From NCBI RefSeq assembly GCF_921293875.1, contig NZ_CAKLDI010000001.1, positions 836,475 to 900,474 on the forward strand: 64,000 nt of DNA. The letters are read 5' to 3'. How positions within the stretch are numbered: position 1 is the stretch's first letter; each line of letters opens with the position of its first letter. Shown here one piece after another: positions 1-64,000 of this stretch. Position numbers and translations under genes: made by a program. The stretch comes from Vibrio stylophorae. GTDB taxonomy: Bacteria > Pseudomonadota > Gammaproteobacteria > Enterobacterales > Vibrionaceae. The notes beneath the pieces were generated by a model. That model had not been told where the DNA came from. It was given only the letters and a program-made list of their open reading frames with translations, and made no database searches.

Positions 1-573
1 GCTGAGCACGTTACTGTGGTGGCAATGAATGAAGATGAAGCGCTGGCATTGACGGGTGAGTCTGATCCACTATTGGCCGCAGATAAAGCGCTCGAGTGGG
101 TAGATTTGGTGCTTTGCACTGCAGGTCCTGTGGGTTTGTATATGGCCGGTTATACCGATGAAACCATGAAGCGTGAAACCAGTTTGCCATTGCTTCCAGG
201 GAATATTGCTGAGTTCAATCGCTACGAATTTAGCCGTCCAATGCGTAAAGATGATTGTGAAGAGCCAACCCGCGTTTATTCACATATCGCACCATATATG
301 GGTGGTCCTGAGCGTATTAAAAACACCAATGGTGCAGGTGATGGCGCATTGTCAGCTGTGCTTCATGATATGGCGGCAAACCGCTACCATCGTGCGGCAG
401 TGCCAAATTCAAGCAAGCATCAGCAAGCCTGTTTGACCTATTCTTCTTTCTCTCAGGTTTGTAAGTACGCCAACCGTGTGAGCTATCAAGTATTGGCGCA
501 GCATTCACCGCGTCTATCTCGTGGCTTACCTGAGCGCGAAGATAGCCTAGAAGAAGCCTACTGGGAACGTTAA
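1..573 (+). CDS. gsk: Inosine/guanosine kinase, C-terminal part (5' end outside window)
   Basis: The reading frame is open from base 1 to a TAA at 571-573, so only the last 190 codons are present. Near the middle the motif NTNGAGDGA is the catalytic/anion-hole signature of PfkB-type sugar kinases, and the surrounding sequence (MGGPERIKNTNG, LSRGLPEREDSLEEAYWER at the end) matches the C-terminus of Gsk. The enzyme phosphorylates inosine and guanosine to IMP and GMP in purine salvage, in the cytoplasm. A strong hairpin terminator follows. The N-terminal substrate-binding half cannot be judged here. Confidence 0.9.
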   Translation, partial: AEHVTVVAMNEDEALALTGESDPLLAADKALEWVDLVLCTAGPVGLYMAGYTDETMKRETSLPLLPGNIAEFNRYEFSRPMRKDDCEEPTRVYSHIAPYMGGPERIKNTNGAGDGALSAVLHDMAANRYHRAAVPNSSKHQQACLTYSSFSQVCKYANRVSYQVLAQHSPRLSRGLPEREDSLEEAYWER

Positions 574-615
574 TCGAAGCGTCCCCCGCGCTGCTTTATT
601 CAAAGCCGATGAACT

Positions 616-644
616 AAAAAAGCCACGCATTGCGTGGCTTTTTG
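616..644 (+). terminator. Intrinsic terminator after gsk
   Basis: AAAAAGCCACGCA followed by its complement TGCGTGGCTTTTT forms a near-perfect GC-rich hairpin with a T run, 42 bases after the gsk stop codon. Confidence 0.85.
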
Positions 645-767
645 TTATTGGCTAATGCTTGTTTAAATTCAATTACAGATGTCCTTAGTGGCGGTCACAT
701 TTCGCAACCTTGGTGCGTGCCGAACGCTTGAGAAAAACGCAGAATGGCATGACGTACAGCTTTATGG

Positions 768-1385
768 ATGCACAAGGTGAGCAATAAACTATCTGATTTT
801 TCTGTACATATTCCCATTGATCTTGCGCTTTGCGAAAAGCAGGATCGCACCAAGGATCTGCTGCATGACTATAATCATGCTCGCCCCTCTGAGCGTCAGA
901 AAAAACGTGACATTTTGACCCAGCTGCTTGGTCGGTATCAGGGTGAAACAATCGTTCAACCCTTTTATTGCGATTTGGGTGAGAACATTCACTTTCAAGG
1001 TGGTGGCTTTTTAAATACCAATGTCACCATTCTCGATTTAGCACCAGTGCATTTGGGCGCTTACGTGCAAATTGGTCCCAATGTGGTGATTAGCACCGCA
1101 GGCCATCCTTTTGATATGGCAGAACGGGTGCTTCCCATCGCGCTGGGTAATCCAATCACTATCGGTGATCACGTTTGGATTGGCGCTGGTGCGATTATTT
1201 TAGATGGGGTGACCATCGGCGATCGCAGCGTCATTGGGGCAGGGAGTATTGTCAATCAAGATATTCCCGCAGATTCCATTGCGGTTGGCCAACCTTGTCG
1301 GGTGATTCGACGCATTGAGCATAGTGAGATGCCCAATGAACAGGAATTGGATGCGATGTGGCGGCCCATCCTTGAGCGTGAGTAA
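768..1385 (+). CDS. maa: Maltose O-acetyltransferase-like hexapeptide acyltransferase
   Basis: The 205-residue product belongs to the left-handed beta-helix acetyltransferases of the Maa/LacA/NodL group. An N-terminal mac-type helix (about residues 20-60, with CEKQDRTKDLLHDYN) is followed by hexapeptide repeats (IGPNVVI, IGDHVWIGAGAIILDGVTIGDRSVIGAGSIV) and a closing proline (VGQPCRVIRRI). The conserved His of the family lies in STAGHPFD. The family acetylates maltose, other sugars or acceptors from acetyl-CoA; the real substrate cannot be read from sequence. Start uncertain: ATG 768 has no clear ribosome-binding site, and the first 20 residues are unlike E. coli Maa. It stands alone between gsk and dinB. 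A 33-codon open frame (679-780) precedes and overlaps it. Confidence 0.8.
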   Translation: MHKVSNKLSDFSVHIPIDLALCEKQDRTKDLLHDYNHARPSERQKKRDILTQLLGRYQGETIVQPFYCDLGENIHFQGGGFLNTNVTILDLAPVHLGAYVQIGPNVVISTAGHPFDMAERVLPIALGNPITIGDHVWIGAGAIILDGVTIGDRSVIGAGSIVNQDIPADSIAVGQPCRVIRRIEHSEMPNEQELDAMWRPILERE

Positions 1386-1513
1386 ATGATTAAAGTCAGC
1401 AAACCTTGTGTCCGTGGTTTGTTGATTTGATTCATTCTTTTCAAAGCGGATGCATCGCGCCGCTGATCACCATGTGCTTTGACTTGCGCTGATGGAAAAA
1501 ACACGCATAATAA

Positions 1514-1529
1514 CTGTGTTTATATACAG
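1514..1529. promoter_or_regulatory. LexA (SOS) box upstream of dinB
   Basis: CTGTGTTTATATACAG matches the CTGT-N8-ACAG LexA consensus exactly, and the flanking AA/TT extends the dyad to 20 bases. It lies 27 bases before the proposed dinB start, where LexA would block transcription. DinB is a classical SOS gene, so damage-inducible control is expected. Confidence 0.9.
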
Positions 1530-1556
1530 TTTTGTTTTCATCCCTAGGTGCATCGC

Positions 1557-2621
1557 GTGAGCAAACAGCGCAAGATCATTCATATTGATATGGACTGCTT
1601 TTATGCTGCAGTGGAGATGCGCGATCATCCACAGTGGCGCAATCGACCATTGGCGGTCGGGGGTAAAAGTAGTCAACGCGGGGTGATTTCAACCTGTAAC
1701 TATGAAGCGCGTCAATTTGGCGTGCGCTCAGCCATGTCGACCGCCAAAGCGATGCAGCTTTGCTCTCATCTGCTAGTGGTCCCTGGGCGTATGGATGTTT
1801 ATAAGCAAGTCTCGCAGCAAATCCATCGTATTTTTTCTCGTTATACCGAGTTGATTGAGCCGCTTTCTTTGGATGAGGCCTATCTCGATGTGACCGATTG
1901 TAGCGCCTTTCAAGGCTCAGCCACGCGCATTGCAGAAGCGATTCGCCAAGAGATTCAAGCTACGACTCAGCTAACGGCCTCAGCGGGGGTCTCGTCACTG
2001 AAATTTGTCGCTAAAATTGCCTCAGATCTCAATAAACCTAATGGCTTATGCGTAATAAAGCCTGATGAGTTGGATGCCTTTATCGCAAAATTACCGCTGG
2101 AGAAAATTCCCGGTGTGGGCAAGGTGACCATTGAAAAGCTGCACGAACATGGCTTGTATTTGGGCCAAGATGTGCGCGATAGCGATCGCATTGAGCTGTT
2201 AAGTCGCTTTGGCAAACTAGGGCAGTCATTGTGGCAGCGCGCGCATGGTATTGATGAGCGGCCTGTGGTGAATACACGTACGCGAAAATCGGTTGGGGTG
2301 GAGCGAACGCTCAATCAAAATATCAGTAGTCGCGCTGAATGTGAGCTGATTTTAAACCAGCTGATACCCGAGCTTGAGCGGCGAATGCAGCGTCATACAC
2401 AGGTGGATCAAATCGCTCGCCAAGGGGTGAAACTTAAGTTCGCTGATTTTCAACAAACCACGGTGGAGCACATTCAAGCCAGTTATGATCCCGCACGCTT
2501 TTATACTTTATTACAAGAGGCGCTGACGCGGCAAAATGGCCGTGAGATTCGCCTCATTGGGGTGAGTGTGGGGTTAAAAGATAAAGCGGCGATTGAGCAG
2601 CTGCAATTTGATTGGGCCTAG
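1557..2621 (+). CDS. dinB: DNA polymerase IV (translesion, Y family)
   Basis: Error-prone Y-family polymerase that extends past damaged bases or mispaired ends. The palm carries HIDMDCFYAAVEMRD near the N-terminus and the catalytic SLDEAYLDVT around residue 100. A helix-hairpin-helix (IPGVGKVTIEKL, about residues 180-190) and the little-finger domain follow, and the C-terminus QLQFDWA resembles a beta-clamp-binding peptide. I chose GTG 1557 because TAGGTG lies six bases upstream and it gives the family N-terminus; GTG 1548, in frame, is the alternative. Length, about 354 residues, is normal. A perfect SOS box lies just upstream. The gene is convergent with chb and shares a terminator with it. 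Confidence 0.95.
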   Translation: MSKQRKIIHIDMDCFYAAVEMRDHPQWRNRPLAVGGKSSQRGVISTCNYEARQFGVRSAMSTAKAMQLCSHLLVVPGRMDVYKQVSQQIHRIFSRYTELIEPLSLDEAYLDVTDCSAFQGSATRIAEAIRQEIQATTQLTASAGVSSLKFVAKIASDLNKPNGLCVIKPDELDAFIAKLPLEKIPGVGKVTIEKLHEHGLYLGQDVRDSDRIELLSRFGKLGQSLWQRAHGIDERPVVNTRTRKSVGVERTLNQNISSRAECELILNQLIPELERRMQRHTQVDQIARQGVKLKFADFQQTTVEHIQASYDPARFYTLLQEALTRQNGREIRLIGVSVGLKDKAAIEQLQFDWA

Positions 2622-2696
2622 TCGCGGTCTTGCCGCGCCTGATATTGCTGTGCATTGATATTCACCAGTACTCTCATATCTCATTACTAGATAAAG

Positions 2697-2722
2697 AAAA
2701 GCCAGTCATATGACTGGCTTTG
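2697..2722. terminator. Bidirectional terminator between dinB and chb
   Basis: AAAAGCCAGTCATATGACTGGCTTT is a perfect hairpin with A-rich and T-rich flanks, so it can stop transcription from both convergent genes. Confidence 0.75.
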
Positions 2723-2796
2723 TGAATTTATCTCTTGAAAACGACCAAGCGCGAACCCTAACTCAGCGCTTGGTCTTTGCTTGCCGCGTTTGTGAA

Positions 2797-5451
2797 TTAC
2801 TTCACTTGCGTCACACGGCTAGTCTGTTTGCCGCTGGCAGAAACAGAGCGAACCCAAACATCACCTGAAACGGCTGGACGCGCTTGGTCTTGATAAGTTG
2901 TCCAGTTTTTACCATCCAGTGAGTATTGCAGTGCCACGCCTGGGAATTGGACGTTCATCATGAGTATGCCGTTTTCCACTTTGGCACCTGGGACTGGCAA
3001 GCGATAGTCGATGCCTGATTTTTCCAGTTTCGCCAATTCACGTTGGCCCATGATGTTGGCAAAACGGGTCCAGTCAGCATTGAGTTTGTTTTTGTTGACG
3101 AGCTGAGTATTTTGGTTGTACTCCACACCGACTTGGTAGTCGTTTTCCCAATCCGCGCGGTGCCAAGCACGCTCAGCGGCAGCAAGTACGCGTGGGAAGA
3201 CCATATACTCAAATTGCTCGTCGGTACGCACGGTTTCAGACCAAAGCTGCGCTGATAGACCATAGAATGGTTGTGCTTCAACGGTGCCTTTACCGCTAAA
3301 ACCGTTGCCATCACGGTCGACTGATGTTTCCGCGTTTTGTGGCATGTTTTCAGGCGCAAACCCAAACATCTTACGGGTATCGGTGGCGCGAGTTGCCCAG
3401 TAGTAACCACGCTCTTGTGGATCCACTTCATAAGGCATATCCATGTAGACGTAGTCAGGGTTTGATACGATCACGTCGTAGCCTTTGTTCGCCCACTCAT
3501 AAACTGATGCAGTACCACCCCAGTAGAGCACATCCCAGAAATTCACGCGGGTGTTTTTGGTATCAAAATCCTTAGCGCCACCATCACTATATTTCAGACC
3601 ATCTTGCCATGCTTGGAAGTTGGCAATGCCTTTGTCTGCGACGATTTTTGAAACCTCTTCAGCAAAATGACTTGGTAGGTGGGCAAAATCAGAAACAGTA
3701 CCGTTGTTAATGAGCATTTGGCACTGAGGCGATTGCGCAAATGGCTTGTCTTGTTTGCTGAGATCAATATTGCCTTTCCATGCCACGCCATCTTTGCTGT
3801 TGATGTCTTGGAAGCCTGCACCAAGTTTGATGTTTTTCGCTTCATCGCCACCAAAGTGCCAAGTGGTTAGTGGCATGCCGGCTTCTTTGTGCATTGCTGC
3901 AACCTCAGTGATCACTTTATCGACAAAGCGTTTAGAGGAGTCCATGCATGGGTTGATAAAGCTGTGCTTATCGTAGAACTGTACTGTGGTGACGTTTGAA
4001 GTGTCCTGTGGATCCATCAAGCGGTATTCGTTTGCCGCCGCTTCCTTACCTTCAGCCATCAAACGGTTGTAACGCGCTTCCATGGATACCACAGCAGAGC
4101 GTGCGTGCGCTGGCATATCGATCTCTGGAATCACTTCGATATTACGCGCTTTAGCATATTTCAAAATATCGATGTAATCGGCTTTGCTAAAGTAGCCTGA
4201 GCCAAAGTTATCACTGCTTGGGCCTGAGCCTAGCTGTGGCAGCAAGCAGTTTTGCTCTTTCAGATCAAAGCAGCGCTGACCGCCAACGTCGGTGAGTTCA
4301 GGCAGACCTGGGATTTGCAAGCGCCAGCCTTCATCATCGGTGAGGTGCAGGTGCAGTTTATTCAGTTTGTAAGCCGCCATTTGGTCAAGTAGGGCCAAGA
4401 TAGCGTCTTTAGAGTGGAAGTTGCGCGCGACATCCACCATCACCCCACGGTATTCAAAACGTGGTGCATCTTTGATGGTGATTTGTGGTAGTGACGTAGC
4501 ATTTTGGCTATCAATCAGGCCAAAGATTGATTGCACCGCATAGAAAGCACCAGCTTGGTCAACGGCTTGAATTTGAATGCCTTTGTCGGTGATCGCTAGG
4601 GTGTAAGCGCCAGATTTTGCCATGTCAGCTTTAAAGTTCTCGGGAACAATTGTGATTTGCACAGGCAGATCACCGTGAACATTGACGCCAACCACATTGG
4701 CGCGCGCATTGAGGGCGTCGAGTTGTTCTGCAGCAAAAATATTGGTTGGCAGTGCAATACCATTGGCAATGCTGATTTCGCCTTGGCCAGCCACCACTTC
4801 CATTGGTGTTGGAATCAGTGCATCACGTACATCTTCTAGCGCCACATCGGCGTTTTTATCAAAACGACTACTTGCGGTCGCAAAGGTATTGTTGTCATCA
4901 GGGGTACGCTTGAGGTTATTGCCTTCAAGGCCATGAACAAAGCTGGCGACATCTTCGGTGTTGAGTGAGGCAATCAGTTTTGGTTCTGCATTTGGCGCAG
5001 TCACAAAAGCGCCCGGTAAGAAGTCGGTATCAAATAGCTGCCAGTATTCGCCGACTAGCGGAATCTCAACCACTTCGCCTGCTGCAAAGCCATCGAATTT
5101 ATCTGTGGGTTCGAGTTTATGGAGGTCACCGGTAATGCGGGTGATTTTGAACTGGTCATTATCGACATCCAAAATCAGACGAATGCTGTGAAAGTAGATT
5201 GCCCAATCTTTGCTATCAACAGCGTCACCGTCATTGGTGAGCGTCATGGTGACTTGGTTACAGGATGCCCACTCAGCGCCAAGGTTTTGGCAATCAATGC
5301 CTTCATTGGCACCATGGTTGGTGTTCACTGTGTATTGAATATCGAGTTGATCAGCAAGCTCGTTCACCACTTGTTGCTCTGAATTTGAAAAAGCAGAGCA
5401 GCCAGAAAGCGCGATAGCAACAGATGCCGCGATGATTGAATATTTAAACAT
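2797..5451 (-). CDS. chb: Chitobiase / beta-N-acetylhexosaminidase lipoprotein (GH20)
   Basis: The 884-residue enzyme hydrolyses chitobiose and short chitin oligomers to GlcNAc, probably on the outer membrane or in the periplasm. A lipoprotein signal peptide ends at the lipobox LSGC (Cys18). An N-terminal carbohydrate-binding CHB/HEX domain (about 35-190) follows, then a GH20b domain (about 210-325), the GH20 barrel (about 330-770) and a C-terminal Ig-like domain. The catalytic Asp-Glu pair is in HFGGDEAKN (D536/E537), matching the D-E pair of Serratia chitobiase; the barrel also shows RGVMVDVARNF and HLHLTDDEGWR. It is a single gene with a long upstream region holding CRP-like sites, consistent with a chitin-using marine or brackish lifestyle (inference). 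Confidence 0.93.
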   Translation of the reverse strand: MFKYSIIAASVAIALSGCSAFSNSEQQVVNELADQLDIQYTVNTNHGANEGIDCQNLGAEWASCNQVTMTLTNDGDAVDSKDWAIYFHSIRLILDVDNDQFKITRITGDLHKLEPTDKFDGFAAGEVVEIPLVGEYWQLFDTDFLPGAFVTAPNAEPKLIASLNTEDVASFVHGLEGNNLKRTPDDNNTFATASSRFDKNADVALEDVRDALIPTPMEVVAGQGEISIANGIALPTNIFAAEQLDALNARANVVGVNVHGDLPVQITIVPENFKADMAKSGAYTLAITDKGIQIQAVDQAGAFYAVQSIFGLIDSQNATSLPQITIKDAPRFEYRGVMVDVARNFHSKDAILALLDQMAAYKLNKLHLHLTDDEGWRLQIPGLPELTDVGGQRCFDLKEQNCLLPQLGSGPSSDNFGSGYFSKADYIDILKYAKARNIEVIPEIDMPAHARSAVVSMEARYNRLMAEGKEAAANEYRLMDPQDTSNVTTVQFYDKHSFINPCMDSSKRFVDKVITEVAAMHKEAGMPLTTWHFGGDEAKNIKLGAGFQDINSKDGVAWKGNIDLSKQDKPFAQSPQCQMLINNGTVSDFAHLPSHFAEEVSKIVADKGIANFQAWQDGLKYSDGGAKDFDTKNTRVNFWDVLYWGGTASVYEWANKGYDVIVSNPDYVYMDMPYEVDPQERGYYWATRATDTRKMFGFAPENMPQNAETSVDRDGNGFSGKGTVEAQPFYGLSAQLWSETVRTDEQFEYMVFPRVLAAAERAWHRADWENDYQVGVEYNQNTQLVNKNKLNADWTRFANIMGQRELAKLEKSGIDYRLPVPGAKVENGILMMNVQFPGVALQYSLDGKNWTTYQDQARPAVSGDVWVRSVSASGKQTSRVTQVK

Positions 5452-6150
5452 ATAATCCCCCTATATGTTTTGAACTGAATATGGCTCTAGGCCTTGTTTT
5501 ATCTATGCTCAACAACATACAAGTGATTATTTCGCGTGGTAAAATTATTAAAAATAAGATGTGATCTAGTTCAAACTGACGCTTTTTGTTCCGAATTATT
5601 GAGATAGAAATCAATAAGTTAATAATCACGTTAAAAAAGACAAAACCATTTTGACGAGAAAGTTGTGATCTTTATCGTTTAATTCGTTGTTTTTTCGCCA
5701 GTTGAAGTGATTTCGATCACGCTTGTGATTTTTATGGTATGGCGATTCTCTGGGCGGTTGTTATCAAGCTGTGATTTAGATCTCAGGAATCGCTCGTTAA
5801 AATACGTCAAAACCACAAAAAAGTGACGAGATTCTCGTCGGTTTCAGCGTCTGAATGTAAGCCGACATTGCAACTTGCGGGGCGTGTTGCTGTGGTGGGT
5901 TTGAGCGGGAATAAAGCGGTCATCTTCAGTCGATCATGTCCATCAAGTGATGTTCTGTTGGCAATTGTCAGTGAAGGGGGGCAGAACAATTCATGACGGC
6001 AGTGATTGCACCATAACAGATGAATTTAACGGTTCGTCGCAGTGAGTTGACAGTGGTTGGTGTTTTTTTCAACGATTCAATTTTCGCATCTTCTACCCTT
6101 GATGTATAATCCGCGCCTTATTCTCGCTAGCCCTTATATAAAGCAGTGCC
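5452..6150. promoter_or_regulatory. Long divergent regulatory region chb / thiI with CRP-like sites
   Basis: This 699-base gap has no convincing gene. The best CRP-type dyads are AGTGATTTCGATCACG (5706-5721, symmetric GTGA-N6-TCAC) and TGTGATTTAGATCTCA (5770-5785). Weaker half-sites TGTGATCTAGTTCAAA (about 5560-5575) and TTGTGATCTTTATCG (about 5665) also occur. A TATAAT at 6105-6110 lies 40 bases before thiI and may be its -10 box. Because chitobiase genes are catabolic, the CRP-like sites more probably serve chb (inference). Confidence 0.55.
6105..6110 (+). promoter_or_regulatory. Probable -10 box of the thiI promoter
   Basis: A perfect TATAAT sits 40 bases upstream of the thiI start. No good -35 match is visible at 16-18 bases spacing, so the assignment rests on the -10 alone. 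Confidence 0.4.
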
Positions 6151-7599
6151 ATGAAGTATATCGTTAAGCTCCATCCTGAAATCATCGTGAAAAGCGATTC
6201 AGTTCGTAAACGCTTTACCAAAATCTTGGAAAGCAACCTACGTAACATTCTTAAGCGCCAGACTGATCAAGTGAGTGTTTACAATCGCTGGGATCATATT
6301 GCTGTGTTCTGTAAAGACCCAAGTCAGGATGCCTTTGTACTTCAAACGCTAACAAACACGCCAGGGATTCACCATGTGTTGCAAGTGCAGCAAAGTGAAT
6401 TCACGGATCTTCATGATATCTATGAGCGCACTTTGGCGCTGATGGGCAAAGATCTTGAAGGCAAAACTTTCTGTGTGCGCGCCAAGCGCCGTGGCCAGCA
6501 TGATTTCACTTCGATTGAAGTTGAGCGCTATGTCGGTGGGGGTTTGAACCAAGCCATTGCCAGCGCCAGCGTTAAGCTGAAAAAACCTGATGTGACTGTT
6601 CAACTCGATATTGATTACGACAAACTCAATCTAATTGAGGCGCGTTATCAAGGTTTGGGTGGTTTCCCGCTTGGTACACAGGAAGATGTCTTGAGCTTGA
6701 TCTCCGGTGGTTTTGACTCTGGTGTCTCAAGCTATATGCACATTAAGCGCGGTAGTAAGGTGCATTACTGCTTCTTTAATTTGGGCGGTGCGGCGCACGA
6801 AACAGGCGTCAAGCAAGTGGCGCACTTCCTTTGGAACAAATTTGGCTCTTCTGCCAAGGTCCGTTTTGTTAGCATCGATTTTGAACCCGTGGTCGCAGAG
6901 ATCCTTGAAAAAGTCGATGATGGTCAAATGGGCGTGGTTCTTAAGCGCATGTTTATGCGCGCTGGTGGCATGATTGCCGAGCGTTTTGGTATTCAAGCCT
7001 TGGTGACGGGTGAAGCCATCGGTCAGGTATCAAGCCAAACTTTGACCAACTTGCGTTTGATTGACAACGTCACCGATACCATGATTTTGCGCCCACTGAT
7101 CACTTGGGATAAACAAGAGATTGTCGATCTTGCTCGTCATATCGGTACTGAAGATTTTGCCAAGACCATGCCTGAATATTGCGGTGTGATCTCGAAAAAA
7201 CCAACCGTGAAAGCGGTGAAAGGCCGAATTGAAGCTGAAGAAGCTAAATTTGATTTCGCGATTTTGGAGCAAGTGGTCGATGCAGCGCGCTACATGGACA
7301 TTCGCGACATTGAAAAGCAAAGCTTAGAAGATGCGCCTGAAGTTGATGAAGTGGCACAAATTGGTAGCAATGAAGTGATTTTGGATATCCGTAGTCCAGA
7401 TGAAGAAGACGAAAACCCATTGGAAATTGATGGTGTGGAAGTCAAACACTTGCCATTCTACAAATTAGCCACGCAATTTGGTGATTTGGATAAAGAGAAA
7501 ACCTATCTGCTTTATTGTGAGCGTGGCGTAATGAGTCGCCTGCAAGCGCTTTACTTGCGTGATAGTGGCTTTACCAATGTGAAGGTATATCGCCCTTAA
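6151..7599 (+). CDS. thiI: tRNA 4-thiouridine synthase / thiazole sulfurtransferase ThiI
   Basis: ThiI makes 4-thiouridine at position 8 of tRNA and delivers sulfur for the thiamine thiazole. The product has 482 residues, the same length as the E. coli enzyme. A ferredoxin-like/THUMP region (about 1-165) is followed by a PP-loop ATP-pyrophosphatase with [11 protein letters not shown] and a C-terminal rhodanese domain. The persulfide Cys lies in YCERGVMSR at Cys456, and the partner cysteine is in [11 protein letters not shown]. Both key cysteines are thus present, so the protein should be active in both roles. yajL and panE lie convergently downstream, the same neighbourhood as in E. coli. Confidence 0.97.
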
Positions 7600-7634
7600 T
7601 GGCAATCGCCTATCTCAGAGAAAATAGAGAAAAT

Positions 7635-7662
7635 AAAAACGCGCTGTATTGCGCGTTTTTTT
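7635..7662 (+). terminator. Intrinsic terminator after thiI
   Basis: AAAAACGCGC-TGTATT-GCGCGTTTTTTT forms a hairpin with a seven-T tail 36 bases past the thiI stop. The A run on the other arm could also serve the convergent yajL transcript. Confidence 0.8.
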
Positions 7663-7701
7663 ATACCTAAATATCAGTTGAGTAGCGGACTCAGATCTGA
7701 A

Positions 7702-8325
7702 TTAGCTCAGTTGAGCGGCTTTTCCATCATTCATAAACTGCGGTGAATAGGTCATATTGGGTAGTACACACATGGGCTCTGCAACCGCGGCTGCTTTTTC
7801 AATGCCCGCTAAGCGAGCAATGATCTCAAGGGCAAACTCCATGGTGGTGCCGGGACCTTGACTGGTGATCAGGCGATGGTTTTTATCCACCATCACGCGT
7901 TTGGTTTTATACAGATGCGCAGGGATTAAATTGGCGGTACTTGGGTAACTGGTTTTATAAGCCTCGCGAAAACAATCAAGCGGCTGAATAACCAGTGCTG
8001 GACTGGCACAAATCGCAGCGACCCACTTTTCATCGCAATATTGCTGGTTAAGAATCGCCTGCACCAAAGGGCTCGCAGCCAAATGATCGGCGCCTGGCAA
8101 GCCGCCCGGCAGCACAATGCAGTCATATTCATTGTCGGCGACAGTGACCAGCGGGCAATCTGCTGTCATAGGTAAACCACGTGCGCCGCGAAGTTGCACC
8201 GCGCCTTCACTGTCGGCGCTGGCGGTGGTGACCTTAAAGCCAGCGCGAAGCAATAGATTTTGACAGGTGACGGTTTCAAGCTCTTCACTGCCTTGGGCAA
8301 TGATGATCAGAACATTGGATGTCAT
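7702..8325 (-). CDS. yajL: DJ-1/PfpI family protein YajL (protein/nucleotide deglycase or chaperone)
   Basis: A 207-residue DJ-1-fold protein. The nucleophile elbow AAICASPA carries the reactive Cys, VLPGGLPGA precedes it, and SQGPGTTMEF follows, all typical of YajL/DJ-1. E. coli YajL is linked to oxidative-stress protection and to repair of glycated proteins; its exact activity is debated. The ATG at 8325 is preceded by AAGGAG at five bases and overlaps the panE stop (ATGA), so the two genes are translationally coupled. An in-frame GTG two codons earlier is less likely. Confidence 0.9.
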   Translation of the reverse strand: MTSNVLIIIAQGSEELETVTCQNLLLRAGFKVTTASADSEGAVQLRGARGLPMTADCPLVTVADNEYDCIVLPGGLPGADHLAASPLVQAILNQQYCDEKWVAAICASPALVIQPLDCFREAYKTSYPSTANLIPAHLYKTKRVMVDKNHRLITSQGPGTTMEFALEIIARLAGIEKAAAVAEPMCVLPNMTYSPQFMNDGKAAQLS

Positions 8326-9218
8326 CGACACTCCTTAGATTGAATTTGGTGATAGAGCTGCTGGTGATGGGGCAATGATACGCCATGCAATGCGCCGCGT
8401 TGAAGCAAAAAGCCCGTAATGGCATCGATTTCTGTACGCCTTTGATTGGCAAGGTCACGATTCATCGATGAAAAGTTGGCTGCGGTTGCTTTGACCACAG
8501 CCATGATTTGCGCATCGATGGCTTGTGGGGTCCAAGGTAAGCCTTCGCGTTGGGTGACTTGCCATGCTTCTTTAATCAAGGTGGCTATTTCATCTTGATA
8601 TTGCGGGTTTGCCAGTGCGCCATTTGGGCATTGATCACGTGCGGTAAGTGGGTTGATGATGCAGTTGATCAGCAGTTTTTGCCAGAGTCGTTGCTCTATC
8701 TCAAGATCGACATGGGCATCCATGTTTGCGTGGTTGAGATATTCGCACAGTGATTGTGCGATCCTTTGCTGAGTCACGGCTAAGGGATTGAGTGGCCCTA
8801 AAATACACTGGCCCAACCCTGTGTGTTTCAACTCACCGGCATCAAGCATGGCACCATGGGTGGTGGTTAGCGCAAAAATAGGGTGGTGGGTAAAAAGTGG
8901 ATGGGTCTCGCTGAGTGCGCCCATGCCATTATGGCTGAGGATGATGGGCTGTTTGGCGTGAAAATAGGGCGAAAACTGCGCAAGTGCATCGGACAGTTGC
9001 CAAGCTTTCACGCAGCATAGCACCAGATCTGCCTTGGCAATGTCAGTGCGCTTATGAGCAAAGGTGATACTTTGCTTTGCAAGGTTGAGTGGCCCAACAT
9101 AGTTGCGCGTTACTGAACCTAGCTGGCGCTGAAAAAGTGCAACTTGAACACCGCTTGCATCTAGGGTGAGTGCAAATAAAGAGCCGATGGCACCGGGGCC
9201 GATGATCGCAATTTTCAT
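8322..9218 (-). CDS. panE: 2-dehydropantoate 2-reductase (ketopantoate reductase)
   Basis: Reduces 2-dehydropantoate to pantoate with NADPH in pantothenate and CoA synthesis. MKIAIIGPGAIGSLF at the N-terminus is the Rossmann GxGxxG of the family. NHANMDAHVDLEIEQRLWQKLLINCIINPLTA, split by the hinge, carries the conserved Lys and Asn of the catalytic C-domain. I start at ATG 9218 because it places the nucleotide-binding strand at residue 1, although no strong ribosome-binding site is visible; ATG 9248 or TTG 9257 would add an unusual leader. It overlaps yajL by four bases as the first gene of a two-gene operon. Confidence 0.92.
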   Translation of the reverse strand: MKIAIIGPGAIGSLFALTLDASGVQVALFQRQLGSVTRNYVGPLNLAKQSITFAHKRTDIAKADLVLCCVKAWQLSDALAQFSPYFHAKQPIILSHNGMGALSETHPLFTHHPIFALTTTHGAMLDAGELKHTGLGQCILGPLNPLAVTQQRIAQSLCEYLNHANMDAHVDLEIEQRLWQKLLINCIINPLTARDQCPNGALANPQYQDEIATLIKEAWQVTQREGLPWTPQAIDAQIMAVVKATAANFSSMNRDLANQRRTEIDAITGFLLQRGALHGVSLPHHQQLYHQIQSKECR

Positions 9219-9281
9219 GGGCGTTCTTGCATTGAATGGGATTGCCATAGGATACAAAATTAGCGCAATAAAATCAGTGGC

Positions 9282-9312
9282 AAAAAAAAGCGCCCCCGAA
9301 GGCGCGCTTTTG
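9282..9312 (-). terminator. Intrinsic terminator after ompK
   Basis: Read on the minus strand, AAAGCGCGCC-TTCG-GGGGCGCTTTTTTTT is a GC-rich stem with a tetraloop and an eight-T tail, 24 bases past the ompK stop. Confidence 0.85.
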
Positions 9313-9336
9313 AAACCCCAAACATTGCCGGATGGA

Positions 9337-10071
9337 TTATAGGTGAATACCGATGCGGTAGATTAGTGCATCGCCGTAGCCATCAACGCCCAGTTTGTTG
9401 TCGAAGTAACGGTAAGTGAACGAGGTGTACACGCGATCGGTGATATCGTAAGAGATGCTCAAACCACCGTTCAGACCTGTTTTACCGCCTTGCGCATTGG
9501 CATAACCAGCGTTACGTGCAAACTCGATTTCGTTCCAGTTTGTCACAAGGAAGTTGTGTTCGCCAAGGTTGAAGCTATAGCCACCAACCCAGCCTAACAT
9601 ACCGCCGTTGTCGCCATTTGATTGGCTGTTGTTACCATTCCAAGACATATCGTGGTAACCGATAAATGGCTTGAACCACCAACCTTCACCCACAAGACCG
9701 GTGTAACCAAAACCGATTACACGGTTTTGCTCATCACCAAATTTGTTATCGTTCAAATCATAGATTTGACCATAAAGCGTAAAGTCATCAATCAACTTGT
9801 AGTGTGCGGTGACTTTTGCTGCTTGGCTACGAGAGTCTGAACCCATGTTCAATTTTTCGTATTCGTAGAAGCCGTAGATTTCACCCCAATCAAAGCCTGC
9901 ACCACCTTCAATACCTAGGGTAATGTGAGAGTCACGGTTGATCTCTTCAGTACCTTGTTTCCAGTTGAGGTAATCGACGTATGTATTGGCAAAACCATAG
10001 AGATAATCAGCTTGTGCTGGTACAGCAGCAGAAGCAGCAAGAACGCCCAGAGCGATAAGAGACTTACGCAT
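9337..10071 (-). CDS. ompK: OmpK/Tsx-type nucleoside-specific outer-membrane channel
   Basis: A 244-residue beta-barrel outer-membrane protein. A signal peptide (MRKSLIALGVLAASAAVPAQA) is followed by DYLYGFANTYVDYLNW and alternating amphipathic strands rich in Gly, Tyr and Trp; the chain ends in an aromatic/aliphatic strand (YRIGIHL), as barrels do. This is the Tsx/OmpK family. Tsx passes nucleosides, and Vibrio OmpK is also a known phage KVP40 receptor; this protein's own ligand is inferred from family. It is monocistronic with a strong terminator. Upstream palindromes (GCAATCGATTGC, GTAAACGTTTAC) suggest LacI-family control. Confidence 0.92.
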   Translation of the reverse strand: MRKSLIALGVLAASAAVPAQADYLYGFANTYVDYLNWKQGTEEINRDSHITLGIEGGAGFDWGEIYGFYEYEKLNMGSDSRSQAAKVTAHYKLIDDFTLYGQIYDLNDNKFGDEQNRVIGFGYTGLVGEGWWFKPFIGYHDMSWNGNNSQSNGDNGGMLGWVGGYSFNLGEHNFLVTNWNEIEFARNAGYANAQGGKTGLNGGLSISYDITDRVYTSFTYRYFDNKLGVDGYGDALIYRIGIHL

Positions 10072-10397
10072 GTTAACTCCAAAATATCGGTTTTCTACGC
10101 AGTGAACTGGTAGAAATTATCGTTTGTGTCATGGATATCCAGCAGCGTTGCTGTTGAATGGCGGGCATTTTAGTGACCCAAACCGCAAAAGAAAACGGTC
10201 ATGATACAAATTGTTAACTAACGCGTAGGATTTCGCCGAATTGAAGGTGAAAAGAGGATTTTGATCACATTAATGATGTGTAAAAAAGCGCATGTAAAAC
10301 GCATTTGTGTGTTGCATGTCGCAATCGATTGCAATCACAGGTAAACGTTTACGCTGATTTTTTTGCAATCGAATGCTGAGATCACATTTTATGAGGA
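10072..10397 (-). promoter_or_regulatory. ompK upstream region with two LacI-family-like palindromes
   Basis: The 326 bases between ompK and the end of ampG hold no gene. Two perfect dyads stand close together: GCAATCGATTGC (10321-10332) and GTAAACGTTTAC (10341-10352). The second has the central AACGTT of PurR/CytR-type operators. A GTTGCATG just before the first dyad resembles a CytR half-site, and GATCACATT near 10263 resembles a CRP half-site. In E. coli, tsx is controlled by CytR and CRP, so nucleoside-responsive control is plausible here (inference). No terminator for ampG is clear. Confidence 0.45.
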
Positions 10398-11792
10398 TTA
10401 AACTGTTGCGAGTTTGTTAAAGTGCGCGCGCATATAAAATAGCAACATCAGACTAGGAAGCACCATCAACGCGGTGATCACAAAGAAGATAGCCCATTGC
10501 CCATCAAGCCAAGTCACCACATAGCCACTGCCTGAGGCAAGCACGGTGCGACCAAAACTGCCCACAGAGGCGAGCAATGCATATTGGGTTGCAGAGAAGG
10601 CTCGCCCTGAGAGCATGCTAATAAAAGCAACAAAGGCGACAGTGGAAAAGGCGGTGGTAAAGTTATCGACAAAAAGTGTCAGCATCAGCGCCTGGGTTTT
10701 GCTGATGGCAAAACCAAATAGGCTGGCATGTTCACCGACGGTGGCTAGCCACGCAAACATCAGATTACTAGCGGCCATGGCGACGCCACCGATAAACAAG
10801 CCGCGCACAATACCAAAGCGGGTGTTGAATACACTACTGATGAGGGTAAAGAAAATCGTGAGCATACCGCCATAGAGCTTGCTGTAAGTGCCAATATCTT
10901 CATTACTAAAACCAACTTCACGGTAAAACTGAATCGACATTCGGCCCAAAAAGGCCTCGCCCAGTTTAAAGAGCACCACAAAGAGCAATAAGCTCAGAGC
11001 CAATTTCACACCATTGCGTCGAAAGAACTCAGCAAAGGGCTCAAAGAAGCTTACACCCAGCCAGCGCAGTACTTTATCCCAGCGACTACCTTGGTCAAAG
11101 AGACTGTCAAAATGCGCTTTAGCCTTTGCTTGCAAGGCTTCACGATCGGTCTTTGGCTCTCGAATAAAGAGCAAATTACATAAAATCAGCGCTACCGTGA
11201 GCAGCGCAAAGAAAAGGTAGACACCATGCCAGCTCCAGCTATCAGCGTATTGAAAGGCCACATAGCCTGGAATGGAATAACCTACCCACCAACCAATGGT
11301 TGCCATCGCTGAAGCGTTGGGCAGCTTATCTTGATCGAACTGATTAAATAGATCGATGCGAAAGCCATCGATGGCAACATCTTGCGTTGCGGAGCAAAGC
11401 GCCACTGCAAACGCGCATAGACCCGTCAAAAACAGATTCGTGGCAGGATCATTGCCCGCAAGGGCAAAGGTGCTGATTGCGATAATTAGTTGGCAGACAA
11501 AGATCCAGCTGCGGCGCAATCCGAGCCAGCGATTGAGTCGACCCAATTTTAAGCTATCAATCAGCGGCGCCCATAAAAAGTTAATGGCGTAGGGCACTGT
11601 GATGATGCCAAAAAAGGCGATGGTACTTCGGTCAAGTCCCGCGTCATTCATCCATCCCACCATGGCAGAGCTGGTAATCACCCAAGGAAAACCACTGGCA
11701 CAGCCAAAAATAAACACCCAGAGTAAGCGAATATCTAAATAGCTACGAAAGACTTGAAGCCATGGGTGTGAAGCATTTGATGAGAGAGACAC
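10398..11792 (-). CDS. ampG: AmpG muropeptide permease (MFS)
   Basis: Inner-membrane importer of anhydromuropeptides in cell-wall recycling. About 464 residues with 12 or more hydrophobic segments. The N-terminal part (WVFIFGCASGFPWVITSS, GIITVPYAINFLWAPLIDS) and ATQDVAIDGFRID are characteristic of AmpG, as is the last gene position in a yajG-type cluster. I prefer GTG 11792, which has AAGGA at seven bases, over an in-frame TTG at 11822 that lies inside a hairpin. Order yajG-ppiA-ampG resembles the E. coli yajG-ampG operon with a cyclophilin inserted. It may also feed AmpC-type beta-lactamase signalling, but no such gene is in this window. Confidence 0.92.
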   Translation of the reverse strand: MSLSSNASHPWLQVFRSYLDIRLLWVFIFGCASGFPWVITSSAMVGWMNDAGLDRSTIAFFGIITVPYAINFLWAPLIDSLKLGRLNRWLGLRRSWIFVCQLIIAISTFALAGNDPATNLFLTGLCAFAVALCSATQDVAIDGFRIDLFNQFDQDKLPNASAMATIGWWVGYSIPGYVAFQYADSWSWHGVYLFFALLTVALILCNLLFIREPKTDREALQAKAKAHFDSLFDQGSRWDKVLRWLGVSFFEPFAEFFRRNGVKLALSLLLFVVLFKLGEAFLGRMSIQFYREVGFSNEDIGTYSKLYGGMLTIFFTLISSVFNTRFGIVRGLFIGGVAMAASNLMFAWLATVGEHASLFGFAISKTQALMLTLFVDNFTTAFSTVAFVAFISMLSGRAFSATQYALLASVGSFGRTVLASGSGYVVTWLDGQWAIFFVITALMVLPSLMLLFYMRAHFNKLATV

Positions 11793-11806
11793 AGCGGCGT
11801 CCTTGT

Positions 11807-11832
11807 CGAAAATCGCCTGCAAGCAGGCGATG
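11807..11832 (-). terminator. Hairpin between ppiA and ampG (weak terminator or processing site)
   Basis: TCGCCTGC-AA-GCAGGCGA (11813-11830) is a perfect eight-base-pair inverted repeat, followed on the minus strand by TTTT. It may partly terminate upstream transcription, since ampG appears to belong to the same operon. Confidence 0.45.
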
Positions 11833-11834
11833 GA

Positions 11835-12392
11835 TTATGGTTGGATCAATTGAATATCGGTGATGATAATCGGCTGCATCGGCACGTTTTGCATGCGGCC
11901 AAGGTTCGTTGTTGGCACCTTTGCCATCTTTTCAATATTTGAAAATCCGGTGATCACTTTACCAAATACGGTATAACCCGGACGATAGCCTTGGGGATCC
12001 AAATTGCTGTTATTGGCCAAGTTAATATAGAACTGGCGAGTCGCAGAATCAGGATCAGCGGTGCGCGCCATGGCGATGGTACCGCGCTCGTTGCTTAGGC
12101 CATTTTGTGATTCATTGGGGACAGGAATTTGGTGCGCGCGCGCTTGCATGTTGACATCAAAGCCGCCACCTTGAATCACAAAGTTTGGAATCAGACGGTG
12201 AAATTGGGTACCGACGTAGCTGCCATCTTCAACATAGGATAGAAAATTACCCACGGTTTTCGGTGCTTGCTCGGGATAAAGCTCCAATGTGAAATCACCA
12301 TAGTTGGTTTTCACGGCTACCTGTGGATTGGCAGCTTGCGCTGAAAAATTGATGCTGGCAAAGGCCAGCATCAAAAAGGTCAGAATACGCAT
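11835..12392 (-). CDS. ppiA: Periplasmic peptidyl-prolyl cis-trans isomerase (cyclophilin)
   Basis: Catalyses proline isomerisation in exported proteins. A signal peptide (MRILTFLMLAFASINFSAQA) precedes a complete cyclophilin domain with FHRLIPNFVIQGGG, the conserved Arg-Phe-Gln core, ARTADPDSATRQFYINL and GYTVFGKVITG. The 185-residue length fits E. coli PpiA. The ATG shares a base with the yajG stop (TAATG), showing translational coupling. Cytosolic PpiB lacks a signal peptide, so PpiA is the better name. Confidence 0.9.
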   Translation of the reverse strand: MRILTFLMLAFASINFSAQAANPQVAVKTNYGDFTLELYPEQAPKTVGNFLSYVEDGSYVGTQFHRLIPNFVIQGGGFDVNMQARAHQIPVPNESQNGLSNERGTIAMARTADPDSATRQFYINLANNSNLDPQGYRPGYTVFGKVITGFSNIEKMAKVPTTNLGRMQNVPMQPIIITDIQLIQP

Positions 12393-12964
12393 TAGATCTT
12401 ACCTTGCAGATAATCATGTAGCTGATCATCGGCGGCAATATCAGCAAGAATGGCTTCAATCACTTGATTCATTGAATTTTCCATATCTTGAATGCTGGCA
12501 CTCATCACACCTTCATCGGTGGCATGGCCTGAATAGCGTTTTACTAAGCGTCCATAGGGTGCTTCAACCACAAGCTGCAGTTGCACTTTGGTGTCAATGC
12601 CATGATTGACAGCGCTGTCATTGACACGGGTCATCGCTTCCATGATATCGATGCGAAGAGATACAGGGCTTGAGATATCTGCGGTGTAACCTTGCGCGCG
12701 AAGCTGATCAGTAATCACATCTTCAAGCAGGACACGTAAATTTTGCTGAGATTGTACCGGTTTCACGCGGTCACGACCTGAGTCAACGATGGCAACAAAC
12801 TGAGCAGAACGAAGATCGCGGCTAGTGATATTAATCTCGCTGCCGCTTGGTGCCACAATGCTTGAAGGCACGGCTTTGGGAGCGAGCGTTAGTTGTGTTT
12901 CGACTGGCGTAGCACAACCAGTTAAAGTGAGAAGAGCGGCTGCAGCCAATAATTTGATCTTCAT
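12392..12964 (-). CDS. yajG: YajG-family lipoprotein
   Basis: A 190-residue lipoprotein with signal peptide and lipobox LTGC at Cys17 (MKIKLLAAAALLTLTGCATP). The rest matches YajG in length, in its position next to ampG, and in its pattern with RDLRSAQFVAIVDSG. No enzymatic motif is seen and the function of the family is unknown. AGGAAA at a proper distance supports the ATG. It follows rlmG by three bases and overlaps ppiA by one base, so all four minus-strand genes look co-transcribed. Confidence 0.85.
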   Translation of the reverse strand: MKIKLLAAAALLTLTGCATPVETQLTLAPKAVPSSIVAPSGSEINITSRDLRSAQFVAIVDSGRDRVKPVQSQQNLRVLLEDVITDQLRAQGYTADISSPVSLRIDIMEAMTRVNDSAVNHGIDTKVQLQLVVEAPYGRLVKRYSGHATDEGVMSASIQDMENSMNQVIEAILADIAADDQLHDYLQGKI

Positions 12965-12967
12965 CGA

Positions 12968-14122
12968 TTAGTTTCCTTTTGCCTGTGGGCGTTTCGATGC
13001 CTGCAAAATAACGAATTTGCCATTGGATGCCAAGGTGTTCACTTGGCCAAACAAGCGTTTTAGCTTGATATGGTAACCGAGATGACGATTCCCGATCACA
13101 ATAAGTTTGCCTTCATTTGCGAGAACATGGCGAGCATCACAGAACATCTGCCAAGCGATATGGTCCGTGATGGCGTTTTGTTGGTGAAATGGAGGATTGC
13201 ACAAGACGAGGTCAACACTTTGCGGCGCAAAACCACTTAAACAATCATTCACGCGCGCTTCAACTTGGTGCGCTGGTCCTAAATTTTCATCGGCATTGAG
13301 ATGAGCTGAGGCTACCGCCATGGGGCTTTCATCAACTGCAATGATCTGTGCTTGCGGATTTAAGCGAGCGGCTTGCAAGCTCAAAATGCCATTACCACAA
13401 CCGAGATCAACGATGGTTTTTAGACTGGGATCTTTCGGAATGTGTTGCAGCATTAAGTGCGCGGCAATGTCGAGTTTCGTATTGGCAAACACATTGGCGT
13501 GGTTTTGCATTTCAAAATCATAATCCGGCACAGACCAGCGGATAGGTGCTGGTAGTTGCTGCTGCGTTTTTGCATTATGGCTGAAAATGAGACGCGATTT
13601 TTTTTGCGCTAGGCTGGTGTGCGTTGGGCCAAAATGTTTTTCAAAAAGAGCCAAGGTGCTGCTGTGAATCTCTTTAACCTTTCCTGCGCAGATCAGGGTG
13701 GCGTCTTTAGGTAGGATTTGGCTGAGTTTCATCAACTGCCAAGTGAGTAAACGCTGACTTTTAGGCAGCTTCATCAGCACCAGCGATGGTGTTCCTTGCC
13801 AAGGCTCAAGGCAGTCCCAAAAGGCAAAATCGGCTTGTGTTGATTGACTTTGCTCACGGTTATAGGCCGTACCCAATTGGCTGACATGGCTGTCGTGAAT
13901 ATGACGTAATTTAGCTGTTTGCTTGTCAAGCGCGCAGGCGAGGGCGCCAAAACTGTCGTTGAGTAGCCAAACTTCTTCGCTGATATCGAGCTGTTGCTCC
14001 TGTATATATTGCAACAGATATTCGTCGCCCGCATCCCATGCTTGTAAGGTGTCTTGCTCACGCTTTGGATAACGATAAAGCGGTGCACCGATTGGCGCAA
14101 AAATAGGGGCTGAAGCGGCCAT
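12968..14122 (-). CDS. rlmG: 23S rRNA (guanine-1835-N2) methyltransferase RlmG
   Basis: SAM-dependent methylase of G1835 in 23S rRNA. The product has 384 residues. A degenerate N-terminal half (LNDSFGALACAL, near residue 55) precedes a C-terminal catalytic domain with the SAM motif VDLGCGNGILSLQAA, VDESPMAVASAHLN and the target-binding NPPFHQ. The related RsmC has a similar two-domain plan, but LNDSFGALACAL and the C-terminal ANEGKLIVIGNRHLGYHIKLK stretch match RlmG better. It is the first gene of the rlmG-yajG-ppiA-ampG group and divergent from bolA, as yajG and bolA are in E. coli. Confidence 0.93.
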   Translation of the reverse strand: MAASAPIFAPIGAPLYRYPKREQDTLQAWDAGDEYLLQYIQEQQLDISEEVWLLNDSFGALACALDKQTAKLRHIHDSHVSQLGTAYNREQSQSTQADFAFWDCLEPWQGTPSLVLMKLPKSQRLLTWQLMKLSQILPKDATLICAGKVKEIHSSTLALFEKHFGPTHTSLAQKKSRLIFSHNAKTQQQLPAPIRWSVPDYDFEMQNHANVFANTKLDIAAHLMLQHIPKDPSLKTIVDLGCGNGILSLQAARLNPQAQIIAVDESPMAVASAHLNADENLGPAHQVEARVNDCLSGFAPQSVDLVLCNPPFHQQNAITDHIAWQMFCDARHVLANEGKLIVIGNRHLGYHIKLKRLFGQVNTLASNGKFVILQASKRPQAKGN

Positions 14123-14291
14123 AAAGCTCTCGATTACGGAATAAAGTTGGTATTGTTGAGGATATCAATTCAGGTTGCAATGGTTGCGAAGATTGCTTGA
14201 TTAATTTTAACCAAATCTTGATTTTATGCTGCTTTTTGCGGCAGGATGCTGCTCTGTGAATTTGACTTAGATCAATAACCAGGAAGCAAGC

Positions 14292-14612
14292 ATGTCGATT
14301 CTGCCGATCATTGAAAGCAAAGTGAGAGAGGCGCTCTCACCAACACATTTAGAGTTGCGAAATGAAAGCCATCTTCATCGCGGTCCACGTGATGCGGAAA
14401 CGCATTTTAAACTGATTGTGGTCAGTGAACACTTTGATGGCATGCGTTTAATTCAGCGCCATCGTTTGATTCATGAGCTTCTCAAAAATGAGATGGTTCA
14501 CCCTATTCATGCCCTCGCTATCAGCGCGTATACTAATGCGGAATGGTTAGAAAGAGCGCAGCAAGCGCCACAGACACCCAATTGTCGCGGTGGTGATCTC
14601 GCCAATACATAG
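14292..14612 (+). CDS. bolA: BolA-family protein
   Basis: A small (106-residue) BolA protein of the class II KH-like fold. It has LRNESHLHRGPRDAETHFKLIVVS and the conserved RHRLIHELLKNEM helix with HALAISAYT. The invariant His residues that bind an Fe-S cluster with monothiol glutaredoxins are present. In E. coli BolA affects cell shape and stress responses as a transcription factor and Fe-S partner. The ATG at 14292 is preceded by AGGAAGCA. A hairpin terminator starts 12 bases after the stop. Confidence 0.95.
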   Translation: MSILPIIESKVREALSPTHLELRNESHLHRGPRDAETHFKLIVVSEHFDGMRLIQRHRLIHELLKNEMVHPIHALAISAYTNAEWLERAQQAPQTPNCRGGDLANT

Positions 14613-14623
14613 TTGATGCATGG

Positions 14624-14658
14624 AGGCAATATGCAGGTCGCAGAATTGCCTTTTTTTT
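14624..14658 (+). terminator. Intrinsic terminator after bolA
   Basis: AGGCAAT (14624-14630) pairs with ATTGCCT (14645-14651) and is followed by seven more T. The 14-base loop is long but the T tract is strong. Confidence 0.7.
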
Positions 14659-15187
14659 GGTCAAAAATTTCTATCTTTTGAGCGATTTGCCAGTTTTGTT
14701 TTGCGTAACTGTTTACACTTCGTTGCAGTGTTTATCATAGAGCGACGAATTAATGTAAATATGTCGTTACATTTTGATTGTTTTCGCAACAAATACGCAT
14801 AAAAAATAGGTGAATCGCTTTCATGACATTTATTTTGGGGCGATTGTAGGAAAAATGTGAACGTTTGCGTGATTGTGATGTGGCGCAAATGAAGCTCGCT
14901 AACTATTTGAAATTTAAGGTGTTGGTGTGGTACTCATTGCTCAGTCAAAAAACCATGTGTTTAACATGGCTAAACAGACGCCGACCCCTTTATTGACGCT
15001 GATTTGTCGTGGTCAGCTCGCGTTTAAGATGTTAGAATTGCGCGCTTGATAATTGCTCAGCGCTACGTCGCAAGACGTTATGAGAAAGTTAATGAGTCGG
15101 CGACTGAGTGATTTACAGCAGTCATGTCGTGCTCTTTAATTTGTGCGCAATTTAAAGGTTTCTTTCCCGTTAATAGTGCAAGTGCAT
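14659..15187 (+). promoter_or_regulatory. Upstream region of the nqr operon
   Basis: This 529-base gap is AT-rich and has no convincing gene. It holds a hairpin CCATGT-GTTTA-ACATGG (14953-14969) and a possible -10 TAGAAT (15033-15038) with no clear -35. The nqrA ribosome-binding site is weak. The nqr promoter should lie here, but I cannot place it confidently. Confidence 0.4.
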
Positions 15188-16528
15188 ATGATTACAATTA
15201 AAAAGGGTCTGGATATCCCCATTACGGGAGCTCCAGCACAGGTAATAGATGATGGTCATGCCATCAAACACGTTGCCTTGCTTGGCGAAGAGTATGTTGG
15301 AATGCGTCCTACCATGCTTGTGCGTGAGGGCGATGTCGTGAAAAAAGGCCAAGTTCTTTTTACTGATAAAAAGAACCCTGGTGTGATGTTCACGGCGCCA
15401 GCTGCCGGTAAAGTGGTTGCTATCAACCGCGGCGCCAAGCGGGTACTTCAATCGGTTGTTATCGAAATCAACGGTGATGATCGAGTTTCATTTAGCCAAT
15501 TCCAAGCCAGTGAACTGCCACAACTCGACCGCCAAGTGATCGTAGATCAATTGGTTCAGTCTGGTATGTGGACAGCTTTACGTACTCGTCCGTTTAGCAA
15601 GGTTCCAGCGATTGATGCAACGCCAGATGCCATTTTTGTGACTGCGATGGATAGCAATCCATTAGCAGCAAATCCAGAAGTGATCATCAACGAGCAAGCG
15701 GATGCATTTAAAGCTGGTTTACAAATCGTGGCACGCCTGACTGAAGGCAAAGTGTTCGTTTGTAAAAAAGGCGCAAGCCTACCGCGCATTGATGCGGCCA
15801 ATGTTGAAGAGCATGTCTTTGACGGCCCACATCCAGCCGGTCTTGTGGGTACTCACATTCACTTCTTACGTCCTGTTGACGGCTCACGCAGTGTATGGCA
15901 TTTGAACTATCAAGATGTGATCGCTTTCGGTCAGTTGTTCTTGACTGGTGAGCTTTACACCGATCGCGTGGTTGCATTAGGCGGCCCCGTTGTGAGCAAG
16001 CCTCGTCTGCTGCGCACGCAAATCGGTGCGTGTTTGACTGAGCTGACTGACAAAGAGATTCTTCCTGGTGAAGTTCGTGTTATCTCTGGCTCTGTGCTCA
16101 GTGGCACTGAAGCGGATGAAGCGCATAACTATCTTGGACGTTACCATACGCAGGTTTCTGTGCTTCATGAGGGTCGTGAAAAAGAGTTCTTGGGTTGGAT
16201 TGCACCAGGCAAAGAGAAATTCTCTGTGACTCGTGCGTTTATCAGCCAGTTCTTCAAAGGTAAAACCTTTGCTGTGACCACTTCAACCAATGGTAGCGAA
16301 CGCGCCATGGTGCCAATCGGTAACTACGAAAAAGTAATGCCACTTGATCTTGAGCCAACACTGCTGCTTCGTGACATCATCTCGGGGGACTGTGATAGTG
16401 CTGTTCGTCTTGGTGTATTAGAGCTAGACGAAGAAGATTTGGGGCTATGTACCTATGTGTGCCCAGGTAAATATGACTTTGGCCCGCTGTTACGTGATTG
16501 CCTGACGACCATTGAGAAGGAAGGTTAA
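15188..16528 (+). CDS. nqrA: Na+-translocating NADH:quinone reductase subunit A
   Basis: Peripheral, cofactor-poor subunit of the sodium pump, implicated in quinone binding. It has 446 residues from ATG 15188, which gives the family N-terminus [16 protein letters not shown]; an in-frame GTG at 15143 would add 15 unlike residues. Further family signs are [25 protein letters not shown] and the biotinyl/lipoyl-like fold with [18 protein letters not shown]. The stop lies two bases before nqrB. First of six structural genes, followed by two maturation genes. Confidence 0.97.
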
Positions 16529-16530
16529 CC

Positions 16531-17778
16531 ATGGGTTTGAAGACATATCTTGAAAAAATCGAACATCACTTTGAACCAGGTGGTAAACACGAGCGTTGGT
16601 TTGCACTGTATGAAGCAGTGGCAACTGTGCTTTATACCCCAGGTACAGTGACCAAAGCTGGTTCACATATCCGTGACAGCATTGACTTGAAACGCATCAT
16701 GATTATGGTGTGGTTTGCATGTTTCCCTGCGATGTTCTGGGGCATGTACAACACAGGTAACCAAGCAATTCTTGCATTGAACCACCTTTATGCAGGTGCG
16801 CAGCTGCAAGATATTATTGCGGGTAACTGGCATTACACGCTCACCCAATTCTTGGGTGGTAGCTTGAGCTCTGATGCAGGTTGGATCAGCAAAATGCTGC
16901 TGGGTGCAACTTACTTCGTGCCAATCTATGCCGTGGTATTTATTGTCGGCGGTTTCTGGGAAGTTCTGTTCTGCATGGTGCGTAAGCACGAAGTGAACGA
17001 AGGCTTCTTTGTGACCTCGATTCTGTTTGCATTGATCGTTCCGCCTACTTTGCCTCTTTGGCAAGCGGCACTGGGTATCACTTTTGGTGTGGTAGTTGCT
17101 AAAGAGATCTTTGGCGGTACCGGCCGCAACTTTATGAACCCTGCGCTGGCTGGTCGTGCATTCCTATTCTTTGCCTATCCGGCACAAATCTCTGGTGATT
17201 TGGTGTGGACTGCGGCTGATGGTTACTCAGGTGCGACTGCATTGAGCCAATGGGCTCACGGTGGTCAAGCTGAAGTGATCAACCGTATCACGGAACAGCC
17301 AATCACTTGGATGGATGCCTTTATCGGTAACATTCCAGGCTCAATTGGTGAAACATCAACCCTGTTCATTTTGCTTGGCGGTTTGATGATTGTCGCGATG
17401 GGTATCGCATCATGGCGCATTATTGCTGGCGTGATGATCGGTATGATTGCAACTGCAACGCTGTTCAACGTGATTGGTTCTGACACCAACCCAATGTTTA
17501 ACATGCACTGGTACTGGCACCTTGTTTTGGGTGGTTTTGCCTTTGGTATGATTTTCATGGCAACTGATCCTGTGTCTGCTTCATTTACCAATGCCGGTAA
17601 GTGGTGGTACGGCGCTTTGATTGGTGCGATGGCAGTGATGATTCGCGTCGTTAACCCTGCATATCCAGAGGGCATGATGCTGGCAATTCTGTTTGCCAAC
17701 CTATTTGCACCTCTATTTGACCACGCAGTGGTAGAACGCAACATTAAGCGGAGATTGGCACGCTATGGCAAAGAGTAA
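16531..17778 (+). CDS. nqrB: Na+-translocating NADH:quinone reductase subunit B
   Basis: Multi-spanning membrane subunit that carries covalent FMN, riboflavin and part of the Na+ path. It has 415 residues and about 10 membrane helices. The FMN attachment site [10 protein letters not shown] puts the acceptor threonine at residue 236, the same number as in Vibrio cholerae NqrB. AAGGAAGG sits before the ATG. It overlaps nqrC by 14 bases. Confidence 0.98.
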
Positions 17779-18559
17779 CGATAGCATTAGCAAAACGCTG
17801 CTCGTGGTCATCGTGTTGAGCATCGTGTGCTCAATCGTGGTGTCTACTGCAGCAGTACAGTTGCGTCCAAAACAGCAACAAAATGCGGTATTGGATGTGC
17901 AGAAAAACATTCTAGCGGTTGCTGGTTTGTTGAAAGAAGGCACCGATATTAGTGCAACCTATGCACAGTATATTGAGCCAAAATTGGTTGATCTAAAAAC
18001 CGGCCAATACATTGAGCAAACCCCTGAAGGTCAAGATGCCGCAAGCTATAACCAGCGCGCCGCAGCAAAAGATCCAGCACAGTCTATTAAGATTGAACCA
18101 GAGCAAGATTTCGCGAAAATTATTCGCCGTGCAAACATCGCTAAAGTGTATTTGGTGAAAGATGCGCAGGGCAAAATCGTGAACTACGTGCTGCCTATTC
18201 ATGGCAATGGTTTGTGGTCCATGATGTACGCATTTGTGGCAATCGAAACTGATGGCCATACCGCTTCTGGTATTACTTACTACGAGCAAGGTGAAACTCC
18301 TGGGCTTGGTGGTGAAGTAGAAAATCCAAAGTGGCGTGCACAATTTGTGGGCAAACAACTGTTGGATGAAAATGGTCAACCTGCACTTCGCGTGGTGAAA
18401 GGTGGCGCACCAAAAGGTGATCGATTTGGTGTCGATGGGCTTTCTGGCGCAACTTTGACCAGTAACGGTGTACAGCACTCATTTGATTTTTGGTTGGGTA
18501 AGAATGGCTTTGGTCCATTCTTGAAAAACCTACGTGAGGGGACCTTGAACAATGGCTGA
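17765..18559 (+). CDS. nqrC: Na+-translocating NADH:quinone reductase subunit C
   Basis: Second subunit with covalent FMN, on the periplasmic side, anchored by one N-terminal helix ([20 protein letters not shown]). The FMN site is [10 protein letters not shown] with the acceptor at about Thr230. [11 protein letters not shown] is a typical Nqr/RnfG motif. The 264-residue length fits the family. The 14-base overlap with nqrB and eight-base overlap with nqrD imply coupled translation. ApbE, encoded downstream, is the enzyme that attaches the FMN. Confidence 0.98.
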
Positions 18560-19184
18560 TATGAAAGAGATTAAAAAAGTCTTAGTAAGCCCCTTCGTGG
18601 ACAATAACCCGATCGCTTTGCAAGTGCTGGGTATCTGTTCTGCATTGGCGGTGACCACTAAGATGGAAACTGCGTTTGTTATGGCGCTCGCGGTAACTTT
18701 CGTGACGGCATTTTCAAACATGTTTGTATCGATGATTCGTAACCACATTCCAAACAGTGTACGTATCATTGTGCAAATGGCGATCATTGCTTCTTTGGTT
18801 ATCGTGGTAGACCAAGTGCTGCGTGCTTATCTATTCGATATTTCCAAGCAGCTTTCGGTATTCGTTGGTTTGATTATTACCAACTGTATCGTGATGGGGC
18901 GCGCTGAAGCTTACGCGATGAAATCTGAGCCGCTTCCTGCATTTATGGATGGTATCGGTAACGGTTTGGGCTATGGTTTTATCCTACTGACTGTTGCGTT
19001 TTTCCGTGAATTGTTGGGTTCTGGCAGCCTATTTGGTGTGAAACTATTGCCACTTGTTGGTGACGGTGGTTGGTATCAACCAAACGGAATGATGTTGTTG
19101 GCGCCTTCAGCGTTCTTCCTAATTGGTTTCTTTATTTGGATCCTACGTACACTGAAACCGGCTCAAATCGAGGCGAAGGAGTAA
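18552..19184 (+). CDS. nqrD: Na+-translocating NADH:quinone reductase subunit D
   Basis: Membrane subunit of 210 residues with six helices. Cys29 (VLGICS) and Cys112 (IITNCIVMG) are both present; with the pair in NqrE they hold the intramembrane iron-sulfur cluster. GAGGGG before the ATG overlaps the end of nqrC. The paralogous RnfE is excluded by the operon and by the match to NqrD at the N-terminus ([20 protein letters not shown]). Confidence 0.97.
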
Positions 19185-19190
19185 GGCCCT

Positions 19191-19787
19191 ATGGAACATT
19201 ATATTAGCCTGCTGGTTCGCTCGATCTTTATTGAGAACCTAGCATTATCATTCTTCCTTGGTATGTGTACTTTCCTAGCGGTGTCTAAGAAAGTAAAAAC
19301 ATCAATGGGTTTGGGTGTCGCAGTAACTGTCGTATTGATGGTTTCCGTTCCTGCGAACAACTTGATTTACAACTTGATTCTGAAAGATGGCGCCTTGATG
19401 CCAGGTTTGGATCTGAGCTTCTTAAACTTCATCACCTTTATTGGTGTGATTGCAGCTCTGGTACAAATTCTAGAAATGATCCTGGATCGCTTCTTTCCAC
19501 CACTTTATAACGCGTTGGGTATCTTCCTACCTTTGATTACCGTGAACTGTGCGATTTTTGGTGCGGTATCTTTCATGGTGCAACGTGATTATAACTTCAG
19601 TGAATCTGTGGTGTATGGCTTGGGTAGCGGTATTGGTTGGACGCTTGCGATTGTTGCTTTGGCAGGTATTCGCGAAAAGCTGAAGTATGCTGATGTCCCT
19701 CCAGGTCTTCGTGGTTTAGGAATCACCTTTATCACAGCAGGTTTGATGGCGTTAGGCTTTATGTCTTTCTCTGGTGTTCAACTGTAA
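19191..19787 (+). CDS. nqrE: Na+-translocating NADH:quinone reductase subunit E
   Basis: Membrane subunit of 198 residues, pseudo-symmetric with NqrD. Cys26 (FFLGMCTF) and Cys120 ([10 protein letters not shown]) complete the four-cysteine site of the intramembrane iron-sulfur centre. AAGGAG lies nine bases before the ATG, inside the end of nqrD. Six hydrophobic helices can be traced. Confidence 0.97.
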
Positions 19788-19820
19788 GTCGGGTAAACCG
19801 CAATAACAAAGGAATAATGA

Positions 19821-21047
19821 ATGAATACGATTATTCTCGGCGTCGTGATGTTTACCTTGATCATTTTGGCCTTGGTATTGGTAATTCTCTTTGCGAAGTC
19901 CAAATTGGTTCCAACAGGTGATATCACAATTAGCATTAATGGCGATCCAGATAAGGCGATCACCACCGGTGCGGGTGGTAAGTTGCTTACTGCTCTTGCT
20001 GGCTCTGGCATTTTCGTGTCTTCAGCTTGTGGCGGTGGTGGCTCATGTGGCCAGTGCCGCGTTAAAGTGAAATCAGGTGGTGGTGATATTCTGCCAACTG
20101 AATTGGACCATATCTCTAAGGGTGAAGCCCGTGAAGGTGAGCGTCTAGCCTGTCAGGTGAATGTGAAAACTGACATGGACATTGAGTTGCCAGAAGAGAT
20201 CTTCGGTGTGAAACGATGGGAATGTGAAGTTATCTCCAATGATAACAAAGCAACTTTTATCAAAGAGTTGAAACTACGCATTCCAGCCGGCGAAACCGTA
20301 CCTTTCCGTGCGGGTGGTTATATCCAGATTGAAGCGCCTGTGCACCATGTGAAATACAGTGAATTTGATATTCCTGAAGAGTACCGTGGCGACTGGGACA
20401 AATTTAATCTGTTCCGCTATGAGTCAATCGTGAATGAACCGACGATTCGTGCTTACTCAATGGCGAACTACCCAGAAGAAGAAGGCATCATCATGTTGAA
20501 CGTGCGTATTGCGACTCCGCCGCCGAACAACCCTGATGTACCACCAGGTATCATGTCTTCTTACATTTGGTCACTGAAAGCGGGTGATAAATGTACGATT
20601 TCGGGTCCATTTGGTGAATTCTTTGCGAAAGAAACTGATGCAGAGATGGTCTTCATTGGCGGTGGTGCTGGTATGGCACCAATGCGTTCACATATTTTCG
20701 ATCAGCTGAAGCGTCTGAAATCAAAACGTAAGATGAGCTTCTGGTATGGTGCCCGTTCGAAGCGTGAAATGTTCTATGTAGAAGATTTCGATATGCTTCA
20801 AGCAGAAAATGACAACTTTGTTTGGCATTGTGCGCTGTCTGATCCACTTCCAGAGGATAACTGGGATGGATACACTGGCTTTATCCATAACGTGCTTTAT
20901 GAAAACTACTTGCGTGATCATGAAGCGCCAGAGGATTGCGAATTTTACATGTGTGGTCCGCCAGTGATGAACGCCGCAGTGATCAATATGCTCAAAGATC
21001 TCGGTGTAGAAGAAGAAAATATTCTTCTCGATGATTTTGGTGGCTAA
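19821..21047 (+). CDS. nqrF: Na+-translocating NADH:quinone reductase subunit F (NADH-binding)
   Basis: Electron input module: one N-terminal helix, a 2Fe-2S ferredoxin domain and a ferredoxin-reductase FAD/NADH domain (408 residues). Cluster ligands are Cys70, Cys76, Cys79 and Cys111 ([12 protein letters not shown] and RLACQV), at the numbers known for V. cholerae Nqr[12 protein letters not shown] binds FAD, and [12 protein letters not shown] with [11 protein letters not shown] binds NADH. AAAGGAA precedes the ATG. A perfect hairpin terminator follows, so apbE-nqrM may be expressed by read-through or from another promoter. Confidence 0.98.
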
Positions 21048-21065
21048 CCCCATTACGGAATAAAA

Positions 21066-21091
21066 TGGCTGGCCTTAAGGCCAGCCTTTTT
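21066..21091 (+). terminator. Terminator or attenuating hairpin between nqrF and apbE
   Basis: GGCTGGCCTT-AAGGCCAGCC is a perfect 10-base-pair inverted repeat followed by TTTTT, starting 19 bases after the nqrF stop. It would lower expression of the accessory genes apbE and nqrM relative to the structural subunits. Confidence 0.8.
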
Positions 21092-21120
21092 CATATCAGT
21101 ACAATTTTCGGAACAAGATT

Positions 21121-22161
21121 ATGTATTCTCAATTGCGACGCGCAGTATCTTGGTTAGGGCTAGGGTTGCTTGTGTTGGTTATGCAAGGATGTAGCCAAGA
21201 CAAGCAGGTCTATCATTTAACTGGCTCAACTATGGGCACTTACTATTCAATCAAGGTGATTTTGCCGCAGGATAGCCAGCTTAAACCTGACTTTTTGCTC
21301 AATGAGATCGATTTACGTCTTGAGCGTGTGAACGATCAAATGTCGACTTATCGCAAAGACTCAGAACTCAGTCGTTTTAACCAAAGCCGCACTGATACGC
21401 CAATGACAGTTTCACAAGATACTGCATTTGTAATTACCGAAGCTTTGCGCCTGAATAAATTAACCAGCGGTGCTTTGGATGTCACCATGGGACCTTTGGT
21501 GAATCTTTGGGGGTTTGGTCCTGAAGCGCGCCCTGAAACTGTACCGAGTAAGGCACTGATTGCAGAGCGTCGTAAAATGACCGGCACGCAATTTCTTCAT
21601 GTTGTTTCGCCAACGCAGTTAGTTAAGACAAATCCAGATCTTTATGTCGATCTGTCTTCGATTGCCAAAGGCTTTGGTGTTGATGTGATTGCTGAATACT
21701 TTGATGATTTGGGTATCAAGGATTACTTGGTTGAAATTGGTGGCGAAGTGCGCACGCGCGGAGTGAATGATGCCGGTGTGCCATGGCGTATTGCCATTGA
21801 AAAACCGGTACCAGGGCAGCCAGCAGTACAGCAGATCGTTTCTATATCTGATCATGCGATTGCAACATCAGGTGATTATCGTAATTACTTTGAAGAAAAT
21901 GGCCGCCGCTATTCGCATACTATCGATCCAGCAACGGCAATGCCAATCAATCACAGACTGGTCTCTGTGAGCGTGATTAATCAATCTTGTATGACAGCGG
22001 ATGGCTTGGCGACCGGTTTGATGGTCATGGGGCCAGAAAAAGGTCTCGCACTTGCCGAGAAAGAAGGTCTAGCTGTGTATATGATTATTAAAACGGATGA
22101 TGGCTTTGAAAGCCGTTATTCCAGTGCATTTAAACCTTATTTAGCTGTTGAGGGCGAATAA
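21121..22161 (+). CDS. apbE: FAD:protein FMN transferase ApbE (lipoprotein)
   Basis: Transfers FMN from FAD to threonines of NqrB and NqrC on the periplasmic side. The 346-residue product begins with a lipoprotein signal ending in MQGC (Cys24). The family signatures GSTMGTYYSIKV, GALDVTMGPLVNLWGFG, and DLSSIAKGFGVD with SHTIDPATAMPI are all present. Its location after nqrF matches its job. The stop codon shares its last base with the nqrM ATG. Confidence 0.96.
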   Translation: MYSQLRRAVSWLGLGLLVLVMQGCSQDKQVYHLTGSTMGTYYSIKVILPQDSQLKPDFLLNEIDLRLERVNDQMSTYRKDSELSRFNQSRTDTPMTVSQDTAFVITEALRLNKLTSGALDVTMGPLVNLWGFGPEARPETVPSKALIAERRKMTGTQFLHVVSPTQLVKTNPDLYVDLSSIAKGFGVDVIAEYFDDLGIKDYLVEIGGEVRTRGVNDAGVPWRIAIEKPVPGQPAVQQIVSISDHAIATSGDYRNYFEENGRRYSHTIDPATAMPINHRLVSVSVINQSCMTADGLATGLMVMGPEKGLALAEKEGLAVYMIIKTDDGFESRYSSAFKPYLAVEGE

Positions 22162-22382
22162 TGCAGATTTTTCTGATTACATTTGGATTTTTTGTGGTGG
22201 TAATTGCCGCGATGGCAATTGGCTATGTGATTCAACGTAAGTCGATTCATGGTAGTTGTGGCGGTCTTGGCTCTGTTGGCATTGAGAAAGAGTGTGATTG
22301 CCCAGAGCCCTGTGATGCGCGCAAAGCGCGAGAAGCGAAAGCCAAACAAGAAGAACAATGGCAGAAGGATCGCATTCTTTAA
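22161..22382 (+). CDS. nqrM: NqrM, Fe delivery/maturation factor of Na+-NQR (DUF539)
   Basis: A small membrane protein of 73 residues: one N-terminal helix (IFLITFGFFVVVIAAMAIGYV) and a tail with four cysteines (Cys33, Cys45, Cys47, Cys51). NqrM is required to build the iron centre held by NqrD and NqrE. It overlaps apbE by one base and ends the nqr operon; a terminator follows immediately. Confidence 0.93.
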   Translation: MQIFLITFGFFVVVIAAMAIGYVIQRKSIHGSCGGLGSVGIEKECDCPEPCDARKAREAKAKQEEQWQKDRIL

Positions 22383-22384
22383 TG

Positions 22385-22416
22385 AAAAACGCAGCGCTAG
22401 TCGCTGCGTTTTTTTT
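22385..22416 (+). terminator. Intrinsic terminator of the nqr operon
   Basis: AAAAACGCAGCG-CTAGT-CGCTGCGTTTTTTTT: an eight-base-pair GC-rich stem with an eight-T tail, starting two bases after the nqrM stop. Confidence 0.9.
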
Positions 22417-22470
22417 ATGACTGGCGTAGAATACCAGCAATAACCTTTGATAAGAACGGATACCAAACCG

Positions 22471-24375
22471 TTGAAAAATCTAACTTCTTGGCTATTTAGT
22501 CTCTCGCGGAACCAAAAAATCATTTTAAGTATGGCAAGTGACGCGGTATTTATTATTTTTGCCTATATTTGCGCATATTATGCACGTTTGGGGGATTTTG
22601 CTGAAACGCTTTCAAATATTAATATATGGGTTTGTAGTGCGACAGCAGCGATGACTCTCATTGCATTTCATTGCTTGGGTTTATATCGGACTGTATTGCG
22701 ATATGCAGGCGTTGATTTGGGGAAATTAATGCTTGCTGGTGTTTTATTTTCAGCCGTAACAATAACGCTATTGTCATATTACTTTCGAGAAATGCTGCCG
22801 CGGACAGTGCCGATTATTTACAGCGCCTTTTTATTCTGTCTTGTCGTGAGCATTCGCGTATGGTTACGGCATTTACATCATTCATTGATTCATAGTTGCT
22901 CAAAGAAAGCACTTATTTATGGTGCGGGGCGATGTGGTCGTCAACTTGCTGCAATCCTAAAGCAAGGTGAAATGTATACACCAGTTGCTTATATTGATGA
23001 TGATGCCAACTTACAAGGCAAAACAGTTCAAGGACTGAAGGTCTATTCACCCAATCAACTTGAACGCATGATTAAAAAGTATCAACTTACACATGTTTTT
23101 GTAGCGCTGTCCAGTGGTTCGAAAAATGAGCGGAAGGTCATCGTACGTTCATTAATGCCACATAAACTCGAAGTATTATCCATTCCTGATATCAATGCAG
23201 TCGCTACTGGGGAGATTAAATTCGATGAGCTTAAAGATGTCGCTATTGATGATCTTCTTGGGCGTCATAGTGTTGATGCGCATCACGCATTGCTGACGGC
23301 GAATATTCGTTCATTGAATGTGATGGTCACTGGGGCTGGCGGATCAATTGGTTCTGAGCTATGTCGACAAATTATTAAACAAAACCCGCAGCAAATCGTA
23401 TTATTTGAGTTGAATGAATTTGCTTTATATCAAATAGAAAAAGAGCTCAGTGCCATAGCAAGTTGTGAAGTCATTTCTATTTTGGGTTCGGTACAAGATC
23501 AAGCGCGATTGACTTCCGTGATGAAGCACTTTGCCATAGATACGCTCTATCATGCGGCAGCTTATAAGCATGTCCCTTTGGTCGAACAGAATATGAGTCA
23601 AGGTGTGCTGAATAATTTATTCGGGACACAGTCTTGCGCCGATGCGGCTATTGAAGCCGCAGTGAAAACTTTTGTTCTGATTTCAACAGATAAAGCGGTT
23701 CGGCCGACCAATGCCATGGGGGCTAGTAAGCGCATGGCTGAATTGGTGTTACAGGCTAAATCAGCTGAGCAGTCAAAGACGCGTTTTACCATGGTGCGCT
23801 TTGGTAATGTGCTGGGTTCATCTGGCTCAGTCATCCCACTTTTTAAACAGCAGATTCAAAATGGTGGTCCAATTACCGTCACACACCCTGAGATTATTCG
23901 TTATTTTATGACAATTCCTGAGGCTGCTCAGTTGGTAATTCAGGCTGGCGCTATGGGAGAAGGTGGTGATGTCTTTGTGTTAGATATGGGTGAACCGGTA
24001 AAAATTGTCGATTTGGCTAAAAACTTGGTGTCTTTGTCTGGTTTGGACATTAAAGATGCCGACCACCCCTATGGCGATGTGGAGATCCAATTTACGGGAT
24101 TGCGGCCAGGCGAGAAGTTATATGAAGAATTGCTCGTGGGTGAACATGAAACAACAACCATGCATCCACAAATCAAACGCGCGCACGAACCCATGCTAGC
24201 GCTTGAACAACTAGAACCATTACTTAAGAACATTTATTTGGCTTGCCGCTGTGAAGATTCAGTTGAAATACGTCGTCTGTTGGCATTGGCGCCAACGGGT
24301 TATTGTGCAGACCAAAAAATTGTAGATTGGCTTTGGCAAAATAATATTGTCGAGATCAAGTCTGCAAGAAGTTGA
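22471..24375 (+). CDS. Membrane nucleotide-sugar 4,6-dehydratase, WbpM/PglF/FlaA1 family
   Basis: A polysaccharide-biosynthesis dehydratase of about 634 residues. Four N-terminal membrane helices (about 20-140) precede a CoA-binding-like Rossmann domain (YGAGRCGRQ) and a catalytic SDR domain with [33 protein letters not shown] (Met in place of the usual Tyr, as in this family) and [13 protein letters not shown]. Such enzymes convert UDP-GlcNAc to the 4-keto-6-deoxy sugar for O-antigen, capsule or glycoprotein glycans. No ATG is well placed; TTG 22471 gives the family N-terminus, TTG 22447 is an alternative. The coding is visibly more AT-rich than neighbours, and no glycosyltransferase cluster surrounds it, so it looks like the edge of a former or imported surface-sugar locus. 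Confidence 0.88.
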
Positions 24376-24385
24376 GATAAATTTG

Positions 24386-25279
24386 ATGAAACAAATTCGA
24401 AAAGCAGTGATTCCAGTGGCAGGTCTTGGGACTCGAATGTTGCCCGCTACAAAGGCAATTCCCAAAGAGATGTTGCCGATTGTGGATAAGCCGTTGATTC
24501 AATATGTGGTCAATGAATGTATTGCCGCAGGGATCAAAGAAATTATTTTGGTGACCCATGCGTCTAAAAATTCCATTGAAAACCACTTTGATACCTCTTT
24601 TGAACTGGAAGCAACGCTTGAAAAGCGTGTAAAACGCCAATTACTTGATGAAGTGCAAGCGATTTGCCCTGCGGATGTCACCATCATGCATGTGCGCCAG
24701 GGGCATGCTAAGGGACTTGGTCATGCGATTTTGTGCGCGAAACCTTTAGTGGGTGATGAGCCATTTGCGGTGGTCTTGCCAGATGTCTTGCTCGATGATG
24801 CTTCCTGTGATTTGCAAAAAGATAATTTGGCGCAGATGGCTGCACTTTATCAGGATACTGGGCATAGCCAGATTTTGGTTGAGCCTGTTGCGCAAGCACT
24901 TGTTCACCAATATGGTGTTGTAGATATTCATGGCGCCGAATTATCGCCAGGCGAATCAGCACCCATGGTGGCGACGGTTGAAAAGCCAAATGCAGAAGAG
25001 GCACCATCTAATTTAGCGATTGTCGGTCGTTATGTGCTTTCAGAGAAAATCTGGCCACTACTAGCAAAAACACCTCCGGGTGCTGGTGATGAAATTCAGC
25101 TTACCGATGCGATTGATATGCTCATGGCTGAAGCGCCTGTAAATGCTTATCACATGAAAGGGGTGAGTCATGATTGCGGCAGTAAGTTTGGTTATGTGAA
25201 AGCCTTTATCGATTATGCATTGCGCCATGATGAAGTAAAAGATCGGCTACAAACCTATTTGAAGTCGTTAAATGCTTAA
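24386..25279 (+). CDS. galU: UTP-glucose-1-phosphate uridylyltransferase GalU
   Basis: Makes UDP-glucose from UTP and glucose-1-phosphate for surface glycans and trehalose. It has 297 residues with the nucleotide-binding [22 protein letters not shown] split at its glycine loop, then [35 protein letters not shown] and the C-terminal GKFG-like [12 protein letters not shown] 24386 is ten bases after the preceding stop, so both genes are probably co-transcribed and functionally linked through nucleotide sugars. In-frame codons upstream read into the end of the dehydratase. Confidence 0.96.
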
Positions 25280-25280
25280 T

Positions 25281-25308
25281 AAAAAGGCTTCCATTTGGAA
25301 GCCTTTTT
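25281..25308. terminator. Bidirectional terminator between galU and hns
   Basis: AAAAAGGCTTCC-ATTT-GGAAGCCTTTTT is symmetrical with A and T runs on either side, so it serves galU (plus) and hns (minus). Confidence 0.88.
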
Positions 25309-25324
25309 AATTTAGTGAGGGCGA

Positions 25325-25720
25325 TTAGATTAAGAAATCATCTAGATTCGCGCCAGCATCCAATTTTTCTTTAAGTGCTGATGGGGTACGGCCTTGGCCA
25401 GTCCAAGTTTTCTCTTCACCGTTTTCATCGATGAATTTGTATTTTGCTGGACGTGGTGCGCGTTTACCTTTGGCTTTTGGCGCAGACTCAGAGAAAAGCT
25501 CTTCTGGGTTGATGCCATCTTTTAAAAGCATTTCACGATATTGTTCTAGTTTAGCAAGGCGTTCTGCATTTGCTTCGCGCTCTGCTGCTTCAGACTCTTC
25601 ACGTTCTGCAATAACAAGCGTTAATTTCTCTTGTGCCTCAACCAATTGTTCAAGTGATAGATCACGAGTTTGCGCACGCAAAGAACGTAGGTTAAGTAGA
25701 ACCTTAATTGCTTCAGACAT
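25325..25720 (-). CDS. hns: H-NS-family nucleoid-structuring DNA-binding protein
   Basis: Global silencer of AT-rich DNA. The 131-residue protein has an N-terminal coiled-coil dimerisation region (about 1-65, rich in Glu, Arg and Ala), a basic linker (KAKGKRAPRPAKY) and a C-terminal DNA-binding domain with the AT-hook-like loop TWTGQGRTP. Length and order are those of Vibrio and E. coli H-NS. A perfect eight-base-pair hairpin lies in the leader, 30-50 bases upstream of the start codon. The AT-rich DNA upstream is a plausible site for self-regulation (inference). Confidence 0.95.
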   Translation of the reverse strand: MSEAIKVLLNLRSLRAQTRDLSLEQLVEAQEKLTLVIAEREESEAAEREANAERLAKLEQYREMLLKDGINPEELFSESAPKAKGKRAPRPAKYKFIDENGEEKTWTGQGRTPSALKEKLDAGANLDDFLI

Positions 25721-26082
25721 AGTTATTAATCCTATTTTATTTTCCTATGAATCAGGGGGAATACCCCTGATACAGGGATATTAGTTATTTCGATTTAAAT
25801 TCTAGCAGCGCTTTTTTTAAAATAAAAGAAAACAAATGATAATGTTCAGATAGGGTTAATTTTCAACATCTTTTTTTTGCAGTGAATATGATGTTGGGAG
25901 AGACTTTACGGTTAAAATTAAATCTATCAGAAATGCTGCAAAATTTATTGCGACGAAGTTCAAGTTCGATTCGAGCAAATGTCGAACCGTGTTTGCACAA
26001 AAAAACACCTATAATGTTACATTCTTCAAAAAGAAATGGTTGCAAATGTGAGCTTTGTCATTAGAATTGGCTGCACCTAATC
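25721..26082. promoter_or_regulatory. Divergent promoter region hns / lysine-riboswitch gene
   Basis: AT-rich gap with no gene. It contains a hairpin ATCAGGGG-GAATA-CCCCTGAT (25750-25770) in the hns leader and a perfect TATAAT (26010-26015) pointing toward the riboswitch. The -35 for the latter is poor. The DNA between about 25800 and 26000 has A/T tracts of the kind H-NS binds. Confidence 0.5.
26010..26015 (+). promoter_or_regulatory. Probable -10 box for the riboswitch transcript
   Basis: A consensus TATAAT lies about 70 bases before the riboswitch aptamer. A start near 26022 would give a leader holding the whole aptamer. No -35 of good quality was found, so this is tentative. Confidence 0.45.
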
Positions 26083-26337
26083 CAGGTAGAGGCGCACTGT
26101 CTATCAGTAGGTTTGGCGAGGTTGACCACCGATGACCCAAATTGAAAGGAGCCCGTGCCGAAGTCTATAAAGCGTCATCTTTGTAGGCTGGGGTCGTTTT
26201 TAATAGGAACGACACTGCCATAGTCAACATTCACTATGGAGCGCTACTGTTGGGGGTCCCAATTGGGGTTTTCTCATCTATCCATGTCATATGGAAACAG
26301 TAGATCTCCAACCAAATAGGTTGTACGAGAGATCATG
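26083..26337 (+). ncRNA. Lysine riboswitch (L-box) with apparent translational switch
   Basis: The aptamer (about 26083-26250) shows the L-box signatures in order: GGTAGAGGCGC, AGTAGGTTTGGCGAGGTTG, GGAGCCCGTGCCGAAGTC, GGCTGGGGTCG, ACTGCCATAGTC and CTATGGAGCGCTAC. P1 pairs GTAG (26086-26089) with CTAC (26244-26247). Downstream, GATCTC (26303-26308) pairs with GAGATC (26329-26334), backed by AACC/GGTT, and hides the bases just before the ATG at 26335. A competing helix joins the 3' P1 strand GGAGCGCTACTGTT (26238-26251) to AACAGTAGATCTCC (26296-26309), 12 of 14 pairs. So lysine binding would free the second strand to mask the start site, and lack of lysine would open it. This is my reading from complementarity, without computed folding. 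Confidence 0.9.
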
Positions 26338-27948
26338 GACATTTCCACTCACGAATATATCAACACAGTTTACTCTGTGATCCCGCCAGTCGTGGCGTTA
26401 ATCCTAGTTCTATTTACCCGTCGGGTGCTGCTTTCTTTGGGCGTCGGCATTCTCTGTGGTGCATATTTTTATGCCGAAGGTGACCTTTGGGGCGCATTTA
26501 AATATCTCGATCATATTACCAGCGCGTTGTTTGTGAACGTTGATGGCGGAAATACATTTTGGAGCGATAAAGTTTCCATCCTCATTTTCCTTATCTGCCT
26601 TGGCGTGATGACTGCATTAATGACCCTTTCTGGTGGTACACGCGCATTTGCACAGTGGGCTCAACGTAAAATTAAAAACCGTCGCGGCGCGAAAATGATG
26701 TCTGCTCTTTTGGGCGTTTTCATTTTTATTGATGACTATTTTAATAGTCTTGCTGTCGGTGCAATTTCTCGTCCTGTAACAGATCAATTTAAAGTTTCTC
26801 GTGCGAAACTTGCCTATATTCTTGATTCAACAGCAGCACCAATGTGTGTAATTATGCCTGCATCAAGTTGGGGTGCCTATATTATTACGCAAATCGCAGA
26901 CATTCTTGAAAAAAACCACATTCATGAGTCTAGTCCGTTAGGCACTTTTGTGACCATGATTCCAATGAACTTTTATGCCATTTTCGCATTATTAATGGTG
27001 CTTGCTGTGGCTTGGTTCCAAATTGATATTGGTCCAATGCGTCGTCATGAGCGTTTAGCACTACAAGGGACTCCTGTTGAAGCGCAGGAAGGTAAAAATC
27101 AAGAAGAGATTGAAATTAAAGAGAGTAGCCAAGGTCATGTTGCTGATTTGGTGATGCCTGTTGTGGTTCTTGTGATTGCAACCATTGGTGCCATGATGTG
27201 GACTGGCGCGCAGGCAATGGCTGCGGATGGTCGCGCATTTACTGTATTGGGTGCATTTGAAAATACCTCAGTGACAGATTCTCTTCTATATAGCGGTATC
27301 ATCGGTGTATTGGCGGCGCTTGTGGGTCCACTTCGCCAGCGTCTACCTCGCGCAGAATTGGTGCATGCCATTAGCATGGGTACCAAATCTATGTTTGGTG
27401 CGATTTTGATTCTTCTGTTTGCATGGAGTATCAGTACAGTGATCGATAACCTACAAACCGGTGCTTATCTGTCTGGTTTGGTGATGGAACATAAAGTAGG
27501 TATTGCACTGATGCCGCTTATTTTCTTCACACTGTCTGGTTTTATGGCTTTTGCAACGGGGACGTCATGGGGCACCTTTGGTTTGATGCTTCCAATCGCG
27601 GGAAGCATGGCGGCGGCATCTGCGGCTAACGACCCAACAACTGCAAGCATGGTACTGCCAATGTTGGCTTCGGTACTTGCTGGCTCTGTGTTTGGTGACC
27701 ACTGCTCACCAATTTCAGATACCACCATTTTGTCCTCAACCGGTGCGCGTTGCTGCCACATTGACCACGTGATGACGCAGTTGCCTTATGCACTTTCTAT
27801 CGCACTTATCTCGATGATCGGTTATGGTGTGCTTGGCTTTACAGAAAGTACCTTTGCTGGCTTTATGACCTGTACGGTGCTGTTTATTGCTTGGATTGTC
27901 TTCTTGCTGATTTTCAACAAAAGACACCCAGAATTAGAAGAAGCATAA
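26335..27948 (+). CDS. lysW: NhaC-family transporter, putative lysine transporter LysW
   Basis: A 537-residue inner-membrane protein with about 11-12 helices, of the NhaC Na+/H+ antiporter superfamily. The family signature [21 protein letters not shown] and [15 protein letters not shown] are present, as is [20 protein letters not shown] near the C-terminus. Membership alone would suggest sodium/proton exchange, but NhaC-like genes under lysine riboswitches have been proposed to be lysine importers (LysW), and this gene sits directly behind such an element. I therefore infer lysine uptake; the ion coupling is open. It is monocistronic with its own terminator. Confidence 0.85.
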
Positions 27949-27956
27949 TGATAACA

Positions 27957-27983
27957 AGGGGCCCAGCAGGGCCCTTTGTTTTA
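27957..27983 (+). terminator. Intrinsic terminator after lysW
   Basis: AAGGGGCCC-AGCA-GGGCCCTTTGTTTT forms a compact GC-rich hairpin eight bases after the stop; the T tract is interrupted by one G. Confidence 0.75.
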
Positions 27984-28006
27984 AGACCCAGAAAGAGAGA
28001 ACACCT

Positions 28007-28588
28007 TTGGCGCAACTGTATTTCTATTACTCGGCGATGAATGCCGGTAAATCGACCACCTTGCTGCAATCTGCATTTAACTACAAAGAGCGCGGAATGA
28101 ATCCGCTGGTGATGACCGCAGCGATTGATGATCGTTTTGGTCAAGGTAAAGTGGCCTCACGAATCGGCCTAGAAGCGCCTGCAGAGCTTTTTACGCCAGA
28201 GAGTGACCTCTTTGGTGATATTCAATCCTTGCACCAACAGAGCGCGATTGACTGCGTTTTAATTGATGAAGCCCAGTTTTTAACTAAGGCACAGGTTCAT
28301 GCCATTACCTTGGTGGTGGATCAGCTTAATATTCCAGTACTTTGTTATGGCTTGCGCACGGATTTTCGTGGCGAGCTTTTTGAAGGTAGCCAATATTTAC
28401 TGGCTTGGGCTGATAAAATGGTCGAGCTCAAGACCATTTGTCATTGTGGTCGCAAAGCCAGCCGTGTGATCCGCTTAAATGGCGAAGGCAAAGCCATTGC
28501 TGATGGCGAGCAAGTCGTGATTGGTGGGAATGAAAGTTATGTCTCTGTTTGCCGCAAACATTACTTTGAGGCGCTTGAGCAAGCATAG
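28007..28588 (+). CDS. tdk: Thymidine kinase (TK1-like)
   Basis: Phosphorylates thymidine with ATP in pyrimidine salvage. The 193-residue protein has the P-loop SAMNAGKST, the Walker-B-like DEAQF, the lid [11 protein letters not shown], and zinc-binding cysteines in CHCGRKA and VCRKH. The only start that gives the family N-terminus ([15 protein letters not shown]) is TTG 28007, with AGAAAGAGAG upstream, so low translation is likely. It shares a bidirectional terminator with the his operon. Confidence 0.94.
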
Positions 28589-28632
28589 CCATGATTGGCT
28601 GATGTCCCATGAAAAATAAGATGAACATCAGA

Positions 28633-28661
28633 TAAAAAGGGAGGCTATGCCTCCCTTTGTT
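28633..28661. terminator. Bidirectional terminator between tdk and hisIE
   Basis: AAAAAGGGAGGC-TAT-GCCTCCCTTTGTTG: a seven-base-pair GC-rich stem with A and T runs either side; it can end both convergent transcripts. Confidence 0.8.
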
Positions 28662-28685
28662 GTTTTCGCGCGTTGCCATTGAATT

Positions 28686-29308
28686 TTATTTTTGATGGCG
28701 CGCTTGCAGTACCTGAATCACTTGTTCGAGATTCATCTCTTGATCTTGCAGGAGCACCAACAAATGATAGATGAGATCGGCCGATTCATTGGCGAGCTCT
28801 TCACGATCATTGACGGTTGCAGCCAGCGCCACTTCTACACCTTCTTCACCCACTTTTTGCGCCATACGCTTGGTGCCGCGAGCAAATAGGCTTGCTGTGT
28901 AAGAAGTACTCGCATTGCCGCCTTTACGGCTGGCAAGTAGGGTTTCAAGCTGATACAAAAAGGCCAACTGCGGGGTGGATGCATCGCGCTGCTCCGCCAC
29001 ATCAAAGCAGCTTTCGACACCGGTGTGGCAGGTCGGGCCCACAGGCATAGCAAGTACCAGCAAGGTATCTTGATCGCAATCTAGGCTGATGCTTTGCACT
29101 TGCAGATGATTGCCAGACGCTTCTCCTTTCGTCCACAGGCGATTTTTGCTGCGTGAAAAAAAGGTCACTAACTTTGTTTGCTCAGTTTTTTCCAAGGCTT
29201 CAGGGCTCATATAACCCAGCATCAACACTTTGCCGCTTACAGCATGTTGAATAATGGCGGGGATCAGCCCGTCAACTTTACGCCAGTTAATTTGTTGATT
29301 GAGTGTGC

Positions 29309-29312
<4 letters not shown>
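28686..29312 (-). CDS. hisI: Phosphoribosyl-AMP cyclohydrolase / phosphoribosyl-ATP pyrophosphatase (bifunctional)
   Basis: HisIE catalyses steps 2 and 3 of histidine synthesis. The N-terminal HisI part (about 1-115) has [21 protein letters not shown] split by family spacing, [18 protein letters not shown] and the zinc ligands DCDQD and CHTGVESCF. The C-terminal HisE part (about 116-208) has [13 protein letters not shown] and [17 protein letters not shown]. The ATG overlaps the hisF stop by four bases. Last gene of the his operon. Confidence 0.96.
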
Positions 29313-30810
<1,498 letters not shown>

Positions 30811-31431
30811 TCAGTCAAAGGACAGGGATAAAAAGTTAGCAAGTAGTTGAGCGCCCACTTTGCCAGAGCGCTCAGGGTGAAACTGTACGCCGTAAAAATT
30901 ATTGCGACCCACAGCTGCGCTAAAAGGCTGACCATAATCGCAGCTGGCGATGGTGTAGCGCGGATCCACAGGCATGGCGTAGCTGTGCACAAAATAGAAA
31001 TAGCTCTCGGGTGGGATACCTGCAAAGAGTGGATGATTATCCACAGGTGTCACTGTGTTCCAGCCCATGTGAGGCAGTGGCAAATCACCGGTTTGCATCT
31101 TACGTACTTCACCTTCGCATAGCTCAAGGCAAGTGACTTGGCTATCTCCCTCTTCTGAGAGCATCCCCAGCAGCTGCATGCCCAAACAGATCCCGAGCAG
31201 CGGTTTTTCAACGCGCTTGACCAGCTCAATTAAGTCGCGCTCAGCAAGGTTATTCATCGCTTCTTTGGCGGTGCCTACACCCGGTAATAGCAGCTTATCT
31301 GCCGCGAGTACAACCTCAGGTGCTTTGCTGATGGTGACGTCATAGCCCAAACGTTCAACAGCGTAGCGCACTGAAGCAACATTGGCGCAGCCAGTATCAA
31401 TGATCACCACCTTGGTTTGAGATTGCGTCAT
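30811..31431 (-). CDS. hisH: Imidazole glycerol phosphate synthase glutaminase subunit HisH
   Basis: Class I glutamine amidotransferase that feeds ammonia to HisF. It has 206 residues, with [12 protein letters not shown], the nucleophile elbow GICLGMQLL (catalytic Cys) and the catalytic His-Glu in VQFHPERSG. Its stop is nine bases before hisA, and its start shares a base with the hisB stop. Confidence 0.96.
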
Positions 31432-32507
31432 TAGAGCACTCCTTTACTACTAGGGAGTTCGTTGCCCTCAACGCGAATGGCTTGGCGCAGAGTGCGACCA
31501 AAGCATTTAAATAGGCTTTCAACCAAGTGATGATCGTTGCTACCTGTGGCACTCAAATGCAGGGTGCAAGCTAGCGCGTCGCTTAGTGAGCGGAAAAAGT
31601 GCGGGGTCATCTCAAGTGCGTATTCACCAATGGCATCACGCGAAAATGGCGCATCAAACACGAGATAAGCTCGACCTGAGAGATCCAAAGCGCATTGCGC
31701 TAAGCATTCATCCATGGGAAGGGTAAAGCCAAAACGGCCAATACCACGCTTATCTCCCAAGGCTTGTTTGAGCGCCTCACCGAGTGCTAGAGCGGTATCT
31801 TCAACGCTGTGGTGATCATCAATATGTAAGTCACCACTTACTTGGCAGTTGAGAGAAAATCCGCCATGGGTGGCGATTTGATCTAGCATGTGGTCAAAAA
31901 ATCCGATCCCAGTACTGATCGCGCTTTGTCCTGGTACATCGAGATTGACGGTGATGGCGATATCGGTTTCCTTGGTGGTGCGGCGCACCGAGGCAATGCG
32001 AGGTTGGGTGGTGAGGTCGGCCAGAATCTCTGGCCAGCCCATGCCATCGCGATTGTATTGAATGCCGCGAATGGCCATATTTTCAGCAAGCTGTAAGTCA
32101 GTTTGGCGATCACCAATCACTGCTGAGTGGCGAAAATCCACTTTACCTTGCTGTAGATAGTCTTTGACCAAGCCCAGTTTGGGTTTGCGGCAACTGCAGT
32201 TGTCGCCATCAAAGTGCGGACAGATCAACACATCATCAAAACGCACACCTTGCGACTCAAAAATCTGCATCATCAGATTGTGCGGCCCATCAAAATCGGC
32301 TTGTGGGTAGCTGTCGGTGCCCAAACCATCTTGGTTGGTGACCATCACTAAGCGATAGCCTGCATTTTGCAAAGCTAACAGTGCTGGGATCACTTGCGGC
32401 TCAAGTGCAAGCTTGTCAAATCGGTCAACTTGAAAATCAACCGGTGGCTCTTCTATTAGGGTGCCATCTCGGTCGATAAATAGAATTTTTTGTGCAGATT
32501 GGCTCAT
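31431..32507 (-). CDS. hisB: Histidinol-phosphatase / imidazoleglycerol-phosphate dehydratase (bifunctional)
   Basis: A 358-residue fusion for steps 6 and 8. The N-terminal HAD phosphatase (about 1-165) has [12 protein letters not shown] (two catalytic Asp), TNQDGLG, the zinc loop [15 protein letters not shown] and [11 protein letters not shown]. The C-terminal dehydratase (about 166-358) has [26 protein letters not shown] and the Mn-binding [10 protein letters not shown]. This fusion is typical of gamma-proteobacteria. An 89-base gap separates it from hisC, the largest in the operon. Confidence 0.97.
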
Positions 32508-32596
32508 ATTTTCATACCTTGAAAACCATCTTCATTCAGGCTGCGAATGATTGCAGCCTGTCCTTGAATGTTTGCTTCAACAGCAAAAAAACTTGT

Positions 32597-33658
32597 TTAG
32601 GCGTTGACGCACTGGGTTTGATAAAACCCTTGAATCGCAGTGAGTGTTCGCTCACATTCTTGGCGATTACCGATACTGATGCGAATGGCATCTTTGACCG
32701 GTGAGCGGCGCAAAATGATCCCTTGATGCCAGAGTGCATCAAACAGTGCGTCGCCTTGGTCAAAATGGATCAGTAGATAGTTGCCCATCCCGGTATTTAC
32801 GCGAGCCTGTGGCATCGCTTCTAGCGCTTGCTTGAGCCAGTTGCGATTGTCATTGAGGGTACGCATCTCTTGGCGCATTCGCGCAAGGCCTTGGCTTGAG
32901 AGTGCCTGACAAGCGATATCGGTGACTGGCACTGGCATGGGATAGGGCGCAATGACCTTGAGCAGCATCTCAATCACATTGGGATTGGCGAGGGTAAAGC
33001 CGCAGCGCAAACCCGCCAGAGCAAAGGCTTTAGATAGGGTGCGTAGGATCACCAGATTGTCATATTGATCTAAAAGCGTTGCCATGGATTGGTCGAGACA
33101 AAAATCGATATAGGCTTCATCCACTACCACCAGTGCTTGGTTGGCGCAGGCTTGCAATATGCGCTCAATCGCTGCGCGATCAATCAGGTTGCCCGTTGGG
33201 TTATTGGGCGAGCAGATAAAAACCAGTTTGACCTGATCAAGGTTTGCCAAAATAGCGCTTTCATCGAGTTGCCAATCATCGGTGAGTGGTATCACTACTT
33301 CACCAATGCCAGCGGTTTCAGCGCAGATGCGATACATGCCATAGGTCGGCGGGCAATAGAGAATTTTTTCGCCGGCCTCACAGAAGGTGCGCACCAGTAG
33401 CTCGATCCCTTCATCGGCACCGCGCGAGACCAAGGTTTGTTCACTGCGAACGCCAGCATATTGGGCGTAGGCATCAATTAGCGGTTGCGGCTGACATTCG
33501 CTATAACGGTTGAGGCGCGCGCAGTCGATTTGATAATCGTGAACAAAGGGCGATTCATTGGCATTGAGCCAAACATCGCCACTGCCGCCGAGGCGACGCG
33601 CTGACAAATAGGGGGTTAACGCTTGTACATTTTTACGGGCAAGTTGCTCAATACTCAT
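32597..33658 (-). CDS. hisC: Histidinol-phosphate aminotransferase
   Basis: PLP enzyme of step 7. The 353-residue chain has [36 protein letters not shown] and the PLP-lysine motif [15 protein letters not shown]. It ends at [10 protein letters not shown], near the usual length. The TAA at 32597-32599 is followed in the same frame by 29 more sense codons that end overlapping the hisB start codon; the natural end is therefore worth checking. The start overlaps the hisD stop (ATGA). Confidence 0.95.
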
Positions 33659-34995
33659 GCTGGCATCTCCTGCATCGCTTGATTTTTTAGCGCTTCGACG
33701 CGAATGGTTACTGCGCGTTTGTGCGCATCGAGCGTTTCAGCATCTGCGATGGTGGCGACGGTGTCTGCAATGGCCAGTAAGCCTTGCGGGCTGAGCTCTT
33801 GCACTGTCATACGTTTGCTAAAATCAGCCAAACCAAGGCTGGAGTAGGTGCGGGTATAACCATAGGTTGGCAGTACGTGGTTGGTGCCCGAGGCATAGTC
33901 ACCCACGGACTCTGGCGACCAGCGACCAAGGAAGATTGAGCCTGCGTTATCTAAATCCACGAGGAGGGCGCGTGGATCTTCGGTTTGTACAATCAAGTGC
34001 TCAGGACCGTAGAGATTGGAGATGGCCACGCATTGCGCCAGACTTTCGGTTTCAATTAGCACACTTTCACTGAGCGCTTTACGGGCGATGTCGTTGCGCG
34101 ACAAGGTTGCAAGTTGACGCGCCACGGCTTCACGTACGGCATTGCATTGCGCTGCACTTGGGGTAACCAAGACCACTTGCGAGTCAGGGCCGTGCTCGGC
34201 TTGGCTGAGCAAGTCAGCGGCAATAAAGTCAGGATTGGCTTTGTCATCGGCAATCACTAGCACTTCAGAGGGGCCTGCTGGCATATCAATGGCCGAGCCG
34301 TAAAAATCATTGCTCACTTGGCGTTTGGCTTCGGTTACGAAGGCGTTACCTGGGCCAAAAATCTTGTCCACTTTGCTGACGCTGTCGGTGCCATAGGCCA
34401 TAGCGGCGATGGCTTGCGCGCCGCCGAGCTGGTAAACCGCATCAATATTGCAAAGTTTGGCGACATACAAAATTTCATCAGCGATGGGGGGTGGCGAGCA
34501 CAACACCACGCGCTGACAACCGGCGATTTGCGCCGGAATACCAAGCATCAATACCGTTGAAGGCAGTGGCGCACTGCCGCCCGGAATATAAAGACCGACG
34601 CGGTTAATTGGGCGTGTTACTTGTTCGCAGACCACGCCCGGCTGGGTTTCAACTTGCACCACTTTCGGTTTTTGTGCTTGGTGAAATTTAGAAATATTGG
34701 CATAGGCGGCTTGCAGCGCGTGCTTCATGGTATCGCTTAAACGTGCTTCGGCAGCATCCAATTCAGTGCGGAGCAGTTCAATGCTCTCAAGATTGACACG
34801 ATCAAATTTTGCAGTGAGCGCTTTAAGCGCTGCATCACCTTGGTTGCGAACTTGGCTGATCACATCTTTGACCGCCGATTCAATAGACGCGCCTTGGTTA
34901 ATGGCTGGGCGAGCTAGTACAGCTTGGCGCTCATCGGCATTGAGTGCTTGCCATTGAACTTGTTTCATCGAGATTGGGGCAATGGTGGTTTCCAT
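33655..34995 (-). CDS. hisD: Histidinol dehydrogenase
   Basis: Zinc enzyme for the last two steps, histidinol to histidine with NAD+. It has 446 residues, slightly longer than E. coli HisD (434) because of the N-terminal [14 protein letters not shown] part. Family motifs are [20 protein letters not shown], the [12 protein letters not shown] strand, [14 protein letters not shown] and [12 protein letters not shown] before the ATG at 34995 supports the longer start; an internal ATG (34965) is possible. The overlap with hisC is four bases. Confidence 0.96.
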
Positions 34996-35000
34996 GATGC

Positions 35001-35897
35001 TTACTCCATCATCTTTTCAATTGGCAGCACCAAAATGGCGCTTGCGCCTAGGGCTTTGAGCTGTTCCATGGTTTCCCAGAACAGGTTTTCTGCACTGACG
35101 GTGTGCACGGCAACGCGCTGTTTATCGTGGGCAAGGGTGAGTACGGTTGGGTCTTCGCTGCCAGGTAGTAGGGAGATGATCTCTTCAAGGCGATCCGTTG
35201 GCGCATGCAGCATGATGTATTTCGATTCTTTGGCTTGTGTTACGCCTTGAATACGCGTGAGCAGGCGCTCGATAAGTTGCGTTTTCTCTGGGCTAAATTC
35301 ACCCGCACGTTGAATCAGCGCGGCTTTAGAGCGAAAGATAGTCTCGACTTCTTTGAGGCCATTGGCCACTAGGGTTGCGCCTGTCGAAACCAGGTCACAA
35401 ATGGCATCAGCCAACCCTGCGCGCGGTGCAACTTCCACTGAGCCGGTGAGCATACAGGTGCTAAATGGAATATTTTGTTCGTCCATATAGCGCTTAAGCA
35501 AGTGCGGGTAGGTGGTGGCGATGCGCTGTCCGGCCAGATCTTGCGGGCCGTTATAGTCTAAGTCTTGGTCGATGGCGATGGACAAGCGACAGCCACCAAA
35601 ATCAAGGCGACGCAGTTTGACATAGTCATTGTTGACGCCAAGCGCCCTGCGATCGAGATAGACCTCTTCCAGCTCATTTTCGCCGATAAAACCGAGGTCA
35701 ACTACGCCATCCATAATCAGGCCTGGAATATCATCATCACGAACCAAAAGAAGGTCGATTGGCATATTTTCAGCGTGCGCAATAAGGCGCTCACCCATCA
35801 GGTTGATTTTCACACCGCAGCGTTTAAGTAACTCTTTACATTCGGTGCTGAGGCGGCCTTTCTTTTGAATCGCAATTCTCAGGCGTTGTGTTTCCAT
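35001..35897 (-). CDS. hisG: ATP phosphoribosyltransferase (long form)
   Basis: First, feedback-inhibited step of histidine synthesis. The 298-residue length, with a C-terminal ACT-like regulatory domain (about 225-298), marks the long form that does not need HisZ. It starts [19 protein letters not shown]. The PRPP loop appears in the [17 protein letters not shown] region. It is the first structural gene after the leader and attenuator and ends five bases before hisD. Confidence 0.97.
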
Positions 35898-35923
35898 GTG
35901 TTGATTTCCCTATGCCCTAAATT

Positions 35924-35953
35924 AAAAAACCCTTGGAAGAGAGCTTCCAAGGG
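35924..35953 (-). terminator. Histidine operon attenuator terminator
   Basis: On the minus strand CCCTTGGAAG-CTCT-CTTCCAAGGG forms a perfect 10-base-pair stem followed by TTTTTT. It lies between the leader peptide and hisG, as in enterobacterial his attenuators. The hairpin CTGGAAG/CTTCCGG upstream (about 35981-36003) shares GGAAG/CTTCC segments and can compete with it. Confidence 0.9.
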
Positions 35954-36026
35954 TATCGATTGGGTTTGTCCTTTATACCACCGGAAGCTTTGTTATCTTC
36001 CAGTCAGAACGTATCCTCCCGAAAGA

Positions 36027-36074
36027 CTACTCAGGATGATGATGGTGATGAATGACCATTGAGAGAATACGCAT
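36027..36074 (-). CDS. hisL: His operon leader peptide
   Basis: A 15-residue frame reading MRILSMVIHHHHHPE and stopping at TAG has five consecutive histidine codons (CAT CAC CAT CAT CAT). AGGAT lies eight bases before the ATG. Scarce charged tRNA-His would stall the ribosome here and favour the antiterminator over the terminator at 35924-35953. An internal ATG at 36059 would give a 10-residue version. Confidence 0.92.
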   Translation of the reverse strand: MRILSMVIHHHHHPE

Positions 36075-36414
36075 AATTAATCCTACTAAATCCATTAGTG
36101 GCGCGTGTTGTGAACACGCTTGCTTCACTGCTGCTTTTCATCTGTGAAAAGACTTGAGGCTTCAAATTAACCAAGTGTTGTACAGAATGCAACCCCATTC
36201 TTGATGATTTTTTATCTTTTTATTTGACGCATCAAAACTGAATTAGAATGCTGAAAATACAGGTTATGCTACTGAATTAGATATATTTTAGTTGATTATT
36301 CCGGTAATTAAATTTAGCCAGTTAAAGATAGGGTTAAATTTTAATTTCATAAAAAAACGCGCTATCTATTGAGCGCGTTTTTCAATTTATTTTATCGCTA
36401 ATGACGATGAAAAA
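36075..36414 (-). promoter_or_regulatory. his promoter region and end of yciI
   Basis: 340 bases without a gene. It holds a 7-base-pair inverted repeat GCGTGTT-GTG-AACACGC (36103-36119) 30 bases before hisL, and the yciI terminator at 36351-36382. The his promoter must lie between, but I find no convincing -35/-10 pair. Confidence 0.4.
36351..36382 (-). terminator. Intrinsic terminator after yciI
   Basis: Read on the minus strand, AAAAACGCGCTC-AATAGATA-GCGCGTTTTTTT gives a GC-rich stem and a seven-T tail, 33 bases after the yciI stop. Confidence 0.82.
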
Positions 36415-36711
36415 TTAAAAGACCTGCTTAAAGGGTTTGACGATGACCTGTGCATAAACACCGGCATCGACATAAGGGTCTGCATCTGCCCAAGCTTGTG
36501 CGTCACTCAGAGAGTCAAATTTTGCGATCACGGTTGAGCCCGTAAAGCCAGCCTCACCCGGATTATCACTGTCAATGGCGGGCATTGGGCCAGCAACAAG
36601 CAAACGGTCTTCTGCTTTGAGCGCTTCAAGGCGTGCAAGGTGTGCTGGGCGTGCTTGCTGGCGCAATGGCAAGCTGTTGTCGATATCTTGAGAAAAAATC
36701 ACGTACCACAT
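36415..36711 (-). CDS. yciI: YciI-family protein
   Basis: A 98-residue YCII-domain protein (ferredoxin-like alpha+beta). [30 protein letters not shown] and GGP-like VAGPMPAI with the conserved His-Asp pair match E. coli YciI. A role in degradative metabolism has been proposed but is not proven. AGGAG eight bases before ATG 36711 decides the start; an in-frame ATG at 36732 overlaps that site and is unlikely. It follows yciA and yciB, as in E. coli but without tonB between them. Confidence 0.88.
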
Positions 36712-36743
36712 GGTACATCTCCTTTGAGTCATTAAGTAAAGCG

Positions 36744-37151
36744 CTAGCGTGGAACGCGGCGCGGTTTGCCATCTTTATCGACAGCAACATAGTGGAAAAT
36801 GGCGCTGCATACTTTACGGCGCTCACCAACGCGGTCGGCATGAACAGGTTTGACCCAAACTTCTAAGTCAATGGTCATGGAGCTGTTACCAATTTTGCTG
36901 CAATCGCCATAGCAGCAGACTACATCACCGACGCTCACTGGCGCGATAAATTGAATCTGGCTTACTGAGGCGGTGACAATGCGACCATGGGATATCTCTT
37001 TGGCGAGCACGCCGCCAGCTAAATCAAGCTGGGACATGATCCATCCACCAAAAATATCGCCCGCAGCATTGGTATCTGCCGGCATGGCGAGGGTGCGAAG
37101 TAATAGTTGGCCGCGAGGCACACTGTTGTCGAGGGCAATGTCTGTCATCAA
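36744..37151 (-). CDS. yciA: Acyl-CoA thioesterase YciA (hot-dog fold)
   Basis: Hydrolyses acyl-CoA thioesters in the cytoplasm. The 135-residue protein has the hot-dog motif [17 protein letters not shown] with the catalytic Asp/Asn region ([13 protein letters not shown]) and [19 protein letters not shown]. Two ATG codons in a row open the frame (37151 or 37148). It lies nine bases after yciB. Confidence 0.93.
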
Positions 37152-37160
37152 TATGAACTT

Positions 37161-37715
37161 TTATTCCGATTCGGGCGTTTTAGGCTCTTCTTCTTTAGGC
37201 ATATATTTAAACATATAGACGCCTGAGAGAATGGTAAAAACAAAGGTAGCAATGAGCAAGCCAAAGACCTTGAAATTTACCCAAACGTCAGTCGGTAGAT
37301 GAAACGCGATATACACGTTGAGCACGGCGCAGATAGAGAAAAATCCGGTCCAAGCCAAGTTTAAATTGCGCCAAACAAATTCAGGTAGGGTGATCTCTTT
37401 GCCAAGCATCGCTTTGACAACAGGTTTACCCATTAACTGAGAGCCTAGCAGTACCACGGCAAACAGCGCATAGACAATGGTCACTTTCCATTTAATAAAG
37501 TCTTCATCTTGTAGATAGATGGTTAAGCCACCAAACACCGCAACCATGGCAAAGGTGATGAGGTGCATTTTTTCTACTTTGCGATATTTCCACCACATAA
37601 AGGCGATCTGAAAAGGGATCGCAACAATCAGCGCCATGGTGGCAACATAGATATCGTGCGTTTTATACAGCACAAAGAAGATAATCAGAGGAATAAAGTC
37701 GATCAGTTGTTTCAT
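37161..37715 (-). CDS. yciB: Intracellular septation protein A (YciB)
   Basis: Inner-membrane protein of 184 residues with five to six helices. [18 protein letters not shown] and [24 protein letters not shown] (read in two parts) are diagnostic of YciB/IspZ. In E. coli it contributes to envelope integrity and septation together with other division proteins. First gene of a yciB-yciA-yciI operon; divergent from ptrB. Confidence 0.94.
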
Positions 37716-37855
37716 GGGCTAGGCCTTCTTAATAAGTTGGCATTAGTCTACTCAAATTGTATTTTCACTCAACTCTACACTGTTAGCAGTTGTATCCTGG
37801 TCCGATTTTTCCTCTATAATCCACTCAATTCAAGGACGCACAAAAGTCGACTGCT

Positions 37856-39931
37856 ATGATCCCGCCAAAAGCCAAACAACAGATCACCCAACTCACCGCG
37901 CACGGTATAACCCGTGAAGATGAATATTATTGGCTGCGTGATCTGGACGATGATGTCGATGTACGTCGTCATCTTGAAGCGGAAAATACCTATACCAAGC
38001 AAGTGCTTGCTCATACTCAGCTGTTGCAAGCGCAGCTTTATCAAGAGATGCGTAGCCGTATCTGCGAAGAGACACAAACCGTACCCGCGCAGTGGGGACG
38101 TTTTGTTTACTACCAGCAATATATTGAAGGGAAAGAGTATCCCATTCACTGTCGCCGCTTATTTCATGATGAGCAAGCGCCAGTGGAAGTCTTTTTGGAT
38201 GAAAATGAACTCGCCGAAGGTCATCGCTATTTTGATTTAGCTGCCTTTGATATCAGCCCAGATCATCGCTGGCTTGCTTATGTAGTGGATACTGAGGGCG
38301 ATGAGCGCTATCAGCTGCGCTTTATCGATTTAGACCAAAAAGTGCCTGTGGATGTGGTCATCGATGCTGTGGATGTCACCTTGGCTTGGCTCAATGACAA
38401 TCAAACGCTGGCCTATGTCGAACTTGATGATAACAATCGCCCTGTAGGGGTGAAAACCCATACTTTGGGTCTGCCTGCCTGTGATGATCCTTGGCTCTAT
38501 CGCGAGAAAAGCGAAGGGCAGTATTTTGTCTCCGTGGATAAAACCCAGGATGAAAAATACCTGATGATCGACTCAGGTGGTGCAGTCAGTGGCGAGTGCT
38601 ATTGGCTCGATGCCAATGAGATCAACAGCAAACCGCAGCGTTTGTATCCGCGAGAAGCGGGTCATGAGTATTATTTGGATCATCATGATGGTTACTTTTA
38701 TCTGCAAAGTAACCGCCATCATGCCAATTTTGGTGTGTATCGCGTGCCCGTGGCCGATCCCAATGCTGTGTGGGAGTGTGTGATTGAGCCAAGTGATCAG
38801 CGTTTGATCACCGGTTTTATCTGCTTTAAGCGCTTTTTAGCCATTAGTTATATGGAAAATGGTCTGCCCGGTATTAGCTTGCTGGTGGATTATCAAATTG
38901 AGCGTCCTTTGGCGTTTCAGCAGGCCGCCTATACCTGCGCCATTGGTGAAAACCATGCTTACGACACATTAACTCTGCGTTATGTGTACGCTTCCTTTAC
39001 CACGCCGACCAGTATCTATGAGTACGATTTGGTGACCGGCGAGCATCGCTTACTCAAACAAGAGCCAGTGCCGCACTTTGATGCCAGCCAATACCAAGTG
39101 GCGCGATTGATGGCGGCCAGTGATGATGGCACCTTGATTCCAGTGAGTGTGCTGCATCATCAACAGACGGCTATTGATGGGCAGGCGCCACTGCTGCTCT
39201 ATGGTTATGGTGCTTATGGCGTGAGTATCAAACCGGACTTTCATCGTAATGTGCTGTCTTTAGTAGATCGCGGTTTTATCTTTGCCATTGCCCATGTGCG
39301 TGGTGGTTCAACCATGGGGCGTCATTGGTATGAGCAGGGTAAATTTGAGTATAAACAAAATAGTTTTCTCGATTTTAATGCCTGTGCTCGATATTTAACG
39401 GCGCAAGGCTACGGCGATCGTCACGGAATCACTGCATTAGGCGGCAGTGCGGGTGGTTTGTTGGTGACGGCTGCGGCTAATTTAGCGCCGAATCTATATC
39501 GCGCTGTGGTGGCTGAAGTGCCTTTTGTCGATGTACTCACCACCATGTTGGATGAGGATTTACCGCTGACAAAATTGGAATATGAAGAGTGGGGCAATCC
39601 GCAGACGCTTGCGGCCTATCAGTGGATAGCTGCCTATTCGCCCTATGACAATATTCCAAATGGGCATTATCCAGATCTATTGCTCACCGCTGGTCTGTCG
39701 GATCCGCGCGTGACCTATTGGGAGCCGGCAAAGTTTGCCTTGCGCGCCCGCGATCGTCTTGATTCAAATGTGACTGTGTTGCTGCATACGCAGATGGAAG
39801 CAGGGCACAGCGGCGCATCAGGTCGTTTTAGTTATCTCTACGAAGAGGCGATGCAATACGCCTTTATTTTAAGTCGTTATCCTGAGCGAGAAACAATACA
39901 GACTCGCGCATCTATGGTGTCTGAGTTTTAA
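37856..39931 (+). CDS. ptrB: Oligopeptidase B (prolyl-oligopeptidase family S9A)
   Basis: Serine peptidase that cleaves short peptides after Arg and Lys. The 691-residue protein has an N-terminal beta-propeller (about 70-400) and a C-terminal alpha/beta-hydrolase. The nucleophile is in ALGGSAGGLL; the Asp is in GLSDPRV; the His is in MEAGHSGASG. REDEYYWLRDLDD near the N-terminus and VRGGSTMGRHWYEQGK are family signatures. ATG 37856 is the first in-frame methionine. No operon partner: a 73-base gap precedes the next gene. Confidence 0.95.
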   Translation: MIPPKAKQQITQLTAHGITREDEYYWLRDLDDDVDVRRHLEAENTYTKQVLAHTQLLQAQLYQEMRSRICEETQTVPAQWGRFVYYQQYIEGKEYPIHCRRLFHDEQAPVEVFLDENELAEGHRYFDLAAFDISPDHRWLAYVVDTEGDERYQLRFIDLDQKVPVDVVIDAVDVTLAWLNDNQTLAYVELDDNNRPVGVKTHTLGLPACDDPWLYREKSEGQYFVSVDKTQDEKYLMIDSGGAVSGECYWLDANEINSKPQRLYPREAGHEYYLDHHDGYFYLQSNRHHANFGVYRVPVADPNAVWECVIEPSDQRLITGFICFKRFLAISYMENGLPGISLLVDYQIERPLAFQQAAYTCAIGENHAYDTLTLRYVYASFTTPTSIYEYDLVTGEHRLLKQEPVPHFDASQYQVARLMAASDDGTLIPVSVLHHQQTAIDGQAPLLLYGYGAYGVSIKPDFHRNVLSLVDRGFIFAIAHVRGGSTMGRHWYEQGKFEYKQNSFLDFNACARYLTAQGYGDRHGITALGGSAGGLLVTAAANLAPNLYRAVVAEVPFVDVLTTMLDEDLPLTKLEYEEWGNPQTLAAYQWIAAYSPYDNIPNGHYPDLLLTAGLSDPRVTYWEPAKFALRARDRLDSNVTVLLHTQMEAGHSGASGRFSYLYEEAMQYAFILSRYPERETIQTRASMVSEF

Positions 39932-40004
39932 TATAAATATATGATTTATATTATTTTTGTTTTTTCGTGATATTCTTTCATCACTCAATCAAGGAGTGTG
40001 AGTG

Positions 40005-40901
40005 ATGATTCGAACCCTATTTTTCGGCGCCCTTTTAAGCGCCATCATAAGCCTTTCAGCATGGGCGCTGCAGGCTCCAGCCAATTCCCCAAGGGCAAAA
40101 GAGACCCATGCGCCAGAATATATCCTTAATCCTAGTGATGCCTATCAACAAGCCATTGAATTTTTTGAGCAGCAAGCGTTTACCAAGGCGTTACCTCTGT
40201 TTCGTATCTTAGCTGAGCAAGGGGACGCCAATGCGCAGTTCTATTATGCACTGATGCATCAGCGCGGCAATGGCGTTCCTGTTGATTTAGAAAAAGCAGA
40301 AACTTGGTATCTAAAAGCGGCCAAACAGCAGCAGTTGGACGCGCAGTATCATCTGGGATTGCTATATCACGACGCGCCTAAACCGATGCAAAATTATCAA
40401 CAAGCGATGAACTGGTATTACAAAGCGGCGCGCCAAGGTCACCTGATGGCGATCAATAATATCGGCTATTTGTACCAAGAAGGTTTGGGGGTGACGAAAA
40501 ATCCACAAACTGCGGCTAATTGGTATCTGATTGCGGCTGAGCAGGGCTTGGCCATTTCTCAAAATAATCTGGCAACCTTATATCGCGTGCAAAAGCAGGT
40601 CGACAATTATGGCAAAGCGGCCTATTGGTTTGGTCAGGCGGCAGCACAGGGCGACTATATGGCGCAGCATAATTTAGGGATTAGTTATCTGTGCGGTTAT
40701 GGCGTAGACCCCAATGGCGCATTGGCTTACACATGGTTGAGTTTGTCTGCGCAGCAGCACTTTGCACCGGCTATCGCGGAGCTTAAGGATCTTTCCTGTG
40801 AGCTTAAGCCCGCTGAAATCCAACAAGGAAAAGCGATATTACAGGCTTGCCAAGATGATTTGTTGCGCTGCCCTGTTCCTGATATTTCGGTGACGAAATA
40901 G
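40005..40901 (+). CDS. Secreted Sel1-repeat (SLR/TPR-like) protein
   Basis: A 298-residue exported protein. A signal peptide (MIRTLFFGALLSAIISLSAWA) is followed by about six Sel1-like repeats of 36 residues with the pattern A-x-x-W-Y-x-x-A-A-x-Q-G-x-x-x-A-Q-x-x-L-G (for example ETWYLKAAKQ, NWYYKAARQGHLMA, NWYLIAAEQGLA, YWFGQAAAQGDYMAQHNLG). Sel1 repeats form superhelical protein-binding scaffolds. AAGGAG eight bases before ATG 40005 sets the start. A C-terminal tail with Cys pairs (LSCELKP, LQACQDDLLRCP) may form disulfides in the periplasm. No specific role can be given. Confidence 0.85.
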   Translation: MIRTLFFGALLSAIISLSAWALQAPANSPRAKETHAPEYILNPSDAYQQAIEFFEQQAFTKALPLFRILAEQGDANAQFYYALMHQRGNGVPVDLEKAETWYLKAAKQQQLDAQYHLGLLYHDAPKPMQNYQQAMNWYYKAARQGHLMAINNIGYLYQEGLGVTKNPQTAANWYLIAAEQGLAISQNNLATLYRVQKQVDNYGKAAYWFGQAAAQGDYMAQHNLGISYLCGYGVDPNGALAYTWLSLSAQQHFAPAIAELKDLSCELKPAEIQQGKAILQACQDDLLRCPVPDISVTK

Positions 40902-40926
40902 CGCTAAAATCAGCCATTGTTCATAT

Positions 40927-40955
40927 AAAAAATCCCGCAGTATGCGGGATTTTTT
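40927..40955. terminator. Bidirectional terminator after the Sel1 gene
   Basis: AAAAAATCCCGCA-GTA-TGCGGGATTTTTT is symmetric, with A and T runs, and lies between two convergent genes. Confidence 0.85.
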
Positions 40956-40984
40956 GTCACTGAATTTGATTGAATACAGCGTAC

Positions 40985-42247
40985 TTATTTTTGTTTGTTG
41001 ACCATCTCATCGATGATCACGGCACAAACGGCGTCACCTGTGATGTTGAGCGCGGTACGAATCATGTCAAAGATACGATCTAGCGCGAACAATAGTGGTA
41101 AGCCTTCAATTGGAATACCAGCCGCAAGCAGAACCGCAACCACAAGGAAAGATGGCCCCGGAACACCAGCTTGACCGACTGCGCCAAGGGTTGACGTGAG
41201 GATGATAGCGCCATAGGCCATCATATCGAGTTCGGTGCCAAATAGCTGGGCAAAGAAAATGGCGACCAAACCGTAATAAATCGCGTTACCACACATATTG
41301 ATGGTGGCGCCCAATGGCAGCACAAAAGAGGAGGTCGCATTGCTCACGCCCAGCTCTTTTTCCACCACTTCCATATTCACAGGCAAGGTAGCCATAGAAG
41401 ATGCGGTTGAGAAGGCCACAGCTTGCGGCTTTTTCATTGCAGAGATGAACTTCATCACCGGCACTTTACTAAAGAGTTTGATCAACAGCGGGTTAAAGCC
41501 AAAGGCAAAGATCAGAATCGTGGCAACGTAAACGGCAAAGAGCTTCATCACCATTTCAAGTGCATCAAAGCCATAGGTACCAATGGCGACTGCCATCAAA
41601 CCAAAGACGCCCAGCGGTGCAATCTTCATCACTTGGTTGATCATCCACACCATGGCATCGACGATGACATTAATACCATTAAGCAGAGGTTCACTACGTG
41701 CTGAATCAACGCGAGACAGGGCAATACCAAAGAACATGCAGAACACCAAGATTTGCAAAATATTGCCTTGGTTCAGTGCAGAGAAGAAATTGGTTGGGAT
41801 CATGCCAATCACAGTGGCCCAAAAACCAGCGACTTCACCTTTATCCGCATATTCGCTTGAAAAATGGCTCTGCATGGCCGCCATATCTACGCCACTGCCA
41901 GGTTGGAAGATATGACCCATGACGAGCGCCAGCGCAACCGCAGCCGCTGAAGTTAAACCAAAGAAAGCTAGCGTAGAGAGACCGACTTTTCCGGCGGAAT
42001 GGCTTTTGCCAAGGCCCGCTGAGCCAGAGATAATGGCAACGGCAATCAGTGGAATAACCAACATTTTGATGAGGTTGATAAAGATATCACCTAAGGGTTG
42101 GAATACCGTGGCATCGTGGCCCATCATCTGGCCGACAATTGCGCCAAGCACCATGGCGATGACGACTTGAACGCCAATATTTTTTAGTAGGCCAAAATGG
42201 CATTTTGATGTTGTGTTTGACACGTCATTCCCCTCTGTCGTGTTCAT
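40985..42247 (-). CDS. Dicarboxylate/amino acid:cation symporter (DAACS family, GltP-like)
   Basis: Inner-membrane sodium- or proton-coupled transporter for dicarboxylates or amino acids such as glutamate, aspartate or serine. It has 420 residues with eight helices and two re-entrant loops. Family motifs are the serine-rich AFSTASSMATLPVNMEV hairpin, PLGATINMCGNAIYYGL (the Na+-binding NMxGT-like site, here NMCGN) and the TSTLGAVGQAGVPGPSF loop. DRIFDMIRTALNITGDAV is the substrate-binding TM8. The exact substrate cannot be read. GGAG precedes the ATG, with a small perfect hairpin (42259-42274) just upstream. Confidence 0.9.
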   Translation of the reverse strand: MNTTEGNDVSNTTSKCHFGLLKNIGVQVVIAMVLGAIVGQMMGHDATVFQPLGDIFINLIKMLVIPLIAVAIISGSAGLGKSHSAGKVGLSTLAFFGLTSAAAVALALVMGHIFQPGSGVDMAAMQSHFSSEYADKGEVAGFWATVIGMIPTNFFSALNQGNILQILVFCMFFGIALSRVDSARSEPLLNGINVIVDAMVWMINQVMKIAPLGVFGLMAVAIGTYGFDALEMVMKLFAVYVATILIFAFGFNPLLIKLFSKVPVMKFISAMKKPQAVAFSTASSMATLPVNMEVVEKELGVSNATSSFVLPLGATINMCGNAIYYGLVAIFFAQLFGTELDMMAYGAIILTSTLGAVGQAGVPGPSFLVVAVLLAAGIPIEGLPLLFALDRIFDMIRTALNITGDAVCAVIIDEMVNKQK

Positions 42248-42664
42248 TTGTTCGGCTCCAGCATTAAAATGCTGAATGAATCCTTGTTTGCGGATGCTTT
42301 TTACCGCGACATTGCTGGATTCGCAAGATGATTTTGGCGTTTTATTTGGTGTAAATGCGGTTTTGCCTAGTTAAAACTTTGCTTAAGTGTCTATTTGTGG
42401 TGGTTTTTTATATTTAAATCGGCACATTGATAAAAAATTCACAATTTGTGGATTTCATCAAACCGCATCAAAAAATGTGAGTGATTTGGTGAATCTTGAC
42501 TCTCTTTTGAGACGGAATAAAAAAGCCAAGAGTGATCCCTTAGGATCATGGCTCTTGGCTTGATGCTTAATATAGTACGTTTAGTATTTTTAGTGCTTGG
42601 TTTACGGCGTTAACGTACCGCCGCTGGCTTGCTATCAATTAATCAGTAAAAAAATAGCCCTGTA
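42248..42664 (-). promoter_or_regulatory. Symporter leader region and trp operon end
   Basis: 417 bases without a gene. It holds the inverted repeat CAGCATT-AA-AATGCTG (42259-42274) before the symporter start. The trp terminator lies at 42518-42562. The DNA between, AT-rich, should hold the symporter promoter, which I cannot place. Confidence 0.4.
42518..42562 (-). terminator. Terminator of the trp operon
   Basis: Minus strand: AAGCCAAGAG pairs with CTCTTGGCTT around an inner stem GATCC/GGATC, followed by TTTTT. A long, stable hairpin about 100 bases after the trpA stop. Confidence 0.75.
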
Positions 42665-43474
42665 TTAGCGCTGCGTTGCAGCTTTCATCTCACACACAAA
42701 TTGGCTGAGCTCGCGCAAAAGTGCGTTTTGGTCATCCACATTGTTTTCGATAATTTTCACGGTTGCAGAGCCTGAAATTGCGCCTGCAGCGCCCGCATGA
42801 ATCGCTTCTTTGACCTGCGCTGGCTCTGCGATACCAAAGCCAAGCAGTGGTGGCGGCGCATCAAACTGTCTGAGGTTTTCAAGTAGCGCTGCAACGGGGG
42901 TTCCCGCTTTGGTTTCAGCGCCAGTGACCCCTGCGCGTGATAATAGATAGGTATAACCGCCGCCAAGTGCTGCCACTTGGCTTAGTGTTTCTTTATTACC
43001 ATTGGGCGGCGCGATAAAAATAGGATGAATGCCGTGGGCTTTGGCGCTGGCGACAAAAGGTGCAGACTCGCCTGTGGGTACATCGGCAATCAGCACTGAA
43101 TCAACGCCGGCCTTTTGGCAGCGCAGATAAAAGTTATCGATACCCGCAGCAAATACCAAGTTGGCATACATCAGCAAGCCAATGGGCAGATCAGGATGGC
43201 GCTCACGCAGGGTGGTGAGGATCGCAAAACAATCTTGGGTGGTGGTCCCTGCCGCATGAGCGCGCAGCGTTGCCGCTTGAATGGTGGGGCCATCGGCAAG
43301 CGGATCGGAAAACGGGATTCCCAGCTCAAGGGCATCAGCGCCTGAGGCGATCAGGGTCTCGATAATTTCTAAAGAGCGCGCTGGCGTTGGGTCGCCTAGG
43401 GTGACAAAGGGCACAAAGGCACCTTGATTAAGGGCATCTAAGCGCTCAAACATCAATTGATAACGATCCATCAT
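42665..43474 (-). CDS. trpA: Tryptophan synthase alpha chain
   Basis: Cleaves indole-3-glycerol phosphate to indole, which is channelled to TrpB. TIM barrel of 269 residues: catalytic Glu in [19 protein letters not shown] (split in two by its strand and loop), catalytic Asp in [13 protein letters not shown], and [11 protein letters not shown] and [12 protein letters not shown] phosphate loops. It overlaps trpB by four bases. Last gene of the operon. Confidence 0.97.
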
Positions 43475-44661
43475 AGCGCTCCTTGCTCTTTTAAAATGTC
43501 GTACACAGTAAAGATATCCTTGTCGCCGCGACCAGAGAGATTGACCACCAGCAGCTGCTCTTTGTTTGGGTTTTCCTTGGCATTGCGCAGCGCATAGGCC
43601 AGCGCATGAGAGGACTCAAGGGCAGGAATGATCCCTTCATGGCGCGCTAGTGCTTGGAATGCTTCTAGCGCCTCATCATCACTGGCATGTTCATATTGCG
43701 CGCGACCTGTGGCGAGAAGATGGGCATGCTGCGGCCCAACCGATGGAAAATCGAGGCCCGCAGAGATGGAGTAAGACTCCTCGATTTGTCCTTCGCTGCT
43801 TTGCATCAAGGGGGATTTCATACCAAAGAAGATACCCGTTTTGCCATGTTTGAGCGGCGCACCGTGCTGGTCGGTATCAATGCCTTTACCTGCGGGCTCC
43901 ACACCAATCAATGCCACATCGGTTTCTTCAATGAAATCGGCAAACAGACCAATGGCATTGGAGCCGCCGCCAACGCAAGCGATCACTGCGTCGGGTAAGC
44001 GTCCTTCTTTTTCTAAAATCTGCGCTTTGGCTTCTTCGCCAATCATGCGCTGAAACTCACGCACTATGGTAGGGAAGGGGTGTGGGCCGGCTGCCGTACC
44101 CAGCAGATAATGCGCGGTATCATAGTTAGCAGACCAATCGCGCATCGCCTCGTTACAGGCATCTTTAAGGGTGGATGAACCAGAATGTACAGGAATGACG
44201 GTCGCGCCCATCAGCTGCATACGAAAGACATTGGGGCTTTGACGTTTGACGTCGACAGCGCCCATATAAACGCGGCATTTCAGGCCCAGTAGCGCACAAG
44301 CAAGGGCTGTGGCAACACCGTGTTGGCCTGCGCCAGTTTCTGCGATGATCTCTGTTTTTCCCATACGCTTGGCAAGCAGGGCTTGGCCTAACACTTGGTT
44401 AGTTTTATGCGCGCCGCCGTGCAGTAGATCTTCTCGCTTAAGATAAATGGTGGTTTTGGTGCCTTCCGTGATATTGCGACAACGGGTCAGTGCGGTTGGG
44501 CGACCGGCATACTCTTTGAGTAGGTCGGTAAACTCTTTTTGAAAGGCAGGGTCTTGCTGCGCATCAATAAAAGCTTGCTCGAGCTGATCGAGGGCTGGGA
44601 CCAAAATTTGTGGCACAAACTGACCGCCATACTCTCCAAAATAAGCATTTAACTTGCTCAT
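43471..44661 (-). CDS. trpB: Tryptophan synthase beta chain
   Basis: PLP enzyme joining indole and serine. The 396-residue chain has the PLP lysine in [15 protein letters not shown], catalytic Glu in AETGAGQHG, and the phosphate loop [24 protein letters not shown] opens it. It starts two bases after the trpCF stop and overlaps trpA by four bases. Confidence 0.98.
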
Positions 44662-44663
44662 GA

Positions 44664-46112
44664 TTACTCCTTGATTGGTCCTGCATAGTTGCGAATCGCG
44701 GCGAAAATAGCCTGCAACTTAGCGTCATCTTTTAATCCCGGCGCGCTTTCAGCGCCAGAATTGATATCTAATCCAAAACAGCCAATTTGACTGGCGGCTT
44801 GGGCATTGTTGGGGGCAATACCACCAGCGAGCAAATTGCTGGCCAGTGTATTGGGCTGCTGGTGAAGGAGTTGCCAATCAAAGGCTTGTCCCGTACCGCC
44901 TTGGGTTTGGCCTTGCTTGCGATCAAACAGGTAGCGATCGGCGCCAGCGACAGGGGCGTCCAGTGTTTCGTCGGCGTTTTGTACGCGCCATAACTCACAA
45001 CCCGTTGGTAATTTTGCCTTGATGCGCGCCATGGTTTGGCTGTCTTCTTGGCCATGTAGCTGTACGGCAGCAAGGTTCAATGCTTGTGCGGTTTCCACCA
45101 CAATGGCTTCGCTTTGATTTTGAAAAACGCCGACATAGGCCAGCGGCGCGCCGCTTTGCACTACTTTGGCTTGTTCGAGGGTGACTTTGCGCGGTGAGCG
45201 CTCGGCAAAAATAAGGCCGCCATAAATCGCGCCCGCATCAAAAGCGGCTTTGGCATCTTGCGTGCGGGTGAGGCCACATACTTTGTTGTGCCCTAAAATC
45301 AGCCCTTTCACCGCGCGTTCAATATCATGTTGTGCCATCAGCGAGCTACCGACCAAAAAGCCATGGGCGTATTGGGCCAGATCGCGCACTTGCTGGTGGG
45401 TATAAATGCCAGACTCGCTAATGATGACGGTGCCTTTCGGGATTTGTGGTGCCAGTGTTTTGGTGCGATTGAGATCAATGGAGAGATCGCGCAAATTACG
45501 ATTGTTAATGCCAATCACCTTGGCTTTGAGTGCAATGGCGCGCTCAAGCTCCTGCGGCGTACTGACCTCAGTCAAAATACCTAAATTGAGCGCCTGCGCC
45601 ACTTCGGCAAGCTTTTGATATTGGCTATCTTGCAATACCGAGAGCATCAGCAAAATGGCATCAGCGCCATAATGGCGAGCGAGATAGACCTGATAGGGGT
45701 CAATCATAAAATCTTTGCACAAGACGGGCACAGAGACTTGCCCGCGAACCTGTGGCAAAAAACGCATATCGCCTTGGAAATAGGGCTCATCGGTGAGCAC
45801 TGAAATGGCGCTGGCGTAACGGCCATAGATTTTGGCAATGCTGGCAGGGTCAAAATCATCGCGGATCAGCCCCTTGGAAGGCGATGCCTTTTTACATTCC
45901 AAAATAAAGGCGCAGCGATCGCTTTGCAGCGCTGCAGTAAAGTCACGATCGCTTGGCGTTAGTTGTCCAATAAAGCTATCCAATGGCTCGCTTTGCTGGC
46001 GCGCTTGTACCCATTCAATCTTGGCATCGACAATTTTACCGAGCACCGTTTGATGGATTTCAGGGCTCAGTCCTGCGCCAACTTGGGTCGTTTCAATATT
46101 GTGCTGGCTCAT
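44664..46112 (-). CDS. trpC: Indole-3-glycerol-phosphate synthase / phosphoribosylanthranilate isomerase (bifunctional TrpC-TrpF)
   Basis: A 482-residue fusion for steps 3 and 4. The N-terminal TrpC barrel (about 1-265) has [19 protein letters not shown] (split into substrate-loop halves), [29 protein letters not shown] and [11 protein letters not shown]. The C-terminal TrpF barrel (about 266-482) has [11 protein letters not shown], the AVQLHGQED strand and [10 protein letters not shown]. The fusion is the enterobacterial and Vibrio arrangement. It overlaps trpD by four bases. Confidence 0.97.
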
Positions 46113-47113
46113 GCGTGACCTCGCTGCGCAAGGGCTTGCATCACGGCATAACCTGCACCGTCAGCCATGGCTTTAAGCGCTTTTTGCGTATTGGCTTTGA
46201 GATCGGGCTGGCCAAATAGGGTGAGGAGTAGCGCCACGTTGGCTGCCACCGCAGCTTGATGCGCAGGTTGGCCCTGACCTTGCAAAATCGCTTGGGTATG
46301 GGCGCGGTTCTCTTCTGGACTGCCACCTTCTAGATCCTTGAGGCGATAGGTCTCAAGACCAAAATCCTGTGGGGTCAGGGTAAAGCTGCGCACGTGCCCG
46401 TTTTTTACTTCAGCCACATGGGTTGAGCCATGTACTGCTACCTCATCAAGACCGCTACCATGCACCACCAGCGCATGTTCAAAACCCATGGCCGCCATGG
46501 TTTTGGCAATGGGCTCCACCAGCGCTTCGTCATAGACCCCCATCAGCTCTAAATTTGGACGCGCTGGGTTAATTAAAGGGCCAAGTAGGTTGAAAATTGT
46601 GCGGGTGGCCAGCGCTTGGCGCACAGGCATCGCATGTTTGACACCGCCGTGATAGTGCGGCGCAAACAAAAAACAAAGGCCGAGATCATCAAGCGCTTGG
46701 CGCGCCGTATCGGGCGACATGGTGAGATCGATGCCAAAGGCATCCAGCAGATCAGAGGATCCCGATTTGCTGGAAACGCCGCGGTTACCGTGCTTGGCGA
46801 CCTTAGCGCCGCAAGCTGCGGCAATAAATGCAGCAGTGGTGGAGATATTGATGGTGTTGGCACCATCACCACCAGTGCCGACGATATCGGCAAAATCATA
46901 GCTAGGACGCGGAAAATCTTTGGCGTTTTCCACCAAAGCACTGGCAGCACCTGCGATCTCTTCAGGGGTTTCCCCTTTGATTTTCAGTGCCGTCAGCGCG
47001 CTGGCAAGCTGAATCGGATCCATTTCACCGCGAATAATATGATCAAATAGGGTTTGGCTTTGTGCCTGAGTCAGTGATTCGCCGTTATACAGGGCGGTAA
47101 AAATCGCATCCAT
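46109..47113 (-). CDS. trpD: Anthranilate phosphoribosyltransferase
   Basis: Joins anthranilate to PRPP. From ATG 47113 the product has 334 residues, preceded by AAGGAG. DIVGTGGDGANTINISTTA is the PRPP loop, and KHGNRGVSSKSGSSDLLDAFG is the anthranilate site, given here by its edges. It is separate from TrpG, unlike the TrpGD fusion of E. coli. A longer open frame upstream overlaps trpG and is not used. Confidence 0.97.
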   Translation of the reverse strand: MDAIFTALYNGESLTQAQSQTLFDHIIRGEMDPIQLASALTALKIKGETPEEIAGAASALVENAKDFPRPSYDFADIVGTGGDGANTINISTTAAFIAAACGAKVAKHGNRGVSSKSGSSDLLDAFGIDLTMSPDTARQALDDLGLCFLFAPHYHGGVKHAMPVRQALATRTIFNLLGPLINPARPNLELMGVYDEALVEPIAKTMAAMGFEHALVVHGSGLDEVAVHGSTHVAEVKNGHVRSFTLTPQDFGLETYRLKDLEGGSPEENRAHTQAILQGQGQPAHQAAVAANVALLLTLFGQPDLKANTQKALKAMADGAGYAVMQALAQRGHA

Positions 47114-47115
47114 GC

Positions 47116-47772
47116 TCAACACTCCTTGTTGCTGGTGGCTAAATTGCTGGCTGACAAATTGTGGGGGGGACAAGGCTGAGGCGGCTGTGCCTGTGCCCAT
47201 GCCAATGCAGCCGTGAGTAGCGCGGCACCATTGGTCGTTAAAATCGACTCGGGGTGAAATTGAAAACCGCACACACGTTCATCATCCTGACGAACCGCCA
47301 TGACCATATCATGGTTGGCTAGGGTTGCGGAAATAGTGAGCGATTGCGGCACTTGGCTGGCAACCAAAGAGTGATAACGTGCGATGGGCATTGGGCTCGT
47401 GAGTCCAGCAAACATTGCTTGCCCGTCATGGGCCATCATCGCTGATTTGCCGTGCACAATATCACCAGCACCAGAGACGGTGCCGCCATAGGCTTGCACC
47501 AAGGCTTGATGGCCAAGACAGATGCCAATCATAGGCACGCGGCCACGCAGCGCTTCAATCAGGGGCAGTAAAATCCCCGCTTGCTGCGGATTGCCCGGGC
47601 CGGGGGAGAGCATCACCACCGGATTGGTTACCTTTGAAATAGCGCTGAGTACTAAATCTAAGGGCAGATCGTTGCGATAAATGGTGACGTCAAAGCCTAG
47701 GTTGCGGCACTGATCCACCAAGTTATAGGTAAAGGAGTCAAAGTTATCGAGCAGAATAATGGTCGGTTTCAT
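47116..47772 (-). CDS. trpG: Anthranilate synthase glutamine amidotransferase subunit
   Basis: Supplies ammonia to TrpE. Class I amidotransferase of 218 residues with LLDNFDSFTYNLVDQ, LSPGPGNPQQAG, the nucleophile GICLGHQAL and the His-Glu in FQFHPESILT. The last 25 residues (after LAWAQAQ) are a proline- and serine-rich tail that extends past the usual family end. The stop is two bases before trpD. Confidence 0.95.
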   Translation of the reverse strand: MKPTIILLDNFDSFTYNLVDQCRNLGFDVTIYRNDLPLDLVLSAISKVTNPVVMLSPGPGNPQQAGILLPLIEALRGRVPMIGICLGHQALVQAYGGTVSGAGDIVHGKSAMMAHDGQAMFAGLTSPMPIARYHSLVASQVPQSLTISATLANHDMVMAVRQDDERVCGFQFHPESILTTNGAALLTAALAWAQAQPPQPCPPHNLSASNLATSNKEC

Positions 47773-47783
47773 CAGGGATCTCC

Positions 47784-49370
47784 TTAAGCGTGCGCCGCAG
47801 TAATCGCGCTTAGCACCGCTTGCGCCTTGGCTCGGGTTTCATCGGCTTCGGCTTGTGGCTGTGAGTCATAGACCACACCAGCGCCGGCTTGAACGTAAGC
47901 GATCTCATTTTCAACATAGGCTGAGCGGATCACGATACAGGTATCCATATCACCGGCGCCGGTGAGATAGCCCACTGCGCCGCCGTAGCTGCCGCGCTGC
48001 TTTTGCTCGACTTCACGAATCAGCTGCATGGCGCGAATTTTTGGCGCGCCAGAGAGCGTGCCCATATTCATACAGGCTTGATAGGCATGCAGCGCATCGA
48101 GTTTGGGTTGCAGTTGACCGACCACGCGTGACACCAAGTGCATCACATGGCTGTAGCGATCAACTTTTAGTAAATCGGCAACATGACGAGAGCCTGCGCT
48201 ACTAATACGCGCAACATCATTACGCGCGAGATCCACCAGCATCATGTGCTCTGCCAGCTCCTTTTTATCGCTGCGAAGTTCAAGCTCAATGCGGCCATCG
48301 AGATCAAAATTGATACTGCCATCGCTATTTTTGCCGCGTGGGCGGGTGCCCGCGATGGGGTAGATCTCTACTTGATTGCTTTGCTGGCTATATTTCAATG
48401 CGCTTTCTGGTGATGCGCCAAACAGGGTGAAGTCGCGATCTTGCAGATAAAACATATAGGGGCTTGGATTGCGCTGCTTGAGCGCATGATAGGCTTGCAG
48501 CGGTGATGGGCAGGGCAGCGAAAAGGTGCGTGAAGGCACCACTTGGAAAATATCGCCCGCGACCACATGGCTTTTGAGTTTTTCGACGGTATCGCAAAAC
48601 GCGGCATCGCTAATATCGGTTTGCACTGACGGCATTGCCACTTGCTGGGCTTTCGGAAGCGCAGTGACAAGTTGTGCTTGCTCGCTGAGTTGCTGAATAC
48701 GACGACTGAGTTCAAAGTAGTTTTCGGTTACTTGCTCGCCACCAAAAATGGTGCCTTGCAGGTGCATCTTTTGGCTTTGATGGTCCAGTACCAGCAGCGT
48801 TTCGGCGACAAAAAATAGGTAATCTGGACACTGATTTCGACGCGCTACTTCAGGTAGCGGTTCAAAACTGGCCACTAAGTCGTAGCCAAAGATACCGCCG
48901 ACAAACAGCGCTTCATCGCGATGACCACGCAGTTCAAGCTCAGTGCGTAGCAAACGCAGCACGCTGAGCACGCTTGGTTGGTGAAGACGAGCATCTTCAT
49001 CAAGTGCACGGCTGACAGGGGCCAAGGTCAAAATTAAACAGCAATAGCCGTTTTCCATCTGAGTTTCTTGCTTGGCAATGGCGTCGCCAAGGACCGGTAA
49101 TGCGCGCTCAATCAGGCGAATTAAGTTCTGCCCATTGTTGCTCAGAGCGCTTAGGGTGATGGTTGACGCAAGGCAGTGAATGCGCAGCGCTGCATCCACT
49201 AGCATGAGGCTTTTTTGTGCCTGCTTGGTCGCAATTTCCGCAGATTCCAGTAATAGGCTGTGCGCGCGATCGCCACACAGGGTGTGATAGAGCGCCGTCG
49301 GATCGTCACGGTAGGTCAAGCTCAGGTGCAAGGTATCGAGCTCGCCTAATGCAAGATTCATGGTTTTCAT
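47784..49370 (-). CDS. trpE: Anthranilate synthase component I
   Basis: Makes anthranilate from chorismate. A 528-residue chain. LLLES near residue 40 is the tryptophan feedback-binding motif. The catalytic C-terminal domain has PSRTFSLPCPSPLQAY, the PIAGTRPRG loop, DLARNDVARI and GAGVVYDSQPQAE. The ATG at 49370 overlaps the aroF stop (ATGA); an internal ATG at 49361 is also possible. The regulatory motif implies feedback inhibition in addition to gene control. Confidence 0.97.
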   Translation of the reverse strand: MKTMNLALGELDTLHLSLTYRDDPTALYHTLCGDRAHSLLLESAEIATKQAQKSLMLVDAALRIHCLASTITLSALSNNGQNLIRLIERALPVLGDAIAKQETQMENGYCCLILTLAPVSRALDEDARLHQPSVLSVLRLLRTELELRGHRDEALFVGGIFGYDLVASFEPLPEVARRNQCPDYLFFVAETLLVLDHQSQKMHLQGTIFGGEQVTENYFELSRRIQQLSEQAQLVTALPKAQQVAMPSVQTDISDAAFCDTVEKLKSHVVAGDIFQVVPSRTFSLPCPSPLQAYHALKQRNPSPYMFYLQDRDFTLFGASPESALKYSQQSNQVEIYPIAGTRPRGKNSDGSINFDLDGRIELELRSDKKELAEHMMLVDLARNDVARISSAGSRHVADLLKVDRYSHVMHLVSRVVGQLQPKLDALHAYQACMNMGTLSGAPKIRAMQLIREVEQKQRGSYGGAVGYLTGAGDMDTCIVIRSAYVENEIAYVQAGAGVVYDSQPQAEADETRAKAQAVLSAITAAHA

Positions 49371-50380
49371 AAGGTTTTACCTGCAGCTTGAACAAAGGGA
49401 GCGATGCTTTGCATCAAATGGGCAAAGTCAGCTTCATCGAGCGCTTGATGACCGTCGGAAAGGGCTTGGCATGGATTGAGGTGCGCTTCAACGATGATGC
49501 CATCCGCGCCGACAGCAACGGCCGCTTTAGACAGTGGTGTAATCAGCTCACGCACACCGGTGCCATGACTTGGATCGACAATCACAGGCAGATGGCTGCG
49601 CTGTTTGAGATAGGCGACTGCATTGAGATCCAAGGTATTGCGCGTGGCGGTTTCATAGGTGCGAATGCCGCGCTCACAAAGCATGATGTTGTGATTTCCC
49701 GCATCGTAGATATATTCCGCGGCAAGCAGCAGTTCTTCGATGGTGGCCGAGAGACCGCGCTTGAGCAAAATAGGTTTTTGCGTTTCACCGACGGCTTTTA
49801 AAAGGCCGTAGTTTTGCATATTGCGCGCACCAATCTGCAGGCAGTCGACATACTGGCAGAGACTATCGACTTGGCTCACCTCCATCACTTCAGAAACAGT
49901 GGGCAGACCAAGCGCTGTATTGGCTTGTTTGAGAAGTTTCAAACCTTCTTCACCCATGCCTTGAAAATCATAGGGGCTGGTGCGCGGTTTATAAGCGCCG
50001 CCGCGAAGGGCGACTGCGCCATAGCGCTGCACCATTTTGGCGGCGCCCATCAATTGTTCTTGAGATTCCACCGAGCAAGGACCTGCAATCACCGTAAAGC
50101 GATCGCCACCAATGGCCAAATTGCCAAGGCGAACCACGCTGTCGTGCGCTTGCACTTCACGGCTCACCAGCTTGTATTTAGTTAGAATCGGTTTTACTTC
50201 TTGCACGCAAGGATTAGCTTCAAGGTGCAGTTTTTGTAAGACGCGTTCATCACCCAGTGCACCGAGGACAATACGCTCAACGCCAGGCATAAAAAGGGGT
50301 TTGAGACCCGCCTGTTCAATTTGTGCCAAAATCGCATCAGCGTCTGCTTTGGTGGCTTTGGCGGTCAGTACAATAATCAT
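49367..50380 (-). CDS. aroF: 3-deoxy-7-phosphoheptulonate (DAHP) synthase, type I-beta
   Basis: First enzyme of the shikimate pathway, joining PEP and erythrose-4-phosphate. It has 337 residues: an N-terminal ferredoxin-like/ACT-type domain (about 1-75) and a TIM barrel with VIAGPCSVES, RGGAYKPRTSPYDFQG, QIGARNMQNY, LLKRGLS and IVDPSHGTG. This layout matches the Bacillus/Thermotoga type I-beta enzymes. E. coli AroF, AroG and AroH are type I-alpha and lack that domain. It is the first gene of the trp operon, behind the Trp leader and TrpR-like operator, so it is likely a tryptophan-controlled isozyme. AAGGAA precedes the ATG. Confidence 0.93.
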   Translation of the reverse strand: MIIVLTAKATKADADAILAQIEQAGLKPLFMPGVERIVLGALGDERVLQKLHLEANPCVQEVKPILTKYKLVSREVQAHDSVVRLGNLAIGGDRFTVIAGPCSVESQEQLMGAAKMVQRYGAVALRGGAYKPRTSPYDFQGMGEEGLKLLKQANTALGLPTVSEVMEVSQVDSLCQYVDCLQIGARNMQNYGLLKAVGETQKPILLKRGLSATIEELLLAAEYIYDAGNHNIMLCERGIRTYETATRNTLDLNAVAYLKQRSHLPVIVDPSHGTGVRELITPLSKAAVAVGADGIIVEAHLNPCQALSDGHQALDEADFAHLMQSIAPFVQAAGKTL

Positions 50381-50420
50381 GTCCTATTTCCTTTTTCTCT
50401 AAGCTTGATTCGAGCGGACA

Positions 50421-50448
50421 TAAAAACGCCCGCTTTCCCTGCGGGCGT
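50421..50448 (-). terminator. trp attenuator terminator
   Basis: Minus strand: ACGCCCGC-AGGGAAA-GCGGGCGT forms a perfect eight-base-pair stem and runs into TTTTTA. It lies 19 bases after the leader-peptide stop and about 40 bases before the aroF ATG. Confidence 0.9.
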
Positions 50449-50466
50449 GATAACGACAAATCGTCC

Positions 50467-50538
50467 TTACACAGCCCTTTTGAGGCTGCGCCACCAGTAA
50501 TTGTGCAATAGTTTTTGTGTGTTTTGCGTTATCATCAT
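50467..50538 (-). CDS. trpL: trp operon leader peptide
   Basis: A 23-residue frame starting MMITQNTQKLLHNYWW and ending after RSLKRAV carries two adjacent Trp codons (TGG TGG), preceded by Tyr. AGGAA is correctly spaced before the ATG pair. The layout of leader, tandem Trp and downstream terminator is that of transcription attenuation: scarcity of charged tRNA-Trp stalls the ribosome and prevents termination. Too short for most gene finders. Confidence 0.93.
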   Translation of the reverse strand: MMITQNTQKLLHNYWWRSLKRAV

Positions 50539-50564
50539 GGGTTCCTAGTGAATGCTAGTTGCGT

Positions 50565-50596
50565 ACTAGTACACTAGTATATGAATGCAAAGTCAA
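50565..50596 (-). promoter_or_regulatory. trp promoter with overlapping TrpR operator
   Basis: On the minus strand TTGACT (50591-50596) and TGTACT (50568-50573) are separated by 17 bases, forming -35 and -10. The dyad ACTAGT-GT-ACTAGT (50565-50578) spans the -10, followed by ACGCAA. E. coli trpEDCBA has ACTAGTTAACTAGTACGCAA, so the arrangement is the same. TrpR with tryptophan should block the polymerase here. Confidence 0.92.
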
Positions 50597-50656
50597 GCCT
50601 AAAATTGGTTGTTTTTTGATAGGCAAACCAAAATTAAAATCAAGAATGAAAAAAAC

Positions 50657-51532
50657 ATGCTAATGATTTTTGACCTTCACAGTCATACCACGGCCTCCGA
50701 TGGCAAATTAACACCACAAGCACTGGTGGCTCGCGCCGCTGAAAAGAGAATCTCGGTTTTGGCGATCACCGATCACGATTGTGTCGATGCCATCGTGCCA
50801 GCGCAGCAGGCGATTCAGCAGCAAGGACTTGCCATGCATTTGGTTGCGGGTGTTGAGCTTTCAACGGTGTGGCAAAACAAAGATATTCATATCGTTGGTC
50901 TGAATCTGGATATTGAACATTCAGCGCTAAAAGAATTTTTAGCAGCCCAGCGAGAGCGACGTTTAGCAAGGGCACAGCTCATTGGTCAGCGTTTGGAAAA
51001 AGCAGGATTAGTGGGTGCATTAGCAGGCGCTCAGGCGATGGCGGGGCATGAACTGGTCACCCGCGCGCACTTTGCGGCTTGGATAGTGGCGCAAGGTAAG
51101 GCTAAAACCATGCAGGCCGTATTTCAAAAATATCTTTCTCGCGGCAATCCAGGTTATGTGCCACCCAACTGGACTGGAATGGCCGAAGCCATTGCTGTGA
51201 TTCAAAAATCTGGTGGGGTTGCTGTACTTGCTCACCCTGGGCGCTATAAACTGAGTAACAAATGGTTACGGATGTTACTGGCTGATTTTAGTCAGATGGG
51301 CGGTCAAGGGATGGAAGTGGCGCAGCCACAGCAACGTCCTGATGAGCGTCGTTTTTTGGCGGATTTAGCCAATCAACATGGCTTGCTGGCTTCTCAAGGC
51401 TCTGACTTTCACTATCCATCCCCTTGGTTAGAGCTGGGGCGTAACCTCTGGTTACCCGATGAAGTAACCCCTATTTGGCATGATTGGACGCTGGCAACGC
51501 CCATTGATGCGTGTTTCGCCAAGAGCGAATAA
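50657..51532 (+). CDS. rnm: RNase AM (5'-3' exoribonuclease, PHP family; YciV/TrpH)
   Basis: A PHP-domain metallo-phosphoesterase of about 291 residues. FDLHSHTTASDG and ITDHDCVDA at the N-terminus and GSDFHYPSPW near the C-terminus supply the metal-binding His and Asp residues. E. coli RNase AM trims 5' ends of small RNAs and rRNA. ATG 50657 (or ATG 50663) gives the family N-terminus; ribosome-binding is weak. It is divergent from the trp operon, as in E. coli, and followed by yciO 10 bases later. Confidence 0.92.
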   Translation: MLMIFDLHSHTTASDGKLTPQALVARAAEKRISVLAITDHDCVDAIVPAQQAIQQQGLAMHLVAGVELSTVWQNKDIHIVGLNLDIEHSALKEFLAAQRERRLARAQLIGQRLEKAGLVGALAGAQAMAGHELVTRAHFAAWIVAQGKAKTMQAVFQKYLSRGNPGYVPPNWTGMAEAIAVIQKSGGVAVLAHPGRYKLSNKWLRMLLADFSQMGGQGMEVAQPQQRPDERRFLADLANQHGLLASQGSDFHYPSPWLELGRNLWLPDEVTPIWHDWTLATPIDACFAKSE

Positions 51533-51542
51533 GGACCAAATC

Positions 51543-52163
51543 ATGAGTCAATTTTTTTATGTACACCCAGAGAACCCGCAGAGCCGTTTGATTAATCAGG
51601 CGGTAGCGATCATTCGCAATGGCGGGGTTGTGATCTACCCAACGGACTCAGGCTATGCGCTGGGTTGTCAAATGGGTAATAAAGCGGCCTTGGAGCGCAT
51701 TTGTGCGATTCGTCGATTGGATGAAAAACATAATTTTACGCTGCTGTGCCGTGATCTATCTGAGCTGTCGCTTTATGCTCGCGTCGATAACGTCGCCTTT
51801 CGTTTGATTCGAAATAACACGCCGGGTTGCTACACCTTTATTCTTAAAGCGACCAAAGAAGTGCCGCGTCGTTTGATGAATCCAAAGCGTAAAACCATTG
51901 GCATTCGCGTGCCTAATAACGTGATTGCACTTGCTTTGCTTGAGGCATTGGGTGAACCCATGATGTCCACAAGCTTGATTTTGCCAGGCAATGATTACAC
52001 CGAGTCTGATCCGGAAAGTATTCGCGATCAGCTTGAGTATGCAGTGGATTTGATTATTAACGGCGGTTATCTCGGCGAACAGCCCACCACAGTGATCGAT
52101 TTTAGCGAAGATAGCGCAGAAATTATTCGTTACGGCAGCGGTGATACCTCACCTTTTGAATAA
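51543..52163 (+). CDS. yciO: YciO, YrdC/Sua5-like dsRNA-binding-fold protein
   Basis: A 206-residue YrdC-fold protein: VIYPTDSGYALGCQMGN, the KRKTIGIRVPNNV strand and MMSTSLILPGND. Related to the threonylcarbamoyl-AMP synthase TsaC, but longer and diagnosed as the YciO subgroup by its place after rnm. AAGGA precedes ATG 51543. Its in vivo role is unsettled; overlapping activity with TsaC has been considered. Confidence 0.9.
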   Translation: MSQFFYVHPENPQSRLINQAVAIIRNGGVVIYPTDSGYALGCQMGNKAALERICAIRRLDEKHNFTLLCRDLSELSLYARVDNVAFRLIRNNTPGCYTFILKATKEVPRRLMNPKRKTIGIRVPNNVIALALLEALGEPMMSTSLILPGNDYTESDPESIRDQLEYAVDLIINGGYLGEQPTTVIDFSEDSAEIIRYGSGDTSPFE

Positions 52164-52296
52164 GTGATGTATCACTAGGATTGCGATGTATGCGGGTGTA
52201 TAATCGCGCGCAATTTCGCCAACTCATAAAAATGAGATGTTCGGCATGCTGCCACGGCGTTGACAACGACGTCTGTGAAGACGACAAAGGTAAAAA

Positions 52297-53253
52297 ATGA
52301 ACGAAAAACTGCAAAAAGTATTGGCGCGCTCTGGTCACGGCTCTCGTCGTGAAATCGAGCAGATGATTATTCAAGGCCGCATTAGTGTGGATGGCGAAGT
52401 CGCTACCTTGGGTGATCGTTTGACCAATCCTGAAGCTTGTGTGCGTATCGATGGCAATAAAGCGGCGATCCATCAACCACAAGACACCATGTGCCGCGTA
52501 TTGGCATACCATAAACCTGAAGGTGAGCTTTGTACCCGTAACGATCCTGAAGGTCGTCGTACTGTGTTTGACCGCTTGCCACGCATTCAAGAAGGTCGTT
52601 GGGTTGCAGTGGGTCGTTTGGATGCCAACACTTCTGGTTTGTTGCTTTTCACCACTGACGGTGAGCTTGCTAACCGTTTGATGCACCCAAGCCGCCAAGT
52701 TCAGCGTGAATATATGGTGCGTGTTTTCGGTGAAGTGACTGAAGATATGGTGCGCAATCTGACTCGTGGTGTTGAGCTTGAAGACGGCAAAGCGCGTTTT
52801 GAAGATGTGCAGTACAGCGGCGGCGAAGGGATGAACCACACTTTCTACGTGGTGATCACCGAAGGTCGTAACCGTGAGGTGCGCCGTTTGTGGGAATCGC
52901 AAGGTGTGACCGTAAGCCGACTCAAGCGTGTTCGTTACGGTGATATCATTCTTGGTGCTGATTTGCCGCGCGGTGGCTGGAAAGAGCTTGAGCTAGACCA
53001 AGTGAACTACTTGCGTGAAATGGTTGAGCTTCGCCGTGAAACTGAATCGATTTTCCATGTTCGCAAAGATCAGCGTAAAGAAAAATCTGTTCAGAAAATT
53101 CGTCGCGCCGTACGTCGCCACGAAGATCGTGTGACAGGCAAAAAAGAGGAAGGTGGTAAGCCACGCTCATCTCGCCGCAATAGTCACATTCAAGATAAAA
53201 GTAAGAGCAAACCAACCCAGCGTCGCCGCAATACCGGTGGTAAGCAGCGTTAA
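52297..53253 (+). CDS. rluB: 23S rRNA pseudouridine-2605 synthase
   Basis: Makes pseudouridine at position 2605 of 23S rRNA. It has an N-terminal S4 RNA-binding domain ([19 protein letters not shown], split in register) and a catalytic domain with [19 protein letters not shown], where Asp109 is the nucleophile. The [12 protein letters not shown] and [12 protein letters not shown] motifs follow. After residue 250 a strongly basic tail rich in Lys, Arg and Ser extends to 318. AAAGG precedes ATG 52297. The E. coli btuR and yciQ neighbours are absent; only 133 bases separate it from yciO. Confidence 0.95.
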
Positions 53254-53271
53254 TACTGGCATTTGCATGAT

Positions 53272-53297
53272 AAAAAGCCCCTAAAGGGGCTTTTTTT
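53272..53297 (+). terminator. Intrinsic terminator after rluB
   Basis: AAAAAGCCCC-TAAA-GGGGCTTTTTTT, a compact GC-rich hairpin with a T tail, 18 bases after the stop. Confidence 0.85.
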
Positions 53298-53391
53298 ATG
53301 GGCGCAATCTATGGCGGCATCTATGGGTGAACTAAGTATTGCTGAAATGATTTTTTAGCCCTTTTAATCCATGGCCGCCGGGTGGTCAGCA

Positions 53392-54138
53392 TCATTTTTT
53401 CGGCTGCGCATCAATACATTGACCGTGAAGATGTCGACCTTCTGGTGCCATTAGATAAAGATAGAGCGGCATCAAATCTGCCGGTGTTTTTAGCACTTGA
53501 GGATCTTCAGCTGGAAAGGCGCTGGCGCGCATTTTGGTACGAGTACCACCAGGGTTGATGGCATTGACCCGCACAGTGCTATGGCTCATCTCATCAGCCA
53601 GCACTTGCATCATTCCTTCAACTGCAAATTTACTGATCGCATAGGCGCCCCAATAAGCGCGGCCTTGATGACCCACAGTGGATGAGGTAAACACAATGCG
53701 TCCATCTGGGGATTGTTCAATCAAGGGGAGTAGCGCTTGGGTGAGCATCAATTCGGCGCGCACGTTGACCTGCCATAGGTCGTCCATCACTGAGATAGAA
53801 AGCTGTTGTAGCGGCCCCAGCGTGCCCAATAAACCGGCGTTGTGAAGGAGCCCATCTAAGCGGCCAAATTGATTTTCAATGGTCTGCGCCAAATCGCGAT
53901 AGTGCTGGCTGGATGCGCCCGCTAAATCAAGCGGTACAATGGCAGGCTCAGGGCCGCCCGCAGCGATGATGGCATCATAGGTTTGTTCTAATTTAGCCAC
54001 GGTGCGCCCCAGTAAGATCACGGTCGCACCATGGGCGGCATAACTAAGGGCGGCTTGACGACCAATACCTTCACCTGCGCCTGTCACTAAGATCACACGC
54101 GCCTTGAGCGCCTGTTCTGAGACTCTATATTGATTCAT
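53392..54138 (-). CDS. yciK: SDR-family oxidoreductase YciK
   Basis: A 248-residue short-chain dehydrogenase. The cofactor loop is VTGAGEGIGRQ, LLHNAGLLG is the NNAG equivalent, Ser is in FTSSTVGHQG and the Tyr-Lys pair is in YWGAYAISKFA. INPGGTRTKMR is typical of YciK. Substrate unknown. ATG 54138 is chosen because it gives the family N-terminus (MNQYRVSEQALKARVILVTG); a much longer frame upstream overlaps sohB on the other strand. Confidence 0.92.
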   Translation of the reverse strand: MNQYRVSEQALKARVILVTGAGEGIGRQAALSYAAHGATVILLGRTVAKLEQTYDAIIAAGGPEPAIVPLDLAGASSQHYRDLAQTIENQFGRLDGLLHNAGLLGTLGPLQQLSISVMDDLWQVNVRAELMLTQALLPLIEQSPDGRIVFTSSTVGHQGRAYWGAYAISKFAVEGMMQVLADEMSHSTVRVNAINPGGTRTKMRASAFPAEDPQVLKTPADLMPLYLYLMAPEGRHLHGQCIDAQPKK

Positions 54139-54244
54139 GGCATCGCACTCTTTTACAAAAGGGGGATTGTATTGTGGTGGCTCAAGCGATGGCAACAGAG
54201 TTACAATAACCCTTTGACCCAAATAACAAGATGAGGGCTTGGCC

Positions 54245-55369
54245 TTGGAATTTCTATTTGAATATGGATTGTTTTTCGCCAAAGTGCTGACCGCGCTGGT
54301 GGCGATTGTGGTTTTGTTGGTGGCGGTTAAATCAATCAACCATAAATCAGCAGCCAAAGGCGATTTAGAGCTAACGGATCTGACCGAAAATTATCGCGAT
54401 ACAGTGCACCTGCTAGAGCAGCAGTTGCTGAATAAAGATGTGCTGAAAGCGCGGGAAAAAGCAGAGAAAAAAGCAGAAAAAGCCAAACTAAAAGAGGCCA
54501 AGGCAGCCGCAAAATTAGCGAAAAAAGAGGCCAAAGAAGCGCAACAAAATGATGCACACCAAGCGCCAGAAACCTTAGAGCAAGCCGTGGAGGAACAAGC
54601 ACCTGCAAGTCGCGAGTCTCAGCTTTTTGTTCTTGATTTTAATGGCAGTATTGATGCCAAAGAGGTGACCTCACTACGTGAAGAGGTGAGCGCGATTTTG
54701 GCCATTGCCAACGCTGATGATGAAGTGCTCGTGCGCCTTGAAAGTGGCGGCGGTATGGTGCATGGCTATGGTTTGGCAGCTTCTCAGCTGGCACGTATTA
54801 AAGCGGCCGGTATTCCATTGACTGTGGTGGTGGATAAAGTTGCGGCCAGTGGCGGTTATATGATGGCTTGTGTCGCCGATAAAGTGCTAGCTGCGCCTTT
54901 TGCCATTGTTGGCTCCATTGGTGTTGTGGCGCAATTGCCAAACTTTCATAAGCTATTGAAGAAAAATGATATTGAATTTGAACAGCTCACCGCGGGCGAG
55001 TTTAAGCGCACCCTCACCATGTTCGGTGAAAACACCGATAAAGCGCGTGAGAAGTTCCAGCAAGAGCTCGAAGAGACCCATGTTCTCTTTAAGCAGTTTA
55101 TTGAGCTGCATCGTCCATCTTTGGATGTGGCCAGCGTCGCAACCGGTGAGCATTGGTTTGGTCAGCAAGCCTTGTCTTTGGGCTTGATTGATGCGATTAC
55201 CACTTCAGATGACTACATCATCAATGCATGTAAGGCAGACAAAGCGGTGCTTGCTATTCGTTATGTGCAGCGTAAAAAACTGTCTCAGCGTTTTGCCGGC
55301 GCCACAGGCGAGGCGGCGGATAATCTATTACTGAAATGGATTGGCCGTGGTCAGCGCCCGATAATGTAA
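54245..55369 (+). CDS. sohB: SohB, membrane serine protease of the S49 family
   Basis: A signal-peptide-peptidase-like protease on the inner membrane. It has an N-terminal helix (LFFAKVLTALVAIVVLLVAV), a charged linker very rich in Lys, Ala and Glu (about 70-110) and a ClpP-like domain with VLDFNGSIDAKEV, the nucleophile in VDKVAASGGYMMA and GSIGVVAQLPN. Start codons are TTG; 54245 gives the family start MEFLFEYGLFFAKV with GAGGG seven bases upstream, while TTG 54239 would be too close. The linker is longer than in E. coli SohB. Confidence 0.93.
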   Translation: MEFLFEYGLFFAKVLTALVAIVVLLVAVKSINHKSAAKGDLELTDLTENYRDTVHLLEQQLLNKDVLKAREKAEKKAEKAKLKEAKAAAKLAKKEAKEAQQNDAHQAPETLEQAVEEQAPASRESQLFVLDFNGSIDAKEVTSLREEVSAILAIANADDEVLVRLESGGGMVHGYGLAASQLARIKAAGIPLTVVVDKVAASGGYMMACVADKVLAAPFAIVGSIGVVAQLPNFHKLLKKNDIEFEQLTAGEFKRTLTMFGENTDKAREKFQQELEETHVLFKQFIELHRPSLDVASVATGEHWFGQQALSLGLIDAITTSDDYIINACKADKAVLAIRYVQRKKLSQRFAGATGEAADNLLLKWIGRGQRPIM

Positions 55370-55398
55370 GCGTGATCTGTCAGTGTTATAGGCGTAAC

Positions 55399-55425
55399 AA
55401 AAAAGCCCCAGTTGGGGCTTTTTTA
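55399..55425. terminator. Bidirectional terminator between sohB and yciN
   Basis: AAAAAAGCCCCA-GT-TGGGGCTTTTTT, symmetric with A and T runs, between two convergent genes. Confidence 0.88.
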
Positions 55426-55455
55426 TGATTGATGATAACTAGCGCTGCTGGCGTT

Positions 55456-55716
55456 TTAATCAATCAGAATAAATTTATCAGAAAGCTGATGGGCCAAATA
55501 TTTGTACAGATTGAACACTGTGGTGGTCTTTTCTGTGGGTAGGCCTTGCTCAGATAGGAAGTATTCTTCCCCTTTAAAAATCAATACGCCTGCTTGCTCA
55601 CGAACCTCGGTCGCGCGCACACCATCAATATAGGCATCGTGATCTTGCAGCATTTGATTGGCAATCATTAGCAGATCAAGTTGGCTAATTTCACTTTTTT
55701 CTTGTTTGTCGCTCAT
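55456..55716 (-). CDS. yciN: YciN-family protein (DUF2498)
   Basis: An 86-residue cytoplasmic protein. LDLLMIANQMLQDHDAYIDG and the LIFKGEEYFLSEQGLPT part match YciN of E. coli, also next to topA there. Function unknown. GGAGG is ideally placed before the ATG. An inverted repeat GGACAGT-GT-ACTGTCC lies 20 bases upstream. Confidence 0.88.
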   Translation of the reverse strand: MSDKQEKSEISQLDLLMIANQMLQDHDAYIDGVRATEVREQAGVLIFKGEEYFLSEQGLPTEKTTTVFNLYKYLAHQLSDKFILID

Positions 55717-56062
55717 GGTACCTCCAAAGTGATGGTGGACAGTGTACTGTCCTTGCGAAGAATCACAAGGTCAATCACAAGGCTTGCAGCGCTCCCTTAA
55801 TTTGACATATTGTAAAAAGAGCAGTGCAATCGGGGCTGATTTTGTGATTTCGGCTAGAAAAATGCACTTGATCAAAGACGACAATACGTAGCTAATGGTA
55901 ATAATCTGCCGCGTTTTTTGGTCACATCAATAAGCCGCAAATTTTGCATGGTAACAGGCTTATTGCTATACATCAGATAGAATACAAGCAAGGTTCGCCT
56001 TGCTTGTTTGTTTATGCTCAATGAATGAGCACCTCGTTGAAACAGAACAAGTAGAGTCTCGA
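55717..56062. promoter_or_regulatory. Divergent region yciN / topA
   Basis: 346 bases without a gene. It holds the inverted repeat GGACAGT-GT-ACTGTCC (55737-55752) and a direct repeat AATCACAAGG (near 55764 and 55776) on the yciN side. TTGATC and TAATAAT near 55868 and 55900 could be part of a topA promoter but their spacing is wrong for a pair. Confidence 0.4.
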
Positions 56063-58687
56063 ATGGGTAAATCTCTGGTTATTGTGGAGTCGCCAGCTAA
56101 GGCGAAAACCATTAATAAATACTTGGGTAAGGATTTCGTGGTGAAATCCAGTGTTGGTCATGTCCGCGATCTGCCCAAAGGTGCAACCAGTGGTGGTAAA
56201 AAAGCTGCACCTATCTCAACCAAGGGGTTGAGTGTTGAAGAGAAAGCCCGCGTTAAAAAAGAAAAAGAGCGCAAATCTTTGATCAAAAAGATGGGGATCG
56301 ATCCATACCATGGTTGGCAAGCCAACTATGAGGTGATTCCAGATAAGATCAAGGTGGTTTCTGAATTACAAAAGCTTGCTGAAAAAGCAGATTACGTTTA
56401 CCTCGCAACGGATTTGGACCGCGAGGGAGAAGCGATTGCATGGCATTTACGCGAGCTCATTGGCGGCGATGATGATCGCTATAAGCGCGTGGTGTTTAAC
56501 GAAATTACCAAAAACGCGATTCAGCAAGCCTTTGAAAATCCGGGTGAGCTTAATCAAGACCGCGTCGATGCGCAGCAAGCGCGCCGTTTTCTTGACCGCG
56601 TGGTGGGCTTTATGGTGTCGCCATTGCTATGGAAAAAATTAGCGCGCGGTTTGTCTGCAGGTCGCGTTCAGTCGGTTGCGGTAAAGCTGCTGGTTGAACG
56701 TGAGCGCGAAATTAAAGCCTTTAATCCAGAAGAGTTTTGGGATCTGCACGCAGATACCTTGGCTAGCAGTGAAGCCCTTCGCCTGCAAGTGACCAAGCAA
56801 GCGGGTCAAGAATATCGACCACGCAACAAAGCTGAGTCCGACGCGGCGGTTGCCGCCATTGCGAAAGCTGCGATTGAAGTGATTGAGCGTGAAGCGCGTC
56901 CAACCAAGAGCAAAGCTAGCGCACCATTTATTACCTCGACCTTGCAACAAGCGGCGAGTACCCGTTTGGGCTATGGCGTGAAAAAGACCATGATGCTTGC
57001 TCAGCGCTTGTATGAGGCAGGTTACATCACCTACATGCGTACTGACTCAACCAACTTGAGCCAAGATGCTGTCAATGCGGTGCGTGATTACATTGGCGAG
57101 AACTTTGGCGATAAATACTTGCCAGCCGCGCCTGTGGTCTTTGGTAGCAAAGCCAATGCGCAAGAAGCGCACGAAGCGATTCGTCCTTCTGATGTCAATG
57201 TGCTCGATAGCCAAATTGAAGGTGTGGACGCAGATGCGGTTAAACTTTATCAATTAATTTGGCGTCAATTTGTGGCATGTCAAATGACAGCCGCTGAGTA
57301 TGACTCCACTACCATTACCGCGAAAGCGGGTGAGTTTACCCTGAAAGCCAAAGGTCGCACGCTACGTTTTGATGGTTGGACACGTGTCCAACGTCCACTG
57401 GGCAAAAACGAAGATATCATTTTGCCAATGGTTGCTGTGGGTGACACATTGGCACTTGAGCAGCTTGATCCAAAGCAGCACTTTACTAAGCCACCTGCGC
57501 GCTTTACTGAAGCGGCGCTTGTCAAAGAGCTTGAAAAGCGTGGTATTGGTCGCCCATCGACCTACGCATCAATCATCTCAACGATTCAAGATCGTGGCTA
57601 TGTGCGTGTTGAACAGCGCCGTTTCTACGCTGAAAAGATGGGTGAGATCGTCACCGATCGTCTCGATGAGAGCTTTAACGATCTGCTCGATTACAGCTTT
57701 ACCGCGCGTATGGAGCAGCGTCTTGATGAAGTGGCTGATGGCGAAGCCAATTGGAAAGATGTACTCGATCAGTTCTTTGGTGATTTCTCAAAAGATTTAG
57801 AAAAAGCGGAAGGCGAAGAGAGCGATGGTGGCATGAAGCCAAACCATATCGTGATCACCGATATCGCTTGCCCAACCTGCGCGCGTCCAATGGGCATTCG
57901 CACGGCATCCACTGGGGTTTTCCTCGGTTGTACGGGTTATGCATTGCCACCGAAAGAGCGCTGCAAAACCACCATCAACTTGATGGATGAGGAAGGGGTG
58001 ATCAACATTCTTGAAGAAGATGTTGAAACCGCAGCACTTCGCGCGAAAAAACGTTGCCCTATCTGTGATATGGCGATGGATGCTTATTTGATCGACCAGC
58101 AGCGCAAACTGCACGTGTGTGGTAACAATCCAAGCTGTGAAGGCTATGTGATTGAGCAAGGTCAATTCCAGCTCAAGGGTTATGATGGCCCCGTGGTGGA
58201 GTGTGATAAGTGCGGCGCAGATATGGTGCTGAAAAATGGTCGTTTCGGTAAATACATGGATTGCACCAGCGATACTTGCAAAAACACCCGTAAGATCCTG
58301 AAAAATGGTGAAGTTGCACCGCCAAAAGAAGATCCAGTGCATTTCCCTGAATTACCATGCGAAAACTCGGATGCATATTTTGTGCTACGCGATGGGGCTT
58401 CTGGCCTGTTTATGGCAGCGCATAATTTCCCGAAATCGCGTGAAACCCGCGCACCATTAGTGTCTGAGTTGGCTCGCTTTGTTGACCGTTTGCCTGAGAA
58501 ATATCAGTATCTCGCAACCGCGCCAGCCAAGGATCCTGATGGTCGTCCTGCTGTTGTTCGCTTTAGCCGTAAGAGCAAAGAGAACTATGTGCGCACTGAA
58601 GATGATGGTAAGCCTTCAGGTTGGACTGCGCTCTATGTCGATGGCCAATGGCAAGTGACAGACAAGCGTAAAAAAGCCAAAGCCTAA
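56063..58687 (+). CDS. topA: DNA topoisomerase I
   Basis: Relaxes negative supercoils. The 874-residue chain has the Toprim domain with [20 protein letters not shown] (split) and [15 protein letters not shown]. The active-site Tyr is in [14 protein letters not shown], with ERPTS-like [13 protein letters not shown]. Three four-Cys zinc-ribbon motifs follow ([24 protein letters not shown]) and then a basic tail. ATG 56063 gives [15 protein letters not shown]; a longer frame upstream is unsupported by the family. E. coli cysB does not follow it here. Confidence 0.96.
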
Positions 58688-58700
58688 TTGGTTTTGATTG

Positions 58701-58733
58701 AAAAACGCCGCATCTGATATGCGGCGTTTTTTT
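58701..58733 (+). terminator. Intrinsic terminator after topA
   Basis: AAAAACGCCGCAT-CTGAT-ATGCGGCGTTTTTTT: a near-perfect stem with a T tail, 13 bases past the stop. Confidence 0.9.
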
Positions 58734-58787
58734 ATGGCGCTATGCTCATCGGGTTCGTGGCTGAACTCGCGCTTTTCTTAACAAAGG

Positions 58788-58803
58788 CTGGATATTTATC
58801 CAG
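58788..58803. promoter_or_regulatory. LexA (SOS) box upstream of ruvA
   Basis: CTGGATATTTATCCAG is a perfect dyad. E. coli ruvAB has the same variant box (CTGGATATCTATCCAG), differing at one base. It lies 49 bases before the ruvA start. Confidence 0.88.
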
Positions 58804-58852
58804 TCCTTGATTATTCTTAGCCGCAATTGTGTAACTCCAGAAGAGAAAGAAT

Positions 58853-59473
58853 GTGATTGGTCGACTACGCGGTGAACTACTCGAAAAACAGCCCCCTGAA
58901 GTATTAATTGATGTGGGTGGGGTTGGTTATGAAGTCCAGCTTCCCATGAGCTGTTTCTATTCATTGCCTGAGTGTGGTCAGCCTGTGGTGATCTATACCC
59001 ATTTTGTGGTGCGCGAAGATGCACAGCTGCTTTTTGGCTTTAACCACAAGCAAGAGCGCGCACTTTTTCGTGAGTTGATCAAAGCCAATGGTGTGGGACC
59101 GAAATTGGCATTAGCCATTTTATCGGCGATGAATGCCAGCCAATTTGTGCAATGTGTCGAGCGCGAAGATACCTCCGCTTTGGTAAAAATTCCAGGTGTC
59201 GGCAAAAAAACGGCAGAGCGTTTGGTGGTTGAGCTAAAAGACCGTCTAAAAGGTTGGGGCGGCGTTGACCTCTTTACCCCAGCTGCGGATATGGCAGGTT
59301 TTGCCGGTCATGATGACCCATTGATGCTTGATAGTGCAGAGCAAGAAGCGATCAGCGCTTTGGTCGCCTTAGGCTATAAGCCAGCACAAGCTGAAAAAGT
59401 GGTGAAAGCCGTGGCGAAAGACGATATGCGCAGCGAAGATCTGATTCGCGAAGCATTGCGTTCTATGGTTTAA
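58853..59473 (+). CDS. ruvA: Holliday junction branch migration protein RuvA
   Basis: Binds Holliday junctions as a tetramer and loads RuvB. The 206-residue chain starts with [23 protein letters not shown], an OB fold (about 1-64). Two helix-hairpin-helix motifs follow ([16 protein letters not shown] and [19 protein letters not shown]). The C-terminal three-helix domain binds RuvB ([18 protein letters not shown]). The gene is SOS-controlled and precedes ruvB by 22 bases. Confidence 0.97.
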
Positions 59474-59495
59474 AGGGAAGGGTTAGATTTATTCC

Positions 59496-60506
59496 ATGAT
59501 TGAAGCGGATCGTATTATTTCAGCAGCACCTCGCATTGATGAAGAGGTGATTGACCGCGCTATTCGGCCAAAGCTATTGGCCGATTATCAAGGTCAAGAT
59601 CACGTTCGTGAGCAGATGGAGATCTTTATTAAGGCTGCCCAGCTTCGTCATGAAGCGCTGGATCATCTACTGATTTTTGGTCCGCCAGGATTGGGTAAAA
59701 CCACGTTGGCGAATATCGTCGCCAATGAGATGGGGGTGAATATTCGAACCACCTCTGGACCAGTGCTTGAAAAGGCGGGGGATCTGGCCGCTTTACTTAC
59801 CAATCTTGAAGCCAATGACGTGCTGTTTATTGATGAAATCCATCGTCTTAGTCCAGCGGTGGAAGAGGTGCTCTATCCCGCCATGGAAGATTATCAGCTT
59901 GATATTATGATTGGCGAAGGCCCTGCAGCGCGCTCCATTAAAATTGATCTGCCACCCTTTACCTTGATTGGCGCGACGACGCGAGCAGGCTCTCTTACTT
60001 CGCCGCTTCGCGATCGTTTTGGGATTGTGCAGCGCTTGGAGTACTACAAGGTTGAGGATCTGCAATTTATTGTGGAACGTAGCGGCCGCTGCTTAAATTT
60101 GAACATGAACGAGGATGCGGCATTAGAGATTGCCCGTCGTGCCCGCGGTACGCCGCGTATTGCCAACCGACTTTTGCGTCGTGTTCGCGACTTTGCTGAG
60201 GTGAAAAACCAAGGGGTAATTGATCAGCATGTGGCTGCGCAAGCGCTAGGGATGCTTGATGTGGATCCCTGCGGTTTTGATTATATGGACCGTAAGCTAC
60301 TGATGGCGATCATCGATAAATTTATGGGTGGCCCCGTGGGTTTGGATAACGTTGCCGCCGCTATTGGTGAAGAGAAAGAAACCATTGAAGATGTGCTAGA
60401 GCCTTATTTGATTCAGCAAGGCTTTTTACAGCGTACTCCGCGCGGGCGTATCGCGACGCCTCGTGCTTATCTGCATTTTGGTATCACGCAACCTGATAGC
60501 AAATAA
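59496..60506 (+). CDS. ruvB: Holliday junction branch migration ATPase RuvB
   Basis: AAA+ motor of branch migration. The 336-residue chain has Walker [12 protein letters not shown], Walker [11 protein letters not shown], sensor 1 [20 protein letters not shown] (with the Arg finger) and a winged-helix end (about 255-336). Start ATG 59496. Shares the SOS promoter of ruvA. A terminator follows at 60526. Confidence 0.98.
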
Positions 60507-60525
60507 CCCATTAATCAGATCAATG

Positions 60526-60552
60526 CGGGAATGTCATCATTCCCGTTTTTTT
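60526..60552 (+). terminator. Intrinsic terminator after ruvB
   Basis: CGGGAATG-TCAT-CATTCCCG followed by TTTTTTT: perfect eight-base-pair stem, 19 bases past the ruvB stop. Confidence 0.9.
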
Positions 60553-60578
60553 GGTCGATAACCTTGCGGCTATGATGC

Positions 60579-60647
60579 CTGCTTCTGCTTCTGCTTCTGC
60601 TTCTGCTTCTGCTTCTGCTTCTGCTTCTGCTTCTGCTTCTGCTTCTG
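60579..60647. repeat. Hexanucleotide tandem repeat (GCTTCT)11
   Basis: Eleven perfect, uninterrupted copies of GCTTCT run from 60581 to 60646, with partial units either side. It lies after the ruvB terminator and about 590 bases before cydA. Such tracts are prone to slip during replication. Because the unit is six bases, changes would not shift a frame. Read from an ATG at 60572 it would code for alternating Ala-Ser. Confidence 0.98.
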
Positions 60648-61238
60648 TAATTGCGTGCCATATTTTCTTAAATTTAAGAGATACCTTCATAAATTGTTAT
60701 CGACACAATGAGGGCGAGGCATAAAGCAAAAGAAATTCATGCAAATAGCGCTGAAATTAGTATGATATAGTAGGCATTCCTTAAGTTTGGCATTGGCTTG
60801 TTGGTCAATTTAAAATTTAATTTTGCTTTTTTGTATCTAATTGATAGAAAAATAACTTGCTATTTTAACGCCATCCTCGCTTTGTAAAATCCTCCTATCA
60901 ATATTTTCCTCATTAGTTCTGTAAAATAGCACAGGCCTCAAATTGATTTAGATCAAGTGTTTGGTTGAATGTCACATTTCTCTCGAGTGATTTTTGATTT
61001 TTATCATGGAAATTTGTGTGGCAAATGCTTTGCCGCTGCCTTTGAAAGGCGGTAAGATGAGGCGTAAATTGAATCGCGTTTTGTAACGGTTTTTTAACAA
61101 AAATTGGTGAGTGTGAACTTTGCGTTTACAAAAACAACCAAACTGTTATCTCCTTAACTGCTACAAAATATTTTCTTAGCTACGGTGTTTATTGATAAAG
61201 CATCTAGGCGTCAGTCAGCTGACAATTAAGGAGTCGCA
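60648..61238 (+). promoter_or_regulatory. cydA upstream region with FNR-type box
   Basis: 591 AT-rich bases without a supported gene. TTGATTTAGATCAA (60943-60956) matches the FNR consensus TTGAT-N4-ATCAA exactly, 282 bases before cydA. A/T-rich stretches around it could hold ArcA sites. cydAB in E. coli is controlled by FNR and ArcA, so oxygen control is expected. The promoter itself is not clear. Confidence 0.6.
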
Positions 61239-62831
61239 ATGATGAGTGAAATCGTAGAGCTGTCACGGCTGCAGTTTGCCATGACCGCCATGTATCACTT
61301 TCTATTTGTTCCCCTGACTCTGGGTATGGCATTTCTACTTGCCATTATGGAGTCGGTCTATGTAATGACCGGGAAGCAAGTCTATAAGGACATGACTAAA
61401 TTCTGGGGCAAGCTATTTGGGATTAACTTCGCACTGGGCGTTGCTACCGGCTTGACCATGGAGTTCCAATTCGGGACTAACTGGTCATACTATTCACACT
61501 ATGTGGGTGACATCTTTGGTGCCCCGCTCGCCATCGAAGGCTTAATGGCTTTCTTCCTTGAATCAACTTTTGTTGGCCTATTCTTCTTTGGTTGGGATCG
61601 TCTGTCTAAACGTCAACACTTGGCGGTGACATGGCTTGTGGCACTCGGCTCAAACTTCTCTGCATTGTGGATTTTGATTGCCAACGGCTGGATGCAACAT
61701 CCAGTGGGCGCAGAGTTCAACTTTGAAACCATGCGTATGGAGATGGTGAGCTTTGCTGAGGTGATCTTTAACCCAGTGGCACAGGTGAAATTCGTTCACA
61801 CCGTGGCTTCTGGTTACACCACTGGTGCCATGTTCATTCTTGGTATCAGCTCATACTATATGTTGAAAGGCCGTGACCTTGCGTTTGCGCGTCGCTCTTT
61901 TGCCATTGCCGCATCTTTTGGTATGGCTGCCATTCTTTCAACTATCGTGCTGGGTGATGAATCTGGCTACGAGTTGGGTGATGTGCAAAAAACCAAACTT
62001 GCAGCGATTGAAGCTGAGTGGCACACAGAGCCTGCTCCAGCTGCCTTTACTCTGGTTGGTTTCCCGAACCAAGAGACCATGGAAACCGATTATGCGATTA
62101 AGATTCCTTATTTGATGGGTATCATCGCAACGCGTTCTTTGGATACCCAAGTAACAGGTTTACGTGATCTTGTGACTGAGCATGAAGGTCGTATTCGTAA
62201 TGGTATCGTTGCCTATGATTTGCTTGAGAAGCTTCGCGCTGGTGAGCGCACACCTGAAAACATCGCTGCATTTAACAATGTAAAAGATGATTTGGGTTAC
62301 GGCTTCTTGCTCAAGGCTTACACCGATAAGGTGGTAGATGCTACTGACGCACAAATTCAAGCCGCAGCAAAAGATTCGATTCCACATGTTGCACCATTGT
62401 TCTGGAGCTTCCGTATCATGGTGGGCTGTGGTTTCTTGATGCTCGGTATCTTTGGCGCAGCCTTTATTCAGACTTGTCGTCACCGTATTGGTGATAAAAA
62501 ATGGCTGCTTAAAGCTGCGCTATACGGCATTCCATTGCCATGGATTGCGATTGAAGCTGGTTGGTTTGTTGCCGAATATGGCCGTCAGCCATGGGCCGTA
62601 GGTGAGGTGCTGCCTGTACATCTAGCTGCATCACAGCTGGCGAAAGGCGACATCATCTTCTCCATCGTGGCGATCTGTAGCCTTTACACCTTGTTCTTAA
62701 TTGCCGAACTCTACTTGATGTTCAAGTTTGCACGCCTAGGTCCAAGTAGCCTAAAAACAGGGCGTTATCACTTTGAACAAGAAGCGGCGAAGCGTCAGCA
62801 ATCTGGTGCTGATCGCACAGTAGAAGCTTAA
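61239..62831 (+). CDS. cydA: Cytochrome bd ubiquinol oxidase subunit I
   Basis: Catalytic subunit of the high-affinity oxygen reductase. The 530-residue protein has nine helices and starts [20 protein letters not shown]. His20 is the equivalent of E. coli heme b595/d ligand His19; the His in [12 protein letters not shown] corresponds to a heme b558 ligand. The quinol Q-loop (about 240-380) is long-form, and [14 protein letters not shown] is diagnostic. AAGGAG sits before the first ATG. Followed by cydB after 15 bases. Confidence 0.97.
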
Positions 62832-62846
62832 TCAAGGAGAGACAGC

Positions 62847-63983
62847 ATGTTTGATTATGAAATTTTACGCTTTATCTGGTGGGTACTGGTTGGTGTCCTA
62901 CTGATTGGTTTCGCTGTGACTGATGGCTTTGATATGGGGGTGGGTGCTCTCATCCCTGTGATTGGCAAAAGTGACAATGAACGCCGCGTGATGATTAACT
63001 CAGTGGCACCGCACTGGGATGGTAACCAAGTTTGGTTGATCACCGCAGGTGGTGCACTATTTGCCGCTTGGCCTTTGGTCTACGCAACAGCGTTCTCAGG
63101 CTTCTATGTAGCGATGATTCTAACCTTGGCGGCATTATTCTTCCGTCCAATTGGTTTTGATTACCGCTCTAAAATTGAAGATCCACGCTGGCGTAACATG
63201 TGGGACTGGGGTCTGTTTGTTGGTGGTTTTGTACCACCAGTGATCTTCGGTGTTGCTTTTGGCAACCTGATGCAAGGCGTTCCGTTCCAGTTGAGTGAAT
63301 TGTTGATTCCAAAATACACGGGCAGCTTCTTTGGTTTGCTTAATCCATTTGCATTGTTGTGCGGTGTGGTGAGCTTGCTGATGATTGTGACCCAAGGTGC
63401 AACTTGGCTACAGATGAAAACCACAGATGCGCTACACAGCCGTGCACGTACAGTGGCTCAACTAACTGCGCTAGGTACCGCGGTGTGCTTTGCATTGGCT
63501 GGTGTTTGGGCATATCACTTGGAAGCTTTCCGCATTGTTGGTGAGTTAGACCTAAATGCTGCATCAAACCCACTACTGAAAGAAGTCACCATGGCTAAAG
63601 GCGCGTTGTTTGATAATTTCAATGCCATGCCTGCACTGTGGATTGCGCCAGCACTGGGCGTAGTGATGCCACTACTAACAGTTGTGCTATCACGCTTTGA
63701 GCGTTGTGGTTGGAGCTTCCTGACTTCAAGCTTGGCACTTGCTGGGATTATTTTGACGGCTGGTTTTGCAATGTTCCCATTTGTGATGCCATCAATCACT
63801 TTCCCGAACCACAGCTTGACTATGTGGGATGCAACCTCAAGTCAGCTCACTTTGAGCATCATGACGATTGCGGCTGCTATCTTTGTGCCAATCATTCTTG
63901 GTTACACCACTTGGTGTTACGCCAAAATGTTTGGTCGTTTGGATAACAAGTTTATCGAAGACAATAAAACGTCATTGTACTAA
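62847..63983 (+). CDS. cydB: Cytochrome bd ubiquinol oxidase subunit II
   Basis: Structural partner of CydA, 378 residues and eight helices. MFDYEILRFIWWVLVGVLLI opens it, GFDMGVGALIPVIG and SVAPHWDGNQVWLITAGGALFAAWP (split) follow, and GYTTWCYAKMFGRL ends the last helix. AAGGAG precedes the ATG. AAAGGAG at 63987-63993 after the stop is likely the ribosome-binding site of cydX, just outside the window. Confidence 0.97.
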   Translation: MFDYEILRFIWWVLVGVLLIGFAVTDGFDMGVGALIPVIGKSDNERRVMINSVAPHWDGNQVWLITAGGALFAAWPLVYATAFSGFYVAMILTLAALFFRPIGFDYRSKIEDPRWRNMWDWGLFVGGFVPPVIFGVAFGNLMQGVPFQLSELLIPKYTGSFFGLLNPFALLCGVVSLLMIVTQGATWLQMKTTDALHSRARTVAQLTALGTAVCFALAGVWAYHLEAFRIVGELDLNAASNPLLKEVTMAKGALFDNFNAMPALWIAPALGVVMPLLTVVLSRFERCGWSFLTSSLALAGIILTAGFAMFPFVMPSITFPNHSLTMWDATSSQLTLSIMTIAAAIFVPIILGYTTWCYAKMFGRLDNKFIEDNKTSLY

Positions 63984-63986
63984 GCC

Positions 63987-63993
63987 AAAGGAG
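63987..63993 (+). promoter_or_regulatory. Ribosome-binding site of the next gene (probably cydX)
   Basis: AAAGGAG lies four bases after the cydB stop and seven bases before the window edge. Its position fits the tiny cydX that follows cydB in many gamma-proteobacteria. The start codon is not visible. Confidence 0.5.
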
Positions 63994-64000
63994 ACGAAAC

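Follow-up and report, generated by a model that had tools for sequence, protein, structure and literature searches.

A lysine riboswitch predicted to control translation of a lysW-type NhaC transporter gene in Vibrio stylophorae

The leader of an NhaC-family transporter gene in Vibrio stylophorae raises two questions: whether it is a lysine riboswitch, and how lysine binding could be relayed to the gene. We examined it within a 64,000-nucleotide stretch of contig NZ_CAKLDI010000001.1 (assembly GCF_921293875.1), hereafter the window, whose first base is position 1. In our main reading, to which we assign a probability of about 85%, translation of a lysW-type NhaC transporter is under the control of a lysine riboswitch and is switched off when lysine is bound.

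The initial annotation had called this leader an L-box lysine riboswitch. The Rfam lysine riboswitch model (RF00168) bore this out, matching 26079-26254 on the forward strand over the full model (positions 1-182) with 130.9 bits and an E-value of 7.9e-35, far over the gathering score of 30 bits. The match spans the aptamer from P1 to P5, and the Rfam alignment places the two strands of P1 at 26084-26089 (AGGTAG) and 26244-26249 (CTACTG). A promoter scan found a candidate sigma-70 promoter, TTGCAA-16-TAGAAT, at 26040-26067 (+), which would put the transcript start approximately 5 bases 5' of the aptamer. TTGCAA...TAnAAT boxes are equally placed in relatives L026, L047, L051, and L059. The aptamer ends 80 bases 5' of the lysW-type gene, a predicted lysine transporter gene with a weak Shine-Dalgarno sequence. 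RF00168 occurs twice in the genome, and the second copy (L002, G000:C1:384555-384723, minus strand, 91 bits) lies upstream of the aspartokinase gene lysC.

The transporter gene (26335-27948, +) encodes 537 amino acids and matches Pfam PF03553 (Na_H_antiporter) with 274.5 bits against a gathering score of 23. Its orthologues in the family are roughly 55-62% identical to it. In a quick tree with long branches, the protein grouped with riboswitch-linked LysW proteins with a branch support of 91, and the genome's four own NhaC-like paralogues fell outside this group. Searching the genome with RF00168 revealed no lysine riboswitch at these other NhaC-like genes. Judged from its riboswitch and from earlier predictions for lysW, the gene most likely encodes a lysine importer that is off when lysine is sufficient. 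It is unlikely that lysine is just a signal and that the protein mainly exchanges protons and sodium, maintains pH homeostasis, or exports a compound such as tetracycline, as Tet(35). Such roles would suit an NhaC-family protein with a partial score to the NCBIfam Tet(35) model, and a pH role was suggested for lysW in the accessible text of PMC5584792. However, the riboswitch is retained before the gene across the order, with RF00168 found in 36 of 40 leaders sampled outside Vibrionaceae, often with a different platform sequence. The riboswitch-free paralogues also argue against such roles, as do sea-otter Vibrio isolates that carry tet35 and tested tetracycline-susceptible (PMC11921324). Farther along the window, a histidine operon leader (RF00514, 75.4 bits) lies before the his operon at 35921-36051 on the minus strand. 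In many Vibrio relatives, this leader is directly downstream of lysW, implying a lysW-his neighborhood that is conserved but rearranged in the window genome.

The relationship to Tet(35) bears on more than this one gene. Tet(35) was the best NCBIfam match of the window protein (NF000013), covering its C-terminal two thirds with 426.4 bits, below the cut-off of 750. Matches over the cut-off occurred in 17 of 197 family genomes, all within open frames of about 540-580 residues. A lysine riboswitch was directly upstream in all of the 20 best Tet(35)-model loci (L119-L138, Vibrionaceae), including the 17 over the cut-off, and the quick tree placed the Tet(35)-model proteins inside the LysW group. 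The susceptible sea-otter isolates come from a survey of 489 Vibrio isolates in which tet35 was present in all species (PMC11921324). Taken together, the riboswitch at every over-cut-off locus, the tree, and the susceptible isolates make it likely that the catalogued Vibrio tet(35) is the core riboswitch-controlled lysW. Tet(35), as judged through the NF000013 model, would then make up the C-terminal ~370 of its ~533 residues. No named tet(35) record turned up in a search of plasmids, nor did a search of the accessible literature turn up a paper connecting tet35 with NhaC or a lysine riboswitch. If true, the presence of tet(35) would say little about tetracycline resistance, and the reported mismatch between genotype and phenotype would be explained. 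What Vibrio surveillance counts as a tetracycline-resistance gene may thus be a lysine-regulated core transporter.

How, then, could the aptamer act on the gene? Two competing helices had been described between the aptamer and the start codon, and both were located. The switch strand GGAGCGCTACTGTT (26238-26251, +), identified by folding and a shuffle test, comprises the foot of P5, the junction, and the P1 3' strand. It pairs at 12 of 14 positions, in blocks of four and eight, with the anti-P1 strand AACAGTAGATCTCC (26296-26309, +), as supported by duplex energy, shuffles, and pairing in relatives. This duplex has an energy of -18.4 kcal/mol, as compared to a mean of -9.2 kcal/mol for shuffles, none of which equaled it (0/200). 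In the sequestor, the 5' strand GATCTCCAACC (26303-26313, +) folds onto the 3' strand GGTT...GAGATC (26319-26334, +), which covers the weak ribosome-binding region up to the start codon. GATCTC (26303-26308) pairs with GAGATC (26329-26334) and AACC (26310-26313) pairs with GGTT (26319-26322), so that the helix ends at the base directly 5' of the ATG at 26335. The energy of the sequestor alone was not beyond chance, as 28 of 200 shuffles were as good; its support comes from strict conservation across leader sequences rather than from energy. The initial annotation had also held the three strands to be mutually exclusive. This is correct for GGAG/CTCC, which alone breaks the sequestor, but not for the upper half of the anti-P1 helix (TACTGTT/AACAGTA), which is compatible with it. 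The GG of GGAG belongs to the foot of P5, meaning the switch strand must also free two P5-foot pairs.

Conservation of both helices was assessed in leaders from relatives. A total of 93 leaders combined an Rfam-defined aptamer with a usable start codon; 85 of them contain AGATCTC followed by GATC-ATG, and the remaining eight are all from organisms outside Vibrionaceae. The anti-P1 helix had 98.9% of cells paired over 24 distinct relatives' rows, with one compensatory change from U-A to C-G on both sides. The sequestor was 88% paired in the relatives' alignment, without covariation. As the motif hardly varies in Vibrionaceae, covariation within the platform is sparse and aligned columns by themselves told us almost nothing; the competing helix is nonetheless kept and shows some compensatory change, in line with what was originally expected of it. 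Across 50 non-redundant leaders, the anti-P1 duplex outperformed its own shuffles at the 5% level in 33, when about 2.5 would be expected. Elsewhere in the order, an aptamer GGGG goes with a platform CCCC or UCCC, and an aptamer GGAGAGC goes with a platform GCUCUCU. Family f9 has a platform strand, GGTTCTCCCT, that can pair with AGGAAGAAC before the ATG, and family f6 has a clear anti-P1 helix but no obvious sequestor by the same test. Judging by these complementary motifs, the same switching logic is realized with different sequences in other families of the order.

Two further groups of leaders emerged from this comparison. A second LysW clade unites L004, L013, L016, and L024 from Vibrionaceae with L207, L208, L209, and L211 from family f25. 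Its nearly identical leader containing GGTAGATCTCCACC in two families fits the horizontal transfer proposed in the accessible text of PMC5584792. The lysW leaders of Bacillus (L089 and L092) and Psychromonas (L050 and L073) lack AGATCTC and instead have a hairpin followed by a T-run, which is clear in Bacillus and merely terminator-like in Psychromonas. These sequences suggest a swap to transcriptional control.

In the window, by comparison, a scan of 25700-26400 found no terminator-like site between the aptamer and the gene, the sole such site in that range being upstream of the aptamer at 25765-25777. Intrinsic termination was rejected on this basis. The initial annotation, which had seen no strong terminator after the aptamer, favored translational control, which is supported over transcriptional control both by the lack of a terminator and by a conserved motif that lies right against the ATG. 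We considered whether the riboswitch might act mainly on transcription or mRNA decay, through premature intrinsic or Rho termination or lysine-dependent RNase cleavage, with masking of the start being secondary. There is some precedent, as in E. coli the lysC riboswitch affects both translation and RNase E decay (PMC5584792). Bacillus L089 and L092 carry their hairpin and T-run at the same position, and an untranslated leader could invite Rho. However, the window has no intrinsic terminator from aptamer to gene and the element that is conserved touches the ATG, which makes this alternative rather improbable relative to translational control.

We then quantified switching between the two helices by folding fragments with different start points, in which the P1 strand was either supplied or withheld. 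In the window, the sequestor had a probability of 0.96 when the P1 strand was occupied (withheld) and 0.10 when it was free, and GGAG/CTCC reached 0.88 when the strand was supplied. With only AG available, that is, with the P5-foot GG not free, the sequestor returned to 0.68. The sequestor probability rose when the P1 strand was unavailable in all 32 non-redundant leaders having an AGATCTC-type platform as in the window (means of 0.87 versus 0.06), albeit remaining below 0.4 in three of the 32 even with the strand withheld. The mean accessibility change at -14 to -4 was small, 0.13 as compared to 0.03 in shuffles, and the window's own value was reached by 13 of 100 shuffles. This metric is too blunt because part of the region sits in the internal loop of the hairpin, and helix probabilities were used in its place.

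While fragments switched as the initial annotation had described, the full lysine-free leader kept the sequestor at equilibrium. Its ensemble energy was -91.9 kcal/mol with the upper anti-P1 helix plus the sequestor and -88.6 kcal/mol in the ON fold, placing the masked state ahead by 3.3 kcal/mol, a small gap near the usual error of the energy model and opposite to the preference of fragment folding. An equilibrium preference for ON without ligand is expected of a thermodynamic switch but is not needed for a kinetic switch. Equilibrium folding by itself does not prove that the lysine-free leader is ON. Since the full-leader equilibrium does not favor ON, co-transcriptional folding probably matters, and the anti-P1 strand is synthesized before 26319-26334, an order that would favor ON. 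That the platform is instead a default-OFF hairpin whose anti-P1 helix has no regulatory effect is highly improbable, because the minimum-energy fold of the full leader does retain the sequestor without lysine but anti-P1 pairing in most leaders exceeds chance by a wide margin and tracks aptamer variants across families.

What the analysis shows is an aptamer and two competing folds, which are conserved and which switch when folded computationally. Lysine binding, the direction in which cells would respond, the co-transcriptional timing, and the transported substrate are inferred. With lysine bound, the ligand expected from the riboswitch family, P1 would hold GGAGCGCTACTGTT and leave AACAGTAGATCTCC free. 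The GATCTCCAACC part of the freed strand would then pair with GGTT...GAGATC and cover the sequence as far as the ATG (OFF). When lysine is absent, P1 would not be closed and the switch strand would pair with the anti-P1 strand, including GGAG/CTCC, which would break the sequestor and open the start site (ON). The putative lysine importer would in this way be shut off when lysine is sufficient. The leader provides a translational platform, well resolved and open to testing, for a lysine-transport switch that is widespread. Its design recurs across families, with a CUCC-type strand that can pair with either the conserved GGAG of the aptamer or the start region.

Lysine riboswitches of lysW were reportedly first described by Rodionov et al. 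in 2003. The accessible text of PMC5584792 describes them in Vibrionales, Alteromonadales, Aeromonadales, and Pasteurellales, and the arrangement in the window is accordingly a known one. The window shares with those published examples the aptamer family, the NhaC-type gene (COG1757), and the order of elements, and we found no expression-platform detail for lysW leaders in that same text. Relative to the LysW proteins found in this analysis, the protein of the window lineage is at most ~62% identical. The E. coli lysC riboswitch likewise joins a lysine aptamer to translational OFF control, which is predicted in the window and described for E. coli in the accessible text of PMC5584792. It differs in controlling aspartokinase and in having an RNase E component, whereas the window leader precedes lysW. 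As for Tet(35) (NF000013), the window protein itself reaches 426 of the 750 bits, and the loci over the cut-off share the lysine riboswitch of the window.
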